From NCBI RefSeq assembly GCF_016428855.1, contig NZ_JAELTN010000021.1, forward strand, positions 1-64,000: DNA of 64,000 nt. Direction: 5' to 3'. Position numbers and translations under genes: made by a program. Under the pieces are notes generated by a model. That model did no database searches. It worked only from the letters and a program-made list of their open reading frames with translations, and was not told the origin of the DNA. Origin of the DNA: Pedobacter sp. ASV28 (lineage in GTDB: Bacteria; Bacteroidota; Bacteroidia; Sphingobacteriales; Sphingobacteriaceae). Each line of letters starts with the position of its first letter. Position 1 is the stretch's first letter. Of the stretch, positions 1 to 64,000 are shown in pieces.

Positions 1-833
1 GTATCTTCAGGGTGTTGGGGAGGCAATTCACTAACCTCTTTTTCAACCACTATGGTTTTTAGGTGTACCGCATATTTGGAAGGCGTAATGCCCGTATCGT
101 ATTTTTCTGCATAAGATTTGATCTCATAAGGATTATATAGGAATACCAGACCTTTATCGCCAATATAATAACTTTCGGGCAAAGAGAATTTTCCATCCGT
201 AAAGAAATATTTTTTGTCCAAGGGTTCTGTAGGGCTCAGTTTTTCATCTTTTCTGAAAATGCTTTCTGCTATCCTAAGCAGTTCGGTTCTTTTATCACTT
301 TGTATAAGTGAATCCAGTGTAATAGGCCTGTTGGTTTTAGGGTTGAAGTTAAGGTAAGAAATAGAGGTATTGCCATGTGCGCCACCTGTGTAATCAGAAT
401 GTACATATTTTAAAGCAATATAATTATGGGTCTGCCTGATCACTTTAATGTCGATTAATAGGTACCACCATTGTGCAGTGCCCGGATTTTCGGCGTAGAA
501 TTCATTATACCCCCTAATAAAGCTACTGGCAATATCCTCATAGGAAGCTACTTTTTCTTCTTCTGCGAAATAATTGAATACCTGCCTTTTGAGGTAACTG
601 TTAAGACTGTCATTTTGAAAAATAGGATATTTTACAACAGCACTTGAGGTATCCGCCCTTTCGTTAATCCCTGGTTTGACCAGATGGTTGCTTACCACTT
701 TTACTGAATCGTAGGTATAGCTAAGCGTGTCGTTTTCTGCGGTAATGGTATAGGCTACTTTTTTATCTTTATTTTCATTCCTACAGGCAAATAACATACT
801 AATGGCAAGTAAAATAATAATGCTGTTTTTCAT
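1..833 (-). CDS. RsiV-like DUF3298/DUF4163 lipoprotein, C-terminus cut by window edge
   Basis: Reading the minus strand from the ATG at 833 gives 277 codons with no stop before base 1, so the 3' end lies outside the window. The protein opens with a short hydrophobic signal ending in a lipobox (LFAC, Cys at about residue 17) and is then followed by a hydrophilic envelope domain. The stretch around YVHSDYTGGAHGN is the hallmark of the DUF3298/RsiV family, whose members are periplasmic or surface domains, in Bacillus an anti-sigma factor that binds lysozyme. No sigma-factor partner is visible here, so a sensor role is not supported; the call is only to the domain. It lies 17 bases downstream of the acetyltransferase gene on the same strand. 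Confidence 0.75.
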   Translation of the reverse strand, partial: MKNSIIILLAISMLFACRNENKDKKVAYTITAENDTLSYTYDSVKVVSNHLVKPGINERADTSSAVVKYPIFQNDSLNSYLKRQVFNYFAEEEKVASYEDIASSFIRGYNEFYAENPGTAQWWYLLIDIKVIRQTHNYIALKYVHSDYTGGAHGNTSISYLNFNPKTNRPITLDSLIQSDKRTELLRIAESIFRKDEKLSPTEPLDKKYFFTDGKFSLPESYYIGDKGLVFLYNPYEIKSYAEKYDTGITPSKYAVHLKTIVVEKEVSELPPQHPED

Positions 834-850
834 AATATGGATTTTATGGG

Positions 851-1318
851 TTACAAACTATTTAGTTTCTCTTTTGAAAAGAAGGCATTAAGCCATTCAC
901 TTTCATATTCTGCTCCATATTTGTTGTAAAAATTGATAGCAGGTTGGTTCCAATCCAATACCTGCCAATTCATTCCGTTATATTTTTTTTCTTTAGCCTC
1001 TTCAATAACTTTTTCAAAGAGCAGCTTTCCAACACCCTGACCTCTGTAACGCTCGGTTACCAAAAAATCTTCCAGATATAAACGACAACCTTTCCAAGTG
1101 GAGTATCTGATATAGAACAAAGCTAAACCGATAATGGTTTGGTCATGAGTGGCTACAAATGCTTTCCACACAGGTTTTTCTCCAAAACCGGCCTCAACAA
1201 ATTCAGCTAAGGTAACGGTAACTTCGTGCGGAGCTTTTTCATAAATGGCAAGTTCGGTAATCAATTCCAGTAACCTTGGGCAATCTTCACTTTTGGCCGC
1301 TCTTAATTCAAATTTCAT
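851..1318 (-). CDS. GNAT acetyltransferase, SSAT-like
   Basis: A 155-residue GCN5-type N-acetyltransferase. The acetyl-CoA P-loop RGQGVGKLL lies near residues 92-100 and the closing motif NQPAINFYNKYGA is typical of the family. The block LYLEDFLVTERYRGQGVGKLL resembles the diamine/spermidine acetyltransferase (SSAT) branch, so a small amine or thia-amino acid is a plausible substrate, though this is inference. The start is set at ATG 1318, giving MKFELRAAKSED; the reading frame is open to a GTG at 1357, but those 13 extra residues do not look like the family. No clear Shine-Dalgarno site precedes it. Confidence 0.8.
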   Translation of the reverse strand: MKFELRAAKSEDCPRLLELITELAIYEKAPHEVTVTLAEFVEAGFGEKPVWKAFVATHDQTIIGLALFYIRYSTWKGCRLYLEDFLVTERYRGQGVGKLLFEKVIEEAKEKKYNGMNWQVLDWNQPAINFYNKYGAEYESEWLNAFFSKEKLNSL

Positions 1319-1408
1319 GTTTGCGAATTTTTTTATTGTTTGGTATGCGTTATCCACGTAAAACTTATAATGTACTCCTTAAAACTCTAATTCTTTTACT
1401 TTCGAATT

Positions 1409-2104
1409 TTAACTTTCCTTGTTTTTCCAGTGTTTAATTACCCTTTTGCCAAATATATTGCTGCCAATTCTGACCATTGTGCTGCCTTCTGCAATGGCAA
1501 GCTTATAGTCTGACGACATGCCCATTGATATTTCCCTGAAACTTTCTTCTTTTCTAAAAAAACTCACTTTTATACCTTCAAACAATACTTTTAGTTCGTT
1601 AAACTCTATTGAAGTCTGTTTTTCCTGTGCCGTATTGGTGGCAATCCCCATTAAACCTATGATCCTTACATTTTTAAGTTCGGCGAATTCTTCCGATCGC
1701 AGTAGTTCAACGGCTTCATCAAAGTCTAGACCGAATTTGCTTTCCTCGTCGGCAATGTAAATCTGTAAAAGGCAGTCAATAATTCTATTGTGCTTTATGG
1801 CTTGTTTATTAATTTCCTTTAATAGCTTTAGGCTATCTACAGATTCGATCAGTTTTACAAAAGGGGCGATGTATTTGACCTTGTTGCTTTGTAAGTGTCC
1901 AATCAGGTGCCATTCTATATCTTGGGGCAATTGAGCTTGTTTGTCAACCATTTCCTGCACCAAATTTTCTCCAAAAACCCTTTGTCCCGCATGGTAGGCT
2001 TCCAAAACAGATTCGGGTGGATGGTTCTTTGAAACGGCAACAAGCTTTACACCTTGGGCTTCTAATTCGTTTTTATATTTTAATAAGTTATCGGCAATGC
2101 TCAT
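1409..2104 (-). CDS. yggS: YggS/PLPBP family pyridoxal-phosphate homeostasis protein
   Basis: A 231-residue PLP-binding protein with the fold-type III alanine-racemase-like barrel and no known catalytic role; the family buffers free PLP and affects amino-acid and keto-acid pools in the cytosol. The PLP lysine is K26 in LVAVSKNHP, followed by FGENLVQE and the phosphate-binding HLIGHLQSNKV segment. The C-terminal SMGMSSDYKLAIAEGSTMVRIGSNIFG is the diagnostic end of the family. Length matches typical members (about 220-235). It is divergent from the DUF4296 gene, with 69 bases between starts. The PLP-producing enzyme PdxH is encoded elsewhere in this window. Confidence 0.93.
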   Translation of the reverse strand: MSIADNLLKYKNELEAQGVKLVAVSKNHPPESVLEAYHAGQRVFGENLVQEMVDKQAQLPQDIEWHLIGHLQSNKVKYIAPFVKLIESVDSLKLLKEINKQAIKHNRIIDCLLQIYIADEESKFGLDFDEAVELLRSEEFAELKNVRIIGLMGIATNTAQEKQTSIEFNELKVLFEGIKVSFFRKEESFREISMGMSSDYKLAIAEGSTMVRIGSNIFGKRVIKHWKNKES

Positions 2105-2173
2105 TTATCATTATTTTTGGTAAAATTAATAACCTTAGTTCAATTTGACTAAGAAAGATGAAGTTTTATAGAA

Positions 2174-2551
2174 ATGAATAGATTTTTTGCCATCGTTTTT
2201 TTAACGATTTTATTATATGGCTGTAAGCCGGGGATCCCAAAGGACATTGTACAACCTCCCGAAATGGAAAAAATTTTAACGGATATCCATATTGTAGATG
2301 GTTATGTAGCTTCTATGTCTAGTCCAGACAGTGCAAAAAAGGTAACTGCGCCCATATATAAAGGTATTTTTAAAAAATATGGGATTGATTCCGCTATGCA
2401 TGCCAAAAGTATGGACTATTATTATAGACATCCGAACATCTTGGTGAAAATGTACGATAACATTACAAGTAGGCTAGAAAAACAAAAAGTAGAAGAATTG
2501 AAAAGGCAACAAAAACCTGAAAAAAATAAAGAACCGAAGCCGGTAAAATAA
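2174..2551 (+). CDS. DUF4296 lipoprotein
   Basis: A 125-residue predicted lipoprotein. The signal peptide ends in a lipobox with Cys17 (LLYGCKPG), so the mature protein is probably anchored in the envelope. The core (MEKILTDIHIVDGYVAS, then a helix with YKGIFKKYGIDSAMHAKSMDYYYRHP) fits DUF4296, a Bacteroidota-only family of unknown function. The C-terminal 30 residues are rich in Lys, Glu and Pro and look disordered. It ends 4 bases before mutS2 on the same strand, so the two are probably co-transcribed, but there is no evidence of a shared function. Confidence 0.8.
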   Translation: MNRFFAIVFLTILLYGCKPGIPKDIVQPPEMEKILTDIHIVDGYVASMSSPDSAKKVTAPIYKGIFKKYGIDSAMHAKSMDYYYRHPNILVKMYDNITSRLEKQKVEELKRQQKPEKNKEPKPVK

Positions 2552-2555
2552 TCAT

Positions 2556-4925
2556 ATGTTGTATCCAGAAAATTGTGAAGAGAGATTAGGGTTTAATGAA
2601 GTTAGACAATTGGTTCGTCAACATTGTTTAAGTACAATGGGGCAAAACTTGGTCGATAAAATGCAGGTCATGTCCAAACATGACCAAATAGATAAGTTTT
2701 TGAGACAGACCAAAGAGTTCAAAAGCATTTTAGAAAACCAGGAACCTCTGCAGATCAGTACTTTTTTTGATATTAAGGTATTGGTAGATAAAATTAGGGT
2801 AGAAGGAGCCTATCTTGTTGAAGAAGAACTGTTCAAAATCTATACTTCATTACAGACCGTTTTTTCGGTGATACGTTTTTTTGAGGATAGAAAGGATATC
2901 TATCCTAGTTTGGAAGCGCTTTTTGAGCATTTGCCTATCGAGCGAAATATTCTAAAAAGAATAGAAAATATACTCGATGCAAAAGGAAAGATGAAACCTA
3001 ATGCCTCTCCAGCATTAATGGACATCACTTCTTCCATTAGCAAGGGAGAACTGGAGGTGCGCAAAAAGATGGACTCGATCTATAAGATGGCCGTAGCCAG
3101 TAATTGGGTAGCCGATGGAAGTCTAACCATAAGAGATGGCAGGATGTGTATTCCTATTTTGGCCGAGAACAAGAGGAAATTGAAAGGGTTTATTCACGAT
3201 GAATCTGCCAGTGGCCAAACCGTGTACTTGGAGCCAGAGGAAGTCTTTTCGCTGAATAATAAGCTTCGCGACCTTGAATTTGATAGACGTAGGGAGATTA
3301 TAAGGATCTTAATTGCCGTAACTAACGATTTAAGGCCGTATACGGCCATGCTTTTGTCATACCATGGTTTTCTAACCAAACTAGATTTTGTAAGGGCCAA
3401 GGCATTATTTGCCATTCAGATTGATGCAAACATGCCTGTTTTGTTACAGGAACCCAAAACGACATTGATCAATGCCAAACATCCACTGTTGATGCTTTCT
3501 TTTGCAGCGGAAAACAAAATGGTAGTGCCTTTAAATATCCACCTGGATGCAGGAACGCGGATAGTGCTGGTTTCGGGACCAAATGCTGGTGGTAAATCAG
3601 TATGCATGAAAACAGTAGGTTTATTGCAAATGATGTTGCAGACTGGCCTTTTGGTGCCTGTTGATGAGCATAGCCAAATGGGCATCTTTAGCCAGATTTT
3701 TGCCGATATAGGAGATGACCAGTCCATAGAATCAGATTTGAGTACCTATAGTGCCCACCTGAATAAGATGCGATATTTTGTAGCGTATGCCAATCCCAAA
3801 ACTTTAGTACTTATTGACGAATTTGGTACGGGCACAGATCCTCAGTTTGGAGGACCCATGGCTGAAGCCGTACTGGAAGTGTTGAATAATAAAAAGGTGA
3901 GAGGGGTAATTACCACCCACTATTCCAACCTAAAACTGTTTGCAGGAGATACTGAAGGCCTGGAAAATGCGTCGATGTTATTCGATAACCGTAAAATGAA
4001 ACCGCTTTATATTTTAGATATAGGAAAGCCAGGCAGTTCGTATGCCTTTGAAATTGCGCAAAATATAGGCTTACAACCAGAAGTTTTACAGTTGGCCCAG
4101 CAAAAAATTGGCACTAACCAAAATAGTATTGATAGCCTTTTGGTCGACTTGGAAAGGGAAAAGAGACAGGTGCATGAAGCTAAGGTAAGGTTGGCAAATC
4201 AGCAGAATAAGCTTAAGAACTTGTTGAGCGAAAATGAAAAACAGAAACAGTTTCTCGAAGAGAATAAAAAGATATTAATTAAGGAGGCCAAGCTGGAAGC
4301 GCAAAATATTGTGAAGGACGCTAATAAGTTGGTAGAGAATACCATTGCGGAAATTAAGCAGAAGCAGGCTGATAAAGAAGCCACAAGGGCATTAAGACAA
4401 AATTTACAAAAGAGCATTGTTAAAAATGAGGTAAGGCCAGAATCTAAACCTATGGTACAATTTGATCACACCGCCATAGAAGTGGGCGATTGGATACAGT
4501 TGGTTAATACCGACACTACTGGTCAGGTTTTGGAGATCAATAGAGATAATTTAGTGGTCGCTTTTGGCGATCTGCGTTCGGTGGTAAAGAAGAACCGTGT
4601 ACAGAAGATTAGTAATAAGCAGGCCAAAAAGATAGTGCAGGGTAGTTCTTTTTCAAATAGTATGAATGAGGCAATTACCAACTTCAAAGCCGAACTTGAT
4701 TTAAGAGGCATGCGTGGCGAAAATGCATTGCAGGAGGTTGAGAACTATCTGGATAAGGCCATCATGCTGGGCTTTCCTTCCGTAAAAATTATACATGGTA
4801 AGGGAGATGGCATTCTGCGTAAGCTCATAAGGTCTTACCTTAAAAAATATAAGGAGGTAAGCCGTATGGAAGATGAGCATCCAGATAGAGGTGGAGATGG
4901 AATTACCTATGTGTATTTAGGCTAG
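2556..4925 (+). CDS. mutS2: MutS2 ATPase/endonuclease with Smr domain
   Basis: A 789-residue cytosolic DNA/ribosome-associated ATPase. Residues 1-300 form the MutS core/clamp-like region without the mismatch-recognition domain. The Walker A motif GPNAGGKS is at 341-348, Walker B LVLIDE at 417-422, followed by GTGTDP and the STYSAHL signature-like segment. A long coiled coil runs from about 510 to 620. The Smr nuclease domain at about 712-789 has LDLRG (714-718) and HGKGDG (747-752). Family members suppress homologous recombination, and in Bacillus rescue collided ribosomes. Length is normal and all key motifs are present. Confidence 0.96.
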   Translation: MLYPENCEERLGFNEVRQLVRQHCLSTMGQNLVDKMQVMSKHDQIDKFLRQTKEFKSILENQEPLQISTFFDIKVLVDKIRVEGAYLVEEELFKIYTSLQTVFSVIRFFEDRKDIYPSLEALFEHLPIERNILKRIENILDAKGKMKPNASPALMDITSSISKGELEVRKKMDSIYKMAVASNWVADGSLTIRDGRMCIPILAENKRKLKGFIHDESASGQTVYLEPEEVFSLNNKLRDLEFDRRREIIRILIAVTNDLRPYTAMLLSYHGFLTKLDFVRAKALFAIQIDANMPVLLQEPKTTLINAKHPLLMLSFAAENKMVVPLNIHLDAGTRIVLVSGPNAGGKSVCMKTVGLLQMMLQTGLLVPVDEHSQMGIFSQIFADIGDDQSIESDLSTYSAHLNKMRYFVAYANPKTLVLIDEFGTGTDPQFGGPMAEAVLEVLNNKKVRGVITTHYSNLKLFAGDTEGLENASMLFDNRKMKPLYILDIGKPGSSYAFEIAQNIGLQPEVLQLAQQKIGTNQNSIDSLLVDLEREKRQVHEAKVRLANQQNKLKNLLSENEKQKQFLEENKKILIKEAKLEAQNIVKDANKLVENTIAEIKQKQADKEATRALRQNLQKSIVKNEVRPESKPMVQFDHTAIEVGDWIQLVNTDTTGQVLEINRDNLVVAFGDLRSVVKKNRVQKISNKQAKKIVQGSSFSNSMNEAITNFKAELDLRGMRGENALQEVENYLDKAIMLGFPSVKIIHGKGDGILRKLIRSYLKKYKEVSRMEDEHPDRGGDGITYVYLG

Positions 4926-4993
4926 GCTAATTTTGTTTTATCAGTTCATGTGGTAATGTGATCATATTCAGTATAGAGGAAATTGGTGACATT

Positions 4994-5086
4994 ATGGCGG
5001 CTGCACATAACAAGGCAATAGAGCTTAATTCGCAGGATTGCGGTCCGGGAGGTCCCATCCCAAAGATTTATATGATGGCGCCATAA
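4994..5086 (+). CDS. possible 30-residue ORF, very weak
   Basis: The gap between mutS2 and the sugar dehydrogenase holds an ATG-initiated 30-codon frame (MAAAHNKAIELNSQDCGPGG, then PIPKIYMMAP). The frame stays open upstream almost back to the mutS2 stop. It matches no family I recognise and has no clear ribosome-binding site. It could equally be the tail of a decayed gene. Codon use is not strongly coding-like, and it is listed only so the stretch is not blank. Confidence 0.12.
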   Translation: MAAAHNKAIELNSQDCGPGGPIPKIYMMAP

Positions 5087-5097
5087 CAGAATAACTT

Positions 5098-5117
5098 ATA
5101 CAGAATGTTTTCTGTAT
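5098..5117 (+). terminator. short hairpin followed by T-rich DNA
   Basis: A perfect 8-base stem, ATACAGAA (5098-5105) with TTCTGTAT (5110-5117), closes a TGTT loop and is followed within 6 bases by CTTTTTATT. It lies downstream of mutS2 and upstream of the sugar dehydrogenase. It is AT-rich and therefore a weak terminator candidate. Confidence 0.35.
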
Positions 5118-5183
5118 GATACTTTTTATTGACACAGCAAACCAAAGTATGCGTTACGTTGTTCTTTTTTAAATGTGACGGAT

Positions 5184-6269
5184 ATGAAAACGATATATTG
5201 TGGCTTGCTGATCGTTTTTCTTTGTATAGGTTGTAAGAAAAATAGGCAGATAGATGAAGAGGCTAATCTACCCGATGCAACGTTGAAGACCAAGGTTTTG
5301 GCCTCGGGTTTAAACTTACCTTGGGAAATTATATATGGGGCCGACCAATTCATTTGGTTTACGGAAAAATCAGGTAAGATCAGTCGTTTGAATCCCCAAA
5401 CGGGAGAAATTGTTCGCTTGCTGGTCATTAATGAAGTACGTGTAAACGGAGAAGGGGGTTTGTTGGGAATGACTTTGCATCCTAACTTTAGTGCAAATCC
5501 TTATGTATATGTATTCTATGGTTATGGCAATCCTTATAAAAACAAATTGGTAAAGTTTAGCTATGCAAACAATGCGTTAAGTAACCCTCAAACACTTTTA
5601 GATAATATACCAGCGTCTACCAATCATAATGGTTCTCGCTTACTTATTGTTGGCGACAAACTTTTTATAACTACAGGCGATGCAGAAGATTTAAGCACAC
5701 CGCAAGATGTAAATTCATTAGCAGGAAAAATATTGCGATTAAACCTAGATGGAAGCATTCCTGCTGATAACCCCTTTGCCAACAATCCAGTTTGGTCTTA
5801 CGGACATCGCAATGCCCAAGGCTTGGTAGCAGTAGGCAATAAATTGTTCGCTTCAGAACATGGACCAGATACAGATGATGAAATCAACATCATAGAAAAA
5901 GGACGTAACTATGGATGGCCAAACGTAAGGGGCTTGTGTAATGAAACAAATGAAAGGCCATTCTGTACACAAAATAATGTGGTAGAGTCTATTATGCAAT
6001 GGACACCCACCATAGCCCCAAGCGGATTGACATACTATCATTCAGACTATATTCCACAATTTAAAAACTCCTTATTGCTGGCTGTGTTAAAAGGAGCAAA
6101 ACTGACGCAATTGAAATTAGATGAAACACAATCCAGCATTACCGGCACTAAAGATTTTTTTGTTAACGCTTATGGAAGAATTAGGGCAGTTTGCCAATCT
6201 CCAGAAGGAAAAGTGTATATCTGTACCAGCAATGGCGCTGATGATAAGATCATAGAGATTTATAAATAA
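5184..6269 (+). CDS. PQQ-dependent sugar dehydrogenase-type lipoprotein (Gdh family)
   Basis: A 361-residue six-bladed propeller protein of the glucose/sorbosone dehydrogenase family (soluble GDH type). The ATG at 5184 is preferred over the in-frame GTG at 5175 because it begins a clean lipoprotein signal with Cys17 (LCIGCKKN). Landmarks are GLNLPWEI, GEGGLLGMTLHPNF, TNHNGSRL (the catalytic-His region), SYGHRNAQGLV and SEHGPDTDDEIN. Such enzymes oxidise aldose sugars at a PQQ cofactor and sit in the periplasm or on the outer membrane. PQQ synthesis genes are not present here, so exogenous PQQ use is possible. The substrate is not determined. Confidence 0.82.
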   Translation: MKTIYCGLLIVFLCIGCKKNRQIDEEANLPDATLKTKVLASGLNLPWEIIYGADQFIWFTEKSGKISRLNPQTGEIVRLLVINEVRVNGEGGLLGMTLHPNFSANPYVYVFYGYGNPYKNKLVKFSYANNALSNPQTLLDNIPASTNHNGSRLLIVGDKLFITTGDAEDLSTPQDVNSLAGKILRLNLDGSIPADNPFANNPVWSYGHRNAQGLVAVGNKLFASEHGPDTDDEINIIEKGRNYGWPNVRGLCNETNERPFCTQNNVVESIMQWTPTIAPSGLTYYHSDYIPQFKNSLLLAVLKGAKLTQLKLDETQSSITGTKDFFVNAYGRIRAVCQSPEGKVYICTSNGADDKIIEIYK

Positions 6270-6378
6270 TAAATTTATTAAAGAGTCTGATTTTGTAATT
6301 TATTGATGCTGATGTGGTTATCAATTGTATTGGCCTGTCGTTAGTGTATGGATTACAATCTGTTTTTAAGTTTTCATT

Positions 6379-6410
6379 TTTGGAAGCCAGTTAATAACTT
6401 CCTATTTTAG
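6379..6410 (+). promoter_or_regulatory. candidate Bacteroidota promoter for scoA
   Basis: TTTG at 6379-6382, a 20-base spacer and TATTTTAG at 6403-6410 approximate the Bacteroidota consensus (TTTG, 19-21 bases, TAnnTTTG). The element ends 16 bases before the scoA ATG. The -7 part matches only partly. Confidence 0.4.
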
Positions 6411-6426
6411 CCACAAAACATGCAAT

Positions 6427-7128
6427 ATGATTAATAAAGTTGTCAAAAATGCAGATGTAGCAATTGCTGATATCAAAGATGGTCAAACATTAATGCTAGG
6501 TGGATTTGGTTTATGTGGTATTCCTGAAAATTGCATCAATGCTTTGGTGTCCAAGGGGGTAAAAGAACTTACCTGTATTTCAAATAATGCTGGTGTAGAT
6601 GATTTTGGCATCGGATTAATGCTAAAGACACGTCAAGTTAAGAAAATGATTTCATCGTACGTAGGTGAGAATGCCGAATTTGAGCGTCAGTTGCTGAGCG
6701 GTGAACTTGAGGTAGAGTTAATACCACAAGGTACGCTGGCCACACGTTGTATGGCTGCAGGTTATGGTATGCCCGCTATATTTACACCTGCAGGCGTAGG
6801 TACGGAAGTGGCAGAAGGGAAGGAAGTAAGAAACTTTAATGGCAAAGAATATTTATTGGAATATGCATTTGATGCCGATTTCGCTATTGTAAAAGCTTGG
6901 AAGGGAGATGCTTCTGGTAATTTAATATTCCGTTCCACCAGTAGGAATTTTAATCCTATAATGGCCATGGCTGGAAAAATAACCATTGCCGAAGTGGAAG
7001 AACTGGTAGAAGTGGGGGAACTTGATCCAGATCAGATCCATACACCTGGGGTTTTTGTACACCGTATATTCCAAGGTGAACATTATGAAAAACGTATTGA
7101 GCAACGCACCGTAAGGCCTAAAAGCTAA
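6427..7128 (+). CDS. scoA: succinyl-CoA:3-ketoacid CoA-transferase subunit A
   Basis: A 233-residue class I CoA-transferase alpha subunit. It carries the CoA-binding stretch [14 protein letters not shown] near residue 25 and [18 protein letters not shown] in the middle. With subunit B it moves CoA between succinyl-CoA and acetoacetate, linking ketone-body, leucine or fatty-acid breakdown with central metabolism. Length is normal for the A subunit. The stop codon overlaps the next gene start (TAATG), so translation is probably coupled. A DUF4260 gene separates it from scoB. Confidence 0.93.
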
Positions 7129-7484
7129 TGAAACAAGTAATCGCTTTAGAAGAAATGGCCATGTTTCTGCTGGCTATCTTCGGATTTTCCTACTTGCCAT
7201 TTTCATGGTGGGTATTTCCTGCATTATTATTGTTGCCAGACTTAAGTATGCTTGGCTATCTGGTCAATAATAAAACAGGAGCAATATTATATAATATGGT
7301 ACATCATAAAGCATTAGCCATTGCGCTATTTATCATTGGGATGTGCCTGGGGTCGGCTGTGCTTCAACTTGTAGGTATTATCCTTTTTGCGCATTCAAGT
7401 ATGGACAGAGCTCTAGGGTATGGTTTAAAATATTATGATGCCTTTAGTCATACACACTTGGGCATTATTGGAAAAAATAAATAA
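7128..7484 (+). CDS. DUF4260 small membrane protein inside the CoA-transferase operon
   Basis: A 118-residue hydrophobic protein with about four membrane segments (residues roughly 8-25, 26-42, 60-75, 76-95). It contains the DUF4260 features LLLPDLSMLGYL and HSSMDRALGYGLKY. DUF4260 has no established function. It starts within the scoA stop and ends 3 bases before scoB, so it is locked into the operon. This could mean a role in import of the substrate acid or a neutral insertion; the sequence does not decide. Confidence 0.85.
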   Translation: MKQVIALEEMAMFLLAIFGFSYLPFSWWVFPALLLLPDLSMLGYLVNNKTGAILYNMVHHKALAIALFIIGMCLGSAVLQLVGIILFAHSSMDRALGYGLKYYDAFSHTHLGIIGKNK

Positions 7485-7487
7485 AAT

Positions 7488-8150
7488 ATGGCATTTTCAA
7501 AAGAAGAAATAGCAAAGCGAATAGCTAAAGAAATAAAAGATGGGTATTATGTAAATTTGGGCATTGGTATTCCAACTTTAGTCGCAAATTATATTCCCAC
7601 AGGAATTAATGTCGTATTACAATCTGAAAATGGGCTATTGGGGATGGGACCTTTTCCTTTTGAAGGAGAGGAAGATCCAGATTTGATCAATGCGGGCAAG
7701 CAAACCATTACCACCTTGCCTGGTTCTTCCATATTTGATTCGGCTATGAGTTTTGGTATGATCAGGGCACAGAAAATAGACCTCACTATTTTGGGCGCAA
7801 TGGAAGTATCCGAAAATGGAGATATTGCCAATTGGAAAATACCAGGCAAAATGGTTAAGGGCATGGGGGGTGCAATGGATTTGGTGGCCTCTGCCAAGAA
7901 TATTATTGTAGCTATGCAACATGTAAATAAGGCGGGAGAAAGTAAATTATTGCCTGCATGTACATTGCCCTTAACAGGTGTGAAATGCATTAAAAAAATT
8001 GTAACTGAATTGGCAGTGTTGGATGTTTTGCCTGAAGGTGGATTTAAATTGCTGGAAAGAGCGCCAGGTGTAAGTGTAGAGGAAATTAGGAAAGCAACGG
8101 CTGGTAAGCTATATGCAGATGACGATGTGCCTGAGATGGTGATTGATTAA
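7488..8150 (+). CDS. scoB: succinyl-CoA:3-ketoacid CoA-transferase subunit B
   Basis: A 220-residue beta subunit of class I CoA-transferase. The catalytic glutamate, which forms the covalent CoA thioester, is E47 in QSENGLLGMGP. Other family marks are NLGIGIPTLVANY, SSIFDSAMSFGMIR and the Gly-rich KGMGGAMDLV. It works as a heteromer with ScoA. It ends the operon; downstream is a 198-base convergent gap full of hairpins rather than a classic terminator. Confidence 0.94.
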   Translation: MAFSKEEIAKRIAKEIKDGYYVNLGIGIPTLVANYIPTGINVVLQSENGLLGMGPFPFEGEEDPDLINAGKQTITTLPGSSIFDSAMSFGMIRAQKIDLTILGAMEVSENGDIANWKIPGKMVKGMGGAMDLVASAKNIIVAMQHVNKAGESKLLPACTLPLTGVKCIKKIVTELAVLDVLPEGGFKLLERAPGVSVEEIRKATAGKLYADDDVPEMVID

Positions 8151-8151
8151 G

Positions 8152-8328
8152 TTATTACATGAGTTCGGAGAGGAGCTCAAAATTAGTAATAAAAGTATCT
8201 TCGATAAGTTCGTCCGTTATTTCATAGTGAAGCACGAGATACTTATCGAAGATAGGTTATAGAGGCCGTTCGGTATACCGAAAATTAGGGATAAGAAATG
8301 ATCATCATTTTAGGTGTGTTATCACACC
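8152..8328. repeat. cluster of four inverted repeats in a convergent gap
   Basis: The gap between scoB and the HAD gene contains four stems. GAGTTC/GAGCTC (8161-8166/8173-8178, one G-U pair) is framed by TTATTAC/GTAATAA. A perfect 14-base arm pair, TATCTTCGATAAGT at 8196-8209 and ACTTATCGAAGATA at 8241-8254, has a further inner TCGT/ACGA pair. TTCGGTATACCGAA at 8269-8282 is a palindrome. GGTGTG-TTAT-CACACC is at 8313-8328. None is followed by a long T run, so this may be a transcription barrier, an mRNA 3' stabiliser or a repeat element. Confidence 0.6.
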
Positions 8329-8348
8329 AAGTCTTAAAGCAGCGTTGT

Positions 8349-9182
8349 TCAATGGGATTGGGACATCAAATATTGTAAGCCCGCTAGATCTTCGGTTACA
8401 ATGTCTGGTTTTATGGCAGATTGTTCTACATCCGTCATCCTTGCTTCGCCTGAAAGTACCAATATGCCAAGTGCATTGGCATTTTTGGCCATTTGCACAT
8501 CAGTATAGATACGATCGCCCACCATGGCAATTTCTGATGGTTGCAGATGATAACGATGTAAAATCCCAGCTAACATTCTTGGATCTGGCTTGCCGATAAC
8601 TACATCTGGCTCTCTGTTGGTAGCGCCTTTTAAGCAGGCACATATAGAACCACAATCGACCAAGATATTAGGTTGGTCGGTAGGGCATACCCAGTCTGGA
8701 TTGGTGGCAATGTATGTCATTTGTTGAGCAATCCAATAAGCAGCCCTACATAGTCGGGTATATACTAACGAAGTATCAAAACCGACAATTACGGCATCAG
8801 GCCGATCCTCGGCATTATCTTCAGTAGAAATAAAGCCCGCTTCTTCAAATTCCTTGATCATACTTGGTGTGCCCAAGATAAATAAGCGTTTGAATTGCGG
8901 GTGCTTAGATTTCAGGTAATCTATGGTAGCCAAGGCAGAAGTGTACAGCTCTTCCTTGGTTGCGGAAATGCCCATTTTTCCTAAATACCTTAGGTAATCA
9001 TCGGTACTTTTTGAGGGGTTGTTCGTTAAAAAAGAATAGCCAATGCGGTGTTCTTTTAGGTAGTTTAGAAAAGCTATGGTGAATGGAAACAGGGTACTGC
9101 CATTATAGATCGTACCATCCATATCCAATGCAATATGTTTAATGTTTTTTAATTTAAGCTTGATAGCTGATGTTACTGTCAT
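8349..9182 (-). CDS. HAD-IIA family sugar/polyol phosphatase (NagD/PGP-like)
   Basis: A 277-residue haloacid-dehalogenase phosphatase. Motif I is LDMDGT with nucleophile D20 and general acid D22, motif II is FLTNNPSKS, and the C-terminal GKPDPRML and MVGDRIYTDVQMAKNA supply motifs III and IV. The large cap of the IIA class lies between. Relatives dephosphorylate glycerol phosphate, phosphoglycolate or sugar phosphates. It is the last gene of a minus-strand module with glycerol-1-phosphate dehydrogenase and an organophosphate-type transporter, which suggests a glycerol-phosphate or related polyol-phosphate substrate (inference). Confidence 0.85.
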   Translation of the reverse strand: MTVTSAIKLKLKNIKHIALDMDGTIYNGSTLFPFTIAFLNYLKEHRIGYSFLTNNPSKSTDDYLRYLGKMGISATKEELYTSALATIDYLKSKHPQFKRLFILGTPSMIKEFEEAGFISTEDNAEDRPDAVIVGFDTSLVYTRLCRAAYWIAQQMTYIATNPDWVCPTDQPNILVDCGSICACLKGATNREPDVVIGKPDPRMLAGILHRYHLQPSEIAMVGDRIYTDVQMAKNANALGILVLSGEARMTDVEQSAIKPDIVTEDLAGLQYLMSQSH

Positions 9183-9208
9183 TGTAAATTGTGTTTCAAA
9201 AAATACGC

Positions 9209-10507
9209 TTATGTTGTTTCATAACCATGGGCCCTAGATTTCCATCCCAGTAAAAATACCATGATGCCTACAATACCTAGTCCGAAGAGAATGCCAAAAG
9301 TATGATCCCAGCCATATGTTTCGGCCAGATAGCCCATTCCATATCCCGATAAAACCGTGCTGGCATAACCAAATAATCCAGTAAAGCCTCCGGCGGTTGC
9401 TGCAGCACGACGAGTTGCTAAATTTGCCGCTGCAATACCAATTAATGCCTGTGGACCATAGATAAAGAAACCGATAAACATCAATAGAACAGTGATTAAT
9501 AACGTTGATGGATGTTCTATCTGCCAAAATATGCCAATAAATAAAGTGGCACCTACCATGCAGAATAGACAGGTTCTAATGGCCCTTCCCTTAAAATATT
9601 TATCGGTTACATAGCCTGCCAATAACATTCCGGCAATTCCGGCAATTTCAAATCCTGCTACAATCCACCCAGCCTTGCTCAGTTCGATACCTTTCCATTG
9701 TTTTAGGATACTTGGTCCCCAATCCAATACCGCATAACGAAGGGCATAAACGAAGAAGTTGGCAATGGAAATGATCCAAATGTTTGGATTTCTGAACACC
9801 ATTTTATTGATGAAAGCTTTGTATTCCTTCGTTTGCTCTTGTTTATCTTCATTTTTTTTATGGCTTATGCCCAATTCGGGTAGTCCAACTGATGAGGGGG
9901 TATCTCTTAGCATAAACCATAAAAAAACAGCCCCCAATAAAGCTATAATGGAAGGTACGTATAGGCACCATTGCCATCCCCAGGTAACTACATAGCCACA
10001 TAAAATGACTGTTAAACTCGCTCCTATAGAGTGTGAAGCATTCCACCATGACATTTTGGTTGCCAGTTCTGAAGGAGGTACCCAATGAGATAATAGCCTG
10101 GCCGAAGGAGGGAAACCCATTCCCTGGAACCATCCGTTCAATACCCACATTATTCCGAACAGCATTACGGTAGTACCAAAGCCAAAAATAATATTACAAA
10201 TGGCGCATAGCACCAGGCCGATGACCATAAAGTATCGGGCATTAACCCGATCGCCAATAAATCCATTTACAAATTTGGAAACCCCATACATTAAGCCGTG
10301 TAAGGTTAAAAATGCACCTAGCTCTTTTTTACCTATCCCTAATTCTGTTTCCATGGCAGGCATGGCGATACTTAAGTTTTTTCGTACGAAATAATACATG
10401 GCATAACCAATCATGGTACCTATAATAGTTCGGGTTTGCCAATAGCTGAACTTCTTTTTGGAAGAAGCATCCATTGCGGTATACTCTGGGTTTATGGTAT
10501 TGTCCAT
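9209..10507 (-). CDS. MFS transporter of the organophosphate:phosphate antiporter (GlpT/UhpC) type
   Basis: A 432-residue major-facilitator protein with about 12 membrane helices. The N-terminal YAMYYFVRKNLSIAMPAM, VSKFVNGFIGDRVNARYFM and WFQGMGFPPSARLLSHWV segments match the GlpT/UhpT/UhpC branch, which exchanges glycerol-3-phosphate or sugar phosphates for inorganic phosphate across the inner membrane. A sensor role as in UhpC is unlikely because no two-component pair adjoins it. It sits 26 bases upstream of the HAD phosphatase and 67 bases downstream of the G1P dehydrogenase on one strand. Confidence 0.88.
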   Translation of the reverse strand: MDNTINPEYTAMDASSKKKFSYWQTRTIIGTMIGYAMYYFVRKNLSIAMPAMETELGIGKKELGAFLTLHGLMYGVSKFVNGFIGDRVNARYFMVIGLVLCAICNIIFGFGTTVMLFGIMWVLNGWFQGMGFPPSARLLSHWVPPSELATKMSWWNASHSIGASLTVILCGYVVTWGWQWCLYVPSIIALLGAVFLWFMLRDTPSSVGLPELGISHKKNEDKQEQTKEYKAFINKMVFRNPNIWIISIANFFVYALRYAVLDWGPSILKQWKGIELSKAGWIVAGFEIAGIAGMLLAGYVTDKYFKGRAIRTCLFCMVGATLFIGIFWQIEHPSTLLITVLLMFIGFFIYGPQALIGIAAANLATRRAAATAGGFTGLFGYASTVLSGYGMGYLAETYGWDHTFGILFGLGIVGIMVFLLGWKSRAHGYETT

Positions 10508-10574
10508 TATTTATTTATGGTTTAGCAATTTATAAAATTAGGTGGTTTGAGTTTGAGTTGATGTTTTGGAACGA

Positions 10575-11909
10575 TTAAATTTCCCAAATGCCATGTTTTC
10601 CAAAGAGCTTATCAAGCCATTGTTCCAGATGGCCAGTTCTTACCGCCAGGTCGAGTATGGTAAATCTTCTTCTAATGTATTGCGCCCTTATAAAAGTCTC
10701 TTTCAAACGTTCTCGGCTAATGCCGATCTGTTCGGGTTCGGTAGGGGCACCAACGGTTGCCAAGCGGGCCTTTGCTTCTTGAAGTGGAACAATCTGTTTG
10801 GTCAGCTTAGTTTTAATGTTTGGCCAATTTTCTTTTAGCAATTGAAGTTGTCTCTCTAATTCTTGATGATTGTTATACTTTGCACTGCTTTCTTGTAGGC
10901 CAATTTCTGGAAAATCAGTGCCTTCGAAAATGGCCAGCGATTGTTTCTTTAACTCCTCCAAAGTTGGCCATTGAGCTAAGCTGGCTGGTATATCTAGATT
11001 TTCAAAATCTGTTTTTAACAACTGATCATATAGTGCTGTAATGGCCAAGGTGCCAATACTTACCTGAAAGCCATGGGAAATGTGTTTGCCGTGATGTAAA
11101 TGATGTTCCATGTTCCACAAATGGCTAAATTGATGTTCGGCACCAGAAGCAGGTCTGCTAGACCTGGACCACTGCATGGCAAAACCACCTAACATTAATC
11201 CTTCGGTTAATTGTGTTACGGCTTTTTTATCACCTTGTTTTGTACCATTTGGATCGGAAAGTGCTTCATGTAGTCCATCTTGTACAATAGACCAGGCCGT
11301 TTGATCTATGGGTTCAACCTGTAGGGCATCAGCTAAAATCCAGTCGGCCCCAGCGGTAACTTTCGCAAATAGATCAGCATAACCGGATGCAGTCATTTCG
11401 TTAGGTGCCGCACTTAAAATATCGATGTCGGCCAAGCAAGCTTGCGGGGCTGGGCAGTTAAAAGTCTGTTTGGCACCATTGGCTGTAATGGAGGCTCCAA
11501 ATGCGGTATAGCCGTCCATTGATGCCGCTGTGGCTACGCATAGGTATGGCCTGTTGGTAAGGTGTGCAGCCAATTTGGTAAGGTCGTTGATCGTGCCTGA
11601 ACCTACAGCTACAGGGATAGCCGTATGTTTATTTAAGATATTAACTAATTCATCCACATATTTATAGGCTGCGTAGATTTCGGGATCTGTATAAACAAAT
11701 GCAGCTTCCTGTTCGATGTTTTCACTTTCAAATTGTTTCACTATGGTTTTTCCTGCCAGGTTGAAGGTGGTAATGTCGGCAACAATAATGGCTCTTTTTC
11801 CTGGAAATTGTTCTTTAAATAGTTCGGAAGTTTGTTTTAATATACCCTGTCCAATAAGTAGGGCTTTGGTTTCACTGGCAGATTGTAATGCGGTAGCTAC
11901 TTTTGACAT
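10575..11909 (-). CDS. sn-glycerol-1-phosphate dehydrogenase (AraM/EgsA-like)
   Basis: A 444-residue member of the metal-dependent alcohol dehydrogenase superfamily, close in sequence to bacterial AraM and archaeal EgsA, which interconvert dihydroxyacetone phosphate and sn-glycerol-1-phosphate with NAD(P)H. Visible marks are VAVGSGTINDLTK (nucleotide loop), ATAASMDGYTAFGASI, the metal-site aspartate region SGYADLFAKVTAGADW, and the His-rich metal segment EHQFSHLWNMEHHLHHGKH. It is about 50 residues longer than Bacillus AraM. Bacterial G1P routes are rare outside Bacillus-type heptaprenyl lipids. No geranylgeranylglyceryl-phosphate synthase is next to it, so the product's fate is open. Confidence 0.85.
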   Translation of the reverse strand: MSKVATALQSASETKALLIGQGILKQTSELFKEQFPGKRAIIVADITTFNLAGKTIVKQFESENIEQEAAFVYTDPEIYAAYKYVDELVNILNKHTAIPVAVGSGTINDLTKLAAHLTNRPYLCVATAASMDGYTAFGASITANGAKQTFNCPAPQACLADIDILSAAPNEMTASGYADLFAKVTAGADWILADALQVEPIDQTAWSIVQDGLHEALSDPNGTKQGDKKAVTQLTEGLMLGGFAMQWSRSSRPASGAEHQFSHLWNMEHHLHHGKHISHGFQVSIGTLAITALYDQLLKTDFENLDIPASLAQWPTLEELKKQSLAIFEGTDFPEIGLQESSAKYNNHQELERQLQLLKENWPNIKTKLTKQIVPLQEAKARLATVGAPTEPEQIGISRERLKETFIRAQYIRRRFTILDLAVRTGHLEQWLDKLFGKHGIWEI

Positions 11910-12063
11910 TTGTAAATACAGTAAGTTAGTTTGGTTCTATGGTTGATTTAGTCAATTTGTTCTTTTATCAAATTAACGATTTTTAATAAAATAAAACAAA
12001 TAAAAAGTTAAAATAACATTTTGAAATAATATTTATTTTAAAATAAAAAGTATATAAAACAAA

Positions 12064-12085
12064 AAAGCGCCTGATTAGGCGCTTT
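12064..12085 (-). terminator. rho-independent terminator after udk
   Basis: AAAGCGCC (12064-12071), loop TGATTA and GGCGCTTT (12078-12085) form a perfect 8-base stem. On the minus strand it is followed by a run of T, as expected for the end of the LysM-udk transcript. Confidence 0.85.
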
Positions 12086-12105
12086 AAAATATGGTGATTG
12101 GGCTT

Positions 12106-12744
12106 TTAGCCGCAATAATTTTTTCTGAATTCGTCAGACATTTGCTCTGATATTCTAATAATATCATCGGCTTCATTAGAGTTATTGTAGATCAGATAGT
12201 TGCAGGTATCCTTATAAGGCAATAGATATTGTTTGTAAGCAGGCATGACATGGTTGTGCCATTTATATAATACATCTTCTTCCGGATAGCCTCGTTCAAT
12301 CCCGTCTCTTTGTATTCTTCTGTCCAAGGCAATATTTTCATCGGCCTCTATAAAGATTTTATAATCGATAAGTTCACTTATTTCAGAGAAATGCAGTATG
12401 AAAAGTCCTTCTACAATAACGATGGGAGCGGGGTGTATTTCTAATATTTTGGTAACCGCTAAGGGGTTATTGAAATTATACTCCTTTTTATATACCGTTT
12501 CTCCTTTTATCAGTTTTTTAATATCCAGTAGGAATTGTTGATCGTCAATAGTGCTGGGCAGATCAAAATTGTATAATTTATTTTCTTCCTGTGTCATTTC
12601 GCCAGCAGGAATGTAATAATCATCTTGAGATACTAAAGTCACTTCATCTGTTTTGAAATGATGGAGAAAACTGTGTAGGAAAAAGGTTTTGCCAGAGCCA
12701 CTTCCTCCAGCAATACCAATAATTACAGGGCTATTATTTTTCAT
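12106..12744 (-). CDS. udk: uridine kinase family protein
   Basis: A 212-residue P-loop nucleoside kinase. The Walker A motif GGSGSGKT lies at residues 13-20, with DDYY near 41-44, YNFDLPSTID near 58-67 and IVIVEGLFIL near 109-118. RIQRDGIERG is the lid-type segment. It phosphorylates uridine or cytidine to the monophosphate in pyrimidine salvage; phosphoribulokinase-like substrates cannot be excluded from sequence. The start overlaps the end of the LysM gene by 11 bases, and the strong terminator follows, so the two genes form one transcript. Confidence 0.88.
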   Translation of the reverse strand: MKNNSPVIIGIAGGSGSGKTFFLHSFLHHFKTDEVTLVSQDDYYIPAGEMTQEENKLYNFDLPSTIDDQQFLLDIKKLIKGETVYKKEYNFNNPLAVTKILEIHPAPIVIVEGLFILHFSEISELIDYKIFIEADENIALDRRIQRDGIERGYPEEDVLYKWHNHVMPAYKQYLLPYKDTCNYLIYNNSNEADDIIRISEQMSDEFRKNYCG

Positions 12745-14047
12745 TATCTTTTGGTCCGTACGATAGGTTACAGAAAAAACGTTTGTCTAAAGCACCTACA
12801 GCATCGGCAACTGCTTTTGTCATTACAATAATAACATCTTTTGTGTTTTCATTCTCTGTGAATTTACCAACAACCTTTGCGAAAGTAGAACGATTGGTCA
12901 TTGGATTGGTAATTTGAATGATTGTACCTACGGGTGCAGTACGGTGTAAGATGAGCATTTTATTCGGATCTAGATCTGGATCGCTGATCCAAACGCCTGT
13001 TCCTTTTTCTTCAATACGATTTAAGCCATAAGTGCTTGCCGGTTTCTTTAAACTTGGGTTTTTCAAAGTGACAGCGGCATCGTTTGGTTCTTCATCTGTC
13101 TCATCAGCGGTAGCCACTAAAGGCTTTTCTCCCTTAATAATTAGTTTTTGTCCAACAGTAAGCTCATTAGAAGTGAGGTTGTTGAAGTTTTTGAGTTGGT
13201 AAGTGGTCAGTTGATATTTCTTGGCAATGGAATAGATGGTTTCATTTGCACTCACAATATGTTCGAAGGAAGGATCGGCTTTTGTTGGCGCTGTTGGGCT
13301 TTCAACTTTAGCTTCTATGGCTTTGGTCACTGCTGGTACAGCTACTGATGGTTTGGGAGTATTGGAAACTACCTCTGTTCTGGTCGTTGGAACGATCAGA
13401 ACTTGGCCTATTTGAAGGTTGTTCGAAGTTAAGGCATTTAATCTTTTGATCTCCTCTACTGTCGTACCATATTGATTAGCAATTAAATTAAGATTTTCCT
13501 TGGCCTTAACCTTATGTTCTTCTGTTGCATTTGTTGTGGCAATGACAGTCGGTAGGATAGCCGGTGCCTGACTGGGTGCCTTATTTGGGCTGTTTGTATT
13601 TGTAAATGGTACTTTTAAAGATTGGCCCACCTGTAGGTTGTTGGAACTTAAATTGTTCAGTCTTTTTATTTCACTAACGGTGGTCGCATATTTTTCTGCA
13701 ATGAGATTCAGGTTGTCTTTAGCCATCACCGTATACTCAAAGAAGCCACTGTCATTGTTGGAGGTAACTGGACTTGTAGCTGTTTTTGTAGAAAAGGGCA
13801 AGTCGGTTGGCACTTTGATGATCACGCCTATCTGCAAATACTTGCTGTCATTAAATGTAATAACGTCTTTTGGATTAACATTATATCTTCTTGAAATGGA
13901 ATAGTAAGTTTCCTTCGCTTCAACCTTATGTATAATCAGCTTTTTGCCATTGTTGTTTTCAACACCTATGGAATCTATGGGCTTATAGGCAAATGAAACC
14001 GTGGTGCTGATCAAGAGAGCGGCTAGCATTATATATTTCTTTAGCAT
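12734..14047 (-). CDS. LysM-repeat cell-wall protein with RlpA-like C-terminal domain
   Basis: About 437 residues from the chosen ATG at 14047, which begins a good signal peptide (MLKKYIMLAALLISTTVSFA); the longer frame to 14122 adds 25 unlikely residues. Four LysM modules follow, each with a YxxxSISxRY- or LIAxxYxTTVxEIKRLN-type core, separated by Ser/Thr/Pro/Ala-rich linkers. The C-terminal about 100 residues (GTGVWISDPDLDPNKMLILHR onward) resemble a double-psi beta-barrel. LysM binds peptidoglycan glycan chains, so the protein is probably periplasmic and scaffolds or modifies the wall. No catalytic residues of a peptidase were recognised. Confidence 0.85.
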   Translation of the reverse strand: MLKKYIMLAALLISTTVSFAYKPIDSIGVENNNGKKLIIHKVEAKETYYSISRRYNVNPKDVITFNDSKYLQIGVIIKVPTDLPFSTKTATSPVTSNNDSGFFEYTVMAKDNLNLIAEKYATTVSEIKRLNNLSSNNLQVGQSLKVPFTNTNSPNKAPSQAPAILPTVIATTNATEEHKVKAKENLNLIANQYGTTVEEIKRLNALTSNNLQIGQVLIVPTTRTEVVSNTPKPSVAVPAVTKAIEAKVESPTAPTKADPSFEHIVSANETIYSIAKKYQLTTYQLKNFNNLTSNELTVGQKLIIKGEKPLVATADETDEEPNDAAVTLKNPSLKKPASTYGLNRIEEKGTGVWISDPDLDPNKMLILHRTAPVGTIIQITNPMTNRSTFAKVVGKFTENENTKDVIIVMTKAVADAVGALDKRFFCNLSYGPKDNEK

Positions 14048-14210
14048 CAATATTTTAAATTTTGGAGGTACAATTATACGAATAATATATTTTAAGATAT
14101 CAATGTAACTAAACGGTAACAATTAATATTCTATTGTACGAAATTATAATTTGTAAAAACTTATTAGGGTAATATTTGTTATTTTGATGTTACTAAAAAC
14201 CTAATAGATT

Positions 14211-14690
14211 ATGTCAGCAAAAGAAATAAGTTTAAGTGAAAAACAAGTAAAACCTATAGTAGATATGCTAAATGAATATTTGGCAAATTATCATGTGCAT
14301 TATCAAAAACTAAGAGGATGTCATTGGAATATAAAGGGTCAAAACTTTTTTACCCTGCATATTAAGTTTGAAGAACTTTATACCAATGCGCAGTTAACTA
14401 TAGATGAAATTGCAGAAAGGGTACTGACTTTGGGCAAACCTCCCCATAGCCGTTTCGCAGATTATATCAAAGAATCGACCATTAAAGAAATCAATACTAT
14501 TGGAATGGTGGATACCGCTATGGTTGAAGCTATATTGGATGATATGTCTAAATTGATAGAACTGGAAAGGGACTTGCTGGATGCTACCGATAAGGCAGGC
14601 GATGACGGTTCTAACGATATGGTAAACCGTTTCATGCAGTTTAAGGAAAAAACAACTTGGATGTTGCGTTCTTTCTTGGGCAAACAATAG
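14211..14690 (+). CDS. dps: Dps-type ferritin-like DNA-protection protein
   Basis: A 159-residue Dps family protein. The ferroxidase-site signature is present: GCHWNIKG near residues 43-50, a His in FFTLHIKFEELY, and then DEIAERVLTLGKPP. Dodecameric Dps oxidises iron with hydrogen peroxide, stores it and shields DNA during stress. The C-terminus is short and lacks a Lys-rich tail; the N-terminus has a few lysines. Monocistronic by layout. The upstream region has TAATATTTG and TTATTTTG close to the -7 consensus, but none is exact. Confidence 0.93.
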   Translation: MSAKEISLSEKQVKPIVDMLNEYLANYHVHYQKLRGCHWNIKGQNFFTLHIKFEELYTNAQLTIDEIAERVLTLGKPPHSRFADYIKESTIKEINTIGMVDTAMVEAILDDMSKLIELERDLLDATDKAGDDGSNDMVNRFMQFKEKTTWMLRSFLGKQ

Positions 14691-14782
14691 AAAGTATCAA
14701 TTAAATACTTGGCCTTAGGTTTGCGGATGGTTTAAAATCTGTCAATCTGAGGCTTTTTAGTGCATAGACATCGCTAAATTTA

Positions 14783-14790
14783 TATCTTTG
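14783..14790 (+). promoter_or_regulatory. TAnnTTTG -7 element just before the ubiD start
   Basis: TATCTTTG matches the Bacteroidota -7 consensus exactly. It ends only 4 bases before the ATG at 14795, so if used the transcript would start at or very near the start codon and be leaderless. No exact TTTG is seen at the usual upstream spacing. Confidence 0.4.
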
Positions 14791-14794
14791 AAGT

Positions 14795-16627
14795 ATGGGA
14801 TATAAAAGCTTGGCCCAATGTGTCGACGATTTGGAAAAACATGGCCATCTGATCAGAATTAAAGAGGAAGTAGATCCTTATCTAGAAATGGCCGACATAC
14901 ATTTAAGCGTGTATGAAAAGCAAGGCCCGGCCTTACTTTTTGAAAATGTGAAGGGCAGTCCGTTTAAAGCAGTTTCAAATTTATTTGGTACCATAGAACG
15001 TTCGAAGTTTATGTTTCGGGATAGCTTGGCGAGCGTAAAACAACTTGTCGAATTAAGATCAGATCCCATTAAGGCGCTTAAAAATCCTTTTAAATATGCT
15101 GGTACAGGATTAGCAGCGCTGTCAGCCCTGCCCTTAAAGCAGTCGCTGTTTAAACAGGTATTTCAGAAAACAACAATTTCCAGATTGCCACAGATCGTAA
15201 ACTGGCCAATGGACGGAGGCCCCTTTATCACCATGCCCCAGGTATTTACCGAAGATGTGGATAAGCCTGGTGTGATGAATGGAAATTTGGGCATGTACCG
15301 CATTCAACTTGCCGGAAACGATTATATACAGGATAGGGAAATAGGGTTGCATTATCAGATACATAGGGGCATAGGTGTGCACCAGACTAAGGCCAATGCC
15401 AAAGGTCAACCGCTTAAGGTCAGTATTTTTGTGGGTGGCCCACCTTCGCATCCTTTGGCTGCAGTTATGCCTTTGCCCGAAGGCCTGTCTGAATTGACTT
15501 TTGCGGGAGCACTGGGCAACAGAAGGTTTAGGTATTTTAGGGACGAAGAAGGTTTTGTAATTTCTGCAGATGCAGATTTTGTGATCACAGGTACGGTTTA
15601 TCCACAGGAAAATAAACCAGAGGGACCATTTGGTGATCATTTGGGTTATTATAGCTTAATACATCCATTTCCCCTAATGAAAGTGCATAATGTTTACCAT
15701 AAAAAGGATGCATTATGGTCGTTTACGGTTGTTGGGCGTCCACCACAGGAAGATACGAGCTTTGGAGAGCTGATACACGAAATTACAGGTTCAGCTATTC
15801 CCCAAGAGATACATGGCCTAAAAGAAGTGAATGCGGTAGATGCTGCAGGTGTACATCCTTTATTATTTGCCATAGGCAGTGAACGGTATACGCCTTATCT
15901 GAAGGAAAGAAAGCCTCAGGAGATACTCACCATCAGCAATCATATTTTGGGCAAAAACCAATTGAGCTTGGCAAAGTATCTTTTTATAGCGGCTCGGGAA
16001 GACAATGAAAAGCTGAATACACAGCAGATCGAACAATTTTTAACGCATATATTGGAACGGATAGATTTGACAAGAGATCTTCATTTCCATACCAATACAA
16101 CTATTGATACGTTGGATTATTCTGGAGATGGATTAAATACAGGATCTAAGGTTGTTTTTGCGGCCGCGGGAGAAAGGAAACGAGAACTGTTAAGTGAGCT
16201 GTCCAAAGATTTTAAGTTAAATCATTTTCATCATTTTAGCTTGGCCATGCCGGGTGTTCTTGTTGTGCAGATGCCTGTATATACCGATCAGCAGCAGGCT
16301 AAAAAAGAAATATCACAGCTCAAAGAACAATTGAAGGCTAATGAAATGGCTGCTTTGCCCTTGGTGGTATTATGCGATGATAGCGATTTTACGGCAGCCA
16401 ATATTAACAATTTGGTTTGGGTTACCTTTACCCGTAGCAATCCTGCTGCCGATATAGATGGCGTTGATGATTTTGTGGTTAACAAACATTGGGGCTGCAA
16501 GGGGGCATTGATTATTGATGCCCGTAAGAAACCACACCATGCGCCAGAGCTAATCAAGGATATAGAAATAGAGAAGAAAGTGAAAAGGATGGGAGAGAAG
16601 GGCGGTACACTACACGGAATCATATAA
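14795..16627 (+). CDS. UbiD family prenyl-FMN-dependent decarboxylase
   Basis: A 610-residue UbiD-like (de)carboxylase. Conserved segments are GPALLFENVKG, FGDHLGYYS, and the block GPFGDHLGYY with SLIHPFPLMKVHNVYHKKD. The C-terminal region ends FVVNKHWGCKGALIIDARKK and typical GEKGG. UbiD enzymes use prenylated FMN to decarboxylate aromatic or alpha,beta-unsaturated acids, for example in quinone synthesis; the flavin prenyltransferase UbiX is not in this window. The 610-residue form is frequent in Bacteroidota and its substrate is not settled. A perfect hairpin terminator begins at the base after the stop. Confidence 0.88.
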   Translation: MGYKSLAQCVDDLEKHGHLIRIKEEVDPYLEMADIHLSVYEKQGPALLFENVKGSPFKAVSNLFGTIERSKFMFRDSLASVKQLVELRSDPIKALKNPFKYAGTGLAALSALPLKQSLFKQVFQKTTISRLPQIVNWPMDGGPFITMPQVFTEDVDKPGVMNGNLGMYRIQLAGNDYIQDREIGLHYQIHRGIGVHQTKANAKGQPLKVSIFVGGPPSHPLAAVMPLPEGLSELTFAGALGNRRFRYFRDEEGFVISADADFVITGTVYPQENKPEGPFGDHLGYYSLIHPFPLMKVHNVYHKKDALWSFTVVGRPPQEDTSFGELIHEITGSAIPQEIHGLKEVNAVDAAGVHPLLFAIGSERYTPYLKERKPQEILTISNHILGKNQLSLAKYLFIAAREDNEKLNTQQIEQFLTHILERIDLTRDLHFHTNTTIDTLDYSGDGLNTGSKVVFAAAGERKRELLSELSKDFKLNHFHHFSLAMPGVLVVQMPVYTDQQQAKKEISQLKEQLKANEMAALPLVVLCDDSDFTAANINNLVWVTFTRSNPAADIDGVDDFVVNKHWGCKGALIIDARKKPHHAPELIKDIEIEKKVKRMGEKGGTLHGII

Positions 16628-16664
16628 GCAAAAAGCCTCCGAAATCATTTCGGAGGCTTTTTGC
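16628..16664. terminator. bidirectional terminator between ubiD and FadL-like gene
   Basis: A 17-base perfect stem (16628-16644 with 16648-16664) and a TCA loop, with internal A- and T-runs on the two arms. It begins immediately after the ubiD stop and lies 22 bases from the end of the convergent FadL-like gene, so it should serve both strands. Confidence 0.93.
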
Positions 16665-16686
16665 TGTTATTGTTATATTTAATTAA

Positions 16687-18045
16687 TTAAAATCTAATAC
16701 CAAAAGTTAAAAAAACATTGTTTTTGTTGTTTTTAGCATCCGCTACAGGCTCTTTAAAGTCATCTAATAAATAAGGACTAAATGTACTGTGCGTCTGTAC
16801 TCTTTGGTAGGCTAAATCAAAATAATAGTTCTTATTTCTATAACCTATACCACCACTGTAAAATTGGGTTTGAAAATAGTTGTCGCTATCATCTTTGTAA
16901 GCACTGCCGTTAATTCCGTATCCTGCCCTTAGGCTGAAAAGATCACTAACTTTAACTTCCCCGCCAACACGATAGTTTATGGCGCTTTTATAGTTGGTCT
17001 TTACTTCATTATTGTTTTGGTTAATTGTGCTCATGTCTCCACCATTTCTGCTAGAAAAACGAATAGTAGAATAGTCCACAAAATCAACATCGGCAGATAA
17101 TAATGCCCTGCTGGCTATAATATAGCTGGCACCAAAAGACCCTTTCAAAGGGGTGCGCAAGTTGTAAGAGAAATCATAGGTTTCGGCATCTAAAATAGCT
17201 TTGTCCGTACTGCTTACAGAATAACTGTCGTCTATGGTAAACCATGTTGGTGTTTGTAAGTTAACACCCAGCCTCAACTCGCTAACGGGTCTAAAGATAA
17301 CCCCTAAACGAGCATTAACTCCCGAACCTTTGGTATCCTGGTTTTGAAAATAGTCAACTTTATAGTTCTCTACATTACCGGTTTCATTAAGGCTAATGTC
17401 ATTGGTCAGATTCAGATTGACTAGGCCCAAGCTGGCGCCAATATAAATTTGGTTGGAAATGTTTATGGCTCCAGCAACATTAAATTCTGATACAGCACCC
17501 GAACGCATTACATTTCCGAACTGCGTGTTTCCCAATGTGCCAGCATTTTCTTCATAAAACATATTATAAACGGAACTTGTATTGTTGATACCAGAAAAAT
17601 TGGCTTCTAACCCATAGTCATTATTACGATTGTAACCTATACCTACTACTGCACTAACTAAACCTTTTTGTGTGTCCTGTCCCTTGGTCCTGTAAGTAGG
17701 CATATGAAATACAACCCCCAATTGATTGAGGTTAATCTGGCTTCTATTGCTGGAAGTATTGGTGTTTAGGTAACTTGAGTTAATGTTTGTTCCGTTGAAT
17801 TCGGGTGTAAATACAAACTCAGATCTTGTAAATAGGCCTAATCCGGCCGGGTTACCGCCAAGAGAGCTGATGTCGCCTCCAACACCGATCTGTGCATTTC
17901 CCATCCCTTTAAACCTGGCTGAACTTCCGTAATTGGTTTGGGAGAACCGTAAGGCATCACCTCCATAGGTAGGCAATATCACTTGCGCGTTAGTATAGCT
18001 AGTGGTAGCTATGGCTACCACTAGCATTGCTATATATTTTTTCAT
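16687..18045 (-). CDS. OmpP1/FadL-like outer-membrane porin
   Basis: A 452-residue outer-membrane beta-barrel with a cleavable signal (MKKYIAMLVVAIATTSYTNA). The N-terminal mature part has GDALRFSQTNYGSSARFKGM and ISSLGGNPAGLGLFTRSEF, which is the Asn-Pro-Ala-Gly hatch motif of the OmpP1/FadL/TodX family. Alternating amphipathic strands continue to the terminal ...NNVFLTFGIRF, ending in Phe as outer-membrane proteins do. The family admits long-chain fatty acids or aromatic hydrocarbons. It lies 33 bases downstream of a Gly/Tyr-rich lipoprotein gene on the same strand. Confidence 0.87.
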   Translation of the reverse strand: MKKYIAMLVVAIATTSYTNAQVILPTYGGDALRFSQTNYGSSARFKGMGNAQIGVGGDISSLGGNPAGLGLFTRSEFVFTPEFNGTNINSSYLNTNTSSNRSQINLNQLGVVFHMPTYRTKGQDTQKGLVSAVVGIGYNRNNDYGLEANFSGINNTSSVYNMFYEENAGTLGNTQFGNVMRSGAVSEFNVAGAINISNQIYIGASLGLVNLNLTNDISLNETGNVENYKVDYFQNQDTKGSGVNARLGVIFRPVSELRLGVNLQTPTWFTIDDSYSVSSTDKAILDAETYDFSYNLRTPLKGSFGASYIIASRALLSADVDFVDYSTIRFSSRNGGDMSTINQNNNEVKTNYKSAINYRVGGEVKVSDLFSLRAGYGINGSAYKDDSDNYFQTQFYSGGIGYRNKNYYFDLAYQRVQTHSTFSPYLLDDFKEPVADAKNNKNNVFLTFGIRF

Positions 18046-18078
18046 CTGTATGTTGTAAAATAATCTGATAATGAATTA

Positions 18079-18978
18079 TTAACCTCTACCACCACCACGT
18101 GTTGGACGGGCTCCACCACCACTACTACTGCCGCTGCTTCCACTTCCGCTACTACCACTGCTAGATGGAGGAGGGGTATAAGATGGTCTAGATGGAGGTG
18201 TGTAGCTTTCTCTTGGTGGTGTTGAAGGTCGCTCGCTTACCCTGGTAGGTCTTCCGGCATCACCACTGTTAGAAGATCTTTCTGGTCGTGAAGCATTTCC
18301 GTTGGCTGAAGGATTATAGCTTTGTGGCCTAGGCCTGCCTACACCATTATCTATAACATTACCACGTGAAGGAACATTACCATTGTATCTTCCGCTAGGT
18401 CTGGCATATCCGTCACCTGTTCTGGTAGGTCTTGGTCTGTAGTTTTCATTTCTAACAATGACGGTGCCTCCCCAGCCTCCGCCCCAATAACCACCTCCCC
18501 AGTAGCCGCCGCCCCAGCCGCCATACCAAGGATTATAGTAAGAGTAAGGGCCCCATGTGTTCCAATAATACGGACTGCCGTAGTATGCCCAACTTGAATA
18601 GGGATTATACCAGCGATTATAGCCCCATCCTATATTGAAACCAAGCGACCAATCGTAAGGATTGTACCAGGAATTGTATCCGTAGAAGTTATAATAATCA
18701 TCAAAATAAGGTCTGTTGTTACCGTAGTAAAACCTATCTATTCTAGACGAATAATCCATATCATAGTTTGGATTACTTGTGGCATAATTAGGGTCGTTAC
18801 GACTACTGTCGATTTGTGCTGTTTGTACAGGTGGGGAATATTTATAAACCCGAGCCTGAGCACTAGTGTTGTACACATCATCGGCAACGCTAGTTGTTGC
18901 CACCTTTTGTGTAGCGCATGAAGAAACCAATAAAGCGGTTGCGACAAGCATACTGGTGAAAAAATAATTGACTCTCAT
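18079..18978 (-). CDS. low-complexity Tyr/Gly/Asn/Ser-rich lipoprotein
   Basis: A 299-residue predicted lipoprotein (lipobox LLVSSC, Cys near 21). Residues about 75-160 are packed with Tyr, Trp, Asn and Gly (for example YYNFYGYNSWYNPYDW) and include repeats of GGGYWGG. The C-terminal 130 residues are Arg/Pro/Ser/Gly-rich and end in SGGGARPTRGGGRG. No enzyme fold is apparent. Similar Bacteroidota proteins are usually left as hypothetical. It may coat or stick to the cell surface, but this is inference. It is transcribed toward the FadL-like gene and diverges from proS. Confidence 0.7.
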   Translation of the reverse strand: MRVNYFFTSMLVATALLVSSCATQKVATTSVADDVYNTSAQARVYKYSPPVQTAQIDSSRNDPNYATSNPNYDMDYSSRIDRFYYGNNRPYFDDYYNFYGYNSWYNPYDWSLGFNIGWGYNRWYNPYSSWAYYGSPYYWNTWGPYSYYNPWYGGWGGGYWGGGYWGGGWGGTVIVRNENYRPRPTRTGDGYARPSGRYNGNVPSRGNVIDNGVGRPRPQSYNPSANGNASRPERSSNSGDAGRPTRVSERPSTPPRESYTPPSRPSYTPPPSSSGSSGSGSSGSSSGGGARPTRGGGRG

Positions 18979-19029
18979 GATATTTAGGTTTTAATTTGTG
19001 TGCTAAATTAAATTGTGACTATAAATTTA

Positions 19030-19037
19030 TAGCTTTG
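19030..19037 (+). promoter_or_regulatory. TAnnTTTG -7 element upstream of proS
   Basis: TAGCTTTG is an exact match to the Bacteroidota -7 consensus, 48 bases before the proS ATG. A clear -33 TTTG at the right distance is not seen; TTG occurs at 19013-19015. Confidence 0.45.
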
Positions 19038-19085
19038 TAGCCAGCAATACAAGAATTTTAACACAAAAAACGTTCCAAATCAGTT

Positions 19086-20558
19086 ATGAGCAAAGGTATT
19101 ACAAGCAAAAATGTAGATTATTCACAATGGTATAACGAAATTGTTATAAAGGCCGATCTGGCAGAACACTCTTCTGTCAAAGGATGTATGGTGATTAAGC
19201 CATATGGTTATTCCATTTGGGAGAAAATACAGGCAGTTTTAGATCACAAATTTAAAGAAACAGGCCATTCAAATGCTTACTTTCCCTTGTTCATACCCAA
19301 ATCTTATTTTTCAAAAGAAGCAGCGCATGTTGAGGGGTTTGCAACCGAATGTGCGGTAGTTACCCATTATCGTTTAAAGAACGACGGCAATGGCAATATT
19401 GTGGTTGATGAAACGGCCAAGTTGGAAGAAGAATTAATTGTTCGCCCTACTTCAGAGACAATTATTTGGAATACTTACAAAGGTTGGATACAATCTTATC
19501 GTGACCTGCCTTTATTGATTAACCAGTGGGCCAATGTGGTTAGGTGGGAAATGAGGACCCGTCTCTTCTTACGTACCACTGAGTTTTTATGGCAGGAAGG
19601 GCATACGGCCCATGCTACAGCAGAAGAAGCAATTGAAGAGACTGAAAAAATGTTGGATGTATATGCCGATTTTGTGGAGAATTGGATGGCTGTGCCTGTG
19701 GTAAAAGGAAAGAAAACACTAACCGAACGTTTTGCAGGAGCATTGGATACCTATTGTATTGAAGCGCTGATGCAAGATGGTAAGGCCTTGCAGGCAGGAA
19801 CCTCACATTTCTTGGGACAAAATTTTGCCAAGGCATTTGATGTTAAATTTACCAGCAAGGAAGGAAAACTAGAACATGTTTGGGCCACTTCATGGGGAGT
19901 ATCTACTCGCTTAATGGGAGCATTGATTATGGCGCACAGCGATGACAATGGTTTAGTTCTACCTCCTAAACTAGCACCAATACAGGTGGTTATCGTTCCT
20001 ATTTATAAGACAGATGAAGAACTTTCCAAGATATCAACTTTTGTAGATGAGCTACTTCCAAAATTGAAAGGATTTGGTATCTCTGTTAAATATGATGATC
20101 GTGACAGCCAGCGTCCAGGCTTCAAGTTTGCCGAATACGAATTAAAAGGTGTACCTGTTCGTTTGGCTATTGGCGCTAGAGATATGGAAAATGCAACGGT
20201 AGAATTGGCCAGAAGAGACACGAAAGAGAAGTTTACCATTTCACAGGAAGGTTTGCCAGAATATATCTACAATTTATTGGACGAAATACAGCAGAATATA
20301 TTTAATAAAGCGCTTAAATTTAGGGATGAACATGTTACCGAAGCTAATTCCTACGAAGAATTTAAAGAATTGCTAGAGACCAAAACAGGATTTATTGCTG
20401 CACATTGGGATGGTACCGCTGAAACAGAAAAACGTATTAAGGAAGAAACTAAAGCCACAATCAGATGTATTCCTTTAGACAATAAATTAGAAGACGGAGT
20501 ATGTATGGTAACAGGTAAGCCTTCTATACAAAGAGTTTTGTTTGCCAGGGCATATTAA
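19086..20558 (+). CDS. proS: prolyl-tRNA synthetase, archaeal/eukaryotic type
   Basis: A 490-residue class II aminoacyl-tRNA synthetase that charges tRNA-Pro. Motif 1 is [15 protein letters not shown], motif 2 is [26 protein letters not shown] and motif 3 contains [17 protein letters not shown]. An anticodon-binding domain follows (VVIVPIYKT onward), then the C-terminal zinc-like domain ending at a terminal Tyr (FARAY). It lacks the inserted editing domain of the bacterial type, placing it in the archaeal/eukaryotic form common in this phylum. It is followed 11 bases later by an unknown gene. Confidence 0.96.
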
Positions 20559-20569
20559 TCATTAAAACT

Positions 20570-21265
20570 ATGGAGCAGACCAATTATAAGCAAATACTTG
20601 GTACATTAAAAAGTAAAGCTTCCTTAAAACAGGAAATCTATAGAAATACCATTGATGTTTTTGCCTTGGCCAAAAAAGTATTGTCTAAAATTGCCTCAAA
20701 TCTTCATCAAGACTATTCTATAAAAGATCCTTCAGTGGAAATTAGCTATAGAGAGGTAAATCCATTCGAAGCTGAACTTAAGTTTTCTGGCGATGTACTC
20801 ACCTTGTCTATGCACAGTAATGTTTTTAATTTTGAACCGGGGCATTCTATTTTTCAAACCAGTTACATCAAGGCCAACCCATGCTTAAGTTATTGCGGAG
20901 TTATTTATATCCATAATTTCTTGGCCGATTCGATAAAGTACAATAGACTTGCCGATGAAGGCACACTTTTGGCAAGAATATTAGTAAACAAAGAAAAGCA
21001 TTTTCTGGTAGAGGGAGAAGGTGCATTGGGCTTTCTGTATGAGGTTTTTAATACAGAGGAAATTTCAGAGCAGACCTTAACCGATATTATAGAACGGGCA
21101 ATTCTACTTTGCCTTAATACCGATTTACAACTACCTCCTTTTGCGCAGGTTAAAGACATCACGTTGAATGAAAAGCAGTCTATTATAGCGGCAAGTGGAT
21201 ATCCGACAGGAAAAAGACTGGGATATTTGTTTAAATCGGAAACCCAGCAGAACAATACATTATAA
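20570..21265 (+). CDS. conserved hypothetical protein downstream of proS
   Basis: A 231-residue protein I do not recognise. It has no signal peptide or membrane segment, so it is probably cytosolic. It looks folded, with mixed alpha/beta character: an amphipathic N-terminal helix (LKSKASLKQEIYRNTIDVF), a beta-rich centre (PFEAELKFSGDVLTLSMHS) and a helical C-terminal half. The sequence is well balanced and not low-complexity. It lies 11 bases after proS and is probably co-transcribed. A REP-like palindrome starts 6 bases after its stop. Confidence 0.7.
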   Translation: MEQTNYKQILGTLKSKASLKQEIYRNTIDVFALAKKVLSKIASNLHQDYSIKDPSVEISYREVNPFEAELKFSGDVLTLSMHSNVFNFEPGHSIFQTSYIKANPCLSYCGVIYIHNFLADSIKYNRLADEGTLLARILVNKEKHFLVEGEGALGFLYEVFNTEEISEQTLTDIIERAILLCLNTDLQLPPFAQVKDITLNEKQSIIAASGYPTGKRLGYLFKSETQQNNTL

Positions 21266-21271
21266 CAATTC

Positions 21272-21363
21272 CGTCATTTCGAACGGAGTTTAGCGAAGTG
21301 AGAGATCTGTTTATTTAATGCTACTATCTTAGAGATTTCTCTTCGCAGCTCATCAAAATGACG
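21272..21363. repeat. REP-like imperfect palindrome (GTCATTTCGA type)
   Basis: Outer arms CGTCATTT (21272-21279) and AAATGACG (21356-21363) pair perfectly. Inner arms GCGAAGTGAGAGATCT and AGATTTCTCTTCGC pair imperfectly. The motif, GTCATTTCGA...AGATTTCTC...TTCGC...ATGACG, is the kind of intergenic palindrome widespread in Bacteroidota chromosomes. It stands between the unknown 231-residue gene and the trans-sulfuration gene. Only one copy was noticed in this window. Confidence 0.8.
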
Positions 21364-21385
21364 ATAAATTTAAAAAAATATAAAC

Positions 21386-22528
21386 ATGAAATTTGCAACA
21401 AAAGCTATACATGCAGGTCAAGAGCCAGATCCTACCACGGGTGCGATCATGACTCCAATTTACCAAACTTCTACCTATTGGCAGGCATCTCCGGGAGAGC
21501 ATAAAGGATACGAATATTCTAGGGGAACCAACCCAACACGTAAAGCACTGGAAGACTGTTTGGCAGCATTGGAAAATTGTAAGTACGGGCTGGCCTTCAG
21601 TAGTGGCATGGGAGCTACAGATACCTTGTTAAGGTTATTAAGGCCTGGTGATGAGGTGATCACGGGTAATGATTTGTACGGAGGTTCTTATCGCATTTTC
21701 ACCAAGGTTTATCAGAATTATGGCATTAAGTTCCACTTTATAGATTTGTCAAAGCCTGAGAATATATTAGCTTATGTGAATGAAAAGACCAAACTGGTTT
21801 GGATAGAAACGCCAACTAATCCCACCATGCGTATTATCGATATAGAAGGAGTGGCCAAGATCACCAAGGAAAAAAATATTCTTTTAACTGTAGATAATAC
21901 TTTTGCGTCGCCTTATTTGCAGAACCCTATTGATTTAGGGGCTGATGTGGTGATGCATTCGGTCACTAAATACATAGGAGGGCATTCAGACGTAGTGATG
22001 GGCGCATTGTTGACTAACAGCGAGCAACTTTATAAAGATTTGTTCTTTATCTATAATGCTTGTGGTGCTACACCAGGACCTCAAGATTCATTTTTGGTAT
22101 TAAGGGGAATCAAAACTTTGCACCTGCGCATGAAAGCACATTGTGAAAATGGAGAGAAAGTCGCCCATTTCCTAAGAAAGCATCCGAAAATTGATAAGAT
22201 CTATTGGCCAGGTTTTGAAGATCATCCCAACCATGATATAGCTAAAAAACAGATGCGTGGTTTTGGTGGCATGGTTTCGGTTACTTTAAAAGGTGCTGAT
22301 TTACAGGAAACCTATCGTATTGCTTCGAGGTTTAAAGTATTTTCTCTAGCCGAATCTTTAGGGGGGGTAGAGAGTTTAGTAAACCACCCGGTGAGTATGA
22401 CACATGGCTCTATACCTAAAGAGGAACGTGAAAAGGTAGGAGTAACCGATAATTTATTACGTTTCAGCGTTGGAGTAGAGGATATAGATGATCTGTTGGC
22501 AGATTTAGAACAAGCCTTAGAAGGTTAA
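21386..22528 (+). CDS. trans-sulfuration PLP enzyme (cystathionine gamma-synthase/lyase)
   Basis: A 380-residue fold-type I PLP enzyme of the Cys/Met metabolism family. The Schiff-base lysine lies in HSVTKYIGGHSDV. Other marks are YEYSRGTNPTRKALE, FSSGMGATDTLLRLL, ETPTNPTMRIIDI, and the substrate-site SLGGVESLVNHPVSMTH. Such enzymes either make cystathionine from an O-acylhomoserine and cysteine (MetB) or split cystathionine to cysteine (MGL/CGL). The sequence does not separate the two, so no symbol is given. cysE and cysM elsewhere in the window supply the same sulfur network. Confidence 0.9.
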   Translation: MKFATKAIHAGQEPDPTTGAIMTPIYQTSTYWQASPGEHKGYEYSRGTNPTRKALEDCLAALENCKYGLAFSSGMGATDTLLRLLRPGDEVITGNDLYGGSYRIFTKVYQNYGIKFHFIDLSKPENILAYVNEKTKLVWIETPTNPTMRIIDIEGVAKITKEKNILLTVDNTFASPYLQNPIDLGADVVMHSVTKYIGGHSDVVMGALLTNSEQLYKDLFFIYNACGATPGPQDSFLVLRGIKTLHLRMKAHCENGEKVAHFLRKHPKIDKIYWPGFEDHPNHDIAKKQMRGFGGMVSVTLKGADLQETYRIASRFKVFSLAESLGGVESLVNHPVSMTHGSIPKEEREKVGVTDNLLRFSVGVEDIDDLLADLEQALEG

Positions 22529-22540
22529 CTGTATAACTGT

Positions 22541-22562
22541 TTAAATCGGTTAGCCGATTTAA
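22541..22562 (+). terminator. perfect 9-base hairpin after the trans-sulfuration gene
   Basis: TTAAATCGG (22541-22549), loop TTAG and CCGATTTAA (22554-22562). It lies 12 bases after the stop. No T tract follows, so it may be a weak terminator or an mRNA-end structure rather than a strong stop. Confidence 0.45.
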
Positions 22563-22575
22563 CAATTAATCAATT

Positions 22576-23436
22576 ATGGAATTTAACGACCTTAAGGATT
22601 TTCTCGATGCTAAAGTGGCACAATACAATCAGCCTAACTTTATAGCGAATGACCCCATCCGTATTCCACATCAATATACCTTAAAACAAGACATTGAAAT
22701 TGCCGCTTTTTTTGCGGCAATTTTAGCTTGGGGACAACGAAAAACCATCATCAACAAATGCCATGAATTATTGTCCCGGATGGATAACCAACCTTATCAA
22801 TTTATGCTCAATCATAGCGATACAGATTTGAAAAGGTTGCTGGATTTTAAGCATCGCACTTTTAACGATACCGATTTGTTATATTTTGTGGCTTTTTTCA
22901 AACAACATTATCAACAATCTAATTCACTGGAGACTGCTTTTATTCCCAACGCCTTAAGCTATAGAGCAGATTACATTAGTGTAAATGAACAGGCCGAAGG
23001 CGGATTATTAAGCTCTTCCACCTGTTATAGTAATGATTTGGTGATGGGTAATTTTAATATAGAAAGTTCATTAAACCACTTTAGATCTTATTTTTTTGGT
23101 CTGCCTGATTTTCCCCGAAGGACAATTAAACACATCTCTTCCCCAAAACAAAAATCAACCTGTAAAAGATTGAACATGTTCCTTAGGTGGATGGTGAGAA
23201 AGGATAACTGCGGAGTAGATTTTGGCATTTGGAATATTATTCGTCCTGCAGATCTGATCTGTCCCTGCGATGTGCATGTGGATAGGGTAGCCCGTTATTT
23301 CGGATTGATAGAACGTAAACAGACCGATTGGTTAACTGCTGTTGAACTTACAGCACGTTTAAAGGAATTTGATGAAGAAGATCCGGTAAAATATGATTTT
23401 GCCTTATTTGGGTTGGGAGTGGAAGGGGAATTTTAG
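22576..23436 (+). CDS. TIGR02757 family protein (DUF2400)
   Basis: A 286-residue protein of the TIGR02757/DUF2400 family, cytosolic and of unknown function. Diagnostic segments are EIAAFFAAILAWGQRKTIINK, FGLPDFPRRTIKHISSPKQ, SACKRL-like STCKRLNMFLRWMVRKD, and GVDFGIWNIIRPADLICPCDVHVDRVAR. The WMVRKD and P-CD-H-VAR blocks suggest a helix-hairpin-helix DNA-glycosylase-like fold, but no activity is known. The N-terminal about 20 residues may be slightly variable. A hairpin precedes it. Confidence 0.85.
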   Translation: MEFNDLKDFLDAKVAQYNQPNFIANDPIRIPHQYTLKQDIEIAAFFAAILAWGQRKTIINKCHELLSRMDNQPYQFMLNHSDTDLKRLLDFKHRTFNDTDLLYFVAFFKQHYQQSNSLETAFIPNALSYRADYISVNEQAEGGLLSSSTCYSNDLVMGNFNIESSLNHFRSYFFGLPDFPRRTIKHISSPKQKSTCKRLNMFLRWMVRKDNCGVDFGIWNIIRPADLICPCDVHVDRVARYFGLIERKQTDWLTAVELTARLKEFDEEDPVKYDFALFGLGVEGEF

Positions 23437-23513
23437 CTAAATTAGTTGTTTAGTTATTTGGTTTTTTGGTCTTCTTGACAACACTTTGAACTTTATACTT
23501 TCAACTTTTAAAA

Positions 23514-24026
23514 ATGGTAACATTCAATGCAGAAATAGAAAGGTTTGCAGCCAATGGAGAGAAAACGGGTTGGAGTTATGTTTTTGTTCCAGAGGAAATT
23601 GCGCAGCAAATTAAGCCTAACGACAGGCGTGGAATGCGTGTGCGTGGACAGATCGACAATGTTCAGATTAACGGGAAGAGTTTAATACCCATGGGCGGGG
23701 GTGATTTTATTTTGGCCTTGGATACCAAATTACGGCAGCAATTAAAAAAGGAAGAGGGTACTAAGATAGTGCTTTCACTTGAGCATGATGTCGATTTCAA
23801 AATAGAAATGCCCGAAGATTTGGAAGTTTGTTTGGGACAAGAAGATGGTCTGCTCGAACATTTCTTATCCTATACCAAAGCACATCAAAATTATTTTATC
23901 AATTGGTTAAACACCGCAAAAACTGAAATAACAAGAACCAAACGCTTAGTCATGATTGTTGATGCCATGGCGAAGAAGCAAGATTTTGGTTTGATGATGA
24001 GGAGCAATAGAAAAGAAAAAGCTTAA
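23514..24026 (+). CDS. DUF1905 plus YdeI/OmpD-associated domain protein
   Basis: A 170-residue protein. Residues 1-90 match DUF1905 (FNAEIERFAANGEKTGWSYV, then RVRGQIDNVQINGKSLIP). Residues about 110-170 match the bacteriocin-protection YdeI/OmpD-associated region (YTKAHQNYFINWLNTAKTE and TRTKRLVMIVDAMAKKQDFG). The combination is common in soil Bacteroidota and has no proven role; cytosolic by sequence. A perfect GATCATGCATGATC palindrome followed by TTTTAT lies 35 bases downstream and may act as its terminator. Confidence 0.8.
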   Translation: MVTFNAEIERFAANGEKTGWSYVFVPEEIAQQIKPNDRRGMRVRGQIDNVQINGKSLIPMGGGDFILALDTKLRQQLKKEEGTKIVLSLEHDVDFKIEMPEDLEVCLGQEDGLLEHFLSYTKAHQNYFINWLNTAKTEITRTKRLVMIVDAMAKKQDFGLMMRSNRKEKA

Positions 24027-24060
24027 AGTTGGAAGACCAATGTCCAAAGATTAAACACCG

Positions 24061-24074
24061 GATCATGCATGATC
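24061..24074. terminator. perfect 14-base palindrome with short T run
   Basis: GATCATGCATGATC is self-complementary and is followed by TTTTAT. As RNA it gives a five-base stem with a TGCA loop. It lies between the YdeI-like gene and the next repeat. Confidence 0.35.
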
Positions 24075-24103
24075 TTTTATGGGCTTTAAGCAAAGTATCA
24101 TTA

Positions 24104-24202
24104 TAGGGCCCTTGTTCGACTCTCCTTCGGGTCTTGTTCGGGAAAATGGCATTTTAACGGTGGTTTTCCGAACAAGTCTCGAACAACGCCCGAAGAAACC
24201 TA
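24104..24202. repeat. TTGTTCGGG-type palindromic intergenic repeat
   Basis: CTTGTTCGGGAAAA at 24133-24146 pairs with TTTTCCGAACAAG at 24164-24176 with one bulged G. Flanking CTTGTTCGA...CTTCGGG and TCTCGAACAA...CCCGAAG extend the symmetry outwards. The arms themselves are tandem variants of TTGTTCGG. It differs from the GTCATTTCGA repeat at 21,272. Such elements are often repeated in Pedobacter-like genomes and may be non-autonomous mobile palindromes. Confidence 0.75.
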
Positions 24203-24232
24203 CTTTTTCCTATGAAAAATAGGCTCTTGTAA

Positions 24233-24675
24233 ATGTGTTTGATCAGCCCTCTACTTTTGGCAGATATCACGATACTTAAAGATGAAGGAAAACTTTCACT
24301 TCAACATAATGATATCATTCTCATTAATTATGCTGAACTGTTAAAACCGAAAATCATAAAACGTAAATTGGCAGAGGCTAAAGCACTATTTGTTGATACT
24401 TATATTGGCTTCTCACAACATATTTTTGATAATGCTAAAGATCCTGTACTGTATATAGATAACCAAAAAATACATCATACTGAAATACGGGCAGCGATTA
24501 AGCAATTAAATGTCCGTCATCTCGCTTATTTATTCAAAAAGACCCACAGTTGGCAATTCATTATGGGCAAAATGCTAAAAATAGTGTGGTAAAGGTTTGG
24601 ACAAAAGTGCAGCTTGAAAAAATTAAGGAAAAAACTAGAGCCAGCCTATTGAATAAGGTGCTAATACCTAACTAA
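24233..24675 (+). pseudogene. frameshifted gene with a TonB-plug-like tail
   Basis: The ATG frame from 24233 reads 119 residues and stops at 24592. A shift at the AAAAAG run near 24536-24541 lets the other frame continue as KDPQLAIHYGQNAKNSVVKVWTK to a stop at 24673-24675. Joined, the tail (DPVLYIDNQKI... HYGQNAKNSVVKVWTK) fits the plug-type pattern P-L-Y-I-D-G-K ... YG-AKNGV-I-TK, found at the C-terminus of Bacteroidota regulatory and M56-type proteins. The upstream 65 residues are unrecognised. It looks like a decayed fragment, or an assembly error in the A run. Confidence 0.6.
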
Positions 24676-24707
24676 ACAACCAATTAACCAGTCAACTAAA
24701 CAACTAA
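24676..24707. repeat. A/C-rich low-complexity spacer
   Basis: Short AACCAATTAACC, AACTAAACAACTAAC text, matching in style the longer low-complexity spacers at 23,440-23,512 and 41,555-41,760. No coding or RNA signal is seen. Confidence 0.5.
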
Positions 24708-25433
24708 CTATCGATTATAATTCCTAAACCAGCTGTTCACTTTCATCTGTATGACCCCTAAGAAAGCTTCCCTAAAAATTCGGGTGCTCATTTTTGAAGT
24801 GCCTTCAGTTCTATCGGTGAAAATAATAGGAACTTCAACCACATTAAATCCATATTTGATAGCCGTAAACTTCATTTCAATTTGAAAGGCATAGCCTACA
24901 AACTTGATTTTGTCCATTGGGATCGTTTCCAAAACGCGTCTGCGATAACATTTGAAACCTGCCGTAGCATCTTGTATATTAATTCCTGTAATGATACGCA
25001 CATACATCGATGCGAAATAAGACATCAGTACCCTGCCCATTGGCCAGTTTACTACATTTACACCTTTTACGTACCTGGAGCCAATTGCCAAATCGGCACC
25101 ATTTAAGCAAGCCTCCCTTAAACGTACCAAGTCGTCTGGATTATGTGAAAAATCGGCATCCATTTCAAAAATATATTCGTAATTTCTTTCCAATGCCCAT
25201 TTAAATCCATGTATATAAGCTGTGCCAAGTCCCAATTTACCCTTTCTTTCCGCTATGTGCAGCATTGGAAACTCTTCTTGTAGTTCTTTTACAATTTGGG
25301 CAGTGCCATCTGGAGAACCATCATCTATAATCAGAATTTCAAAGTCGTGATTTAAAGAAAATACCTTACGAATAATTTTCTCGATATTTTCCTTTTCGTT
25401 GTAAGTGGGGATAATAACTAAGCTGTCGGACAA
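24708..25433 (-). CDS. polyprenol-phosphate mannosyltransferase-type glycosyltransferase (GT2)
   Basis: A 241-residue family 2 glycosyltransferase of the DPM1 type. The nucleotide-binding start SLVIIPTYNEKENI, the metal-binding EMDADFSHNPDDL (DAD motif), IGSRYVKGVNVVNWP and QDATAGFKCYRR are all present. It lacks C-terminal membrane helices, as in the soluble DPM1 form. It transfers mannose, or another hexose, from GDP-sugar to a polyprenyl phosphate for envelope glycan or glycoprotein synthesis. The start is TTG at 25433; the family requires this N-terminus and no ATG lies near it. Confidence 0.9.
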   Translation of the reverse strand: MSDSLVIIPTYNEKENIEKIIRKVFSLNHDFEILIIDDGSPDGTAQIVKELQEEFPMLHIAERKGKLGLGTAYIHGFKWALERNYEYIFEMDADFSHNPDDLVRLREACLNGADLAIGSRYVKGVNVVNWPMGRVLMSYFASMYVRIITGINIQDATAGFKCYRRRVLETIPMDKIKFVGYAFQIEMKFTAIKYGFNVVEVPIIFTDRTEGTSKMSTRIFREAFLGVIQMKVNSWFRNYNR

Positions 25434-25523
25434 AGGATCTTAAATTTAGGTTTTGTAATTGCGAAATTAATGAATAAAAGCCGATGTTTATATGTACCTC
25501 TACCGTTAAAATATGTTAAACCA

Positions 25524-26990
25524 CTATCTAATGTTTCCCATCCATTTTTTTAATAGGGGAACCAATAAAAATATAAATATGCCAATTGCAGCTGAATAAA
25601 TAGAAATTTGGAATAAGATATTGGCATAATAGGGTAATGATAGGACTGGATTGTTGGCTTCGATAATATGCTTTGGTACGCTCATTAATGCTCCTATTTT
25701 GCCTGCCAGAAACTCCCCAATGGCCGTAAAGAAAAAGAAAATGCCCATCATTAGTCCAACAATGTTTACCGGAGAGAGTTTGGTAATCATGGATAGGCCT
25801 ACTGGGGAGATACACATCTCACCGCAAATGATAAAGAAATAACCTCCAGAAAATGCCAAAAGGGAAATTAGACCATGGTCCAGACTGCTCTTACAGGCCA
25901 GGTAGAAAGTGAAAAAGCCTAAGCCTACAAAAATAAACGATAAGGCAAATTTTGCGGGAGTAGAGGGCTCCAACCCACGTTTATTCAGCCATGGCCATAA
26001 CGACGCAAAAATCAAACTCAATATGATTACCCAGGCAGGTGGCAGAAAATTATTTACAGCTAGCGCGGGTAATTCGATGCCAAAAATATGCATGTCTACA
26101 TTACGCATGGCAAATAGGTTTAACGAACCGGAGTTTTGTTCATAAAATGCCCAAAAAAAGGTAGAAACAACTACCAATGCTAAGGCAGACAATAGCTTGT
26201 ATTTAGCTTCTTTTTCAAGCTTCAACGCTATATATGTAATATAGGCCACCGAAACTACGGCCAATATGGGCATTATGCTATCCAAGGTTTCGTAGTAATT
26301 GAAAAGCGTAACAATAAGTGGCAGCGCAACAAAAGATAGGAGATAGATCAGATATTCTATTGTAATGATACCGGCAATTTTCTCTTTCAGTTTAGGGCTT
26401 AATGGTAGACCCTTTTCCTGAAAAGATTTTTTGCCCATGATGAAAACAATTAAACCAATCACCATAAAAATACCTGCCATGCCAAAGCCATAATGCCAGT
26501 TTATTTTTTGGCCTACGTAGCCACATAACAAACCACCTAGTGCCGCACCTACGTTTATGCCCATATAAAATAGGGAAAAGGCACTGTCCTTTCGAGGATC
26601 ATTATTATCATAAAGTGTGCCCACCATACTGGAAATGTTTGGCTTAAAAAAGCCATTTCCACATATTATGAAAGCCATTCCATAAAAAAAACTCCAATCT
26701 TGCGGAATAGCCAAAACGATATGGCCAATAGCCATCATTATCCCGCCAAAAATAATAGCTCTCCTATAACCTAAAAATTTATCGGCCAACATACCACCGA
26801 ACATGGGCATGGTATAAACCAAGGCAGAATAAGCTCCTAAAATGGCATAGCCCTTGGGTTCATCGAACTTTAATTGGGTAACCATATAGGCCAATAACAA
26901 CGCCTTCATCCCATAGAATGAAAACCGCTCCCACATTTCAGTGAAAAATAAGAGATAGAGTTGTTTAGGATGTTTGCTTGTCGCTGTCAT
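25524..26990 (-). CDS. POT family proton-coupled peptide transporter
   Basis: A 488-residue major-facilitator protein of the proton-dependent oligopeptide transporter family, with about 14 membrane segments in the inner membrane. It has the signature ExxERFxxYG as EMWERFSFYGMKALLL, the PTR2 segments GAYSALVYTMPMFGGMLAD and FFKPNISSMVGTLY, and FSLFYMGINVGAALGGLLCG. It imports di- and tripeptides with protons. The C-terminal half keeps the usual gate helices, although the long loop near 280-320 has an unusual DMHIFGIELPALA stretch. Monocistronic by layout. Confidence 0.93.
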   Translation of the reverse strand: MTATSKHPKQLYLLFFTEMWERFSFYGMKALLLAYMVTQLKFDEPKGYAILGAYSALVYTMPMFGGMLADKFLGYRRAIIFGGIMMAIGHIVLAIPQDWSFFYGMAFIICGNGFFKPNISSMVGTLYDNNDPRKDSAFSLFYMGINVGAALGGLLCGYVGQKINWHYGFGMAGIFMVIGLIVFIMGKKSFQEKGLPLSPKLKEKIAGIITIEYLIYLLSFVALPLIVTLFNYYETLDSIMPILAVVSVAYITYIALKLEKEAKYKLLSALALVVVSTFFWAFYEQNSGSLNLFAMRNVDMHIFGIELPALAVNNFLPPAWVIILSLIFASLWPWLNKRGLEPSTPAKFALSFIFVGLGFFTFYLACKSSLDHGLISLLAFSGGYFFIICGEMCISPVGLSMITKLSPVNIVGLMMGIFFFFTAIGEFLAGKIGALMSVPKHIIEANNPVLSLPYYANILFQISIYSAAIGIFIFLLVPLLKKWMGNIR

Positions 26991-27049
26991 TTTAGTTGGT
27001 TTATTGTTTAGTTTTTGGATGTTTGGCAGGAAACCTATAACTTATTGCC

Positions 27050-27700
27050 TTAAGGAGCTAAACGTTCAATTTTCCAGTTTCCATTTATCAAAGTATATTT
27101 AATCCTGTCATGCAAGCGGTTAGATCTACCTTGCCAAAATTCAATTATAGTTGGTTTTACGATATAACCACCCCAATGTGCCGGTTTCGGAATGGTTTTG
27201 CCTTCGTATTGCTTTGTTAATTCTTCAACTTTGTTTTCTAAAACGGCTCTATCGGAAATGACTTGACTTTGAGGGGAAACGATTGCACCAATTTGACTGC
27301 CTACCGGACGAGAATGGAAATATTGTTCAGAGGTTTCCTTATCTAGCTTCTCTATTTTGCCTTCTATTCTAATCTGTCTTTCCAGCTCTCCCCAAAAGAA
27401 CACCAAGCAGGCCAATGGATTTTTCTTGATCTCTTTACCTTTTTGGCTCAGATAGTTAGTGTAGAAACTAAAACCTTCTTTATCAAAACCCTTAAGGAGT
27501 ACAATTCTAGCGTTCGGTCGACCCGATTTGTCTGCTGTGGCCAACGTCATTACATTGGGTTCAAAAATCTGCACTTTCATGGCGTCAGCGAACCATTTTT
27601 CAAATTGGTCTATTGGGTTTTTAACCACATCTTTTTCACTTAATTCGGCGGCTTTATAATCTTGCCTTAAGTTCTGTATCATTTCTTTTGTAAGCTCCAT
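27050..27700 (-). CDS. pdxH: pyridoxamine 5'-phosphate oxidase
   Basis: A 216-residue FMN enzyme that oxidises pyridoxine/pyridoxamine phosphate to PLP. Marks are NVMTLATADKSGRPNARIVLLKGFD, FYTNYLSQKGKEIKKNP, the FMN site FFWGELERQIRIEGK, SRPVGSQIGAIVSPQSQ, and the C-terminal RLHDRIKYT plus ERLAP. The start is placed at ATG 27700 (MELTKEM); the frame is open another 33 codons upstream but the length then exceeds the family. It diverges from yqgE with 47 bases between starts, so both promoters share this short region. Confidence 0.95.
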   Translation of the reverse strand: MELTKEMIQNLRQDYKAAELSEKDVVKNPIDQFEKWFADAMKVQIFEPNVMTLATADKSGRPNARIVLLKGFDKEGFSFYTNYLSQKGKEIKKNPLACLVFFWGELERQIRIEGKIEKLDKETSEQYFHSRPVGSQIGAIVSPQSQVISDRAVLENKVEELTKQYEGKTIPKPAHWGGYIVKPTIIEFWQGRSNRLHDRIKYTLINGNWKIERLAP

Positions 27701-27747
27701 GTGGCAAAAATAGGTTTTGTTAGCATATTTTTTCTTAATTTTCACAA

Positions 27748-28311
27748 ATGTTAAGTTTGTTAAACCCTTCTGCTGGCAAGTTGTTGATTTCTGAGCCATT
27801 TTTAAACGATCCCAACTTTAAACGTTCGGTGGTTTTATTAACGGAATATGAGAATGAAGGTGCCATTGGTTTTATCCTTAATCAATCTAGCAATCTGCTG
27901 ATCAAGGATTTGATCCCAGATTTATGGTTGGCCGATTTTCCTGTATTTATAGGGGGACCCGTAGAAGTAGATACTGTTCATTTCATACATCGTTGTTATG
28001 ATAAGATTAAGAGTGGCGTAGAAATTGCCGATGGTATTTTTTGGGGTGGCGATTTTGAAACTTTGAAACTTCTTGTGAACAGTAATAGCATTACAGATGA
28101 AGAAGTAAAATTCTTTTTGGGCTATTCTGGATGGGATGCTAAGCAATTGGAAGGGGAAATTACAGAAAATACCTGGATAGTTTCTGATCAATATCATCCA
28201 GAAACTATTTTTTCTCATAATGAAGAAGAATTATGGAAAGAGGTGATTATCAACTTAGGCCCAAAATATGCTCATATCAGTAATTTTCCTATCGATCCAA
28301 ACTTAAATTAG
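27748..28311 (+). CDS. yqgE: YqgE/AlgH family protein (DUF179)
   Basis: A 187-residue DUF179 protein. Landmarks are GKLLISEPFLNDPNFKRSVVLL, EGAIGFILNQSSN, FIGGPVEVDTVHFIH and FFLGYSGWDAKQLEGEI with W at the end of the strand. The family is cytosolic, with no firmly assigned activity; it was once linked to alginate transcription. Length is normal. The gene diverges from pdxH and converges with purE; the 71-base gap to purE holds no strong hairpin. Confidence 0.92.
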   Translation: MLSLLNPSAGKLLISEPFLNDPNFKRSVVLLTEYENEGAIGFILNQSSNLLIKDLIPDLWLADFPVFIGGPVEVDTVHFIHRCYDKIKSGVEIADGIFWGGDFETLKLLVNSNSITDEEVKFFLGYSGWDAKQLEGEITENTWIVSDQYHPETIFSHNEEELWKEVIINLGPKYAHISNFPIDPNLN

Positions 28312-28382
28312 TTTACACCTTCAATGTGCGATAAACGGATGCAAGAGAAGGCAAAAAACTCAATTCTGTAAACATTGGGAAT

Positions 28383-28886
28383 TTAAGCTTCCATCTCAGC
28401 AGCAGATTCTTCTACCTTTTTTCTTAGTTCATCTTTGTAAGCTTGCATTTTTTCGGCCAATTCTGGTAATGCAGTAGATAAAATTTGTACGGCCAGTAAA
28501 CCAGCATTTTTTGCCGCGTTTAGGGCTACGGTTGCTACTGGAATACCATTTGGCATTTGTAAAATAGACAGGATACTGTCCCAACCATCAATGGAATTTG
28601 ATGATTTCACAGGGACACCAATAACGGGTACCGTAGTAATTGAAGCTACCATACCAGGCAAATGTGCCGCACCACCAGCTCCAGCAATAATTACCTTTAT
28701 GCCCCTTTGGGCAGCGTCTTTCGCATATTGGAACATTCGTTCTGGCGTGCGATGGGCAGAAACTACGGTCATTTCAAATTCAACACCAAAATCCTTTAAT
28801 ATTTCGGCAGCATCGTTCATGATAGGAAGGTCAGACTTACTGCCCATAATAATTCCTACTTGTGCGCTATTTATATTTTTTTGCAT
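28383..28886 (-). CDS. purE: N5-carboxyaminoimidazole ribonucleotide mutase
   Basis: A 167-residue class I PurE, converting N5-CAIR to CAIR in purine synthesis. The catalytic block is [14 protein letters not shown], followed by [16 protein letters not shown] and [20 protein letters not shown] at the N-terminus binds the phosphate. Length matches class I enzymes. It lies 29 bases downstream of the purK stop on the same strand, the usual partner order, so the two steps of CO2 fixation are co-expressed. Confidence 0.96.
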
Positions 28887-28915
28887 GATAAATTCCTGTC
28901 TAAATGCTGTTAAGC

Positions 28916-30055
28916 TTAGCTTTTTACTTTTAAGGTAGATTGTACAAAACGTGCTTTTTCAATAGCTCTTTCTCTATTTTGGTCAATAACAGTCAAATGG
29001 CCCATTTTACGGAAAGGTTTGGTATACTTCTTACCATATAAATGAAGATATACACCATCAACTGCCATGATTTTTTCCAGACCATCGTATTTGGCTACCC
29101 CATCGTGGCTTTTTTCGCCCAAGAGATTGATCATTACGGCATTGGAAATAGAACGGGTATCGCCTAATGGCAGGTTAAATATAGCCCTCAGGTGCTGTTC
29201 AAATTGCGAAACATAATTTCCTTCAATGGTATGATGCCCACTATTATGCGGACGGGGGGCAAGTTCATTCACCAAAATATCGCCGTGTTTGGTAATGAAC
29301 ATTTCTACTGCTAGAATGCCCGTAATATTTAGGGCAGAAGCAATATCTATGGCTATTTTCTCCGCCCTATGCTGTATACTATCCGGATAGGTAGACGGAG
29401 AAATCAGAAATTCTACCAAATTGGCCTCGGCATTGAATTCCATTTCTACCATCGGAAAAGTCTTAATATCTCCATTTGGGTTTCTAGCTACAATAACAGC
29501 GATTTCCTTTTCAAAATCTATTAATTCCTCCACTAATATTGGGGCATTAAAGGCATTTTTAACATCGTCCATGTTATTGATTTTCATCACACCTTTGCCA
29601 TCATACCCATCTTTCCGCAGTTTTAGGATATAGGGAAATTCAAATTTTCCGTTGGTCAAATCCGATTTGTTGTTCACCAATTGAAAAGGAGCCGTTGGAA
29701 TATCGTTTTCTTTGAAAAATTGTTTTTGTATGCCTTTATCCTGTATCAGCCTGATCACTCTGGATTGGGGATAAACCTGCTTGCCTTCTTTTTCAAGTTG
29801 TTCGAGCGCTTCAATATTTACTTTTTCTATTTCTATCGTAATGATATCGGCTTTCTTTCCAAAGTTATATACGGTATCGTAATCGGTAATGGAACCACAT
29901 TCAAAGTAATTGGCTATGTTTTTGCAAGGGGCATCGGCATCTGGATCCAGCACCAATGTAGTCAAATTGTAATTGATTGCTTCTTGAATGAGCATTCTTC
30001 CTAATTGTCCACCTCCCAATATTCCTAATTTTAACTCGCTAATCTGTTTTGCCAT
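28916..30055 (-). CDS. purK: N5-carboxyaminoimidazole ribonucleotide synthase
   Basis: A 379-residue ATP-grasp enzyme making N5-CAIR from AIR, bicarbonate and ATP. The N-terminal [16 protein letters not shown], the ATP-grasp core with [16 protein letters not shown] and [20 protein letters not shown], and the metal/phosphate segment [17 protein letters not shown] are present. The ATG at 30055 ([11 protein letters not shown]) is preferred; the frame is open to 30103 but adds 16 unlikely residues. Paired with purE. Confidence 0.95.
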
Positions 30056-30309
30056 TACCAATTTAAATTTGTTATCTCGCACAAAAATAGCAAAAATAAG
30101 CATTTGGTTTGGGTTAATTTATATATTAAGCTAATTATGGGAAGCAAAATTGCTATCCTTCTATTTTTTGTTTGTATAGCCCATTTGTTTTATTTTGTCA
30201 AACACAAACTTGGACTTTGGCTTAGGTAACGTAACGAAAAATGGCAGACTAAATCAATGTTGACCCTACAGCAATTTAAAATTTTGCCTTTTTACTTTTA
30301 ACTTAATAT

Positions 30310-30317
30310 TACCTTTG
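30310..30317 (+). promoter_or_regulatory. TAnnTTTG -7 element at the BaiN-like gene start
   Basis: TACCTTTG is an exact consensus -7 element ending 4 bases before the ATG at 30322. TTTG at 30283-30286 with a 23-base spacer could be the -33 element. Use of this promoter would give a leaderless mRNA, as also suggested for ubiD. Confidence 0.4.
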
Positions 30318-30321
30318 CCAC

Positions 30322-31512
30322 ATGGTTTACGATGCAGTAATTATTGGTGGTGGCGCTTGCGGATTAATGTGTGCTGTGCAGGCAGGGTTTTTGGGCAAAA
30401 AAGTAGTTGTGCTCGAGAAAAATGCTCAACCAGGCGCTAAGATTTTAATTTCGGGAGGAGGGAGATGTAACTACACCAATCTTGGCGCTACAGAAGAACA
30501 ATTTATTTCTGACAATCCACATTTCCTAAAATCTGCATTTAAACAATGGACTGTAGAAGATACCATCAGCTTCTTTGAAACCTATGGTATTTATGGTGCA
30601 GAAAAAACTTTGGGACAATTATTTCCAGAAGCTAAGAATGCCAAAGATATAGTGGCCGTTTTTACCTCCCTTTGCGAAGAAATGGAGCAAGCAATTATTT
30701 GTAATGTAGAAATCAGGGCTATAGATGGAGATGACGGTCATTATAAAGTGACTTATACTACCAACGGTAAAGAGAAGTTTTTAACTGCACCAAAGCTGGT
30801 AATTGCTACCGGAGGTTTGCCCATCCCAAAAATGGGTGCTACAGATTTTGCCTTCAAATTTGCTCGTCAACATGGCCTTAAACTTATAGAAATGGCACCA
30901 GCACTGGTTCCACTTACCATTACAGGGAGAGATGAGGCTTGGTTTTCACATCTTTCAGGCAATTCGGTGTTTTGTAGGGTAAGTAATGATCAGATAAGTT
31001 TTGAAGAAAATATTTTATTTACACATTGGGGCTTAAGTGGCCCAGCGGTTTTACAGATTTCCAGTTATTGGCGTAGGGGAGAAAGTATAATCATAGATTT
31101 ATTGCCAACGGAAAGAATTTTGGATTTAATTGAGGTGCAGCGGGCCACAAACGGCAAAGTCATGTTATCTACTTTGTTGAATAAATTTTATCCTAAAAAA
31201 TTTACCGATGCCTTGGCTAAATTTCTACCCATACATAAACCGGTTGCCGATTTAAATAAAGGAGAGATGCATACGATTAACGTAACCATACATCATTTTA
31301 AAGTAAAGCCAGCAGGTGATAAAGGCTATGATAAGGCAGAGGTAATGCGTGGCGGTATTGATACGAATGAACTTTCTTCCAAAACCTTGGAAAGTAAGAA
31401 AATACCTGGTTGTTATTTTGGTGGGGAATGTGTAGACGTGACTGGTTGGCTAGGCGGATATAATTTTCAATGGGCATGGGCTAGTGGCTATGTAATTGCA
31501 CAAAATATTTAA
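30322..31512 (+). CDS. NAD(P)/FAD-dependent oxidoreductase, BaiN/HI0933 family
   Basis: A 396-residue flavoprotein. The FAD-binding Rossmann motif is IIGGGACGLMCAVQAG, followed by LEKNAQPGAKILISGGGRCNYTN, the signature of the HI0933/YhiN/BaiN group. The closing segments GGECVDVTGWLGGYNFQWAWASG complete the flavin site. The Clostridium member BaiN reduces bile-acid intermediates, but most bacterial members have no known substrate. It is probably cytosolic. It converges with the SDR gene through a gap that contains a long inverted repeat. Confidence 0.87.
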   Translation: MVYDAVIIGGGACGLMCAVQAGFLGKKVVVLEKNAQPGAKILISGGGRCNYTNLGATEEQFISDNPHFLKSAFKQWTVEDTISFFETYGIYGAEKTLGQLFPEAKNAKDIVAVFTSLCEEMEQAIICNVEIRAIDGDDGHYKVTYTTNGKEKFLTAPKLVIATGGLPIPKMGATDFAFKFARQHGLKLIEMAPALVPLTITGRDEAWFSHLSGNSVFCRVSNDQISFEENILFTHWGLSGPAVLQISSYWRRGESIIIDLLPTERILDLIEVQRATNGKVMLSTLLNKFYPKKFTDALAKFLPIHKPVADLNKGEMHTINVTIHHFKVKPAGDKGYDKAEVMRGGIDTNELSSKTLESKKIPGCYFGGECVDVTGWLGGYNFQWAWASGYVIAQNI

Positions 31513-31537
31513 TATGCCAAATTAAATATTTTTAAAA

Positions 31538-31590
31538 TTGTCCAAAAAGCTTCATTTTCTGTGCCTACCGAAAAATAACATTTTGGACAA
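31538..31590. repeat. inverted repeat in the convergent BaiN-SDR gap
   Basis: TTGTCCAAAA (31538-31547) and TTTTGGACAA (31581-31590) are perfect 10-base arms around a 33-base loop that holds a smaller TTTTC/GAAAA pair. It may be a weak two-way terminator. Confidence 0.45.
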
Positions 31591-31616
31591 AATTGTTCAT
31601 TATGATAACTTGATTT

Positions 31617-32318
31617 TTATTTTGTTTTGGTCGGTCTTACCTCTATTTTACTTGGAAGTACATTTGGATTCATATTTAAGAGATCTACTACCATTTGTCC
31701 TAGATCAGCAGGTTGTATTTTCCAAGAATCATCTTCATTAGGTTCATGGTCATTAAAATGGGAAGTTACCGAACCCGGCATAATGGTGGTCACCTTAACA
31801 TCGTATGCCCTCAAATCTAACATTACTGCCTGTGTAAAACCAACTACACCAAATTTAGAAGCATTATACCCGGCACCACCGGCAAAGAAATTGGTGCCAG
31901 CTAAACTTGAAATGGAAATGTAATAACCCTTGTTTTGTTTCAGTTGTTCAACACTTGCCTTTAACGTATGGAAAACCCCGGTTAAGTTGGTATCTATCAT
32001 GGCCTGCCAATCAGCTAAGCTTAATTGATCTATGGGCGCAAATTTGCCCAATCCTGCGTTGGCAATTACGATATCCAGCTGCCCGAATTTAGATATGATC
32101 TGTGCTATGGCATTGGCTTCTTGCTCAAAATAACGCACATCCGATTGAATGGCCAATACATTCACGTTGCCCAATTGAGCTTTTGCTTTTTCTACATCTT
32201 CTAATTTCCTGCCAGAAATGGCCACCTTTAATCCCGCATTAACCAAAGCTTTTGCTATGCCTAATCCTATACCTTTAGTGCCGCCCGTAATATAGGCTAC
32301 CTTATTTTTTAAACTCAT
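31617..32318 (-). CDS. short-chain dehydrogenase/reductase
   Basis: A 233-residue classical SDR. The cofactor motif TGGTKGIGLGIA is at residues 11-22, NAG at about 89-91, and the catalytic Ser-Tyr-Lys triad is in SISSL plus YNASKFG. Members of this fold reduce ketones or oxidise alcohols with NAD(P)(H) in the cytosol. The substrate is not visible from sequence. It is divergent from the FISUMP gene, with 231 bases between likely starts. Confidence 0.88.
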   Translation of the reverse strand: MSLKNKVAYITGGTKGIGLGIAKALVNAGLKVAISGRKLEDVEKAKAQLGNVNVLAIQSDVRYFEQEANAIAQIISKFGQLDIVIANAGLGKFAPIDQLSLADWQAMIDTNLTGVFHTLKASVEQLKQNKGYYISISSLAGTNFFAGGAGYNASKFGVVGFTQAVMLDLRAYDVKVTTIMPGSVTSHFNDHEPNEDDSWKIQPADLGQMVVDLLNMNPNVLPSKIEVRPTKTK

Positions 32319-32449
32319 CTTTTAGCTTTTAAGTCTAGCTAAATTGCAATATTTAAGACGAAAATCAAAGCATGAACCTATCCTGTCTGCTAATCTTACC
32401 TTATGATGATTTTGGTCTTATCCATCGCTAAGCTTATTAATCAGCTCAT

Positions 32450-32476
32450 AAATACCTATTAGTGAGTATTTTTTTA
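32450..32476 (+). promoter_or_regulatory. weak hairpin with T run upstream of the FISUMP gene
   Basis: AAATAC (32450-32455) pairs with GTATTT (32466-32471) and is followed by a T run to 32476. It resembles a small attenuator or terminator inside a divergent promoter region. AT-rich, so weak. Confidence 0.25.
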
Positions 32477-32549
32477 ACCCTTTCGGTTAATTAATTTTAT
32501 GCAGAACGGCCTATGTTGTGAAATGGGCAGGACATTAGAAAAGGAAAAT

Positions 32550-33584
32550 ATGAAATACTCTTTGATGTTGTTGATATTGGTGACTTCGGTTTCATTCGCG
32601 CAACAAAAAAAAACAGCTGGCAATTCATCTCCTGCTAAGGTAACTTCTAAATACGGTGCTTTGGCAGTAGATAGAAGTAACGGCTTTTATTATGGGTGGG
32701 CCAATGACCAACCAAGCTTGAGCGCGGCAGAGAAGCGTGCGTTGGAGGAGTGTAACAAAAAAGGTGGCAATTGTACCCTTGTACTTTCTTTTTCAGGTGC
32801 TGGTTGTGCAGCCTACAGAACTATTGATGGAAATGTGGGTACGGCTTATGGTTGGGGGCTTGCCAAAACAAAGGAGCTGGCAGACGCCATAGCTATGGCA
32901 GAATGTAATAAAAGAAGTATGGGAACGCTACCAAGTAATTTTGTATGGGCCTGCAACTCGAGCAATTCAGGTGTTTTAAAAGAAATTTATAATGCCAGTG
33001 ATGAAATTGAGACCCCCATAAAAATTGGCAATCAGGTTTGGATGAATAAAAACTTGGATGTTGGCAAATTTAGAAATGGAGATCCTATTACAGAAGCAAA
33101 AACGCCTGAAGAATGGGAAAAATTATCTTCTGATGAAGTAGGACAAGCTGCTTGGTGCTATTATAATTTCGACCCTAAAAATGCGGCAAAGTATGGTCGA
33201 CTGTATAATTTCTATGCAGTTGCTGATAAAAGAGGGCTTGCACCGCAAGGATGGCATATCCCTAGTGCAGTTGAATTTGAAACACTGATCAGTTATTTAG
33301 GGGGCGAATATTCTGCCAGTAAAAAGCTAAGGAGTAAGACGGGCTATAAAAATGGAAACAACGGCACTAATGAGAGTGGCTTCAATATTCAGCCGGCAGG
33401 CTATAGGGGAGGCTATGCCAGTAGCGGTTTTAGCTGGCTTGGAGAAACTTTTCTGATCTGGTCGTCTACTCCTAAGGATAAATGGCAATGCCATTATTTG
33501 GCCTATAATCGTGATAAGGATTTTGTATATATTGGTTCATGGAGTAGGGATAATGGTTTTTCGGTCCGTTTGATCAAAAACTAA
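32550..33584 (+). CDS. secreted DUF4189 plus FISUMP domain protein
   Basis: A 344-residue exported protein from ATG 32550, which begins a signal peptide (MKYSLMLLILVTSVSFA); the frame is open to 32499. Residues about 35-140 match DUF4189 (YGALAVDRSNGFYYGWANDQ, ALEECNKKGGNC). Residues about 155-340 match FISUMP, the Fibrobacter succinogenes paralogous domain (KIGNQVWMNKNLDVG, then YGRLYNFYAVADKRGLAPQG, WHIPSAVEFETL). The fusion may bind envelope or surface glycans, but no function is established for either domain. Monocistronic by layout. Confidence 0.8.
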   Translation: MKYSLMLLILVTSVSFAQQKKTAGNSSPAKVTSKYGALAVDRSNGFYYGWANDQPSLSAAEKRALEECNKKGGNCTLVLSFSGAGCAAYRTIDGNVGTAYGWGLAKTKELADAIAMAECNKRSMGTLPSNFVWACNSSNSGVLKEIYNASDEIETPIKIGNQVWMNKNLDVGKFRNGDPITEAKTPEEWEKLSSDEVGQAAWCYYNFDPKNAAKYGRLYNFYAVADKRGLAPQGWHIPSAVEFETLISYLGGEYSASKKLRSKTGYKNGNNGTNESGFNIQPAGYRGGYASSGFSWLGETFLIWSSTPKDKWQCHYLAYNRDKDFVYIGSWSRDNGFSVRLIKN

Positions 33585-33663
33585 TAATCGTAGTCAATTT
33601 AATTAAATCCCTGCAAACAATTTTCGGCTTTTGGTTATTCTATAATTACAAAACTAGAACATT

Positions 33664-34029
33664 ATGGAAAATTCAAGCCGAGAAAATAAAAATATGCCTA
33701 TACAAAATAGTCCAAAGCCAAGTGATCAGGTACAATTGGAAATAGAAACCGTTACACCCGATACGGAAAAAGATGTACTACCAACGGAAAGCAGCATCAA
33801 CAAGTCGGCAGGTTTACTCAAAAAACAACCAATAGATTCTACAGGAGATGACACTAACAATAAAGATAGTGAAGCCTTAACCACAGATAAAAATCAAGGT
33901 GAACACCAACGAAATGAAAATGCTGAAGCTATACTTGAAAAAGGACGGGATATAGGTGCCAATCATATTGAACCAAAAGACCAAAATTCCTCTGATGAAC
34001 GAGATAAGATTGAGACCATCAGTCCTTGA
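33664..34029 (+). CDS. small hydrophilic acidic protein, unknown
   Basis: A 121-residue protein rich in Glu, Asp, Asn, Lys and Thr with no hydrophobic core, signal peptide or Cys. It starts MENSSRENKN and ends KIETISP. The composition suggests an intrinsically disordered protein. It is not recognised as a family. Its codon use looks coding, and it starts 79 bases after the FISUMP gene. A 520-base gap follows. Confidence 0.5.
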   Translation: MENSSRENKNMPIQNSPKPSDQVQLEIETVTPDTEKDVLPTESSINKSAGLLKKQPIDSTGDDTNNKDSEALTTDKNQGEHQRNENAEAILEKGRDIGANHIEPKDQNSSDERDKIETISP

Positions 34030-34550
34030 TTGAAACCATTTAAAATCCTCAATTCTATCCGATGCAGATCGGTGGAGTGGGGAAATACTAAAAATGCCTC
34101 CATTAGTTTATACAGACTGAAAACGTGTTGGACTGGTAGGTTGGTGTATTGTCATTGCAGGCCCACTGCCTTATAATTAAAAATGCGCTCTGATGTTAAT
34201 CTACAATCATCAAAGATGCCTCGATCTCAAGTAAATGATATTTTTTCATTTATATCATCGTTGGCAAACCTTTCCATTTCTTTTTCCGTATATATTTTCA
34301 AAAAAAATGAGATTGAACTTGAATTTTCTATTTTAAAAGTTTAATTAAATAAAATAGGTGGTCATGATTTCTAAAAATAGTCAGAAAATGAAATATGAGC
34401 TGAAATTTTTTTGAGTAAATTAAGATTGATCGAAAAATATAAAGAAATTGCGGGAAGGATGCTGTGTCGATAATTTTATTTGAAAATCTACAGGAGATAA
34501 AGGCATAATTATTAACAAATAATCATTATATTGGAACAATTTATTAAATT
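34030..34550. other. 520-base gap without a convincing gene
   Basis: No ORF here has family resemblance. A small AT-rich hairpin, ATGATAT/ATATCAT (34235-34241/34252-34258), sits in the middle. The last 50 bases before the response regulator are AT-rich (TATATTGG near 34529) and may hold its promoter. Nothing resembling a tRNA or small RNA was recognised. Confidence 0.4.
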
Positions 34551-34922
34551 ATGATCAAGAAAATCTTGGTGCTAGAAGATGATCAGGACATCCTGTATGT
34601 GGTTCAAGAAGTATTGGAGTACGAGCGTTTTTTGGTGAAAGGAATTTCTAATTGCCAAGAAGTGCTTAAATTGGGAGAAGAATTTGTTCCAGATTTGTTT
34701 CTTTTGGATTTTAGGTTGCAGGATGGAAATGGGGGCGAGGTATGTAGAGATTTAAAATCTCATCCCTTATTTGCAGCAACCCCTGTAATTATTTTTTCTG
34801 CTTATGCGCAAAAGAACATAGATTTTTCCGCCTACGGTTGTGACGGGGTGATCGAAAAGCCTTTTGATCTCGATCAGCTTATCGAAATGGTCAACCTGTT
34901 GCTCACAAAAACTAGCGTTTAA
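34551..34922 (+). CDS. stand-alone response regulator receiver
   Basis: A 123-residue single-domain CheY-type receiver. The acidic pair is E9/D10-D11, the phospho-acceptor is D53 (LLDFRL), and the switch lysine is in VIEKPFDLD near residue 102. It has no output domain, so it may act in a phosphorelay or bind a partner. It converges with the large kinase, 22 bases between stops. The second receiver lies on the other side of the same kinase. Confidence 0.9.
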   Translation: MIKKILVLEDDQDILYVVQEVLEYERFLVKGISNCQEVLKLGEEFVPDLFLLDFRLQDGNGGEVCRDLKSHPLFAATPVIIFSAYAQKNIDFSAYGCDGVIEKPFDLDQLIEMVNLLLTKTSV

Positions 34923-34944
34923 TTGGCTGCTTTTAAACTTTGAA

Positions 34945-37893
34945 TCAGGCTAAAGGCAAACTGAAATAGAAGCTAGTACCTTTTCCAGATTCGCTTTCAG
35001 CCCAAATTCTGCCGTGGTGCAAACGTATAATTTCGGCACACAGGTACAGCCCAATACCAAAACCGGATATAGCCTTGGTATGTTTGGTTTCTACACGATA
35101 AAATCTATCGAATAACCTGTCCACTTCATGTGGTTTAACGCCCATTCCCTCATCGGTCACTTTTACAATGGCTTCATCTTTATCCACTTTACAATTAATG
35201 GTAATATTCTTGCCCAAAGGAGAATACTTAATGGCATTGCTCAATAGGTTTCCAAGTACCTGTGCTATTTTGTCACCATCTGCAAATACTTCTACTTCTT
35301 CACAATCGATAATGGAGATGATGTGGTTTTTGGAAAGGAGTTCTGCTTCCTCTATAGCTTCATGAATCAATTTTCCCAGGTTGATCTTTTGCGGATCAAT
35401 GATCAGTCTTCCCGATTCTAGGCGGGCAACATCAAGAAAACCCTTGATCAGGGAATGCATTTTATCTATCTGTAAAAGAGATTTTCTGACAAAGGGTTTA
35501 AAAATATCATGGTTGATTGATTTTTCAATTTTCGTTTCCATAATCTGCAGATAGCCTTTTAAGCTTGTCAACGGAGTCTTTAGCTCATGGCTGGCTATGG
35601 CAATAAAATCATTCTTTCTGATTTCTTCCAATTTTCGATTAGTGATATCGAGTACCGTACCAGAAAAATTTGCTTCTAGGTCTGCTTCGGTTTTATAGGT
35701 TCTTCCTGTTGCCCTTATCCAACGTAAAGTGCCGTCTTGACGAACAATAATAGGGAATTCGAGTTCAAACTTTTCGTCATGTTGAATGGTATTTTCAATG
35801 GCCTGTTTTACATGCTCACGGTAATCATCGTGAATTTGTGCTATGGCTTCATCAAAAGACATTTCTTCGTCTTCCAGAAAACCTAAAATTGTCTTTAACC
35901 GTGTGGATGGACTAAACTCCCCATCTTGTAGGCGAATATTCCAAGTGCCCAATTCTGCCGATTGGACCGCTAAATTTAACCGTGCTTGTGCGCCTTCTAC
36001 TTGTTTGCGTGCTTTTACGAAAGGGGTAATGTCGGTAAGGATAACCAGTATACCGGTTACTTTTCCTTTTGTGTCTTTTAGAGGATGATATAATGAATGT
36101 ACATAAGCATCCCTTAGGCCTCCTTTGTAATATAAACGTACTTTCAGTTCGTTATTGGTCTTTGGTATTCCAGTTTGATAAACCTCGCGTAGCCAATCGT
36201 TCATGGGTTGGCCTTTAAGTTCAGGTCGTGCCAACTCATGTGAGCGGCCAATCAGTTCCTCTCGCTGACGGCCCCAGATCTGTAGCATATTGTCATTTAC
36301 AAGTTCAATGATCAGATCTTCACCTTTTAAAAAGCACATACCTACTGGCGACTGTTCGAACAAGCTTCTGAACCGTGTTTCATTTTCCTTTAGCTTTTCA
36401 AAAACGGAACTTATGTGTGCCTGTGCTTCAAAAAGCTCTTCATTGGTGGTGGCCAATTCTTCATTTGCGGCAGCTAATTCTTCATTTAAGGATTCAAGCT
36501 CTTCCTGTCTATCTTGTAATAGCTTTTTATTATTGATCAGTTCGGTTACATCATTAACACTGGCTAATATGGCTTCTACATTGCCATATATATCAAAAAG
36601 TGGGTCATATGAAAAATCAACATAGGCTTTTTTCAAGGCTCCATTTGGTAGACGTATGTCAACTGGCATCCCTAGCATAGCCACTCGCTTTTTACTTTCG
36701 AAAACTTGGCTAAGCAACTTTGGGAATGATTGTTGTTGCAGTTCCGGGAAAACATCTATCAGTCTTTTATTGAGGATCTCTTTTTCACTTCGACCCCAAA
36801 TCTGCAATATGGGGTCATTAACAATGTTAATGATCAGGTCTTTACCTTTGAGTATCGTTAGGCCGATAGGTGTGGTACTTACAATCCTATTCAATTGATG
36901 TGCGCTTTGTTCAATTGTTTTTCTCGCTATAACTTGGTCAGTTACCTCTGTAGCTACAATCATAATGCTTGTTGTAGGGCCTTCAGGATCTTTTATGGGC
37001 TGGTATACGAAATTGAAATAGGCCTGTTTTACCTGACCTTTAGCTGTTGCCATATCTGCTTTGATCTCGTTACCATAGAAAGCTTGGCCAGTATCAAATA
37101 TCCTGTCCAGTATGCCTAAAAAGGATTGATCTTGTATCTCAGGCAAGGCCAAATGTAAAGGCATACCGATTACGTTGGACCTTTTTCCAAAATATGCTAG
37201 CATTTTTTGATTGGCAGATTCAATGAACAGTTCTTTTCCGGTAAGAACCACAATGCCCACAGGGGCGCTCGAAATCAGAAACCGTGCTTTTTGTTCGCTT
37301 TCCACTAGAGCCTTGGTACGTGATTTCACTTTTTCTTCGAGCTGGTTATTGAGTTGGTAAAGTCGTTCTTGTGATTTGATGAGGTCTTCATTTGTTGCCC
37401 GCAATTCTTCATTGGCTGAAGAAATTTCTTCGTTAACTTCTTGTAGTTCAGATAAGAGGAGGGCTTCTGTTTCTTGGGAAAGGCGAAGGGCTTGTTGATC
37501 TTGTATTTTTGCCGTAACATCATATAAGGTCAACATTAGGTATTCAGGTACAGTTGACGAGTTAAATATGGCAGTGATGTGTAATTCTAGCCAAATAGGG
37601 GCTGTACGTAACGGTTTATGGATAAAAGCCGGTAAAGAAATACTTTCTTTATGGGAAATGGCTTCGGTTATTTTTGACTGTAGTGTTTGATCATCGAATG
37701 GAAAGATACTTAGGTAACTTTTAGTGTCTAAAAATGACATTCCCGAATAAGAAGTGGAATCGCCAACAAGTATCTCCCAAGCCTGATTAGCCTGGATAAT
37801 TGTCAATGTAGGGAAATCGGCCTTGAGCAATATTCTTGCTTCTTGGAGCTGGCTGAATAGTATTTGAAAGAGAGGATCCTTAATGTGGTGCAT
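34945..37893 (-). CDS. multi-PAS sensor histidine kinase
   Basis: A 982-residue cytosolic histidine kinase with no signal peptide or membrane helix. An N-terminal PAS-like region (1-130) leads to a coiled coil (about 140-195), then PAS blocks near 200-325, 330-450, 510-630 and 640-755, the first three sharing G-x-[DE]-L-I-I-E-x-N-D repeats (for example GKDLIINIVNDPILQIWG). HisKA has ASHELKTPL with the phospho-His near 769, and HATPase_c has N-box GNLLSNAIKYSP, G1 DEGMGV and G2 GFGIGLYL. No receiver is fused. The ligand is unknown; repeated PAS blocks suggest redox, light or small-molecule sensing. Confidence 0.93.
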   Translation of the reverse strand: MHHIKDPLFQILFSQLQEARILLKADFPTLTIIQANQAWEILVGDSTSYSGMSFLDTKSYLSIFPFDDQTLQSKITEAISHKESISLPAFIHKPLRTAPIWLELHITAIFNSSTVPEYLMLTLYDVTAKIQDQQALRLSQETEALLLSELQEVNEEISSANEELRATNEDLIKSQERLYQLNNQLEEKVKSRTKALVESEQKARFLISSAPVGIVVLTGKELFIESANQKMLAYFGKRSNVIGMPLHLALPEIQDQSFLGILDRIFDTGQAFYGNEIKADMATAKGQVKQAYFNFVYQPIKDPEGPTTSIMIVATEVTDQVIARKTIEQSAHQLNRIVSTTPIGLTILKGKDLIINIVNDPILQIWGRSEKEILNKRLIDVFPELQQQSFPKLLSQVFESKKRVAMLGMPVDIRLPNGALKKAYVDFSYDPLFDIYGNVEAILASVNDVTELINNKKLLQDRQEELESLNEELAAANEELATTNEELFEAQAHISSVFEKLKENETRFRSLFEQSPVGMCFLKGEDLIIELVNDNMLQIWGRQREELIGRSHELARPELKGQPMNDWLREVYQTGIPKTNNELKVRLYYKGGLRDAYVHSLYHPLKDTKGKVTGILVILTDITPFVKARKQVEGAQARLNLAVQSAELGTWNIRLQDGEFSPSTRLKTILGFLEDEEMSFDEAIAQIHDDYREHVKQAIENTIQHDEKFELEFPIIVRQDGTLRWIRATGRTYKTEADLEANFSGTVLDITNRKLEEIRKNDFIAIASHELKTPLTSLKGYLQIMETKIEKSINHDIFKPFVRKSLLQIDKMHSLIKGFLDVARLESGRLIIDPQKINLGKLIHEAIEEAELLSKNHIISIIDCEEVEVFADGDKIAQVLGNLLSNAIKYSPLGKNITINCKVDKDEAIVKVTDEGMGVKPHEVDRLFDRFYRVETKHTKAISGFGIGLYLCAEIIRLHHGRIWAESESGKGTSFYFSLPLA

Positions 37894-37948
37894 GTTGATT
37901 AAGTGGTATAACGACAGTCTTTCAATAAGAGATTAGTACATAGTTATT

Positions 37949-38311
37949 TCATGATAAAAGTAAATTCAGTTGATCTTTAAGCTCATTAAGATCAAAAGGT
38001 TTTTTGATAAAAGCATCTGATTTCGAATTTTTATTAATGGTTTCGGCCTGTGAATGTGCAGACATGATCACCACCGGAATGTGGGCAAATGCAGGATCTT
38101 GCTTAATATGGTTACATAAGCTAATCCCGTCACCATCAGGCAACATAACATCCAGTAGAAAAATGTCATTATGTTGTTTTTGATAAGTGCTTAGAAAAGC
38201 AGAGGCCGTATCAAATAAAGTAACTTCAAAGCCTTCTTCCTGAAGATAGATATCCAATACATCGGCAATATCTGGATTATCCTCCACAATACATATGGTT
38301 TTACTCATCAT
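37949..38311 (-). CDS. stand-alone response regulator receiver, partner of the PAS kinase
   Basis: A 120-residue receiver domain with acidic residues E10-D11, phospho-acceptor D54 (LLDVMLPDGDG), Ser/Thr in VVIMSAHSQA and Lys in FIKKPFDLNEL. No output domain. It lies 55 bases upstream of the kinase on the same strand, so it is probably co-transcribed with it. It may be a direct phosphate sink or relay for the kinase. Confidence 0.92.
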   Translation of the reverse strand: MMSKTICIVEDNPDIADVLDIYLQEEGFEVTLFDTASAFLSTYQKQHNDIFLLDVMLPDGDGISLCNHIKQDPAFAHIPVVIMSAHSQAETINKNSKSDAFIKKPFDLNELKDQLNLLLS

Positions 38312-38490
38312 TTTAGATTTCTAGTGGTTTAGTCTTGTAGTGCAAGATAAACAATTTTAACTAAAATTTAAGGCTAATTCATGGTGATGTTAAACCTATA
38401 ATAACCAAGTAGGTATTTATCTATTTTCAACAGAAAGTAAAAGATAACAAACTCTTTCTATAAAAAATGCTTTAGCCAAATATTTCTGGT

Positions 38491-38498
38491 TAGCTTTG
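38491..38498 (+). promoter_or_regulatory. TAnnTTTG -7 element for cysE
   Basis: TAGCTTTG is an exact match, 31 bases before the TTG start of cysE. TTTA at 38471-38474 has only a 16-base spacer, so the -33 part is not clear. Confidence 0.4.
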
Positions 38499-38529
38499 CC
38501 AAGTATTTCTATTTGTTAACTAGATTATT

Positions 38530-39342
38530 TTGAACACCAATTTTTTAAAGCATATTGCTGATCGCCAGAAAGAGTTAGAAGCAGTACCTTCTAATCAAAT
38601 TATTGCCAATTGGGCATTAACATTGCTTCACCTGATCTATCCAGAGCGCATGCCAGTGCAAAAGCTCGATGTTGCTGAATTGCAAGATGCGTTTGCTCAA
38701 CAAAAGGTCGAATTGTTAACGATATTAAATGCCACCAAGTCTTGTAGTGGTAACAATGAAGAGATCGCCATTCGGTTTTTTGATCATTTACCCGTTTTGT
38801 ATGCCCAGTTAAATACAGATATAGCCGCTATTTTGTTGGGTGATCCGGCAGCACAAAGCGAATTTGAGATTATCAGATGCTATCCAGGCTTTTTGGCTAT
38901 TGCTCTTTATAGAATAGCCCATCAGTTATATAAAGCCCAGGTGCCCCTTATTCCTAGGATCTTAACTGAATACGCACATTCGGTTACCGGCATAGATATA
39001 CACCCGGGAGCCGTTATTGGGGAATATCTTTATATCGATCATGGTACAGGTTTGGTGATTGGCGAGACGACCATTATTGGAGATCATGTGAAACTATATC
39101 AGGGCGTAACTTTGGGTGCGTTAAGTGTAGAAAAGCTAATGGCCAATACCAAAAGGCATCCTACTATAGGTAATCATGTAATTATCTATTCAGGGGCTAC
39201 TATTTTAGGGGGAGATACCGTTATAGGAAATGATTGTATTATAGGCGGAAATGTATGGTTGACGAAAAGTGTACCAGCAGGATCTACTGTTTACCACCAG
39301 TCTGTAATTAAGATTACCGAAACAAAGAAAACCATCCATTAA
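38530..39342 (+). CDS. cysE: serine O-acetyltransferase
   Basis: A 270-residue serine acetyltransferase of the EpsC/plant-like type. The helical N-terminal domain is followed by a left-handed beta-helix: the catalytic His-containing YAHSVTGIDIHPGAVIGEYLYIDHGTGLVIGET and the hexapeptides up to GNDCIIGGNVWLTKSVPAGS. It makes O-acetylserine from serine and acetyl-CoA for cysteine synthesis. The start is a TTG at 38530, since the next ATG (MPVQKLD) lies within the N-terminal domain. It precedes cysM by 20 bases, so the two act in one operon. Confidence 0.93.
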   Translation: MNTNFLKHIADRQKELEAVPSNQIIANWALTLLHLIYPERMPVQKLDVAELQDAFAQQKVELLTILNATKSCSGNNEEIAIRFFDHLPVLYAQLNTDIAAILLGDPAAQSEFEIIRCYPGFLAIALYRIAHQLYKAQVPLIPRILTEYAHSVTGIDIHPGAVIGEYLYIDHGTGLVIGETTIIGDHVKLYQGVTLGALSVEKLMANTKRHPTIGNHVIIYSGATILGGDTVIGNDCIIGGNVWLTKSVPAGSTVYHQSVIKITETKKTIH

Positions 39343-39362
39343 AGTTATAGATTATATAAGCA

Positions 39363-40238
39363 ATGAACAGTATTATAGATTGCATTGGCCATACTCCCTT
39401 GGCAGAGATCAGAAAGCTGCATACCAATCCAAATGTTAAAATATTTGCCAAGTTAGAAGGGAATAATCCGGGGGGAAGCGTTAAAGATAGAGCTGCATTA
39501 AATATGATACGGAGTGCAATGGAACGTGGGGAAGTGGATAAAAATACCCGTTTAATTGAGGCTACAAGTGGGAATACCGGAATTGCCTTGGCCATGATTG
39601 CCGCCATATATGGAATTGAAATAGAATTGGTCATGCCGGCCAGTTCGACTCGCGAACGTACCTTAACAATGGAAGCCTATGGTGCCAAGGTTACGCTTTT
39701 GGAATCTATTGAAGTGTGTAGAGATTACGCGGAAGAAAAAGGGAGTAAACCAGGCTATTTTCTATTGAATCAATTTGCCAATAAAGACAATTATTTGGCC
39801 CACTATAAAACAACGGGTCCAGAAATTTGGAAAGATACCAATGGACAGGTTACCCATTTTGTGAGTAGCATGGGTACCACGGGAAGTATTATGGGCAATT
39901 CTATGTACCTAAAAGAACAAAACCCACAAATACAGATTGTGGGATGCCAGCCCACAGAGGAATCGTCCATTCCGGGTATACGCCGTTGGCCTGCCGCTTA
40001 TTTGCCAAAAATATATGATGCAAGCCGTGTAGATAGGATAATGGATGTTTCCCAACAAGAAGCCACTTTAATGGCTAGACAGATGGCCAAAGAAGAAGGT
40101 ATTTTTGTAGGAATGAGTAGTGGAGGTGCCTTACATTGTGCCTTAAAGGTAGCGACTGAACTAGAAAGCGGCTTGATAGTTTTTATTGCCTGCGATAGAG
40201 GTGATCGCTATTTGAGTAGCGATCTTTTTGCCAGCTGA
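39363..40238 (+). CDS. cysM: cysteine synthase B (O-acetylserine sulfhydrylase)
   Basis: A 291-residue fold-type II PLP enzyme. The PLP lysine is in NPGGSVKDRAAL (residue about 43), followed by EATSGNTGIALAMIAA, VSSMGTTGSIMGNS and SSGGALHCALK. The C-terminal Cys-Asp-Arg-Gly-Asp-Arg-Tyr (CDRGDRYLSS) and lack of the long C-terminal extension fit the CysM type, which can use thiosulfate as well as sulfide. Product of the paired cysE gene is its substrate. Confidence 0.93.
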   Translation: MNSIIDCIGHTPLAEIRKLHTNPNVKIFAKLEGNNPGGSVKDRAALNMIRSAMERGEVDKNTRLIEATSGNTGIALAMIAAIYGIEIELVMPASSTRERTLTMEAYGAKVTLLESIEVCRDYAEEKGSKPGYFLLNQFANKDNYLAHYKTTGPEIWKDTNGQVTHFVSSMGTTGSIMGNSMYLKEQNPQIQIVGCQPTEESSIPGIRRWPAAYLPKIYDASRVDRIMDVSQQEATLMARQMAKEEGIFVGMSSGGALHCALKVATELESGLIVFIACDRGDRYLSSDLFAS

Positions 40239-40254
40239 TAAAAATTAATTATGA

Positions 40255-40281
40255 ATTAAGGGGCTTACAATTCCCCTTAAT
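40255..40281 (-). terminator. hairpin between cysM and the serine hydrolase
   Basis: ATTAAGGGG (40255-40263) pairs with CCCCTTAAT (40273-40281) around a 9-base loop. It overlaps the last codon of the minus-strand hydrolase, and on that strand is followed by an AT-rich run with five T. It can stop cysM or hydrolase transcripts. Confidence 0.5.
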
Positions 40282-41527
40282 CTTTCGTATAATCCATTAC
40301 ATATTTGCTCAAGTTGGGCAACTGTTTTTTCTTGCGACTGAGCTCATATTCATAAATACTGCGTCCCAGATTTTTCATAAAAGGATAGCATACCGTCTCA
40401 TATTCATATTTGCCATCGTTATAAATACCATCTTCATTACTCTGTATCACTGCGGTTAGGAAAAATTCTACTCCATTTTTAAAATCTACAAAATAGGAAT
40501 TGTCGATAATGAAACCGTAACTATCGCCATATTTGTCGAATATTCGGATATGTGGTGCGATGACAGCATTTTTATCACGACCATAAAACAGCATTTTGGC
40601 ATAAGTAGGCCAAAACTCTTTTGGATCATATTTTGGATAATTGCTTTCGGTGGGGAACTTGCTCATATAGGTATAAATAAGCTGATAATCATCAGCACTA
40701 AGCTTGAACCTTTCTTTGACAGGATAGGCTTCTGGCATCATTAACCTCATCATTAATGATTGTTGGTCTTTAATGGTAAATACATTTTTGTGCTCAAAGC
40801 TGTAGGGTTTGTTAACCAACTGTTCCTTACTATCCATATAGCCTATACCTACAATAAGGTGGGTCAGCGCTAATGGATAACTTTTGGGGTCATATTGTGC
40901 AGGTTGGTTATAAACCAATCGGTCGCCTTCATAAAAACGAATAGGATTGGTATTTTTTTCACTTTCGCCGCTATCGCCTATGGCCAGACGATTTAAAATG
41001 CGGCTTTCAGTCATTCCGTATTTTTTCAGTTTGGCATTGATTTCCGCCCGCCCTATAAATTCAAAAAGGCGATTATAGGCATCATTATCACTGGTCAGCA
41101 AAATTTTTTTAATGTAATGTGCTATGCTTGGTTTGCCACTGGCTGCACTTTCATCTGCTGTTACCTTGGTCTGGCCTTTAAAAGCACTGTCGGTAATCAT
41201 GCTGCAGTTGGCTGTTAAACCTGGTATTTTCAATTCATTGATTTTCTCTAAAGCAAAAATTACAGCAGCTAATTTAACCGTGCTGGCAGGGTAGAAATAA
41301 TGTGTTGGATCTATCCTATAACTAAAGCTTTTGAAACTAGGCTTATTGTTTTTATCACGGTTAACCTGGGTATACATGATCTGTACTTCATTTTTATTCG
41401 GATGCTTAAGTATGCCGGAGAATAAGTCAGGCTTGCTTTCTAAAAGCTGCCTTAAGAATACAGTATCGGTTTGTGCCATGGTCTGTGTGCTGATGAAGAG
41501 GAGTAAATAGAAGATTGCTTTTTTCAT
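40277..41527 (-). CDS. beta-lactamase-fold serine hydrolase, exported
   Basis: A 416-residue protein with a signal peptide (MKKAIFYLLLFISTQTMAQ). The SxxK motif is STVK within HYFYPASTVKLAAVIF (about residue 82), and SDNDAYN gives the class A-like SDN motif. The characteristic C-terminal KTG is not obvious. It is related to class A beta-lactamase fold enzymes and resembles the wider serine-hydrolase group. The long C-terminal half (GRDKNAVIAPHIRIFDKYGD onward) resembles no named domain. A resistance role is not shown; a cell-wall or peptidase role is possible. Confidence 0.78.
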   Translation of the reverse strand: MKKAIFYLLLFISTQTMAQTDTVFLRQLLESKPDLFSGILKHPNKNEVQIMYTQVNRDKNNKPSFKSFSYRIDPTHYFYPASTVKLAAVIFALEKINELKIPGLTANCSMITDSAFKGQTKVTADESAASGKPSIAHYIKKILLTSDNDAYNRLFEFIGRAEINAKLKKYGMTESRILNRLAIGDSGESEKNTNPIRFYEGDRLVYNQPAQYDPKSYPLALTHLIVGIGYMDSKEQLVNKPYSFEHKNVFTIKDQQSLMMRLMMPEAYPVKERFKLSADDYQLIYTYMSKFPTESNYPKYDPKEFWPTYAKMLFYGRDKNAVIAPHIRIFDKYGDSYGFIIDNSYFVDFKNGVEFFLTAVIQSNEDGIYNDGKYEYETVCYPFMKNLGRSIYEYELSRKKKQLPNLSKYVMDYTKD

Positions 41528-41554
41528 GATAAAGATTGCTGCTGGTTAAAGATA

Positions 41555-41760
41555 GGGAAGAAAGACTAAAGACTAAAGAACAAATCCCTAAACAACGAAA
41601 TAACCAACCAACCAGTTTACGTTAAAAGTATAAAGTATAAAGTATAAAGTTCAAAAGTACTGTCAATAGGACCAAAAACCTAAACAACCAAAGAACAAAG
41701 ACTAAAAAGCCAAACAACGAAACAACTAACCAACAAAACAACCAACTAACGAAAAAAAGA
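41555..41760. repeat. A/C-rich low-complexity spacer with tandem ATAAAGT
   Basis: The plus strand reads AACCAACCAACC, AACAACGAAACAACTAACC and similar, with almost no G. Within it ATAAAGT repeats perfectly three times at 41630-41650. No gene is seen. Related text lies at 23,440-23,512 (as complement) and 24,676-24,707. Confidence 0.6.
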
Positions 41761-41761
41761 C

Positions 41762-41769
41762 TATCTTTG
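41762..41769 (+). promoter_or_regulatory. -7 promoter element for the cobalamin locus
   Basis: TATCTTTG exactly matches TAnnTTTG and sits about 12 bases before the riboswitch. The upstream 35 bases are A/C-rich and lack a TTTG -33 box. Confidence 0.5.
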
Positions 41770-41781
41770 CCTTGCTTTTGG

Positions 41782-41945
41782 TTTCCGTAAGTTACGTTCG
41801 GAATTAAAAGGGAATACGGTGTAAATCCGTAACTGTCCCGCAGCTGTAAGCTCTGTAAACTGTTTTCTATTCATGGCCACTATCTGATTAACATACGGAT
41901 GGGAAGGCAGAAAACGGAGAGTAAGTCAGAAGACCTGCCTTTAGC
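41782..41945 (+). promoter_or_regulatory. cobalamin riboswitch
   Basis: The core GGGAATACGGTG-AAATCCG-AACTGTCCCGCAGCTGTAA (41810-41848) is the B12-box of adenosylcobalamin-type riboswitches, preceded by TTTCCGTAAGTTACG and followed by a variable loop and the closing GTAAGTCAGAAGACCTGCC (41921-41939). GGCAG at 41905-41909 can pair with CTGCC. The downstream segment to the ATG at 42051 contains the expression platform, including a GGGGATTGAAGCTTGGAG region that could hide the start. It should shut off the receptor and its operon when cobalamin is present. Confidence 0.93.
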
Positions 41946-42050
41946 CTTATAAATTCATAGCTTTCGGGGATTGAAGCTTGGAGTGATGTGCCAGTATTTT
42001 TACTTGCTCCTTAATTTCTGTTTGCTGTGGGATCATCTCACATCAAAAAA

Positions 42051-44090
42051 ATGGTAAAGAAAAACTTTGCGCTATTGGGCGTAAATTTTGCTTCTTGTTA
42101 CTTTTGGCTTTGGTTAGGTATTGTTGCCTTGCCTTGTACCTGTTTTGCCCAAAAAGCAGACAGCATTCAAAAAATAAACCAGTTAAATGAAGTGCAAATT
42201 CAGCAGTATCGTTTAACTAAGCAAAATCTTTCGCCAGTTCCGCTCCAAATTTTAAGTGCCCAAGAGCTAATGCGCATCAACAGCCTATCGGTTGCCGACG
42301 CTATCCGATACTTTTCTGGTGTACAGCTTAAGGATTATGGAGGCATAGGGGGATTAAAGACGGTAAATGTTCGAAGTATGGGCAGTAACCATACTGCGGT
42401 TTTTTATGATGGTATTGTTGTGGGAAACGCACAGAATGGCCAAGTAGATTTGGGTAGATATGGTTTGGATAATTTGGAGGAAATTTCATTATGGAGTGGA
42501 CAAAACTCCAATTTGTTGCAACCTGCCAAAGCTTACGCATCTGCCAGTGCTATCTTTTTGAAAACAAAAGTACCCGATTTTGATCAGCAGAAAAGATATT
42601 TCCTAAATGCTGATGTCAAGCTTGGTGATTTTGGTCTGATTAGCCCTAGTGTCAACTATCAATATAGAATTAAGAATAAACTTTGGGGGAGCATAAGTAC
42701 GAATTATATTCATGCCAATGGCAGCTATAAATTTAGATTGACCAATGGGGTTTTCGATACCACTGCGCTAAGAAACAATGCTGATGTAGAAAGATTTAGG
42801 ATACAGGCTGCCCTATTTGGAGAAACCAAGTATAAGGCCAAATGGAATATACAAGGCTATTCTTTCTGGTCTAACAGAGGTTTGCCAGGCGCTATAGTTG
42901 CCAATAAATTCGATTATAGTCAGCGCATTTGGGACCAAAACTTTTTTGTACAGGGCGCCTATCGACAGGATTTTAATCGTGTTCAGTTGCTGTTCAATGC
43001 CAAATTTACCCACGACTATACACGTTTTGTAGATCCAGAATATGTAAAGATAGATGGTTTTTTAGACAATAGGTTCAGGGAAAGTGAGGTCTACTTCTCG
43101 GTAGCTGTCAAATATGATGTCAATACCCAATGGAGCTGGTCGCTGTCTTCAGATGATCAGTACCAATACTTAAATGCCAATCTCTACCGCTTTGCTTACC
43201 CACAAAGAAATACATTTTTAAATGTATTGGGTACAGCCTTCAAAACAGATCGTTTAACCTTACAGGGCAATTTGCTAAGTACAACCGTAGTAGATAGGAT
43301 ACAAGCCCTTGAAAACCCTAATGATAAACAGATTTTTAGTCCAACGCTAATGTTTTCATGGAAAATATTTCAGCAGCATAACCTAAGCATTAGGGGCTTT
43401 TATAAGGATATTTTCAGGATGCCCACCTTTAACGATCTCTATTATACTTTTATTGGCAATACGCTACTACGTCCTGAGTTTACCAAACAATACGATTTGG
43501 GCTTAACCTATTCCACGTTTTTCAACCAGGGTAAGCTGAGGTTTGTTGAGTTGCAGGGCGATGTATACTACAATACGGTAAAAGATAAGATTATAGCCCA
43601 ACCAGGCGCAAATCTGGCCAGGTGGATTATGTATAACATTGGCAAGGTAGAAGTTAGGGGGCTGGAAATTAACGCAAAAACTGGAATTGACCTCAGGAAA
43701 GGATTGAATATTGGCTTTGGTATAAATTATACTTATCAACAGGCCATAGATGTAACGGATAGAAATGAAGATAGCTTTGCTGATCAAATTCCTTATGCTC
43801 CAAAGCATAGTGGTTCTTTTTTAGCTAAGGTCGATTACAAGCATTGGAAATTGAACTATAGCTTTATTTATACAGGTTATCGTTATAACCAAAAAGCCAA
43901 TCTTATTTATAACTATATGGAGCCTTGGTATACACACGATATGGCCATGGGCTATGGGTTCAAGTTAAAAGAAAGTTGTGTTCAGCTGAACTTTGAAATC
44001 AATAATCTCCTGAATCAATATTATGATGTGATCCCCAATTTCCCAATGCCGGGCAGAAACTATCGCTTAACCTTAAATTATAGCCTATGA
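42051..44090 (+). CDS. btuB: TonB-dependent cobalamin receptor, BtuB-like
   Basis: A 679-residue TonB-dependent outer-membrane receptor. The signal peptide begins MVKKNFALLG and the ATG at 42051 is preferred over the in-frame GTG at 42027. The plug has SVADAIRYFSGVQLKDYGGIGG and KTVNVRSMGSNHTAVFYDG with a short Gly-rich loop; the barrel ends with YRLTLNYSL. The riboswitch upstream and BtuG-like genes downstream identify cobalamin, or a corrinoid, as the ligand. Its stop overlaps the next start (ATGA). The inner-membrane BtuCDF genes are not in this window. Confidence 0.92.
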   Translation: MVKKNFALLGVNFASCYFWLWLGIVALPCTCFAQKADSIQKINQLNEVQIQQYRLTKQNLSPVPLQILSAQELMRINSLSVADAIRYFSGVQLKDYGGIGGLKTVNVRSMGSNHTAVFYDGIVVGNAQNGQVDLGRYGLDNLEEISLWSGQNSNLLQPAKAYASASAIFLKTKVPDFDQQKRYFLNADVKLGDFGLISPSVNYQYRIKNKLWGSISTNYIHANGSYKFRLTNGVFDTTALRNNADVERFRIQAALFGETKYKAKWNIQGYSFWSNRGLPGAIVANKFDYSQRIWDQNFFVQGAYRQDFNRVQLLFNAKFTHDYTRFVDPEYVKIDGFLDNRFRESEVYFSVAVKYDVNTQWSWSLSSDDQYQYLNANLYRFAYPQRNTFLNVLGTAFKTDRLTLQGNLLSTTVVDRIQALENPNDKQIFSPTLMFSWKIFQQHNLSIRGFYKDIFRMPTFNDLYYTFIGNTLLRPEFTKQYDLGLTYSTFFNQGKLRFVELQGDVYYNTVKDKIIAQPGANLARWIMYNIGKVEVRGLEINAKTGIDLRKGLNIGFGINYTYQQAIDVTDRNEDSFADQIPYAPKHSGSFLAKVDYKHWKLNYSFIYTGYRYNQKANLIYNYMEPWYTHDMAMGYGFKLKESCVQLNFEINNLLNQYYDVIPNFPMPGRNYRLTLNYSL

Positions 44091-45208
44091 GAAACTTGAG
44101 CTTTTTGTTGGTGTTCATTTTGGTATTGCTGGCCTGCAGAAAGGAGCCTAGGCCACTGCCTTCCGAAATCAGCAGGGTCGAACCAGAGCCAACTGCTGTG
44201 CTTAGGGGTATGTACCTGGTAAATGAGGGAAACATGAACATGAACAAGGCTTCCCTTGATTATCTGGACTTTAGAAATGGCATTTATACACGTAATTTTT
44301 ACAACCAGATTAATCCAGAAGTGACTAAAGGATTAGGTGATGTTGGTAATGATATAGGTATATATGGCAGTAAGTTATATATCGTAGTGAATGTTTCCAA
44401 TAAAGTGGAAGTATTAAATGTAAGGACTGGAAAACGCATTGGGCAGATCAATATAACAAATGGAAGATATCTTGCTTTTGCCAAAGGAAGAGCTTATGTG
44501 AGCGCCTATTTAGGGAGGGTTGGCGATCCAACGGCCGTAAATGGTATAGTGGCCGAGGTTGATACCACCACTTTAAGCATCAGCAGGACAGTGCGGGTTG
44601 GCCGTCAGCCCGAAGAAATGGCCATTGTTAATAACAAGCTTTATGTGGCCAATTCGGGAGGCTACAGCCCACCGAATTATGAAAATACCATTTCGGTGGT
44701 TGATTTGGATAGTTTTATGGAAACAAAAAGAATAGAAGCAGCCATTAACCTGCATCGGTTAAAAGCCGATAAATATGGCGATCTGTATGTGACTTCAAGA
44801 GGTGATTACTATGATATTCTCTCCAAACTACTGGTGATCGATACAAAGACAGAAAAAATTAAGAAAACATTTGATTTCGCTGCAAGTAACCTGACCATAG
44901 ATGATGAGGTAGCTTATATCTACGCTACCTCATGGAACTATTTACAGGGCAGAAATACCATCAATTATTTTATGATCGATGTAAAAGAAGAACTGTTGTT
45001 AAAGCAGCAGTTTATTACAGATGGGAGCGATAAGCATATAAGGGTTCCTTATGGCATAGCGGTAAACCCCTATAATAAGGATATTTATATTACCGATGCC
45101 AGAGATTATGTAACCCCAGGCAAATTACATTGTTATAATGTAGAAGGTCACCTAAAATGGTCGGTAACTACTGGTGACATACCGGCACACCTAGTTTTTG
45201 TGAAATAA
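44087..45208 (+). CDS. BtuG-like YncE/DUF5074 surface lipoprotein, copy 1
   Basis: A 373-residue lipoprotein (signal MRNLSFLLVFILVLLAC, Cys near 17) with a seven-bladed propeller of the YncE/DUF5074 type. The N-terminal GMYLVNEGNMNMNKASLDYLD is typical. Blades repeat motifs such as SKLYIVVNVSNKVEVLNV, GRQPEEMAIVNNKLYVANSGGYS and VPYGIAVNPYNKDIYITDA. In Bacteroides the BtuG propeller forms a lid on BtuB and binds B12 tightly; this gene is adjacent to btuB in the same operon, so it is the closest candidate for the lid. Confidence 0.83.
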   Translation: MRNLSFLLVFILVLLACRKEPRPLPSEISRVEPEPTAVLRGMYLVNEGNMNMNKASLDYLDFRNGIYTRNFYNQINPEVTKGLGDVGNDIGIYGSKLYIVVNVSNKVEVLNVRTGKRIGQINITNGRYLAFAKGRAYVSAYLGRVGDPTAVNGIVAEVDTTTLSISRTVRVGRQPEEMAIVNNKLYVANSGGYSPPNYENTISVVDLDSFMETKRIEAAINLHRLKADKYGDLYVTSRGDYYDILSKLLVIDTKTEKIKKTFDFAASNLTIDDEVAYIYATSWNYLQGRNTINYFMIDVKEELLLKQQFITDGSDKHIRVPYGIAVNPYNKDIYITDARDYVTPGKLHCYNVEGHLKWSVTTGDIPAHLVFVK

Positions 45209-45226
45209 AATTAAATAGAAGTGAAT

Positions 45227-46369
45227 ATGAATTTCAAAAATTACTTTAAACCTGCTATAGCAATAACTTTTGCTGTAGCGGTATTCTTTAGTTCTTGTAA
45301 AAAGAATAATGAAGAGGAAAAAATATTGGTGCGGGAAATTACAGGTACCAAGGGTATTTATGTACTGAATGAAGGGAGCTGGGGAAATGCCAATAGCACC
45401 CTTAGTTATTATGATATAGAAAAAAAGACTGTCGTTGCCGATTTTTATAAACAGGTAAATGGTACTGCTTTGGGCGAAACAGCCAACGATCTGAAAGTTT
45501 ATGGCAGTAAAATGTATTGTGTAGTAAGTGGTACCCAAGGAAAACCCCAGTCTTTTGTAGATGTAATGAACGTAGCTACTGGCAAAACCATCAGACGTAT
45601 ATCCTTCAATTCTAACAATGATGGTTATATGCCACGCTATATTGCATTCTATAAAAACAAAGCATATGTCTCTAGATATGACGGAATAATTAGCCGTATA
45701 GATACGGCCAGCTTAAGCATAGATGCCGAGTTACAGCTTAAAAATGGTGCTGATAATGCGGCTGCCTTAGAAGGTTTGGCCGTAGCAAATGGAAAGTTAT
45801 ATGTAACTAATTCTGCTCATACAAACCCTATTTATTCAAATAGTTTAAAAAGTAAGGTTACTGTTATCGACTTAACCACGTTCACAAAAAATAAGGATAT
45901 TGAAGTTGGGAATAACCCGGTAAGGATTGCCGCCACGGAGAATGGAGATCTATATGTCATTACTTGGAATGATTGGGTAACATTCAATGAACCTACACTT
46001 ATTAGAATTAGCAGTGCTACAGATCTGGTAGTGCAAACAGAAAATAATACTGATTTAGGAGCCATTAATATTGTTAAAGATCAAGCATGGGCAACAAAAG
46101 ATATATACAATAGTGTACCTATTATTAAATCTATTAATCTATCTACTGGTAAGCTTGATAAAACACTGATTAATTATGAAGCAAGCTTTGGATCACCCTA
46201 TGGAATTACAATAAATCCATTTGATAATAGTTTAGTGGTAGCAAGTATGAACAATAAAGCCTTTGTATTTGGTCAAGATGGAAAAGTGAAATACAGTTTT
46301 GAAACAGGTATCAATCCTCAGCATGCGGCATTCAATTATAGTTACAAATATGAATATAAGATATTCTAA
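45227..46369 (+). CDS. BtuG-like YncE/DUF5074 surface lipoprotein, copy 2
   Basis: A 380-residue lipoprotein paralogous to the previous gene, from ATG 45227 (the GTG at 45221 is also in frame). The lipobox ends at SSCKK. Shared motifs include GIYVLNEGSWGNANSTLSYYD, GSKMYCVVSGTQGKPQSFVDV and GSPYGITINPFDNSLVVAS. The surface of the propeller is strongly diverged from copy 1, so the pair may catch different corrinoids. Its end overlaps the next gene start by about 20 bases. Confidence 0.8.
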   Translation: MNFKNYFKPAIAITFAVAVFFSSCKKNNEEEKILVREITGTKGIYVLNEGSWGNANSTLSYYDIEKKTVVADFYKQVNGTALGETANDLKVYGSKMYCVVSGTQGKPQSFVDVMNVATGKTIRRISFNSNNDGYMPRYIAFYKNKAYVSRYDGIISRIDTASLSIDAELQLKNGADNAAALEGLAVANGKLYVTNSAHTNPIYSNSLKSKVTVIDLTTFTKNKDIEVGNNPVRIAATENGDLYVITWNDWVTFNEPTLIRISSATDLVVQTENNTDLGAINIVKDQAWATKDIYNSVPIIKSINLSTGKLDKTLINYEASFGSPYGITINPFDNSLVVASMNNKAFVFGQDGKVKYSFETGINPQHAAFNYSYKYEYKIF

Positions 46370-47300
46370 CAGGGCCATTCATATTCTGTTATTTATCCTG
46401 TCTATCCTATTTGTTTCCTGTAAAAAAGATAAACCTATTGACGAGGAACCATTGGTAGATAAGAAACGGGCTTATATTTCAAAAATATATGAATACAAAC
46501 CTGCCCCAGGTCAGTTTATTAACGACAACAGCTATGGAACTCTATCCAAAGCAGCAGAATTGGTTGGAGGCGTAGATCGCGGGCTTATTTCTTTGGGCGG
46601 CTTTGGCGGCTATGTCATTTTTGGCTTCGACCATGCCATTGAAAACAAAGCGGGCTACGACTTGGGCATTTATGGCAACCCCTTAATCGGGGTGGGAATG
46701 GAATGGTCAGAACCTGGTATTGTTTGCGTTATGCAGGACCTTAATAAAAATGGCCTGCCAGATGATGGAGAATGGTACGAATTGGCTGGCAGTGAGCATG
46801 AGGCATCGCAGACCATAAAAAACTATGTGATCACCTATTTTAAACCTGCCACTGCTACCGAGGATATCAGATGGACTGATAACTTAGGTAACGTTGGTTA
46901 TGTTCTTAAAAACCAATATCATAATCAAAATTATTATCCATCCTGGTTTGCAGGAGACCAAGTTCAATTTAAAGGTACCCTGTTAAAGAATACCCTAGGT
47001 ATTAATGGTGGTTTAGTGTTCAACCAACCTTTCAGTTTTGGCTATGCCGATAATGGTTCCGCAAACTATCTTAAGATACAAAGCGAATTAGGCAGAGGCT
47101 ATAATGTTTTTGATATAGATTGGGCCATAAATTCCAGTGGCAACAAGGTAGTTCTTACCCATATAGATTTTATAAAGGTCTATACTGCCCAGAACAGTAA
47201 TGGCAATCCCTATCATCCTGACTATACTCATTCACAGGCCAGGAGCATGGGTGAAGTATCTACCGAAATGGGGGGAGCAATAGATTTACACTTTAAATAA
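46350..47300 (+). CDS. surface lipoprotein, tandem paralogue 1, B12 locus
   Basis: A 316-residue lipoprotein from ATG 46350 (lipobox SILFVSCKK), with the N-terminus overlapping the previous gene. The core shares long blocks with the next gene: ISKIYEYKPAPGQFIND, SLGGFGGYVIFGFDHAIENKAGYDL, IYGNP, WYELAGSEHEASQTIKNY, and the tail FIKVYTAQN. It looks like a single beta-rich domain of about 250 residues. Related proteins in Bacteroidota are annotated only as cell surface protein. Given the operon it probably binds corrinoid or BtuB, perhaps as in BtuH, but that is inference. Confidence 0.65.
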   Translation: MNIRYSNRAIHILLFILSILFVSCKKDKPIDEEPLVDKKRAYISKIYEYKPAPGQFINDNSYGTLSKAAELVGGVDRGLISLGGFGGYVIFGFDHAIENKAGYDLGIYGNPLIGVGMEWSEPGIVCVMQDLNKNGLPDDGEWYELAGSEHEASQTIKNYVITYFKPATATEDIRWTDNLGNVGYVLKNQYHNQNYYPSWFAGDQVQFKGTLLKNTLGINGGLVFNQPFSFGYADNGSANYLKIQSELGRGYNVFDIDWAINSSGNKVVLTHIDFIKVYTAQNSNGNPYHPDYTHSQARSMGEVSTEMGGAIDLHFK

Positions 47301-47334
47301 AAATTAATAAAAAACATATAAACATAAAAATCAA

Positions 47335-48456
47335 ATGAAGAGATATCTTTTACTTTCCTTGTTACTAATCACCCTATTTTTTTCTTGTAAGAAAGACAGC
47401 CCCGAACAATTTCCTGATTTGCACATGTCGGTAACAGAGAAAACGCTAACCATAGCGGTGAATACCGAGCGTTCATTCTCTGTTGTTATAGCAGAAGGCA
47501 AAACCCTAAATAATGAATGGAAGTTAAATGGGGCAGTGGTAGGTAAGGAAGTTGCCTATACATTTAAACCTAGCATGGCAGGCGACTATACGTTAGTTTA
47601 TACAGGGAGTAACGCATTGGGTAGTTTTTCTTATAGTTATGCCATTAATGTTCCTGTGCCCGTAATTGATGCCGGCGCTAACAGCAGTAAGTACATCAGT
47701 AAGGTATTCGAATATTTTCCGGCACCCGGACAACATATCAACCAAGCCACATTAGGTTCGCCTGAACAGGCACAAAAATTAGTGGGGGGTATTGCAAATT
47801 TGGTTTCGCTAGGTGGTTATGGAGGATATATCATTTTTGGATTTGACCATTCTGTCGTTAATCAAACAGGTTATGACCTGGCTATCTATGGAAATCCTTC
47901 TGGTGCGCCATACCACTTCGCAGAGCCAGGAATTGTAATGGTGAGTCAAGACAAGAATGGTAATGGATTACCCGATGATGAATGGTATGAATTGGCAGGT
48001 AGTGAATATGAAAAAGCCACTACGATAAAAAATTATGAGATTACCTATACCAATCCAAAGGCTTTTGTGGATGTACCTTGGACAGATAACCAAGGCAATA
48101 GCGGGGTGTTAAAAAACCTATCTAAAAATAAAAACCACTATCCTTTATTCGTGGCGAATCAAGACAAGATTACCTTTAAAGGAACCCTGTTGCCTTCAAC
48201 CTTAAGTACAACAGGGCTTGTATTAAATAATCCATTTGAATGGGGTTATACCGATAGCTATTCTGTAGGAGATGATTATGCAAAAAATTTGTATAACAGT
48301 TTTGATATTTCTTGGGCCGTAGATAAAAATGGCAAAAAAGTAAGTTTAAAAACGGTAGACTTCGTTAAGGTTTACACCGCACAAAATGTAAATGCAGGCA
48401 TTTTAGGGGAAATTTCCACCGACATTAAAGGAGCTGCAGATTTGAATATTAAATAA
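47335..48456 (+). CDS. surface lipoprotein, tandem paralogue 2 with PKD-like module
   Basis: A 373-residue lipoprotein (lipobox LFFSCKK). Residues about 30-110 form an immunoglobulin/PKD-like module (LTIAVNTERSFSVVIAEGKTL, EVAYTFKPSMAGDYTLVYTG), which copy 1 lacks. The rest matches copy 1: SKVFEYFPAPGQHINQ, GGYGGYIIFGFDHSVVNQTGYDL, IYGNPSGAPYHFAEPGIVM, DDEWYELAGSEYEKATTIKNY and VDFVKVYTAQNVNA. It appears to be a tandem duplication with acquired N-terminal module. Role in corrinoid capture is inferred from context only. Confidence 0.65.
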   Translation: MKRYLLLSLLLITLFFSCKKDSPEQFPDLHMSVTEKTLTIAVNTERSFSVVIAEGKTLNNEWKLNGAVVGKEVAYTFKPSMAGDYTLVYTGSNALGSFSYSYAINVPVPVIDAGANSSKYISKVFEYFPAPGQHINQATLGSPEQAQKLVGGIANLVSLGGYGGYIIFGFDHSVVNQTGYDLAIYGNPSGAPYHFAEPGIVMVSQDKNGNGLPDDEWYELAGSEYEKATTIKNYEITYTNPKAFVDVPWTDNQGNSGVLKNLSKNKNHYPLFVANQDKITFKGTLLPSTLSTTGLVLNNPFEWGYTDSYSVGDDYAKNLYNSFDISWAVDKNGKKVSLKTVDFVKVYTAQNVNAGILGEISTDIKGAADLNIK

Positions 48457-48465
48457 TCTCAATAC

Positions 48466-49785
48466 ATGTTGAAGAATAAAATGTTTAGGACAAGCCTTCA
48501 TAAACTGCTTATTTTGGTCATTTTGGCCACGGCAGTAATGGCTTGTCGAAAAGAAGAAACAAATAAGGTATTATTTGCGAACGATATTAAAACCTCGGAG
48601 CGGCTTAAGGTAGGAGAAAGTATAACTTTAACCCCAAGTCTAATGGGAAAGGCTAAAAGCTACGAATGGATAGAGAATGGTGAAGTGCTAAGTACCTCAA
48701 GCAGCTATGTTTTTACCAAAGCACTGCCAGGAGATTATGAGCTGACCTTCAATGTTATAAATGCAGCGGGTAAAAATACACTGGTCTATAACATCAAAGT
48801 GGTTGGCAGGTATGCGGATGGTATTTTACTTCTGAGTAGTACCGATGCGAATGGAACTGGTGGAGCTAACCTATCCTTTCTAAATGAAAAGGAAGAATTA
48901 AAACTTGATGTATTCTCTCTGGAGAATAATGGTGCAAAACTGTCGGCTTCCGCAATGGGGGCATTTCGTTATGGTAATCAATTATATATAAGTGGCTCTG
49001 GCCAACCCGATTATATTACCGTAGTTAACGATGAAACACTCAAGGCCACCAGTAATATCACGGTTTCTGGAATTTCAGGGATAACTTATTTTGCCACTAC
49101 CAATGGTAAAACAGGTTATGTAAATAGCAGTACACGCAGAAAATTGGGCCTGTATCCTGTAGATCTGACGGCCAAAACCATTGGAGCTACCTCATTGAAT
49201 GGAACTACCGATGCTGCGTTATTGCCAATTACCACCATAAATAGTGCGATTTTAGTGCCTGTAGCTAAACAATTAGTAAAGGTAGAGAACGGAATGGCAC
49301 AAACGCTATATACCCATACTGAAAATGTAGCAGGTGTAGTGAAAACGGCTAACAAGCAACTTTGGATGGGCGTACAGGGTATTAACAGTAAAGCAAAGCT
49401 CATCAGACTGGATGATAATTTGGCAGTTCTGGAGACTGTAGAACTGGAAACTACTTTTAAACTGCCTGCCAATGGTATCTTGACCGCTTCTGGAGCAGAT
49501 GAATTTATCTATTGGCAAGAAACTTCTACAGGTGAGTTCTGTAGGTTTAGTACAACGACAAAAAAAGCCGAAAAATTTATAAATCCTATGAATGATGGTT
49601 TAAGTTTTGCCACTGCTTGGAAAGTAAATCCCCAAAATGGCGAGTTTTTCATTTTGGATAGCCCTGGTATATTTACTGGATCAGACTCTACCAGCGACCT
49701 ATATATTTATACCAAATATAAAAAGTTCAGGAAGAAAATAAGCAAAGTTGGCTATCAGGTGGTGGACATTATTTTTCCTAAATAG
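48466..49785 (+). CDS. PKD-plus-propeller surface lipoprotein, B12 locus
   Basis: A 439-residue lipoprotein (signal ending LATAVMACRK). A PKD-like module (KVGESITLTPSLMGKAKSYEW, TKALPGDYELTFNVINAAG) spans about 35-115, followed by a beta-propeller of about 320 residues with repeated blades such as YGNQLYISGSGQPDYITVV. It resembles a more distant DUF5074-type propeller. Nine bases separate it from the previous gene. Its end is 38 bases from the DUF6580 gene, which may also have its own promoter. Confidence 0.68.
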   Translation: MLKNKMFRTSLHKLLILVILATAVMACRKEETNKVLFANDIKTSERLKVGESITLTPSLMGKAKSYEWIENGEVLSTSSSYVFTKALPGDYELTFNVINAAGKNTLVYNIKVVGRYADGILLLSSTDANGTGGANLSFLNEKEELKLDVFSLENNGAKLSASAMGAFRYGNQLYISGSGQPDYITVVNDETLKATSNITVSGISGITYFATTNGKTGYVNSSTRRKLGLYPVDLTAKTIGATSLNGTTDAALLPITTINSAILVPVAKQLVKVENGMAQTLYTHTENVAGVVKTANKQLWMGVQGINSKAKLIRLDDNLAVLETVELETTFKLPANGILTASGADEFIYWQETSTGEFCRFSTTTKKAEKFINPMNDGLSFATAWKVNPQNGEFFILDSPGIFTGSDSTSDLYIYTKYKKFRKKISKVGYQVVDIIFPK

Positions 49786-49792
49786 TTTTTGT

Positions 49793-49800
49793 TAACTTTG
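49793..49800 (+). promoter_or_regulatory. TAnnTTTG element before DUF6580 gene
   Basis: TAACTTTG matches the -7 consensus exactly, 23 bases before the ATG at 49824. A -33 match is not clear. It would permit some independent transcription. Confidence 0.3.
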
Positions 49801-49823
49801 TATGATAACATCATGGATAACTA

Positions 49824-50402
49824 ATGGAAAGAACATCGAAAAATAGGCTAGTGGTTTTATTATTATTTATTGCTACCATTATAGGCTTGAGGATAATTGC
49901 ACCACTTTCGTCAGATTTTAAAATATTTGCTAATATTTCAGGTTTGGGTGCCGTAGCTATTTTCAGTGGAAATTATTTTAGGAATAAGTTCTCGGCCTAT
50001 ATTTTACCAATGCTAGTACTTCTATTAAGCGATTTGGGCTTAGCCATCATGATGGGAGAAGCTTATGCCTTTTATGCAGGTTGGTATTATACCTACATTG
50101 CTTTTGCCTTAATGGTTTTGGTTGGACAGCTATTTATCAACAAGGTAAATGTTCCACAAGTGTTTGGAGCTAGCTTGGTGGCTGTTTTTATACACTGGAT
50201 CGTATCTGACTTTGGCATGTGGTTGGGATTTGATACCTATCCCAAAACTTTGGCTGGTTTCTGGACCTGCTTAGTGGCTGCGATACCATTTGAGTTGAAT
50301 TTCCTTTATGGTACATTAGTGTATTCGGCCATTATGTTCTTAGGTTTTGAAATCCTAAAATCTAAATTCCCATCATTGAAATACAGATCAGTAATAGCTT
50401 AA
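49824..50402 (+). CDS. DUF6580 membrane protein, B12 locus
   Basis: A 192-residue integral membrane protein with about six helices (residues about 10-28, 35-50, 57-75, 82-105, 112-130, 145-175). FKIFANISGLGAVAIFSGNYF and WIVSDFGMWLGFDTYPKTL are marked features; DUF6580 is a Bacteroidota family of unknown function. The size and hydrophobic profile recall substrate-specific components of ECF vitamin transporters, but no ECF energy module is present here. As the last gene of the cobalamin-controlled operon it may aid inner-membrane uptake. The strong terminator follows. Confidence 0.7.
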   Translation: MERTSKNRLVVLLLFIATIIGLRIIAPLSSDFKIFANISGLGAVAIFSGNYFRNKFSAYILPMLVLLLSDLGLAIMMGEAYAFYAGWYYTYIAFALMVLVGQLFINKVNVPQVFGASLVAVFIHWIVSDFGMWLGFDTYPKTLAGFWTCLVAAIPFELNFLYGTLVYSAIMFLGFEILKSKFPSLKYRSVIA

Positions 50403-50423
50403 CAAAAATATTTAGTGTATAAG

Positions 50424-50453
50424 CCCTCTTGTTTAAGTACAAGAGGGTTTTTT
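50424..50453 (+). terminator. rho-independent terminator of the cobalamin locus
   Basis: CCCTCTTGT (50424-50432), loop TTAAGT, ACAAGAGGG (50439-50447) and a T run to 50453. It begins 22 bases after the DUF6580 stop and 17 bases before the sirtuin ATG. Confidence 0.92.
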
Positions 50454-50469
50454 GTTTATATTTAAGGGT

Positions 50470-51159
50470 ATGAAGAAAAAAATAGTGGTGCTAACTGGGG
50501 CGGGAATGAGTGCCGAAAGTGGTCTGAAAACTTTTAGGGATGCCGATGGTTTATGGGAGGGCTATAATGTAATGGATGTAGCTACCCCCGAAGCATGGCA
50601 ACGAAACCCAGAATTGGTACAACAATTTTACAATGAAAGACGTATACAGGTTTTACAGGCCCAGCCAAATGCGGCTCATTATGCGCTAGCCAATTTAGAA
50701 GCACATTTTGATATAGAAATTATTACACAGAATATTGATGATCTGCATGAAAGAGCAGGTTCTACAAAGGTAACACACTTACATGGCATAATTACTTACG
50801 CACAGTCTTCAAGTAACCCAACGCTCATATATCCCGTTGAAGGAGCCGAAATAAAAATGGGCCAATTATGTAAATGGGGATCGCAATTACGACCACATGT
50901 AGTATGGTTTGGAGAGGCTGTACCAATGATCGAAAAAGCAGCGCAGATTTGTTCACAAGCTGATGTTTTTATATTGATTGGAAGTTCATTAGCTGTTTAC
51001 CCCGCTGCAGGGCTGATAGATTTTGTACCGAGAGAAGTAACAAAATATGTTATCGACCCCAAAATACCAACAGTTGGGCACTATCAGCACATAATCAAGA
51101 TTGAAAAATCGGCAACAGAAGGAGTAAAAGAGTTGATCGTGTCACTTTTGGGCTCTTAA
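50470..51159 (+). CDS. class III-type sirtuin NAD-dependent deacylase without zinc cysteines
   Basis: A 229-residue sirtuin. The NAD motif is LTGAGMSAESGLKTFRD, with TQNIDDLHERAG (the NID loop), catalytic His105 in HLHG, and VWFGE plus GSSLAVYPAAGL. Tyr54 and Arg57 (FYNERR) match the class III pair that recognises succinyl and malonyl groups. The four zinc-binding cysteines are absent: the region has only two unrelated Cys. ATG 50470 is preferred over TTG 50452. It follows the terminator of the B12 locus, so it may start from read-through or its own promoter. Confidence 0.88.
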   Translation: MKKKIVVLTGAGMSAESGLKTFRDADGLWEGYNVMDVATPEAWQRNPELVQQFYNERRIQVLQAQPNAAHYALANLEAHFDIEIITQNIDDLHERAGSTKVTHLHGIITYAQSSSNPTLIYPVEGAEIKMGQLCKWGSQLRPHVVWFGEAVPMIEKAAQICSQADVFILIGSSLAVYPAAGLIDFVPREVTKYVIDPKIPTVGHYQHIIKIEKSATEGVKELIVSLLGS

Positions 51160-51789
51160 TTACTTGATTAATTTACTTAAATTAGGTTTTATGCCAATAG
51201 TTAAAGGCATGCTGCTAAACTTTCTATCTTGAATGTTGTTGAAGCCGTTCATATAGCTAACTTCCGTAAAAATAGAGAGACCACCCAAATTTAGTTCTGC
51301 TCCTAATCCTGCTTCTAACATGGCCATGCCATTTGTTTGATTTGAAAACTCAACTTCTAAAGCGGTATTGTTGGTTTTTACCCGAGGGGTAAGTATGAAG
51401 CCACCTCCACCGCCAGCAAATCCATAAAAAGCAAATTTACCCACCATTTTTCTATAACCTAAAGCCATATTTAACAGATAGGTAGTTACCCTTGAATTTT
51501 GTGCAGTGTAGTTATAGCCATGATCGGGTCTTATGCCATTATAAGTGAAGGCATGTAGGCTCACTTTTGGATATAGAAAAAGACCGCCCTTGCCCAAGCC
51601 CAGGTTTAACCCGAATGTGGTAGATATCTTTGGCCCCAGAAAATCGCTACTTTCACCAATGGGAATAGAAGTGCCAATTCCACTCACAGTGTATAACTTG
51701 TCTGTCCGTGCAGTTTGTTGGGCATTCACCTCTAGATTGCTAAATAGCAAGAGAATACCAGTGAAAAAAAATAGAATATTTATGCTCAT
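51160..51789 (-). CDS. outer-membrane beta-barrel protein
   Basis: A 209-residue exported protein (signal MSINILFFFTGILLLFSNLEVNAQ). The mature part is a small barrel with strands such as VSGIGTSIPIGES, GLNLGLGKGGLFLYPKVSLHAF, MALGYRKMVGKFAFYGFAG and AGLGAELNLGGLSIFTEVSYM. It fits the general porin/outer-membrane beta-barrel group. ATG 51789 is preferred over the in-frame TTG at 51795. The gene stop abuts the sirtuin stop, with convergent orientation. Ligand not known. Confidence 0.78.
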   Translation of the reverse strand: MSINILFFFTGILLLFSNLEVNAQQTARTDKLYTVSGIGTSIPIGESSDFLGPKISTTFGLNLGLGKGGLFLYPKVSLHAFTYNGIRPDHGYNYTAQNSRVTTYLLNMALGYRKMVGKFAFYGFAGGGGGFILTPRVKTNNTALEVEFSNQTNGMAMLEAGLGAELNLGGLSIFTEVSYMNGFNNIQDRKFSSMPLTIGIKPNLSKLIK

Positions 51790-51986
51790 AACCAATTTAT
51801 GTCTCTATTGATAACATGAACATCTACCTATTGTTTCATCAACCTCATAAATGACCAGTTGGCTATGCTCAAATTCCGAATTTTGGTAATTAGGAATTCT
51901 TCTAAATTATAGCAATGACATCAAAAACAACTTTGTTATTCCGATATTAGAGTAATATCCTTTGTTTAACCTTAAATTGTTTTTCT

Positions 51987-52607
51987 ATGGATGAAATCGA
52001 TTCTCATGCACAGGGCGATACCCGACGTGATTTTTTAAAGAAGACTTCGCTCTTTACCGCATTATCATTAACTCCTGTAACTATATTGAAAGCGGCAGAT
52101 CAAAAAGTTGATGAACGTTTTGCCGAGCTTTTTGAGAAAATTCCATTGAATTTTACAGTGAACAATAAAGCTTACCAATTAAATGTTGAACCTAGGGTGA
52201 CACTTTTGGATCTGCTAAGGGAGGAACTTCATTTAACAGGAACAAAAAAAGGTTGTGACCATGGTCAATGTGGCGCTTGTACTGTTCATGTAGATGGAAA
52301 GCGCGTTAATTCCTGCTTGAGTTTGGCGGTAATGAATGAAGGTAGGAATATCACTACGATAGAGGGCTTGGCCAAAGGTGATGAGCTTCATCCTATGCAA
52401 AGGGCCTTTATTAAACATGATGGCTTTCAGTGTGGTTATTGTACCCCAGGTCAGATCATGAGCGCAGTGGCCTGCATAAGAGAGGGACATGCCAATTCTA
52501 AGGAAGAAATAAGGGAATACATGAGTGGTAATATTTGTCGTTGCGGCGCCTATCCTCATATTGTTGAGGCTATACAAGAAGTTAAGGAAAAAGGAGGGAC
52601 AATATGA
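51987..52607 (+). CDS. xanthine dehydrogenase-family 2Fe-2S subunit, Tat-exported
   Basis: A 206-residue iron-sulfur subunit. The N-terminus has a twin-arginine signal, RRDFLKKTSLFTALSLTP (Arg13-Arg14). The plant-type 2Fe-2S ferredoxin has CDHGQCGACTVHVDG and a further Cys in SCLSL; the second cluster has GFQCGYCTPGQIM and NICRCGAY. This matches the PaoA/YagT type of periplasmic aldehyde oxidoreductase. Signal-bearing small subunit carries the folded heterotrimer across. It overlaps the next gene by 4 bases, so the operon is translationally coupled. Confidence 0.93.
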   Translation: MDEIDSHAQGDTRRDFLKKTSLFTALSLTPVTILKAADQKVDERFAELFEKIPLNFTVNNKAYQLNVEPRVTLLDLLREELHLTGTKKGCDHGQCGACTVHVDGKRVNSCLSLAVMNEGRNITTIEGLAKGDELHPMQRAFIKHDGFQCGYCTPGQIMSAVACIREGHANSKEEIREYMSGNICRCGAYPHIVEAIQEVKEKGGTI

Positions 52608-53587
52608 TCAATTTTCAATACCTGAGAACAACGGCAGTTAAAACTGCGTTAAACTTGATAGTTAAGGACCCTAAAGCTGTATTTATTGCTGGTGGTACTA
52701 ATTTGATAGACCTTATGAAAAGAGGGGTGGCCACACCCGAAAAGTTGATCGACATTAATCATCTTCCATTAAAGGATATAGAATTGGTCAATAATGTTTT
52801 GCAAGTGGGGGCATTAACTTCCAATACGGCATTGGCAGAACATATAACGGTTAAACAGCAATTCCCGTTGTTGATGCTCGCCCTGCAATCTGGAGCTTCG
52901 GCACAATTGAGAAATGTAGCTACTGTTGGCGGCAACATGATGCAGCGTACCCGTTGCGGTTATTTTTATGACATCACTATGCCTTGTAATAAACGTGAGC
53001 CGGGAAGTGGCTGTGGGGCCATAAATGGATATAACAGGATGCATGCTATATTTGGAACTTCAGAATCGTGTATTGCTGTACATCCTAGTGATATGTGTGT
53101 AGCTTTGGTAGCTTTAGGGGCACAAGTAGTCATTTTGGGTCATAAAGGAGAAAGAAAAATCAACTTTTCCGATTTTCATCGCTTGCCAGGAACTACACCA
53201 GAAACAGACAACAACCTTCGAAAAGGAGAGCTTATTACCAAGATACAGATCCCGATTAATGGTTTTAACCAAAATTACCATTACCTAAAAGTGAGAGATA
53301 GATCTTCCTATGCTTTTGCCCTAGTTTCAGTTGCCGCGGCTTTGATCATTAAAAATGGCCTGATCAGCGATGCTCGCTTAGCCATGGGTGGAGTAGCACA
53401 TAAGCCTTGGCGCTTAACTTCCTCAGAAGATTTTTTAAAAGGGAAAGCTGGAACAACAGCTAATTTTGAAGCAGCTGCTCAATTGGCCATGAAAGATGCC
53501 AAAAGCTTCGGAGAGAACGACTTTAAACTTAAGTTGGCTCCAAATGCAATTGTAGAAGCGTTAACCATTGCTAAATCTAAGTCTTAA
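52604..53587 (+). CDS. FAD and 4Fe-4S subunit of the molybdenum hydroxylase
   Basis: A 327-residue medium subunit. The FAD loop VFIAGGTNLIDLMKRG and NVATVGGNMMQRTRCGYFYD are present. Cysteines in TRCGYF, MPCNK, SGCGA and ESCIAVHPSD match the PaoB-type extra 4Fe-4S cluster. It passes electrons between the Moco subunit and acceptors. It overlaps the preceding and following genes (GGGACAATATGAT and TTAATGG), typical of this operon. Confidence 0.9.
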   Translation: MINFQYLRTTAVKTALNLIVKDPKAVFIAGGTNLIDLMKRGVATPEKLIDINHLPLKDIELVNNVLQVGALTSNTALAEHITVKQQFPLLMLALQSGASAQLRNVATVGGNMMQRTRCGYFYDITMPCNKREPGSGCGAINGYNRMHAIFGTSESCIAVHPSDMCVALVALGAQVVILGHKGERKINFSDFHRLPGTTPETDNNLRKGELITKIQIPINGFNQNYHYLKVRDRSSYAFALVSVAAALIIKNGLISDARLAMGGVAHKPWRLTSSEDFLKGKAGTTANFEAAAQLAMKDAKSFGENDFKLKLAPNAIVEALTIAKSKS

Positions 53588-55785
53588 TGGAAAAATTATT
53601 ATTGACAGATGAAACCAGCATGAACCAAGTGTTCACAGAAAAGGATGGATATAATCATGTTAGTTTCTTAGATGCTATCGACGAAAATGACCGTGTAGAT
53701 GGAGTAGCTAAGGTGACTGGAAAAGCTAAATATTTTGCCGAATATCAATTGCCCGGGCTCACTTATGGCGTTCTGGTAACCAGCACCATCACCAAAGGAA
53801 AAATTGTAGATATCGATACTAAAGCTGCGAAAAATGCTCCTGGAGTTTTGGATGTGCTTAGCCATATGAATAAACCTGCTGTCGCTGGATATGAACAGGA
53901 AGGTGGTTCGCCCATGAAGATTTTCTATACCGATCAGATCTTTTATAATGGACAGCCTATCGCTTTGGTAGTGGCCAATACCTTTGAGAGGGCAACTTAT
54001 GCCGCCAGTTTGGTTAAGGTAAGCTATCATAAAGAGGCCTTCAATACCGATTTTAAAAGCAGTATAAAAGATGAAAAAGTAAAGAAACTACAAGGGCAGC
54101 CCCCCTATAAGAGAGGAATGGAAGATGCCTATAAAACCGCCGAGGTGAAAGTAGAGCAGGTATATACCATGCCTGTAGAAACACATAATCCAATGGAACT
54201 ACATGGCATTATAGCCGATTGGCGCACTAATGATCAGGTGACCGTTTACGCAAAAACACAAGGGGTAAAGGCTACGCAAAATACAATAGCCAACGTATTT
54301 AAAATTCCAGTAGAAAATATACAGGTAAACAGTGAATTTGTAGGTGGTGGTTTTGGAATGGCCTTAAGAACCTGGCCACTAGAAATTGCTACGATTATGG
54401 CCTCTAAACAGCTTAAAAAGCCAGTAAAGCTTGTCATTACCCGCGATCAGATGTTTACCATGGTAGGCAACCGACCTGCTGCTTATCAAAAAATTGGTTT
54501 AGGGGCTACTAAAGAAGGTAAGATCACCGGAATAACGCATATTGCTTTTGGCCAGAGTGCCACTTATGAAAATTTTACCGAAGGTGTAGTGAACATGACC
54601 AAGTTTATGTACGATTCGGAAAATGTAAACACGAATTATTATGTCATCCCATTGGATATGGGCGTACCCATTTGGATGCGCGGTCCTGGTGAGGCTACGG
54701 GTGCATTTGCCTTGGAAAGTGCCATAGATGAAATGGCACATGCCCTGAATATGGATCCTTTAGATTTCAGGATAAAAAACGATCCGGAGAAAGACTTGGC
54801 ACAAAATAGACCTTTCTCTAGTAAATATATTAAAGAAGCCTATCGTTTGGGCGCTGAGCAGATTGGTTGGAAAAATAGAAAAATGATACCCGGTAGCCTG
54901 ATCGATGGATCATGGCAAGTTGGCTATGGGGTTAGTATTGGGGTATTCAATGCATCGAGGGGGCGGGCCAGTGTAAAAGGAATATTAAAGGCAGATGGTA
55001 CTTTGGTTTTACAAAGTGCAACTAGTGATATTGGTCCGGGCACGGGTACGGGAATGACCCTCATTGCAAGTAGGTTATTAAATATTCCTGTCGATAAGAT
55101 TGTTTTTGAATTGGGAGATTCTTCTTTGCCACCTGCACCTAGCCAAGGTGGATCTGCCACACTTTCCACGGTGGGATCTGCCGTAAATGATGTCTGTGTA
55201 TCGTTAAAATCCACCATTGCCGAGCTTGCTGCCAATTCGAATATGGATGCTCATGCCCACTTTACGGAGGTGCTTAAAAAGAATAATCTGCCCATGATCG
55301 AGGTGACCAAGCAATCACAGGCTAATGCAGAGGCCAAAAATTATTCAATGTATTCTTTTTCTATCCATTTCGTACAGGTAAAAGTACATCAATTAACAGG
55401 AGTGGTCAAAGTCAGTAAGGTGGTTTCCGTAGGTGATTCTGGCAAGATTGTTAGCCCTAAAACGGCACGTAGCCAAATGGTAGGTGGTGCTGTAGGGGGT
55501 ATTGGAATGGCTTTAATGGAAGAAGCCTTATTGGACAATCGTTATGGCAGATATATAAATAACAATTTTGCTGACTACCATGTGCCTGTACATGCAGATG
55601 TACCAGAAATAGACGTGATCTTTATTGATAAAGCAGACCCTATTATTAACCCGATGGGGGCAAAAGGTATGGGAGAAATTGCTTTGATTGGTTTTGCCGG
55701 AGCTGTGGCTAATGCGGTATTTAATGCAACAGGTAAAAGAATTAGAAGTTTACCTATTACACCCGATAAAATTCTACAGGCATAG
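53587..55785 (+). CDS. molybdopterin-binding large subunit, periplasmic aldehyde oxidoreductase type
   Basis: A 732-residue large subunit of the xanthine dehydrogenase/PaoC family. Molybdopterin and substrate segments include GGGFGMALRTWPLE, QGGSATLSTVGSAVNDV, and the catalytic Glu region MGAKGMGEIALIGFAG. The protein has no separate signal and should ride on the Tat signal of the small subunit. It oxidises aldehydes or similar with water, giving electrons to FAD. No PaoD/XdhC-like chaperone is downstream, so insertion of the cofactor uses a gene elsewhere. Confidence 0.93.
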   Translation: MEKLLLTDETSMNQVFTEKDGYNHVSFLDAIDENDRVDGVAKVTGKAKYFAEYQLPGLTYGVLVTSTITKGKIVDIDTKAAKNAPGVLDVLSHMNKPAVAGYEQEGGSPMKIFYTDQIFYNGQPIALVVANTFERATYAASLVKVSYHKEAFNTDFKSSIKDEKVKKLQGQPPYKRGMEDAYKTAEVKVEQVYTMPVETHNPMELHGIIADWRTNDQVTVYAKTQGVKATQNTIANVFKIPVENIQVNSEFVGGGFGMALRTWPLEIATIMASKQLKKPVKLVITRDQMFTMVGNRPAAYQKIGLGATKEGKITGITHIAFGQSATYENFTEGVVNMTKFMYDSENVNTNYYVIPLDMGVPIWMRGPGEATGAFALESAIDEMAHALNMDPLDFRIKNDPEKDLAQNRPFSSKYIKEAYRLGAEQIGWKNRKMIPGSLIDGSWQVGYGVSIGVFNASRGRASVKGILKADGTLVLQSATSDIGPGTGTGMTLIASRLLNIPVDKIVFELGDSSLPPAPSQGGSATLSTVGSAVNDVCVSLKSTIAELAANSNMDAHAHFTEVLKKNNLPMIEVTKQSQANAEAKNYSMYSFSIHFVQVKVHQLTGVVKVSKVVSVGDSGKIVSPKTARSQMVGGAVGGIGMALMEEALLDNRYGRYINNNFADYHVPVHADVPEIDVIFIDKADPIINPMGAKGMGEIALIGFAGAVANAVFNATGKRIRSLPITPDKILQA

Positions 55786-55816
55786 CTTATGGTTAGACAA
55801 AACGTAAAAAGTAAAA

Positions 55817-56174
55817 ATGCAAGCCTATAAGCCGGGTTCTGTTTTCCGCAAAGCGGAACTTCTATCATTAATCTAGAATAAATGTCGCCATTTACCTCAA
55901 ACGACCTACCCACTAACATCGGACGGGCAGCCCTACGTACGTTAGCCTATTTGGTCTTTCAACTCCCGGGGTTTACCAAAACGTTAATCACTTAACGAGC
56001 TCGTGAGCTCTTACCTCACGTTTTCACCCTTATCCCGATAAATCGGGACGGTATATTTTCTGTGGCACTTTCCGTTCCCGATAAATCGGGACCTTCCCGT
56101 TAGGAAGCGAGATGCCCTACGTTGCCCGGACTTTCCTCCTCGATACAAGATCGCGGCGATAGAACAGCTTGCAT
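55817..56174 (-). ncRNA. rnpB: RNase P RNA
   Basis: The minus strand carries the conserved class A features. The 5' end GCAAGCTGTTCTATCG pairs with the 3' GGGTTCTGAACCCGGCTTATAGGCTTGC-type end; on the plus strand this appears as GCAAGCCTATAAGCCGGG at 55817-55834. Between lie CCGGGCAACGTAGGGCATC, GGAAAGTGCCACAGAAA, GGTAAGAGCTC, GTTGAAAGACCAAATAGG and GTACGTAGGGCTGCCCG. The RNA is the catalytic part of RNase P, which matures the 5' ends of tRNAs. Two identical hairpin palindromes lie inside. About 358 bases, normal for the class. Confidence 0.95.
56033..56091. repeat. two identical palindromes inside rnpB
   Basis: TCCCGATAAATCGGGA occurs at 56033-56048 and again at 56076-56091, 27 bases apart, both as perfect 16-base palindromes. 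On the RNase P RNA they flank the conserved GGAAAGTGCCACAGAAA and so make the outer stems of two neighbouring helices, likely P12 and P13/P14. Confidence 0.85.
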
Positions 56175-56179
56175 TTTTG

Positions 56180-56187
56180 CAAAGATA
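56180..56187 (-). promoter_or_regulatory. rnpB -7 promoter element
   Basis: TATCTTTG on the minus strand is an exact consensus match and ends 5 bases before the predicted RNase P RNA 5' end. The upstream -33 is not clear (TTAACTTTAAAG). Confidence 0.6.
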
Positions 56188-56228
56188 GCATAAAGCTTTA
56201 AAGTTAACCTACATTTTAACGGGCATTA

Positions 56229-57542
56229 TTATTCCAAATCTTTGTTCAATGTGGAAGTATCCTTGGTTTCCCTCATAAAAAGATAGACCAATAATGAGAT
56301 GGATATACAGCCGGTGATGTAATAATAGAAATAGTCTTCATGGCCAATATCCTTAAACCAAAGGGCTATATATTCTGCCGAACCTCCAAAAATAGCTACG
56401 GTCAATGCATAGGGTAGGCCTACGCCTAATGCCCTTATGCTGGCTGGAAAAAGTTCGGCTTTTACAATAGCATTAATGCTTGTATAGCCACTTACGATAA
56501 GGAGTGCAGCCATTAATAAGAAGAAAATAGCCGTTAAAGATGTGGTATGGCTAAGGGTAACCAATAATGGAATGGTAAAGACAACACCAAGTATACCAAA
56601 ACCTAAAAGTAGTGGACGGCGACCAATCCGATCTGACAAAAGCCCAAAAAGTGGTTGAAGTAGTGCAAAAATGAGTAAAGTTAAAAAGGAGAGAAATGTG
56701 GAGTCTTCTTTGCTCAGCTGTACAGTGTTCACCAAAAACTTTTGCATATAGGTGGTATATGTATAAAAAGCAAGTGTACCACCTAGTGTAAGTCCAACAA
56801 CTGTTAATAAAGCTTTAGGGTATTTAAGCAGTTCTTTTACTGATCCTTTTTGAGCTGTGCCTTCTTTTAATTTTTCGAATGCTTCGGTCTCCTGTATATT
56901 TCTACGCAAGTAGAAGGCCACTACAGAAAGTAGGGCACCAATAACAAATGGAATTCTCCAGCCCCATTCATGGAGTTCAGTTTCAGTGAGCAGTAATTTT
57001 TGTAAAATCAACTGTATGCCCAAAGCAATTAATTGACCACCTATCAGCGTAACATATTGAAAACTGGAATAAAAGCCCCGCCTTTCCTTGGTGGCCATTT
57101 CACTGAGGTAGGTAGCAGATACGCCGTATTCGCCACCTACACTCAAGCCCTGTAGCATACGTGCAATCAACAAAATGATAGGGGCCAAAATGCCGATATA
57201 CTTGAAGGTAGGTGTTACGGCAATTAATAAAGATCCCAATGACATTAACAGAACGGATAAGGTCAAACTCTTCTTTCTGCCTATCTTATCTGCAAGATTG
57301 CCGAAAAGCCAACCCCCAATTGGCCGCATTAAAAATCCTAGGGCAAAAATACCGGCAGTATTAAGAAGTTGGGCCGTTTGGTTTCCCTCTGGGAAAAAAG
57401 AGCCTGAAAAATACAGTGCAAATGCAGAGTAGGCATACCAATCGTACCACTCTACCAAGTTCCCTATGGAACCACCAAAAATAGATCTGATTCTGTAGCC
57501 GGCTGTTTTAGTAGGTTTTATAGGGCCATTTTTCTTATACAT
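56229..57542 (-). CDS. MHS-family MFS transporter (metabolite:proton symporter)
   Basis: A 437-residue 12-helix inner-membrane carrier. The N-terminal GNLVEWYDWYAYSAFALYFSGSFFP and the loop GWLFGNLADKIGRKKSLTLSV are typical of the MHS group (KgtP, ProP, ShiA). RMLQGLSVGGEYGVSATYLSEMA is another signature. The substrate may be a di- or tricarboxylate, shikimate or betaine; the sequence does not decide. It converges nowhere: it follows the copper operon on the minus strand with 59 bases between. Confidence 0.9.
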   Translation of the reverse strand: MYKKNGPIKPTKTAGYRIRSIFGGSIGNLVEWYDWYAYSAFALYFSGSFFPEGNQTAQLLNTAGIFALGFLMRPIGGWLFGNLADKIGRKKSLTLSVLLMSLGSLLIAVTPTFKYIGILAPIILLIARMLQGLSVGGEYGVSATYLSEMATKERRGFYSSFQYVTLIGGQLIALGIQLILQKLLLTETELHEWGWRIPFVIGALLSVVAFYLRRNIQETEAFEKLKEGTAQKGSVKELLKYPKALLTVVGLTLGGTLAFYTYTTYMQKFLVNTVQLSKEDSTFLSFLTLLIFALLQPLFGLLSDRIGRRPLLLGFGILGVVFTIPLLVTLSHTTSLTAIFFLLMAALLIVSGYTSINAIVKAELFPASIRALGVGLPYALTVAIFGGSAEYIALWFKDIGHEDYFYYYITGCISISLLVYLFMRETKDTSTLNKDLE

Positions 57543-57601
57543 GCGTTAAAAATAACTGATTTATGCATAAGCTTTATAAAATATGCCCCGATATATTAAC
57601 T

Positions 57602-58024
57602 TTATTTACAGTTCTTTATATCGTTGGCCACCTGTTCATAAGTATACATGCCCTGGTTGTTGCCAAATGAATTGGTAATATATACGGTTACCTGTGCAAT
57701 ATCGATGTCGTGCAGATCAGGGAAAGAGGGCATTTTACCTTCGTAAGTTTTACCATTGATCAGTAGGGGACCATCAGCTCCATTCTTTATAAAGCAGGCC
57801 AGCTTATTCTTATTGTTTTTTAGAAAAACAGTATCGGTTAATGGGGGAGCTAATTCCCCCAGGCCCTCACCATTTTCTCCATGGCAATTCTGACATTTGG
57901 CCTTGTAAATATCTTTACCATTAGATAGGTATTTTGACATTTCAATTTCGCTGGCACTTTGGCAAGCATAAATAACTATGGCAATGGCCAAGAAGAAAAT
58001 GGTATAAACAATTATCTTTTTCAA
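57602..58024 (-). CDS. c-type cytochrome lipoprotein
   Basis: A 140-residue monohaem cytochrome c. The start is TTG at 58024 (MKKIIVYTIFF). A lipobox puts the acylated Cys at residue 21 (IVIYACQS). The haem motif CQNCH is at C44-C47-H48 and the Met ligand is in GKMPSF (M98). Mature part resembles the small cytochrome c domain partners of oxidases and peroxidases. It is the last gene of the putative copper operon, 53 bases after the SCO gene, and may move electrons to or from the MauG-type enzymes. Confidence 0.88.
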   Translation of the reverse strand: MKKIIVYTIFFLAIAIVIYACQSASEIEMSKYLSNGKDIYKAKCQNCHGENGEGLGELAPPLTDTVFLKNNKNKLACFIKNGADGPLLINGKTYEGKMPSFPDLHDIDIAQVTVYITNSFGNNQGMYTYEQVANDIKNCK

Positions 58025-58077
58025 ATTTTGATTATTGATTTTGCTAAACGTAAAACCTACAACTTATAGTGTACCAC

Positions 58078-58719
58078 CTACTTTTCGGCCAATAAAATGA
58101 CCATATCTTTTTTAAGTTTTTCAACTTCTTCGGTTTTGGTGCCATCATAAGCACCACGAATTCGCCTTTGTTTATCAATCAGTACCAGCCAGCCCTGATG
58201 TATATAACCATCTTTAGCAGTGCTATCTTCGCCTACGGCTACTAAGTAGTCGTGTTCAGCTAAATGGTATACCTTTTCTTTCTCTCCATAAACAAATTCC
58301 CATTTTTTGGTATCTACACCTAGTTTTTTGGCATAATTTTTCAACACAGAAGGTTTGTCGTATTTGAAATCGATGGTATGCGATAGAAACATCACATCTG
58401 GACGGTCCTTGAACTGCTCATAAACAGTTTTCAGGTTACGGTGCATAATGGGGCAAATGGTGCTGCACGACGTGAAGAAAAAATCTGCCACATACACTTT
58501 GTTTTTAAAGGTATCCTGCGTAATCTCTATGCTATCCTGATTGAGGAATTTAAAATCTGGGATCGTTTTATAAATGGTATCGATACGGTCAACACCATCA
58601 GCTCCTTTAATAATTTTCGCTTCACGGTCACCGTAAATTGGCAATTTTTTATTTTGGGTACAGGCAGTTCCAAATGCTATTAAACATCCGAATACGGCAT
58701 ATATAATTGACTTTTTCAT
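58078..58719 (-). CDS. SCO1/SenC family copper chaperone
   Basis: A 213-residue SCO family thioredoxin-fold protein with lipobox Cys20 (FGTACTQ). The copper ligands are C85 and C89 in TSCSTICP and a His in EKVYHLAEHDYLV (about 152 or 156). SCO proteins deliver copper to the CuA site of cytochrome c oxidase, or reduce its cysteines. ATG 58719 (MKKSIIYAVF) is preferred to 58755 because it begins a clean signal. It starts one base after the YHS gene stop. Confidence 0.93.
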   Translation of the reverse strand: MKKSIIYAVFGCLIAFGTACTQNKKLPIYGDREAKIIKGADGVDRIDTIYKTIPDFKFLNQDSIEITQDTFKNKVYVADFFFTSCSTICPIMHRNLKTVYEQFKDRPDVMFLSHTIDFKYDKPSVLKNYAKKLGVDTKKWEFVYGEKEKVYHLAEHDYLVAVGEDSTAKDGYIHQGWLVLIDKQRRIRGAYDGTKTEEVEKLKKDMVILLAEK

Positions 58720-58720
58720 A

Positions 58721-58972
58721 CTATTTCTTAATATATTTTTCAGGGTTTTGGTCAAATTTCAATTTGCATCCTTTACTACAAAATAGATACTCCTGTTTAT
58801 TGAAGGTACTTTTATGTACTGTTGATGGCTGGACTTTCATTTTACAAATGGGATCTAACTTTATACTGTCACTTAAAACAGTCACTTTTGAATAGGTTAA
58901 ATTAGCTGCACGGCCAGGGTATAATGCCCAACTACCAAGGACAAAAATACATATTATTAAGGTGGTTTTCAT
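58721..58972 (-). CDS. YHS domain protein, exported
   Basis: An 83-residue protein with a signal peptide (MKTTLIICIFVLGSWALYP) and a YHS metal domain: DPICKMKVQP with Cys43, and FCSKGCKLKF with C65 and C69. YHS domains occur in copper ATPases and metal carriers. It is likely periplasmic and binds metal. Two bases separate it from the upstream lipoprotein gene and one from SCO, so translation is coupled. Confidence 0.9.
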   Translation of the reverse strand: MKTTLIICIFVLGSWALYPGRAANLTYSKVTVLSDSIKLDPICKMKVQPSTVHKSTFNKQEYLFCSKGCKLKFDQNPEKYIKK

Positions 58973-58974
58973 AT

Positions 58975-59382
58975 TTAGGGTTTCGTAAATGGTTTTGCCT
59001 GTTCAATAGCATTTTCTAAGTTCAGTTGAACTTGTTTTAAACTATCTAATTGGTTTTTAAAATAGATTAAAGCTTCCGTCTTGGATCCTTTATAGTCAAG
59101 TTGAAAATGATGCATCCAATCCATCATTTTTTCATCTGCATGGTTTAATTCTGCAATAACAAACTTAATGGCAACGGTATCTTTATTGCCTAGTTTATTT
59201 TTTTGTAGCAATACACTATCTAACCTGAATTTAGTTTTAATGGCTTTTTCATTAATGACCATAGCTTGGTTGTGTAGCTGATCTATGGTTTGGATAATTT
59301 CTTTTTCTTGGTCTTTTTGTTGAGCTTGGCAGGCCATAAATAGCGAAACCGGTGTCAATAAGTAATAGATAATCTTTTTCAT
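58975..59382 (-). CDS. helical lipoprotein with Met/His motif
   Basis: A 135-residue lipoprotein from ATG 59382 (signal MKKIIYYLLTPVSLFMAC; the frame is open to 59436). Most of the protein is predicted helical and coiled-coil-like, with the metal-like segment DEKMMDWMHHF near residues 82-92. Similar Bacteroidota proteins carry the misleading label of viral A-type inclusion protein. The Met/His cluster and operon context point to metal binding in the envelope, which is inference. Confidence 0.7.
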   Translation of the reverse strand: MKKIIYYLLTPVSLFMACQAQQKDQEKEIIQTIDQLHNQAMVINEKAIKTKFRLDSVLLQKNKLGNKDTVAIKFVIAELNHADEKMMDWMHHFQLDYKGSKTEALIYFKNQLDSLKQVQLNLENAIEQAKPFTKP

Positions 59383-59392
59383 TTTTATAAAA

Positions 59393-60319
59393 TTAGAATG
59401 GAATGGAAACGTGTAACATGAGTCTATTGCCCGCATTGGCCCTTTGGTTGGCCAGTTCTTGTGCCACTACAATTTGATAATTGGCCCCAAAAGAGAATTT
59501 GTTCGTAGCAAATTCAAATCCGGTAACCAAAGAAGTAGAATAACCGCCAGAAACATCTACATTGTACTTGTTGTTTTCTATATCTTTAGTGGCCGTTTCG
59601 TAGAGTACACCTGCATTTGGTGCTATGGTAAACTTATGGAATAACCTCAATTTATAATAGAGTAGGGCATTGGTAGTGAGTTTGTTGCCGTAACGATATT
59701 GGTATTTGTTTTCTGTATTCATTTTATAGTTTACGTTGAGATTTATGCCTAAATCGTTCAATCTCACATCATAGGCGGCATTTAGCGTAAAATCGGTACT
59801 GGCCGTACCCAACTGGAAATTATTAGGGCTTTCCTGTACAGCTAGTTTTTCGCTAGGTTCGTAGGTTCCGGTAGGTAGTTTTATGCCAGCACCAAGCCAT
59901 AGCGAGTGCACCAATAATTTGCTGTTTAAGGAACTACTATTGGTGAATAGGTTATAGTAAGCCATCACTGCAATATCGCCCAGCCCATTTTTAGCGCCAC
60001 TTTCAGCTTGCGAACTGCGTTGGTTAAAATTATAAGGTACAAAAGCCAATGCCCTAAAGCGTTTTCCGAAATTCCATCCGCCCCAAAGTTCTGCAGTTTG
60101 ATAGGTTTCATCGGTAGTTAGGGGAGTAACCTGCCCTTGTGGCCCCAAATGAGTTTGTAATGTTTTATGCTGATATCGCAAGCCTATAAAACGCTTATTG
60201 TATTCGGGCAAAATGCCTATATAATAACTGCCTACACCACATCCGCAAATATCGCAAGCGTAGGTAGCCGTGCCAAGAAACAGAAGGCTAAAGGTTAATA
60301 TAATTTGTTTTTTCGTCAT
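59393..60319 (-). CDS. outer-membrane channel-like protein with N-terminal CDICGCG motif
   Basis: A 308-residue beta-barrel-like protein often annotated as transporter. The signal peptide ends at A21 and the mature N-terminus is CDICGCGVGSYYIG (Cys22, 25 and 27), followed by the barrel strands, which end in LMLHVSIPF. Repeated strands such as GLRYQHKTLQ and VNYKMNTENKYQYRYG suggest an outer-membrane barrel. The Cys cluster at the barrel mouth may bind copper. It lies 10 bases upstream of the helical lipoprotein and 64 bases downstream of a MauG-type gene, and its substrate is unknown. Confidence 0.72.
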   Translation of the reverse strand: MTKKQIILTFSLLFLGTATYACDICGCGVGSYYIGILPEYNKRFIGLRYQHKTLQTHLGPQGQVTPLTTDETYQTAELWGGWNFGKRFRALAFVPYNFNQRSSQAESGAKNGLGDIAVMAYYNLFTNSSSLNSKLLVHSLWLGAGIKLPTGTYEPSEKLAVQESPNNFQLGTASTDFTLNAAYDVRLNDLGINLNVNYKMNTENKYQYRYGNKLTTNALLYYKLRLFHKFTIAPNAGVLYETATKDIENNKYNVDVSGGYSTSLVTGFEFATNKFSFGANYQIVVAQELANQRANAGNRLMLHVSIPF

Positions 60320-60383
60320 ATCTACTGTGTTTTATGATCTGCTAGCTATCAGGTAACAGATAGCTAGAACTATTCACTAAAAA

Positions 60384-61430
60384 TTACTGTTCTGCCAATA
60401 ATTTGTTATTGATAAATTCCTCATCGTTCAACGTATTAAGAAAGGCCGTTAATTTGGTTTTCTCGTCGTTGCTAATGCTTATTCCCCTATTGCCATTTTT
60501 ATTTAGCAATGGATCGAGATTTACCAATACTTGCACTTCATTGGTATAATGCTGAAAAACAGCATCGAGGGTTAAAAATCGGCCATCATGCATGTATGGA
60601 GCTGTGTATTTTAGATTTCTTAGCGATGGTACCTTAAACTTATATTTGTCGCCATTTACCAGTGTAGCCGTATACAGCCCCAAATCATTTATAGGGCTAG
60701 GCGCTAAACCATTGTTCCTAAATTCCCCATCGGTAAAAAGAGGCTCGGTATGACAGTTGCCACATTTATCCTTAAACAACTGATAACCTTCCAATTCTGT
60801 GGTGCTAAAACTAATATTACCTTCTTTTCGCATGACCTTATCATATTTGGAATTACTGCTGATGCACATAATCATGAATTGTGATAAAGCTTTCATGAAA
60901 GCAGCAGTGGTAATTTCCTCAGTACCAAAGGCCGCTTTAAACTTTTCCCTGTAAGCGGGAACTGCTTTAAGCTTATTCAGTACATTCTCCAGATTTTCAT
61001 CCATTTCCTCGTGTGTGGTAATAGGTACTATGGGTTGTAAATCCAAGTCGTAAACACCGCCACCCCACATAAACGCCTTATTCCAAGCTAAATTCATGAT
61101 GGGTGGAGAGTTACGGGTACCTAGCCTGTCATCTATGCCATGACTTACATCGTGTCCGTGCTGTGTAAATGCCGATGATTGGATATGACAGGAACCACAA
61201 CTGATGGTATTGTTCCTAGATAGGCGAGGGTCGTAAAACAATTTTCTCCCTAGTTCAAAACCAGCTTTTGTTACCGTGTTATTGGCTATGCGGTATATTG
61301 GCTCAGGAAAATTTTTGGGCGTTTGAAAGCCTAAAAATGTTTCTATCTTTTCTTGTATAACCTCGCTTTTTTTACAAGCGAATACAAAGCACAATATCAC
61401 TAACAAATATTTAAAATATCTCCATTTCAT
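60384..61430 (-). CDS. MauG/CCP-type di-haem cytochrome c peroxidase, copy A
   Basis: A 348-residue di-haem enzyme from ATG 61430, with lipobox Cys19 (VFACKK). First haem C78-C81-H82 (CGSCHIQ) and second haem C223-C226-H227 (CGNCH). TAPYMHDGRF (Met280) near the C-terminus is typical of the cytochrome c peroxidase/MauG family. Members either reduce hydrogen peroxide or oxidise a Trp/Tyr of a partner. Adjacent MbnP-like gene (gap 1 base) argues for the MbnH type of work on MbnP, as in methanotrophs. The upstream frame to 61502 is not likely coding. Confidence 0.9.
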   Translation of the reverse strand: MKWRYFKYLLVILCFVFACKKSEVIQEKIETFLGFQTPKNFPEPIYRIANNTVTKAGFELGRKLFYDPRLSRNNTISCGSCHIQSSAFTQHGHDVSHGIDDRLGTRNSPPIMNLAWNKAFMWGGGVYDLDLQPIVPITTHEEMDENLENVLNKLKAVPAYREKFKAAFGTEEITTAAFMKALSQFMIMCISSNSKYDKVMRKEGNISFSTTELEGYQLFKDKCGNCHTEPLFTDGEFRNNGLAPSPINDLGLYTATLVNGDKYKFKVPSLRNLKYTAPYMHDGRFLTLDAVFQHYTNEVQVLVNLDPLLNKNGNRGISISNDEKTKLTAFLNTLNDEEFINNKLLAEQ

Positions 61431-61431
61431 T

Positions 61432-62274
61432 TTAATTCTCTGTGTGGTCGTGAGTAAAGAGTTGTGGGAAATTATCGGCGATTTTCGAAGAGAATTCTCC
61501 AAACATCACATTGGGATTTTCTTTAATACTAAAACTGTTTTTGCCATTGAAAACCTGCATGAGGTCTACGAAGAGATGGATATTGCTCTGCCTATCTTTT
61601 CTAACTTTAGCGATACCCGCATTGTTGAGGTCAATAGTAACACTTCTTATGTTATTAAGGGTAGGGACATCGTATCCTCCAAAAAAACCAATGTGGTATT
61701 TGAATTGTTTTTTACCAGTAGGGTCGCCCTTTTGGTCGTCGCTAATGAGATTAGAATTACCCTCAAGACGGAAGAAAATATAACCTGAGTTCCAACCCCA
61801 GTACATTCCACCATTATCCATACTCCCTCCGGTTGCAGGATCTAATACACCAGTCCTCCTATCTATAGGCATAGTACTTCTTAGGCTATCCACTCCTAAG
61901 ATAAAGGTCAGTTTACTATAATCTCCTTCAGGCACCTTTACTTTGGCAAAACGTGTAGTCTTGTCGGAACCCTTAATTAAAAAATATGAGCTATCTTGTT
62001 TAACTACATATTCTTTTCCTTCATTGGTGGTTACCTTTACATTGCTGATAAAATATTGGATCATGCTCACGGTAAATGGCTCGCCTTTGGCATTGGTATA
62101 GGGTACGGCGGTATTGTTAAAGGTCAGGGTTCTGCCTCCAACAATGTTGTCGAATTCAATAGAAAGCGGGGCAAGATTGTCTTCCTGAAAATTGGGTGTA
62201 GGATCTTGTTTTTTGCTACAAGCACTTAAGAGTAGCGTTACAAGGGCGGTGAAATATAATAGGTTTTTTTTCAT
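61432..62274 (-). CDS. MbnP-family copper-associated lipoprotein, complete copy
   Basis: A 280-residue MbnP-like protein with lipobox Cys19 (LLLSACSKK). The family start PLSIEFDNIVGGRTL, the FTVSMIQYFISNVKV segment, and the ending HLFVDLMQVFNG are visible. Trp159 and Trp161 in GMYWGWNSGYIFF are good candidates for the residue that a MauG-like partner could turn into kynurenine for Cu(I) binding, as in the methanotroph MbnP/MbnH pair. The ending EFSSKIADNFPQLFTHDHTEN has His for metal. Five bases separate it from the MauG gene copy B upstream. Confidence 0.85.
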   Translation of the reverse strand: MKKNLLYFTALVTLLLSACSKKQDPTPNFQEDNLAPLSIEFDNIVGGRTLTFNNTAVPYTNAKGEPFTVSMIQYFISNVKVTTNEGKEYVVKQDSSYFLIKGSDKTTRFAKVKVPEGDYSKLTFILGVDSLRSTMPIDRRTGVLDPATGGSMDNGGMYWGWNSGYIFFRLEGNSNLISDDQKGDPTGKKQFKYHIGFFGGYDVPTLNNIRSVTIDLNNAGIAKVRKDRQSNIHLFVDLMQVFNGKNSFSIKENPNVMFGEFSSKIADNFPQLFTHDHTEN

Positions 62275-62279
62275 TTCTT

Positions 62280-63359
62280 TTATAAATGAGGGTTACTAAT
62301 ATTTTTGTTCGTTATAAATTCTTGGTCGGTAAGGCGGTTTAAAAAAGCCTTGATCGCTTCTCTTTCTAGAGAAGACAATGGGATACCCAATTGTCCATTG
62401 TTTTGGTATAACAGCTGATCTACAGTTGATGATGCTTTTACGCCACTGCTATAGTGTGTTAATACTTCGTCGATATTCGCAAACCGACCATCGTGCATGT
62501 ATGGGGCGGTAAGCATTATGTTGCGTAGCGATGGTGTTTTAAATTTTCCCAGGTCAAACGGATTGAAAGTCACCCTAAATCTACCTTGATAAGTCCCCTC
62601 TAAATCGTCGTTGAAATGGCTGTCAATACCATTGTTATGGTAGCTATTATCTGTAAATAATTCGCCACTGTGGCAACTTTTGCACTTTTGTTCTACGAGC
62701 TGCATGCCTTGTAGTTCTACAGTAGTGAGCTGCGCTCCATTTTCTTTTCTTTTGTACTTGTCGTAAACCGAATTACCCGAAATAAGTGTCCTTTGAAACT
62801 GGGCCAGTGCCTTAGCAACATTTGCCGATTTTATACCATCTTTAAAAGCAAGATTGAACTGTTTGACATACATTGGAATGGCTTTAAGCTCTGCTTCTAG
62901 TTCAAACAGATTTTGAAACATTTCATCAGGACTGGTGAGCGGACCAAAGGCTTGAGATTCTAGATTAGTAGATCCGCCATCCCAGAAAAGGCCATTTTTA
63001 GCCCAGGCCATGTTGATCAATGCAGGAGCACTGCGATGCAAAGTCGCTCCAGATAGACCTATGTTGTTTAGTGCTAAACCGTCTGTAAAAGCCAAATCTT
63101 GACGATGGCACGAGGCGCAGGAAAGCTGATTGTTGCCAGACAACCGCTTGTCATAGAAAAGCATCCTGCCAAGTTTAACACCTTCTTTAGTTAACGGATT
63201 ATCTACATCGTCTATAAATGCAGGTAAATTACTAGGGGCATTTGGTTGGTAAGACTCGTTTACTTGCTGGTCTATAATATCGGTTTCTTCCTTTTTACAA
63301 GAAGAAACCGATAATACTAGCGCAACAGCGATCAGGACAATTATCTTGGCGTTGACCAT
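62280..63359 (-). CDS. MauG/CCP-type di-haem cytochrome c peroxidase, copy B
   Basis: A 359-residue di-haem protein from ATG 63359 (GTG 63365 is in frame). Lipobox Cys21 (SVSSCKKEE). Haem sites C81-C84-H85 (CASCHRQ) and C226-C229-H230 (CKSCH), and LTAPYMHDGRF near the C-terminus. It is diverged from copy A, but the structure is parallel. The start lies 5 bases downstream of the preceding MbnP-like stop, mirroring the arrangement of copy A with the complete MbnP. Each pair probably acts together. Confidence 0.9.
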   Translation of the reverse strand: MVNAKIIVLIAVALVLSVSSCKKEETDIIDQQVNESYQPNAPSNLPAFIDDVDNPLTKEGVKLGRMLFYDKRLSGNNQLSCASCHRQDLAFTDGLALNNIGLSGATLHRSAPALINMAWAKNGLFWDGGSTNLESQAFGPLTSPDEMFQNLFELEAELKAIPMYVKQFNLAFKDGIKSANVAKALAQFQRTLISGNSVYDKYKRKENGAQLTTVELQGMQLVEQKCKSCHSGELFTDNSYHNNGIDSHFNDDLEGTYQGRFRVTFNPFDLGKFKTPSLRNIMLTAPYMHDGRFANIDEVLTHYSSGVKASSTVDQLLYQNNGQLGIPLSSLEREAIKAFLNRLTDQEFITNKNISNPHL

Positions 63360-63364
63360 GATCA

Positions 63365-64000
63365 CTATTTTACCAATGATACGCTAAAAACTTTTGTAGC
63401 ATAATTATTGGCCAAAGCAGTCATGGTACTAGCTTGTGCGGCACCCACTATTGGCGTGGCCATTACATCAATACCATCCAAAACCTTGGCTACATCGGCT
63501 TTAATATCAATGGCAGTAGATTTAGTGCTACCGATACTTAAGTTTTGAGGAAAGTTTAAGGTAACTGTTCTATAGTTGGTGTTTAGACCTGTTTCTATTT
63601 TTATAGTTTTGGCGATAGCATTTTCATTAGCTGTACCACCAATTGCAGTAAAAATATAGCTGGTGTGCCACATCCAGGAAACATTGGTCATGCCATTCAA
63701 CTGTGAAAGTTCACCAATTTGTAGGCTTAGGTTGTCATTGTATTTCGATTCAACACCTATACCAAATTTAATAGCTTTATATTCACCTGCAGGGATATTG
63801 CTTAATTCTACCAGTTCACGTTTATTGGCAGGATAGGTATAGTCTCCATCTTGTACGGCTACTGCAGATGTTTCTTCCAGTAAATAATAAGATTTGGGTA
63901 CATTATACTCTTCACCATTGGTTTTAACCAATACCACATTGCTTACCCAATATCTAAATTTATTGAACTTAAAAGTTTTAGTTCCGGTAGTTAGATCTGT
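63365..64000 (-). CDS. MbnP-family protein, N-terminus cut by window edge
   Basis: The frame runs to the end of the window, giving TDLTTGTKTFKFNKFRYWVS before the GTG at 63937, so that GTG is not the start. Visible segments are RYWVSNVVLVKTNGEEYNVP, GEYKAIKFGIGVESKYN, and NVSWMWHTSYIFTAIGG. The Trp pair in WMWHTSYIF aligns with YWGWNSGYIF of the other copy. The 3' end has a valine-rich tail TMTALANNYATKVFSVSLVK. It is the first gene in this part of the operon and pairs with the MauG copy B. Confidence 0.82.
   Translation of the reverse strand, partial: TDLTTGTKTFKFNKFRYWVSNVVLVKTNGEEYNVPKSYYLLEETSAVAVQDGDYTYPANKRELVELSNIPAGEYKAIKFGIGVESKYNDNLSLQIGELSQLNGMTNVSWMWHTSYIFTAIGGTANENAIAKTIKIETGLNTNYRTVTLNFPQNLSIGSTKSTAIDIKADVAKVLDGIDVMATPIVGAAQASTMTALANNYATKVFSVSLVK

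Follow-up and report, generated by a model that had tools for sequence, protein, structure and literature searches.

An envelope operon of Pedobacter sp. ASV28 that probably handles copper: two old MbnP/MbnH lineages behind a candidate copper-sensing leader ORF

The window is a stretch of 64,000 nucleotides from Pedobacter sp. ASV28 (contig NZ_JAELTN010000021.1). Reading of the ORFs in the DNA gives nine consecutive genes on the minus strand from 57602 to the end of the window. Taken from likely starts chosen by eye, the eight intergenic gaps measure 53, 1, 2, 10, 64, 1, 5, and 5 bases, counted from the cytC side. An earlier note on this DNA had described nine tightly spaced minus-strand genes with gaps of 1–64 bases, and the same gaps were recovered. 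The window edge at 64000 cuts the operon: MbnP_A reaches contig base 64147, and the operon opens with a tenth gene just beyond the window at 64345–64722. This head gene was outside the stretch visible to the earlier note. The features are as follows.

57602..58024, minus strand: cytC, lipoprotein c-type cytochrome with one CXXCH and Met98 (Cytochrome_CBB3, 39.2 bits, over the Pfam cut-off)
58078..58719, minus strand: SCO, copper-chaperone family lipoprotein (SCO1-SenC, 77.7 bits, over the Pfam cut-off; start set by eye)
58721..58972, minus strand: YHS-domain protein (YHS, 50.4 bits, over the Pfam cut-off)
58975..59382, minus strand: hel, helical lipoprotein with invariant H55, M59, M104, W107, M108, and F111 (start set by eye)
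59393..60319, minus strand: barrel, outer-membrane channel-like beta-barrel by predicted structure, with an N-terminal CDICGCG
60384..61430, minus strand: MbnH_B, di-haem MauG/MbnH-type protein with two CXXCH (CCP_MauG PF03150, 183.1 bits)
61432..62274, minus strand: MbnP_B, with M157-Y-W159-G-W161 and H194 (PF20243, 162.8 bits)
62280..63359, minus strand: MbnH_A, di-haem MauG/MbnH-type protein with two CXXCH (CCP_MauG PF03150, 183.3 bits)
63365..64000, on to contig base 64147, minus strand: MbnP_A, with W158-M-W160 kept and Glu for the conserved His (PF20243, 139.1 bits at full length)
64148-64344: gap of 197 nt between MbnP_A and the head gene
64345-64722, minus strand: cys131, head gene, proposed leader ORF for copper sensing; it carries C-x9-C-x-G-x-C, and its PP lies three residues from the stop

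Gene neighbourhoods were read at 76 family loci, the own locus included, which come from 72 of 74 MbnP-bearing genomes and represent part of the MbnP sites of those genomes. The head gene is present in 73 of these loci, an MbnH homologue in 72, the barrel gene in 57, the SCO gene in 27, hel in 24, the cytochrome c gene in 19, and the YHS gene in 11. This recurrence argues that the grouping is not due to chance. A set of 72 named loci was obtained by a contig pattern scan with [FL]RYWVSN[VI][VK] and WMW[FH]TSY; it overlaps the first set (e.g., L083 = G105) and represents some genomes more than once. Ranked by MbnP_A identity, the closest of the named loci belong to Pedobacter and Nubsella, in keeping with the Bacteroidota assignment of the earlier note.

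Among the accessory genes, CXXCH and M98 are present in 19/19 homologues of cytC, C97-x3-C101 (CxxxC) and the distal H186 in 30/30 homologues of SCO, and C43, C65, and C69 in 11/11 homologues of the YHS protein. The profile search of Pfam and NCBIfam gave nothing above cut-off for hel or barrel. The six invariant residues of hel recur in all 24 homologues, and in the barrel C22 and C25 are kept in 57/57 homologues and C27 in 49/57. The AlphaFold2 model of the barrel has a pLDDT of 85.0, with residues 15–35, which include CDICGCG, below 50. Its top Foldseek matches are FapF (5o67, TMq 0.67) and the COG4313 channel 4rl8, and by this model the protein is an outer-membrane-type beta-barrel nearest FapF.

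Both MbnPs score above the PF20243 (MbnP) cut-off of 27 bits, and both MbnHs above the PF03150 (CCP_MauG) cut-off of 25.6 bits. Scores against the NCBIfam models fell below cut-off: with TIGR04039 (MbnH), 211.4 bits for MbnH_B and 246.6 for the other MbnH against 362.85, and with TIGR04052 (MbnP_like_WxW), 43.3 and 37.6 bits against 140. The best PDB match of MbnH_A is the “Di-heme enzyme” 6e1c (E 1.6e-48), which we take to be MbnH. A profile of B/C-type MbnP sequences matches the solved MbnP 7l6g (E 7.9e-4), the GMxWxW and HxG motifs being aligned, and for the AlphaFold2 model of MbnP_A the six chains of 7l6g are the sole matches at E ≤ 0.001 (TM about 0.5). Two CXXCH motifs are found in 83/83 MbnH homologues longer than 250 aa. 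An axial Tyr on the second haem is used as a mark of MauG and MbnH as opposed to classical CcPs, and in these 83 homologues the residue is Tyr in 68, Phe in 14, and Met in one. As proof of MauG-type chemistry, the axial Tyr was rejected: by eye, the two other CCP_MauG proteins of the genome carry it too, so it is not diagnostic.

The MbnP/MbnH of Methylosinus trichosporium (7l6g; 6e1c) shares with these pairs the modelled MbnP fold, GMxWxW plus HxG, and the adjoining di-haem protein. The Pedobacter operon differs in its two tandem lineages, the Glu/Asp of lineage A, the missed NCBIfam cut-offs, and the lack of MbnB. The earlier note had seen no methanobactin genes, and this extends to the whole genome as far as MbnB is concerned (0 matches to PF05114). 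MbnP/MbnH pairs far outside methanobactin producers have already been published (available text of PMC3621798), as have MbnPH-like genes in operons headed by a CruR leader ORF (available text of PMC9426467), and for the pair as such the phrase “possibly undescribed system” claims too much. In MopE/CorA, a kynurenine lies near the Cu(I) site, the partner is a di-haem protein, and expression is copper-repressed (available text of PMC3912023). The di-haem partner is common ground, as are, by prediction here, a kynurenine by a Cu(I) site and repression by copper, whereas the MopE/CorA site has two His. Three MbnP profiles did not match MopE/CorA in the PDB at E ≤ 10.

The MbnP tree and the MbnH tree match, with A and B as distinct lineages in each, and lineage A is a single clade in both (SH-aLRT 99 and 100; 9 pairs). 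Both were built rapidly under LG+G4 and gave long-branch warnings at the junction of A, T3, and L082, which leaves the grouping of A with T3 uncertain. Sequences were labelled B or C by rough patterns, and this put a few rows under the wrong label. Across 80 neighbouring pairs, MbnP distances are correlated with MbnH distances (r 0.938, a value reached in 0 of 999 permutations), a comparison that left out the 6 of 86 MbnPs without a neighbouring MbnH. A recent tandem duplication of one pair was rejected, since a wide distance separates A from B in each tree; by their sequences, the two MbnP/MbnH pairs are old, matched lineages. The tandem maturase-substrate pairs claimed in the earlier note are found as two adjoining pairs in which MbnP tracks MbnH. 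Their co-occurrence, which that note had named as a check, is also seen: in 58 of the 72 named loci, a different MbnP type is encoded on the same strand within 8 kb of MbnP_A, and the two are direct neighbours in 45 of them and in 11/11 family loci having A. Lineage A was found in Pedobacter, Chitinophaga, Dyadobacter, Flavobacterium, and Sphingobacterium, and in Myxococcota-labelled loci it stands without a same-strand B partner.

The Trp of WxW in MbnP is presumably the residue that is turned into kynurenine. Counted on distinct sequences (214 from 232 rows), the first Trp of WxW is present in 75/75 A, 96/100 B, 24/24 C, and 15/15 T3 sequences, where WxW and W-M-W counts from the named loci lean to the letters of the scan patterns that include them. 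The conservation of Trp in relatives, on which the earlier note had staked its proposal, is borne out by these counts. By alignment to 7l6g, and in line with the copper site reported for MbnP, we take M157 and H194 of MbnP_B to be the copper ligands. The Met is present in 93/100 distinct B sequences. The His is found in 96/100 B sequences and is also conserved in C and T3; at this position, which is in neither scan pattern, 74/75 A sequences have Glu or Asp. Lineage A conserves a Met elsewhere in the sequence (74/75), but almost none of the further His/Met positions that are kept in B. Exceptions are the C-type L102, which has WxW with Asp for His, and the A-type L154, which has His. Four Dyadobacter MbnPs of lineage B that lack both Trp are the same four with Gln for His; since these sequences lost both, Trp and His go together. 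Judged from its sequences, lineage A seems to have lost its putative copper ligand, and because Glu/Asp replaces His, MbnP_A probably does not hold Cu(I) the way MbnP does. The same copper job for both pairs, as the earlier note had it, is not supported, given this ligand change and the near absence of B's further His/Met positions.

For the head gene, Pfam gave nothing at E ≤ 1 and NCBIfam chance-level matches only (best E 0.0086), and it is the single match to its family in its own genome. The Cys motif and PP occur in 185/186 homologues (171 distinct sequences), with 1–11 residues after PP, and in 80/80 from a wider Bacteroidota sample, with at most 8 residues after PP in 77; the motif is partly selected for, as homologues were found by similarity to this head gene. 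PP is mostly preceded by F[HR]. In residues 72–125 conservation is below 60% in every column, and the linker from the Cys motif to PP has a mean identity of about 0.2 with a length SD of 1.5. Four MbnP segments below 0.30 identity have, in comparison, a length SD of 3.6, while families with better-conserved sequence keep their length at least about as constant as the linker does (SD 1.7 for MbnH segments at identity 0.48, SCO 0.3 at 0.56, cytC 0.2 at 0.64). An N-terminal hydrophobic stretch, which may or may not be the Sec signal peptide of CutF-like leader ORFs, was recognized by eye.

The gap between the head gene and MbnP has a median of 136 nt, versus 3–11 nt for the four commonest other gaps (rarer ones reach 61–89 nt), with lengths taken from the first possible start of each ORF and counts that ignore relatedness. 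The 197-nt gap of the own locus has an RNA fold z of −3.20, and 0 of 200 shuffles were equally stable. Over 60 loci (the first 60 of 82 eligible gaps, 30 shuffles each), gaps after the head gene have a mean fold z of −2.36, versus −0.59 and −0.35 for controls, with p-values that ignore relatedness. No intrinsic terminator was found in the gap, no conserved RNA sequence among 7 near relatives, and no conserved DNA operator, by eye, in 18 stretches 5' of the head gene.

CruR (DUF2946) stands first in copper operons, combines a Cys motif with PP near the stop, conserved spacing, and a long gap, and also heads TonB receptors and MbnPH-like genes (available text of PMC9426467). The head gene likewise stands first and shows a Cys motif, a PP close to its end, a conserved spacing, and a long gap, but its Cys motif is C-x9-CxGxC where CruR has CXXC, its PP is mostly part of F[HR]PP where CruR has RAPP, its spacing is about 66 against 45, and its hosts are Bacteroidota. 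It was rejected as a DUF2946 member, as PF11162 matched none of 18 members at E ≤ 0.1 and nothing in the genome. CutF-like proteins are described as short, with CxxxC, PP near the C-terminus, and a close same-strand neighbour (available text of PMC9973294), and the head gene, which is short, has CxxxC, PP close to the C-terminus, and a same-strand gene close downstream. The CutF-like set was seeded from multicopper oxidase neighbours and contains 40% Bacteroidota when normalised and 19% otherwise (available text of PMC9973294); members of the head-gene family may already be within its list D. In the available text of PMC12992588, RAPP/RGPP leader ORFs of copper-related genes are reported missing in Bacteroidota, and the TonB-related class of such ORFs is called universal in Gram-negatives. 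A TonB-receptor Plug protein is next after the head-gene homologue in 29 of the 80 loci of the wider sample, which were hand-picked, mostly one per genome, from a ranked candidate list outside the own family (at least 118/296, with at most 14 candidates scored per genome). To judge from sequence, the head gene has the copper-sensing leader-ORF architecture of CruR and CutF.

The operon parts are of known kinds, and gene content, order, conservation, the old matched lineages, the ligand change in A, and the head-gene architecture can be read directly from the DNA and its relatives. The ten-gene envelope operon probably handles copper, in support of the copper context of the earlier note. We lean towards envelope copper acquisition and delivery, headed by a copper-sensing leader ORF. 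The nascent chain of the head gene would read copper through its Cys motif during translation and pause at PP near the stop, and this pause would decide whether the structured gap permits operon expression. By analogy with CruR, the operon would be on at low copper; the CutF sign is the reverse. MbnH_B would oxidise W159 of MbnP_B to kynurenine, and this residue, along with M157 and H194, would make up a Cu(I) site. MbnH_A would oxidise the equivalent Trp in MbnP_A, at a site with a carboxylate for His, which might bind copper weakly, Cu(II), or another metal, or the oxidised Trp might serve a use other than a Cu(I) site. The barrel would be an outer-membrane channel, and hel, the YHS protein, and SCO would hand copper on towards a terminal oxidase. 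The own genome encodes a COX2-domain protein and, some 6 kb away, a second SCO, and it has no TonB-copper receptor above cut-off.

The head gene might instead encode an ordinary, mature inner-membrane copper chaperone or anchor, with a Cys motif that acts after folding and no regulatory leader. Its second and third Cys form CxxxC as in SCO, the N-terminal stretch is hydrophobic by eye, and the gene mostly adjoins others suited to copper or outer-membrane transport. We regard this as unlikely, given the invariant PP near the stop behind a linker that holds its length without a conserved column, and the usually long gap that folds better than controls. The operon might alternatively detoxify copper or peroxide, with peroxidases as the di-haem proteins and a leader of the CutF sign (copper switches on), as CutF is required for copper-dependent production of the downstream oxidase (available text of PMC9973294) and bacterial CcPs are close PDB relatives. 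This appears quite improbable: members of this leader family also stand in front of TonB-dependent receptors, whose function is import, the families of the operon include no efflux pump and no multicopper oxidase, MbnH_A is closest to 6e1c in the PDB, and MbnP tracks MbnH.

Lineage A could also be no more than a redundant or degenerating copy of B that lacks a role of its own, for 2 of the 11 family loci with A look broken (MbnP_A is split in L054 and MbnH_A in L071) and MbnH_A is in pieces in the named locus L111, all possibly through assembly error. Against this stand the single clade in both trees, the conservation of A's own WMW, Met, and Glu/Asp, the spread from Pedobacter to Sphingobacterium, and the partnerless Myxococcota-labelled loci, which make such a copy the least probable of the readings weighed here.

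A bolder combined proposal is advanced tentatively. Bacteroidota may own a copper-sensing arrest-leader family, with three Cys, a fixed linker, and mostly F[HR]PP, that heads MbnP/MbnH and TonB-receptor operons, and at the same time the oxidised Trp of lineage A (kynurenine or another product, perhaps involving the Met of W-M-W) may be newly used at a carboxylate-lined site instead of a His/Met Cu(I) site. The MbnP site occurs in two natural versions, with His or with Glu/Asp, adjacent in many genomes, which lets the purpose of kynurenine be asked, and the four Dyadobacter MbnPs without Trp and His are a ready natural control. To our knowledge, copper uptake in Bacteroidota is poorly described. 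This operon would be a compact case of it, and across the phylum the family of its head gene is a candidate sensor of copper through the nascent chain.

The earlier note had described nine consecutive minus-strand genes separated by gaps of 1 to 64 bases, and this arrangement was borne out in the DNA. Pfam gave the order MbnP, CCP_MauG, MbnP, CCP_MauG, barrel, helical lipoprotein, YHS, SCO1-SenC and cytochrome c, with no family above cut-off for the barrel or the helical lipoprotein. The operon end at base 64000 is artificial, because the window (bases 1-64000) stops inside a 77,287-base contig. The MbnP of the first pair (MbnP_A) starts at about base 64147, past the window edge, and is preceded by a further gene, a candidate copper-sensing leader ORF termed the head gene:

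64345-64722, minus strand (the strand of the operon), head gene, 125 residues, on the contig beyond the window

The gene upstream of it encodes a DUF4377/META protein, for which no homologue was found in the other 75 family loci.

Within the host family, MbnP occurs in 74 of 151 genomes. The family set comprises 76 loci (L007 to L082) from 72 of these 74 genomes, and leaves out extra MbnP places of a few small genomes. Counted over the 76 loci, the genes recovered were the head gene (73 loci), MbnH (72), the barrel (57), SCO (27), the helical lipoprotein (24), cytochrome c (19) and YHS (11); the operon core therefore consists of the head gene, MbnP, MbnH and the barrel. SCO was found in 18/18 loci of the own genus versus 9/58 of the remaining family loci. 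Phylum-wide, 97 of 395 genomes have an MbnP match, 96 of them above cut-off.

Both di-haem enzymes, MbnH_A and MbnH_B, are CCP_MauG members with two CXXCH motifs each. They score well against the NCBIfam MbnH model, yet below its cut-off; in the PDB, MbnH_A matches 6e1c best (E 1.6e-48). These enzymes have the axial Tyr, which is not diagnostic. Quick trees of 80 neighbouring MbnP/MbnH pairs, which carried long-branch warnings, share their main groups, namely lineages A and T3 versus B and C. Lineage A (9 pairs) is one clade in both (SH-aLRT 99 and 100). MbnP and MbnH tree distances are correlated (r 0.938, as high in 0 of 999 permutations; 0.902 inside B and C alone). From the matching trees and this correlation it follows that each MbnP travelled with its own MbnH. 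A recent duplication of one pair was ruled out, as A and B are separate lineages in both trees.

The proposal that the pairs occur in tandem was upheld: the A pair adjoins a B pair in all 11 family loci that carry A. A scan of named genomes with an A profile yielded 72 loci. At 58 of them a different MbnP type is encoded on the same strand no more than 8 kb away; another 8 lack such a partner although 5 kb or more of sequence flanks them on each side, and 6 lie at contig ends. At 45 of all 72 loci, the A pair has a B or C pair as its immediate neighbour. By label, 65 loci belong to Bacteroidota (58 have a partner, 3 lack one and 4 are at contig ends); the other 7, from Myxococcota or the Comamonas-labelled KCTC 72670, all lack a same-strand partner. 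Hosts of A include Pedobacter, Nubsella, Mucilaginibacter, Chitinophaga, Dyadobacter, Flavobacterium, Sphingobacterium, Parapedobacter, Echinicola and Larkinella; in Flavobacterium loci carrying both, B comes first and A second.

The A-type pairs on the Comamonas sp. KCTC 72670 contig (BNCN01000002.1; L137, L151) score like those of Myxococcota-labelled genomes, and its label may be wrong. Beside B pairs, MbnP_A appears broken at L054:10307-11200 (G097, with in-frame stops), and MbnH_A appears broken at L071:9029-10100 (G142) and L111:9776-10900; these breaks would reflect either decay or assembly error. T3 is a third lineage found in other genera (e.g. L052:9825-11912, L057:5666-6661). In 14 T3 loci, a protein of about 667 residues lies a median of 1.5 kb upstream of MbnP; the one member scanned had no Pfam family at E 0.001. 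Still farther upstream (19 loci) is a 308-residue protein, of which the one member scanned matched YtkA slightly below cut-off.

MbnP is said to have its first WxW Trp converted to kynurenine, and its copper ligands are reportedly one His and one Met. Against the PDB, a B/C-type profile of 57 sequences found a single credible relative, the solved MbnP 7l6g (E 7.9e-4), whose GMAWNW and VHVG lie opposite GMYWxW and YHIG; A and T3 profiles found none by sequence. An AlphaFold2 model of MbnP_A (pLDDT 85.2, low at the WxW loop) matched only the six 7l6g chains at E<=0.001, with TM 0.49-0.52 by query and an rmsd of about 7. Counted on distinct sequences, the first WxW Trp is conserved (75/75 A, 96/100 B, 24/24 C, 15/15 T3). 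The conserved His is present in 96/100 B, 23/24 C and 15/15 T3, whereas the 75 A sequences have Glu (67), Asp (7) or His (1, from L154). A C-type MbnP (L102) keeps WxW with Asp for His. Other positions also differ between B and A: H233 (84/100 vs 1/75), M257 (90/100 vs 0/75), H277 (84/100 vs 0/75) and M157 (93/100 vs 1/75); the median His count per MbnP is 6 in B and 2 in A. An A-specific Met precedes the motif in 74/75 A, and the Met of W-M-W occurs in 73/75, partly selected through the search pattern. By elimination, we infer that H194 and M157 would be the copper ligands of MbnP_B. The four B-lineage MbnPs with Gln for His are the same four Dyadobacter proteins that lack both Trp; this joint loss links Trp and His to one site. 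These four are extra MbnPs at their loci (L105:3323-4234, L107:3326-4237, L109:3418-4287, L110:3458-4279), and still adjoin an MbnH_B-type gene.

The head gene has a single match in the host genome, no Pfam family at E<=1 and only chance-level NCBIfam matches; among 18 members searched against Pfam, isolated ones match unrelated families (best E 4e-4). All 88 family sequences share three Cys and two Pro. In 186 sequences pooled from both locus sets (171 distinct), the Cys motif with a later PP occurs in 185, the exception being the apparently truncated L111 head gene, and the C-x9-C-x3-C spacing in 182. The third Cys and PP are 62-73 residues apart (mean 65.8, SD 1.9), and 1-11 residues follow PP. 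Cys motif and PP are present in 80/80 hand-picked phylum loci; in 77 of these, PP is no more than 8 residues from the end. For the family set, linker length has an SD of 1.5 despite a mean identity of about 0.2; four MbnP segments of like span (identity <0.30) have 3.6, helical-lipoprotein segments 3.8 at 0.36 and the barrel 2.7 at 0.40. Better-conserved segments have 1.7 (MbnH, identity 0.48), 0.3 (SCO, 0.56) and 0.2 (cytochrome c, 0.64).

The gap between head gene and MbnP has a median of 136 nt (n=111); the four commonest other operon gaps are 3, 4, 5 and 11 nt, with rarer ones up to 61-89 nt. Its folds are more stable than those of shuffles (mean z -2.36, below -2 in 33/60), versus a mean z of -0.59 (9/60) for length-matched controls from just before the head gene and -0.35 (4/60) at the MbnP start (paired p 2e-7 and 1.6e-9, ignoring relatedness). 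TAnnTTTG is the Bacteroidota promoter consensus. Such a box lies outside the window at contig 64728-64735 (L007:7228-7235), 5 bases before the likely head-gene ATG, which suggests that the transcript may have almost no leader. Several relatives show similar boxes. Phylum-wide, the head gene occurs in at least 118 of 296 genomes. In 80 phylum loci, the next gene is MbnP (21), barrel (12), SCO (1), helical lipoprotein (1), an unlabelled protein (41) or none found (4). The unlabelled proteins comprise 29 with a TonB-receptor Plug, 6 YtkA and 6 others; the TonB-copper model matches 20 next-gene proteins (best E 1.2e-82) and the haemoglobin-receptor model 28 (best 6.2e-53), although such models cross-match.

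According to PMC9426467, CruR is a 145-residue first gene upstream of a TonB receptor, and copper is sensed through the CXXC of its nascent chain. Arrest is proposed at RAPP, three residues short of the end, with 45 residues between CXXC and RAPP and a 162-bp gap downstream (PMC9426467). PMC12992588 describes the arrest of CruR in vitro. It reports a TonB-related class of RAPP/RGPP leader ORFs as universal in Gram-negatives, but found no Bacteroidota examples of the class that belongs to copper-related genes. In the features tested, the head-gene family follows the rules by which PMC9973294 defines CutF-like proteins. This class has already been observed in bulk, because Bacteroidota make up 40% (normalised) or 19% (otherwise) of the list there. 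Among the titles and abstract starts listed by full-text searches of open-licence papers, none dealt with Bacteroidota MbnP/MbnH together with a leader ORF.

The earlier note had seen no methanobactin genes, and MbnB is indeed absent from the whole host genome. Neither DUF2946 nor a TonB-copper receptor above cut-off (best 76.9 bits vs 472.45) was found there. The genome encodes one COX2-domain protein, with a second SCO about 6 kb away on the same contig, and a third, partial SCO match. The barrel model is similar to FapF and a COG4313 channel. The helical lipoprotein (window 58975-59382) has invariant His, Met, Met, Trp, Met and Phe in 24/24 homologues, and weakly matches LIC13259/LIC11441 in NCBIfam. 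Judged from its genes, the cluster is probably a copper operon in which known kinds of parts are newly combined. The points most worth work are the candidate leader ORF and lineage A, which lacks the His.
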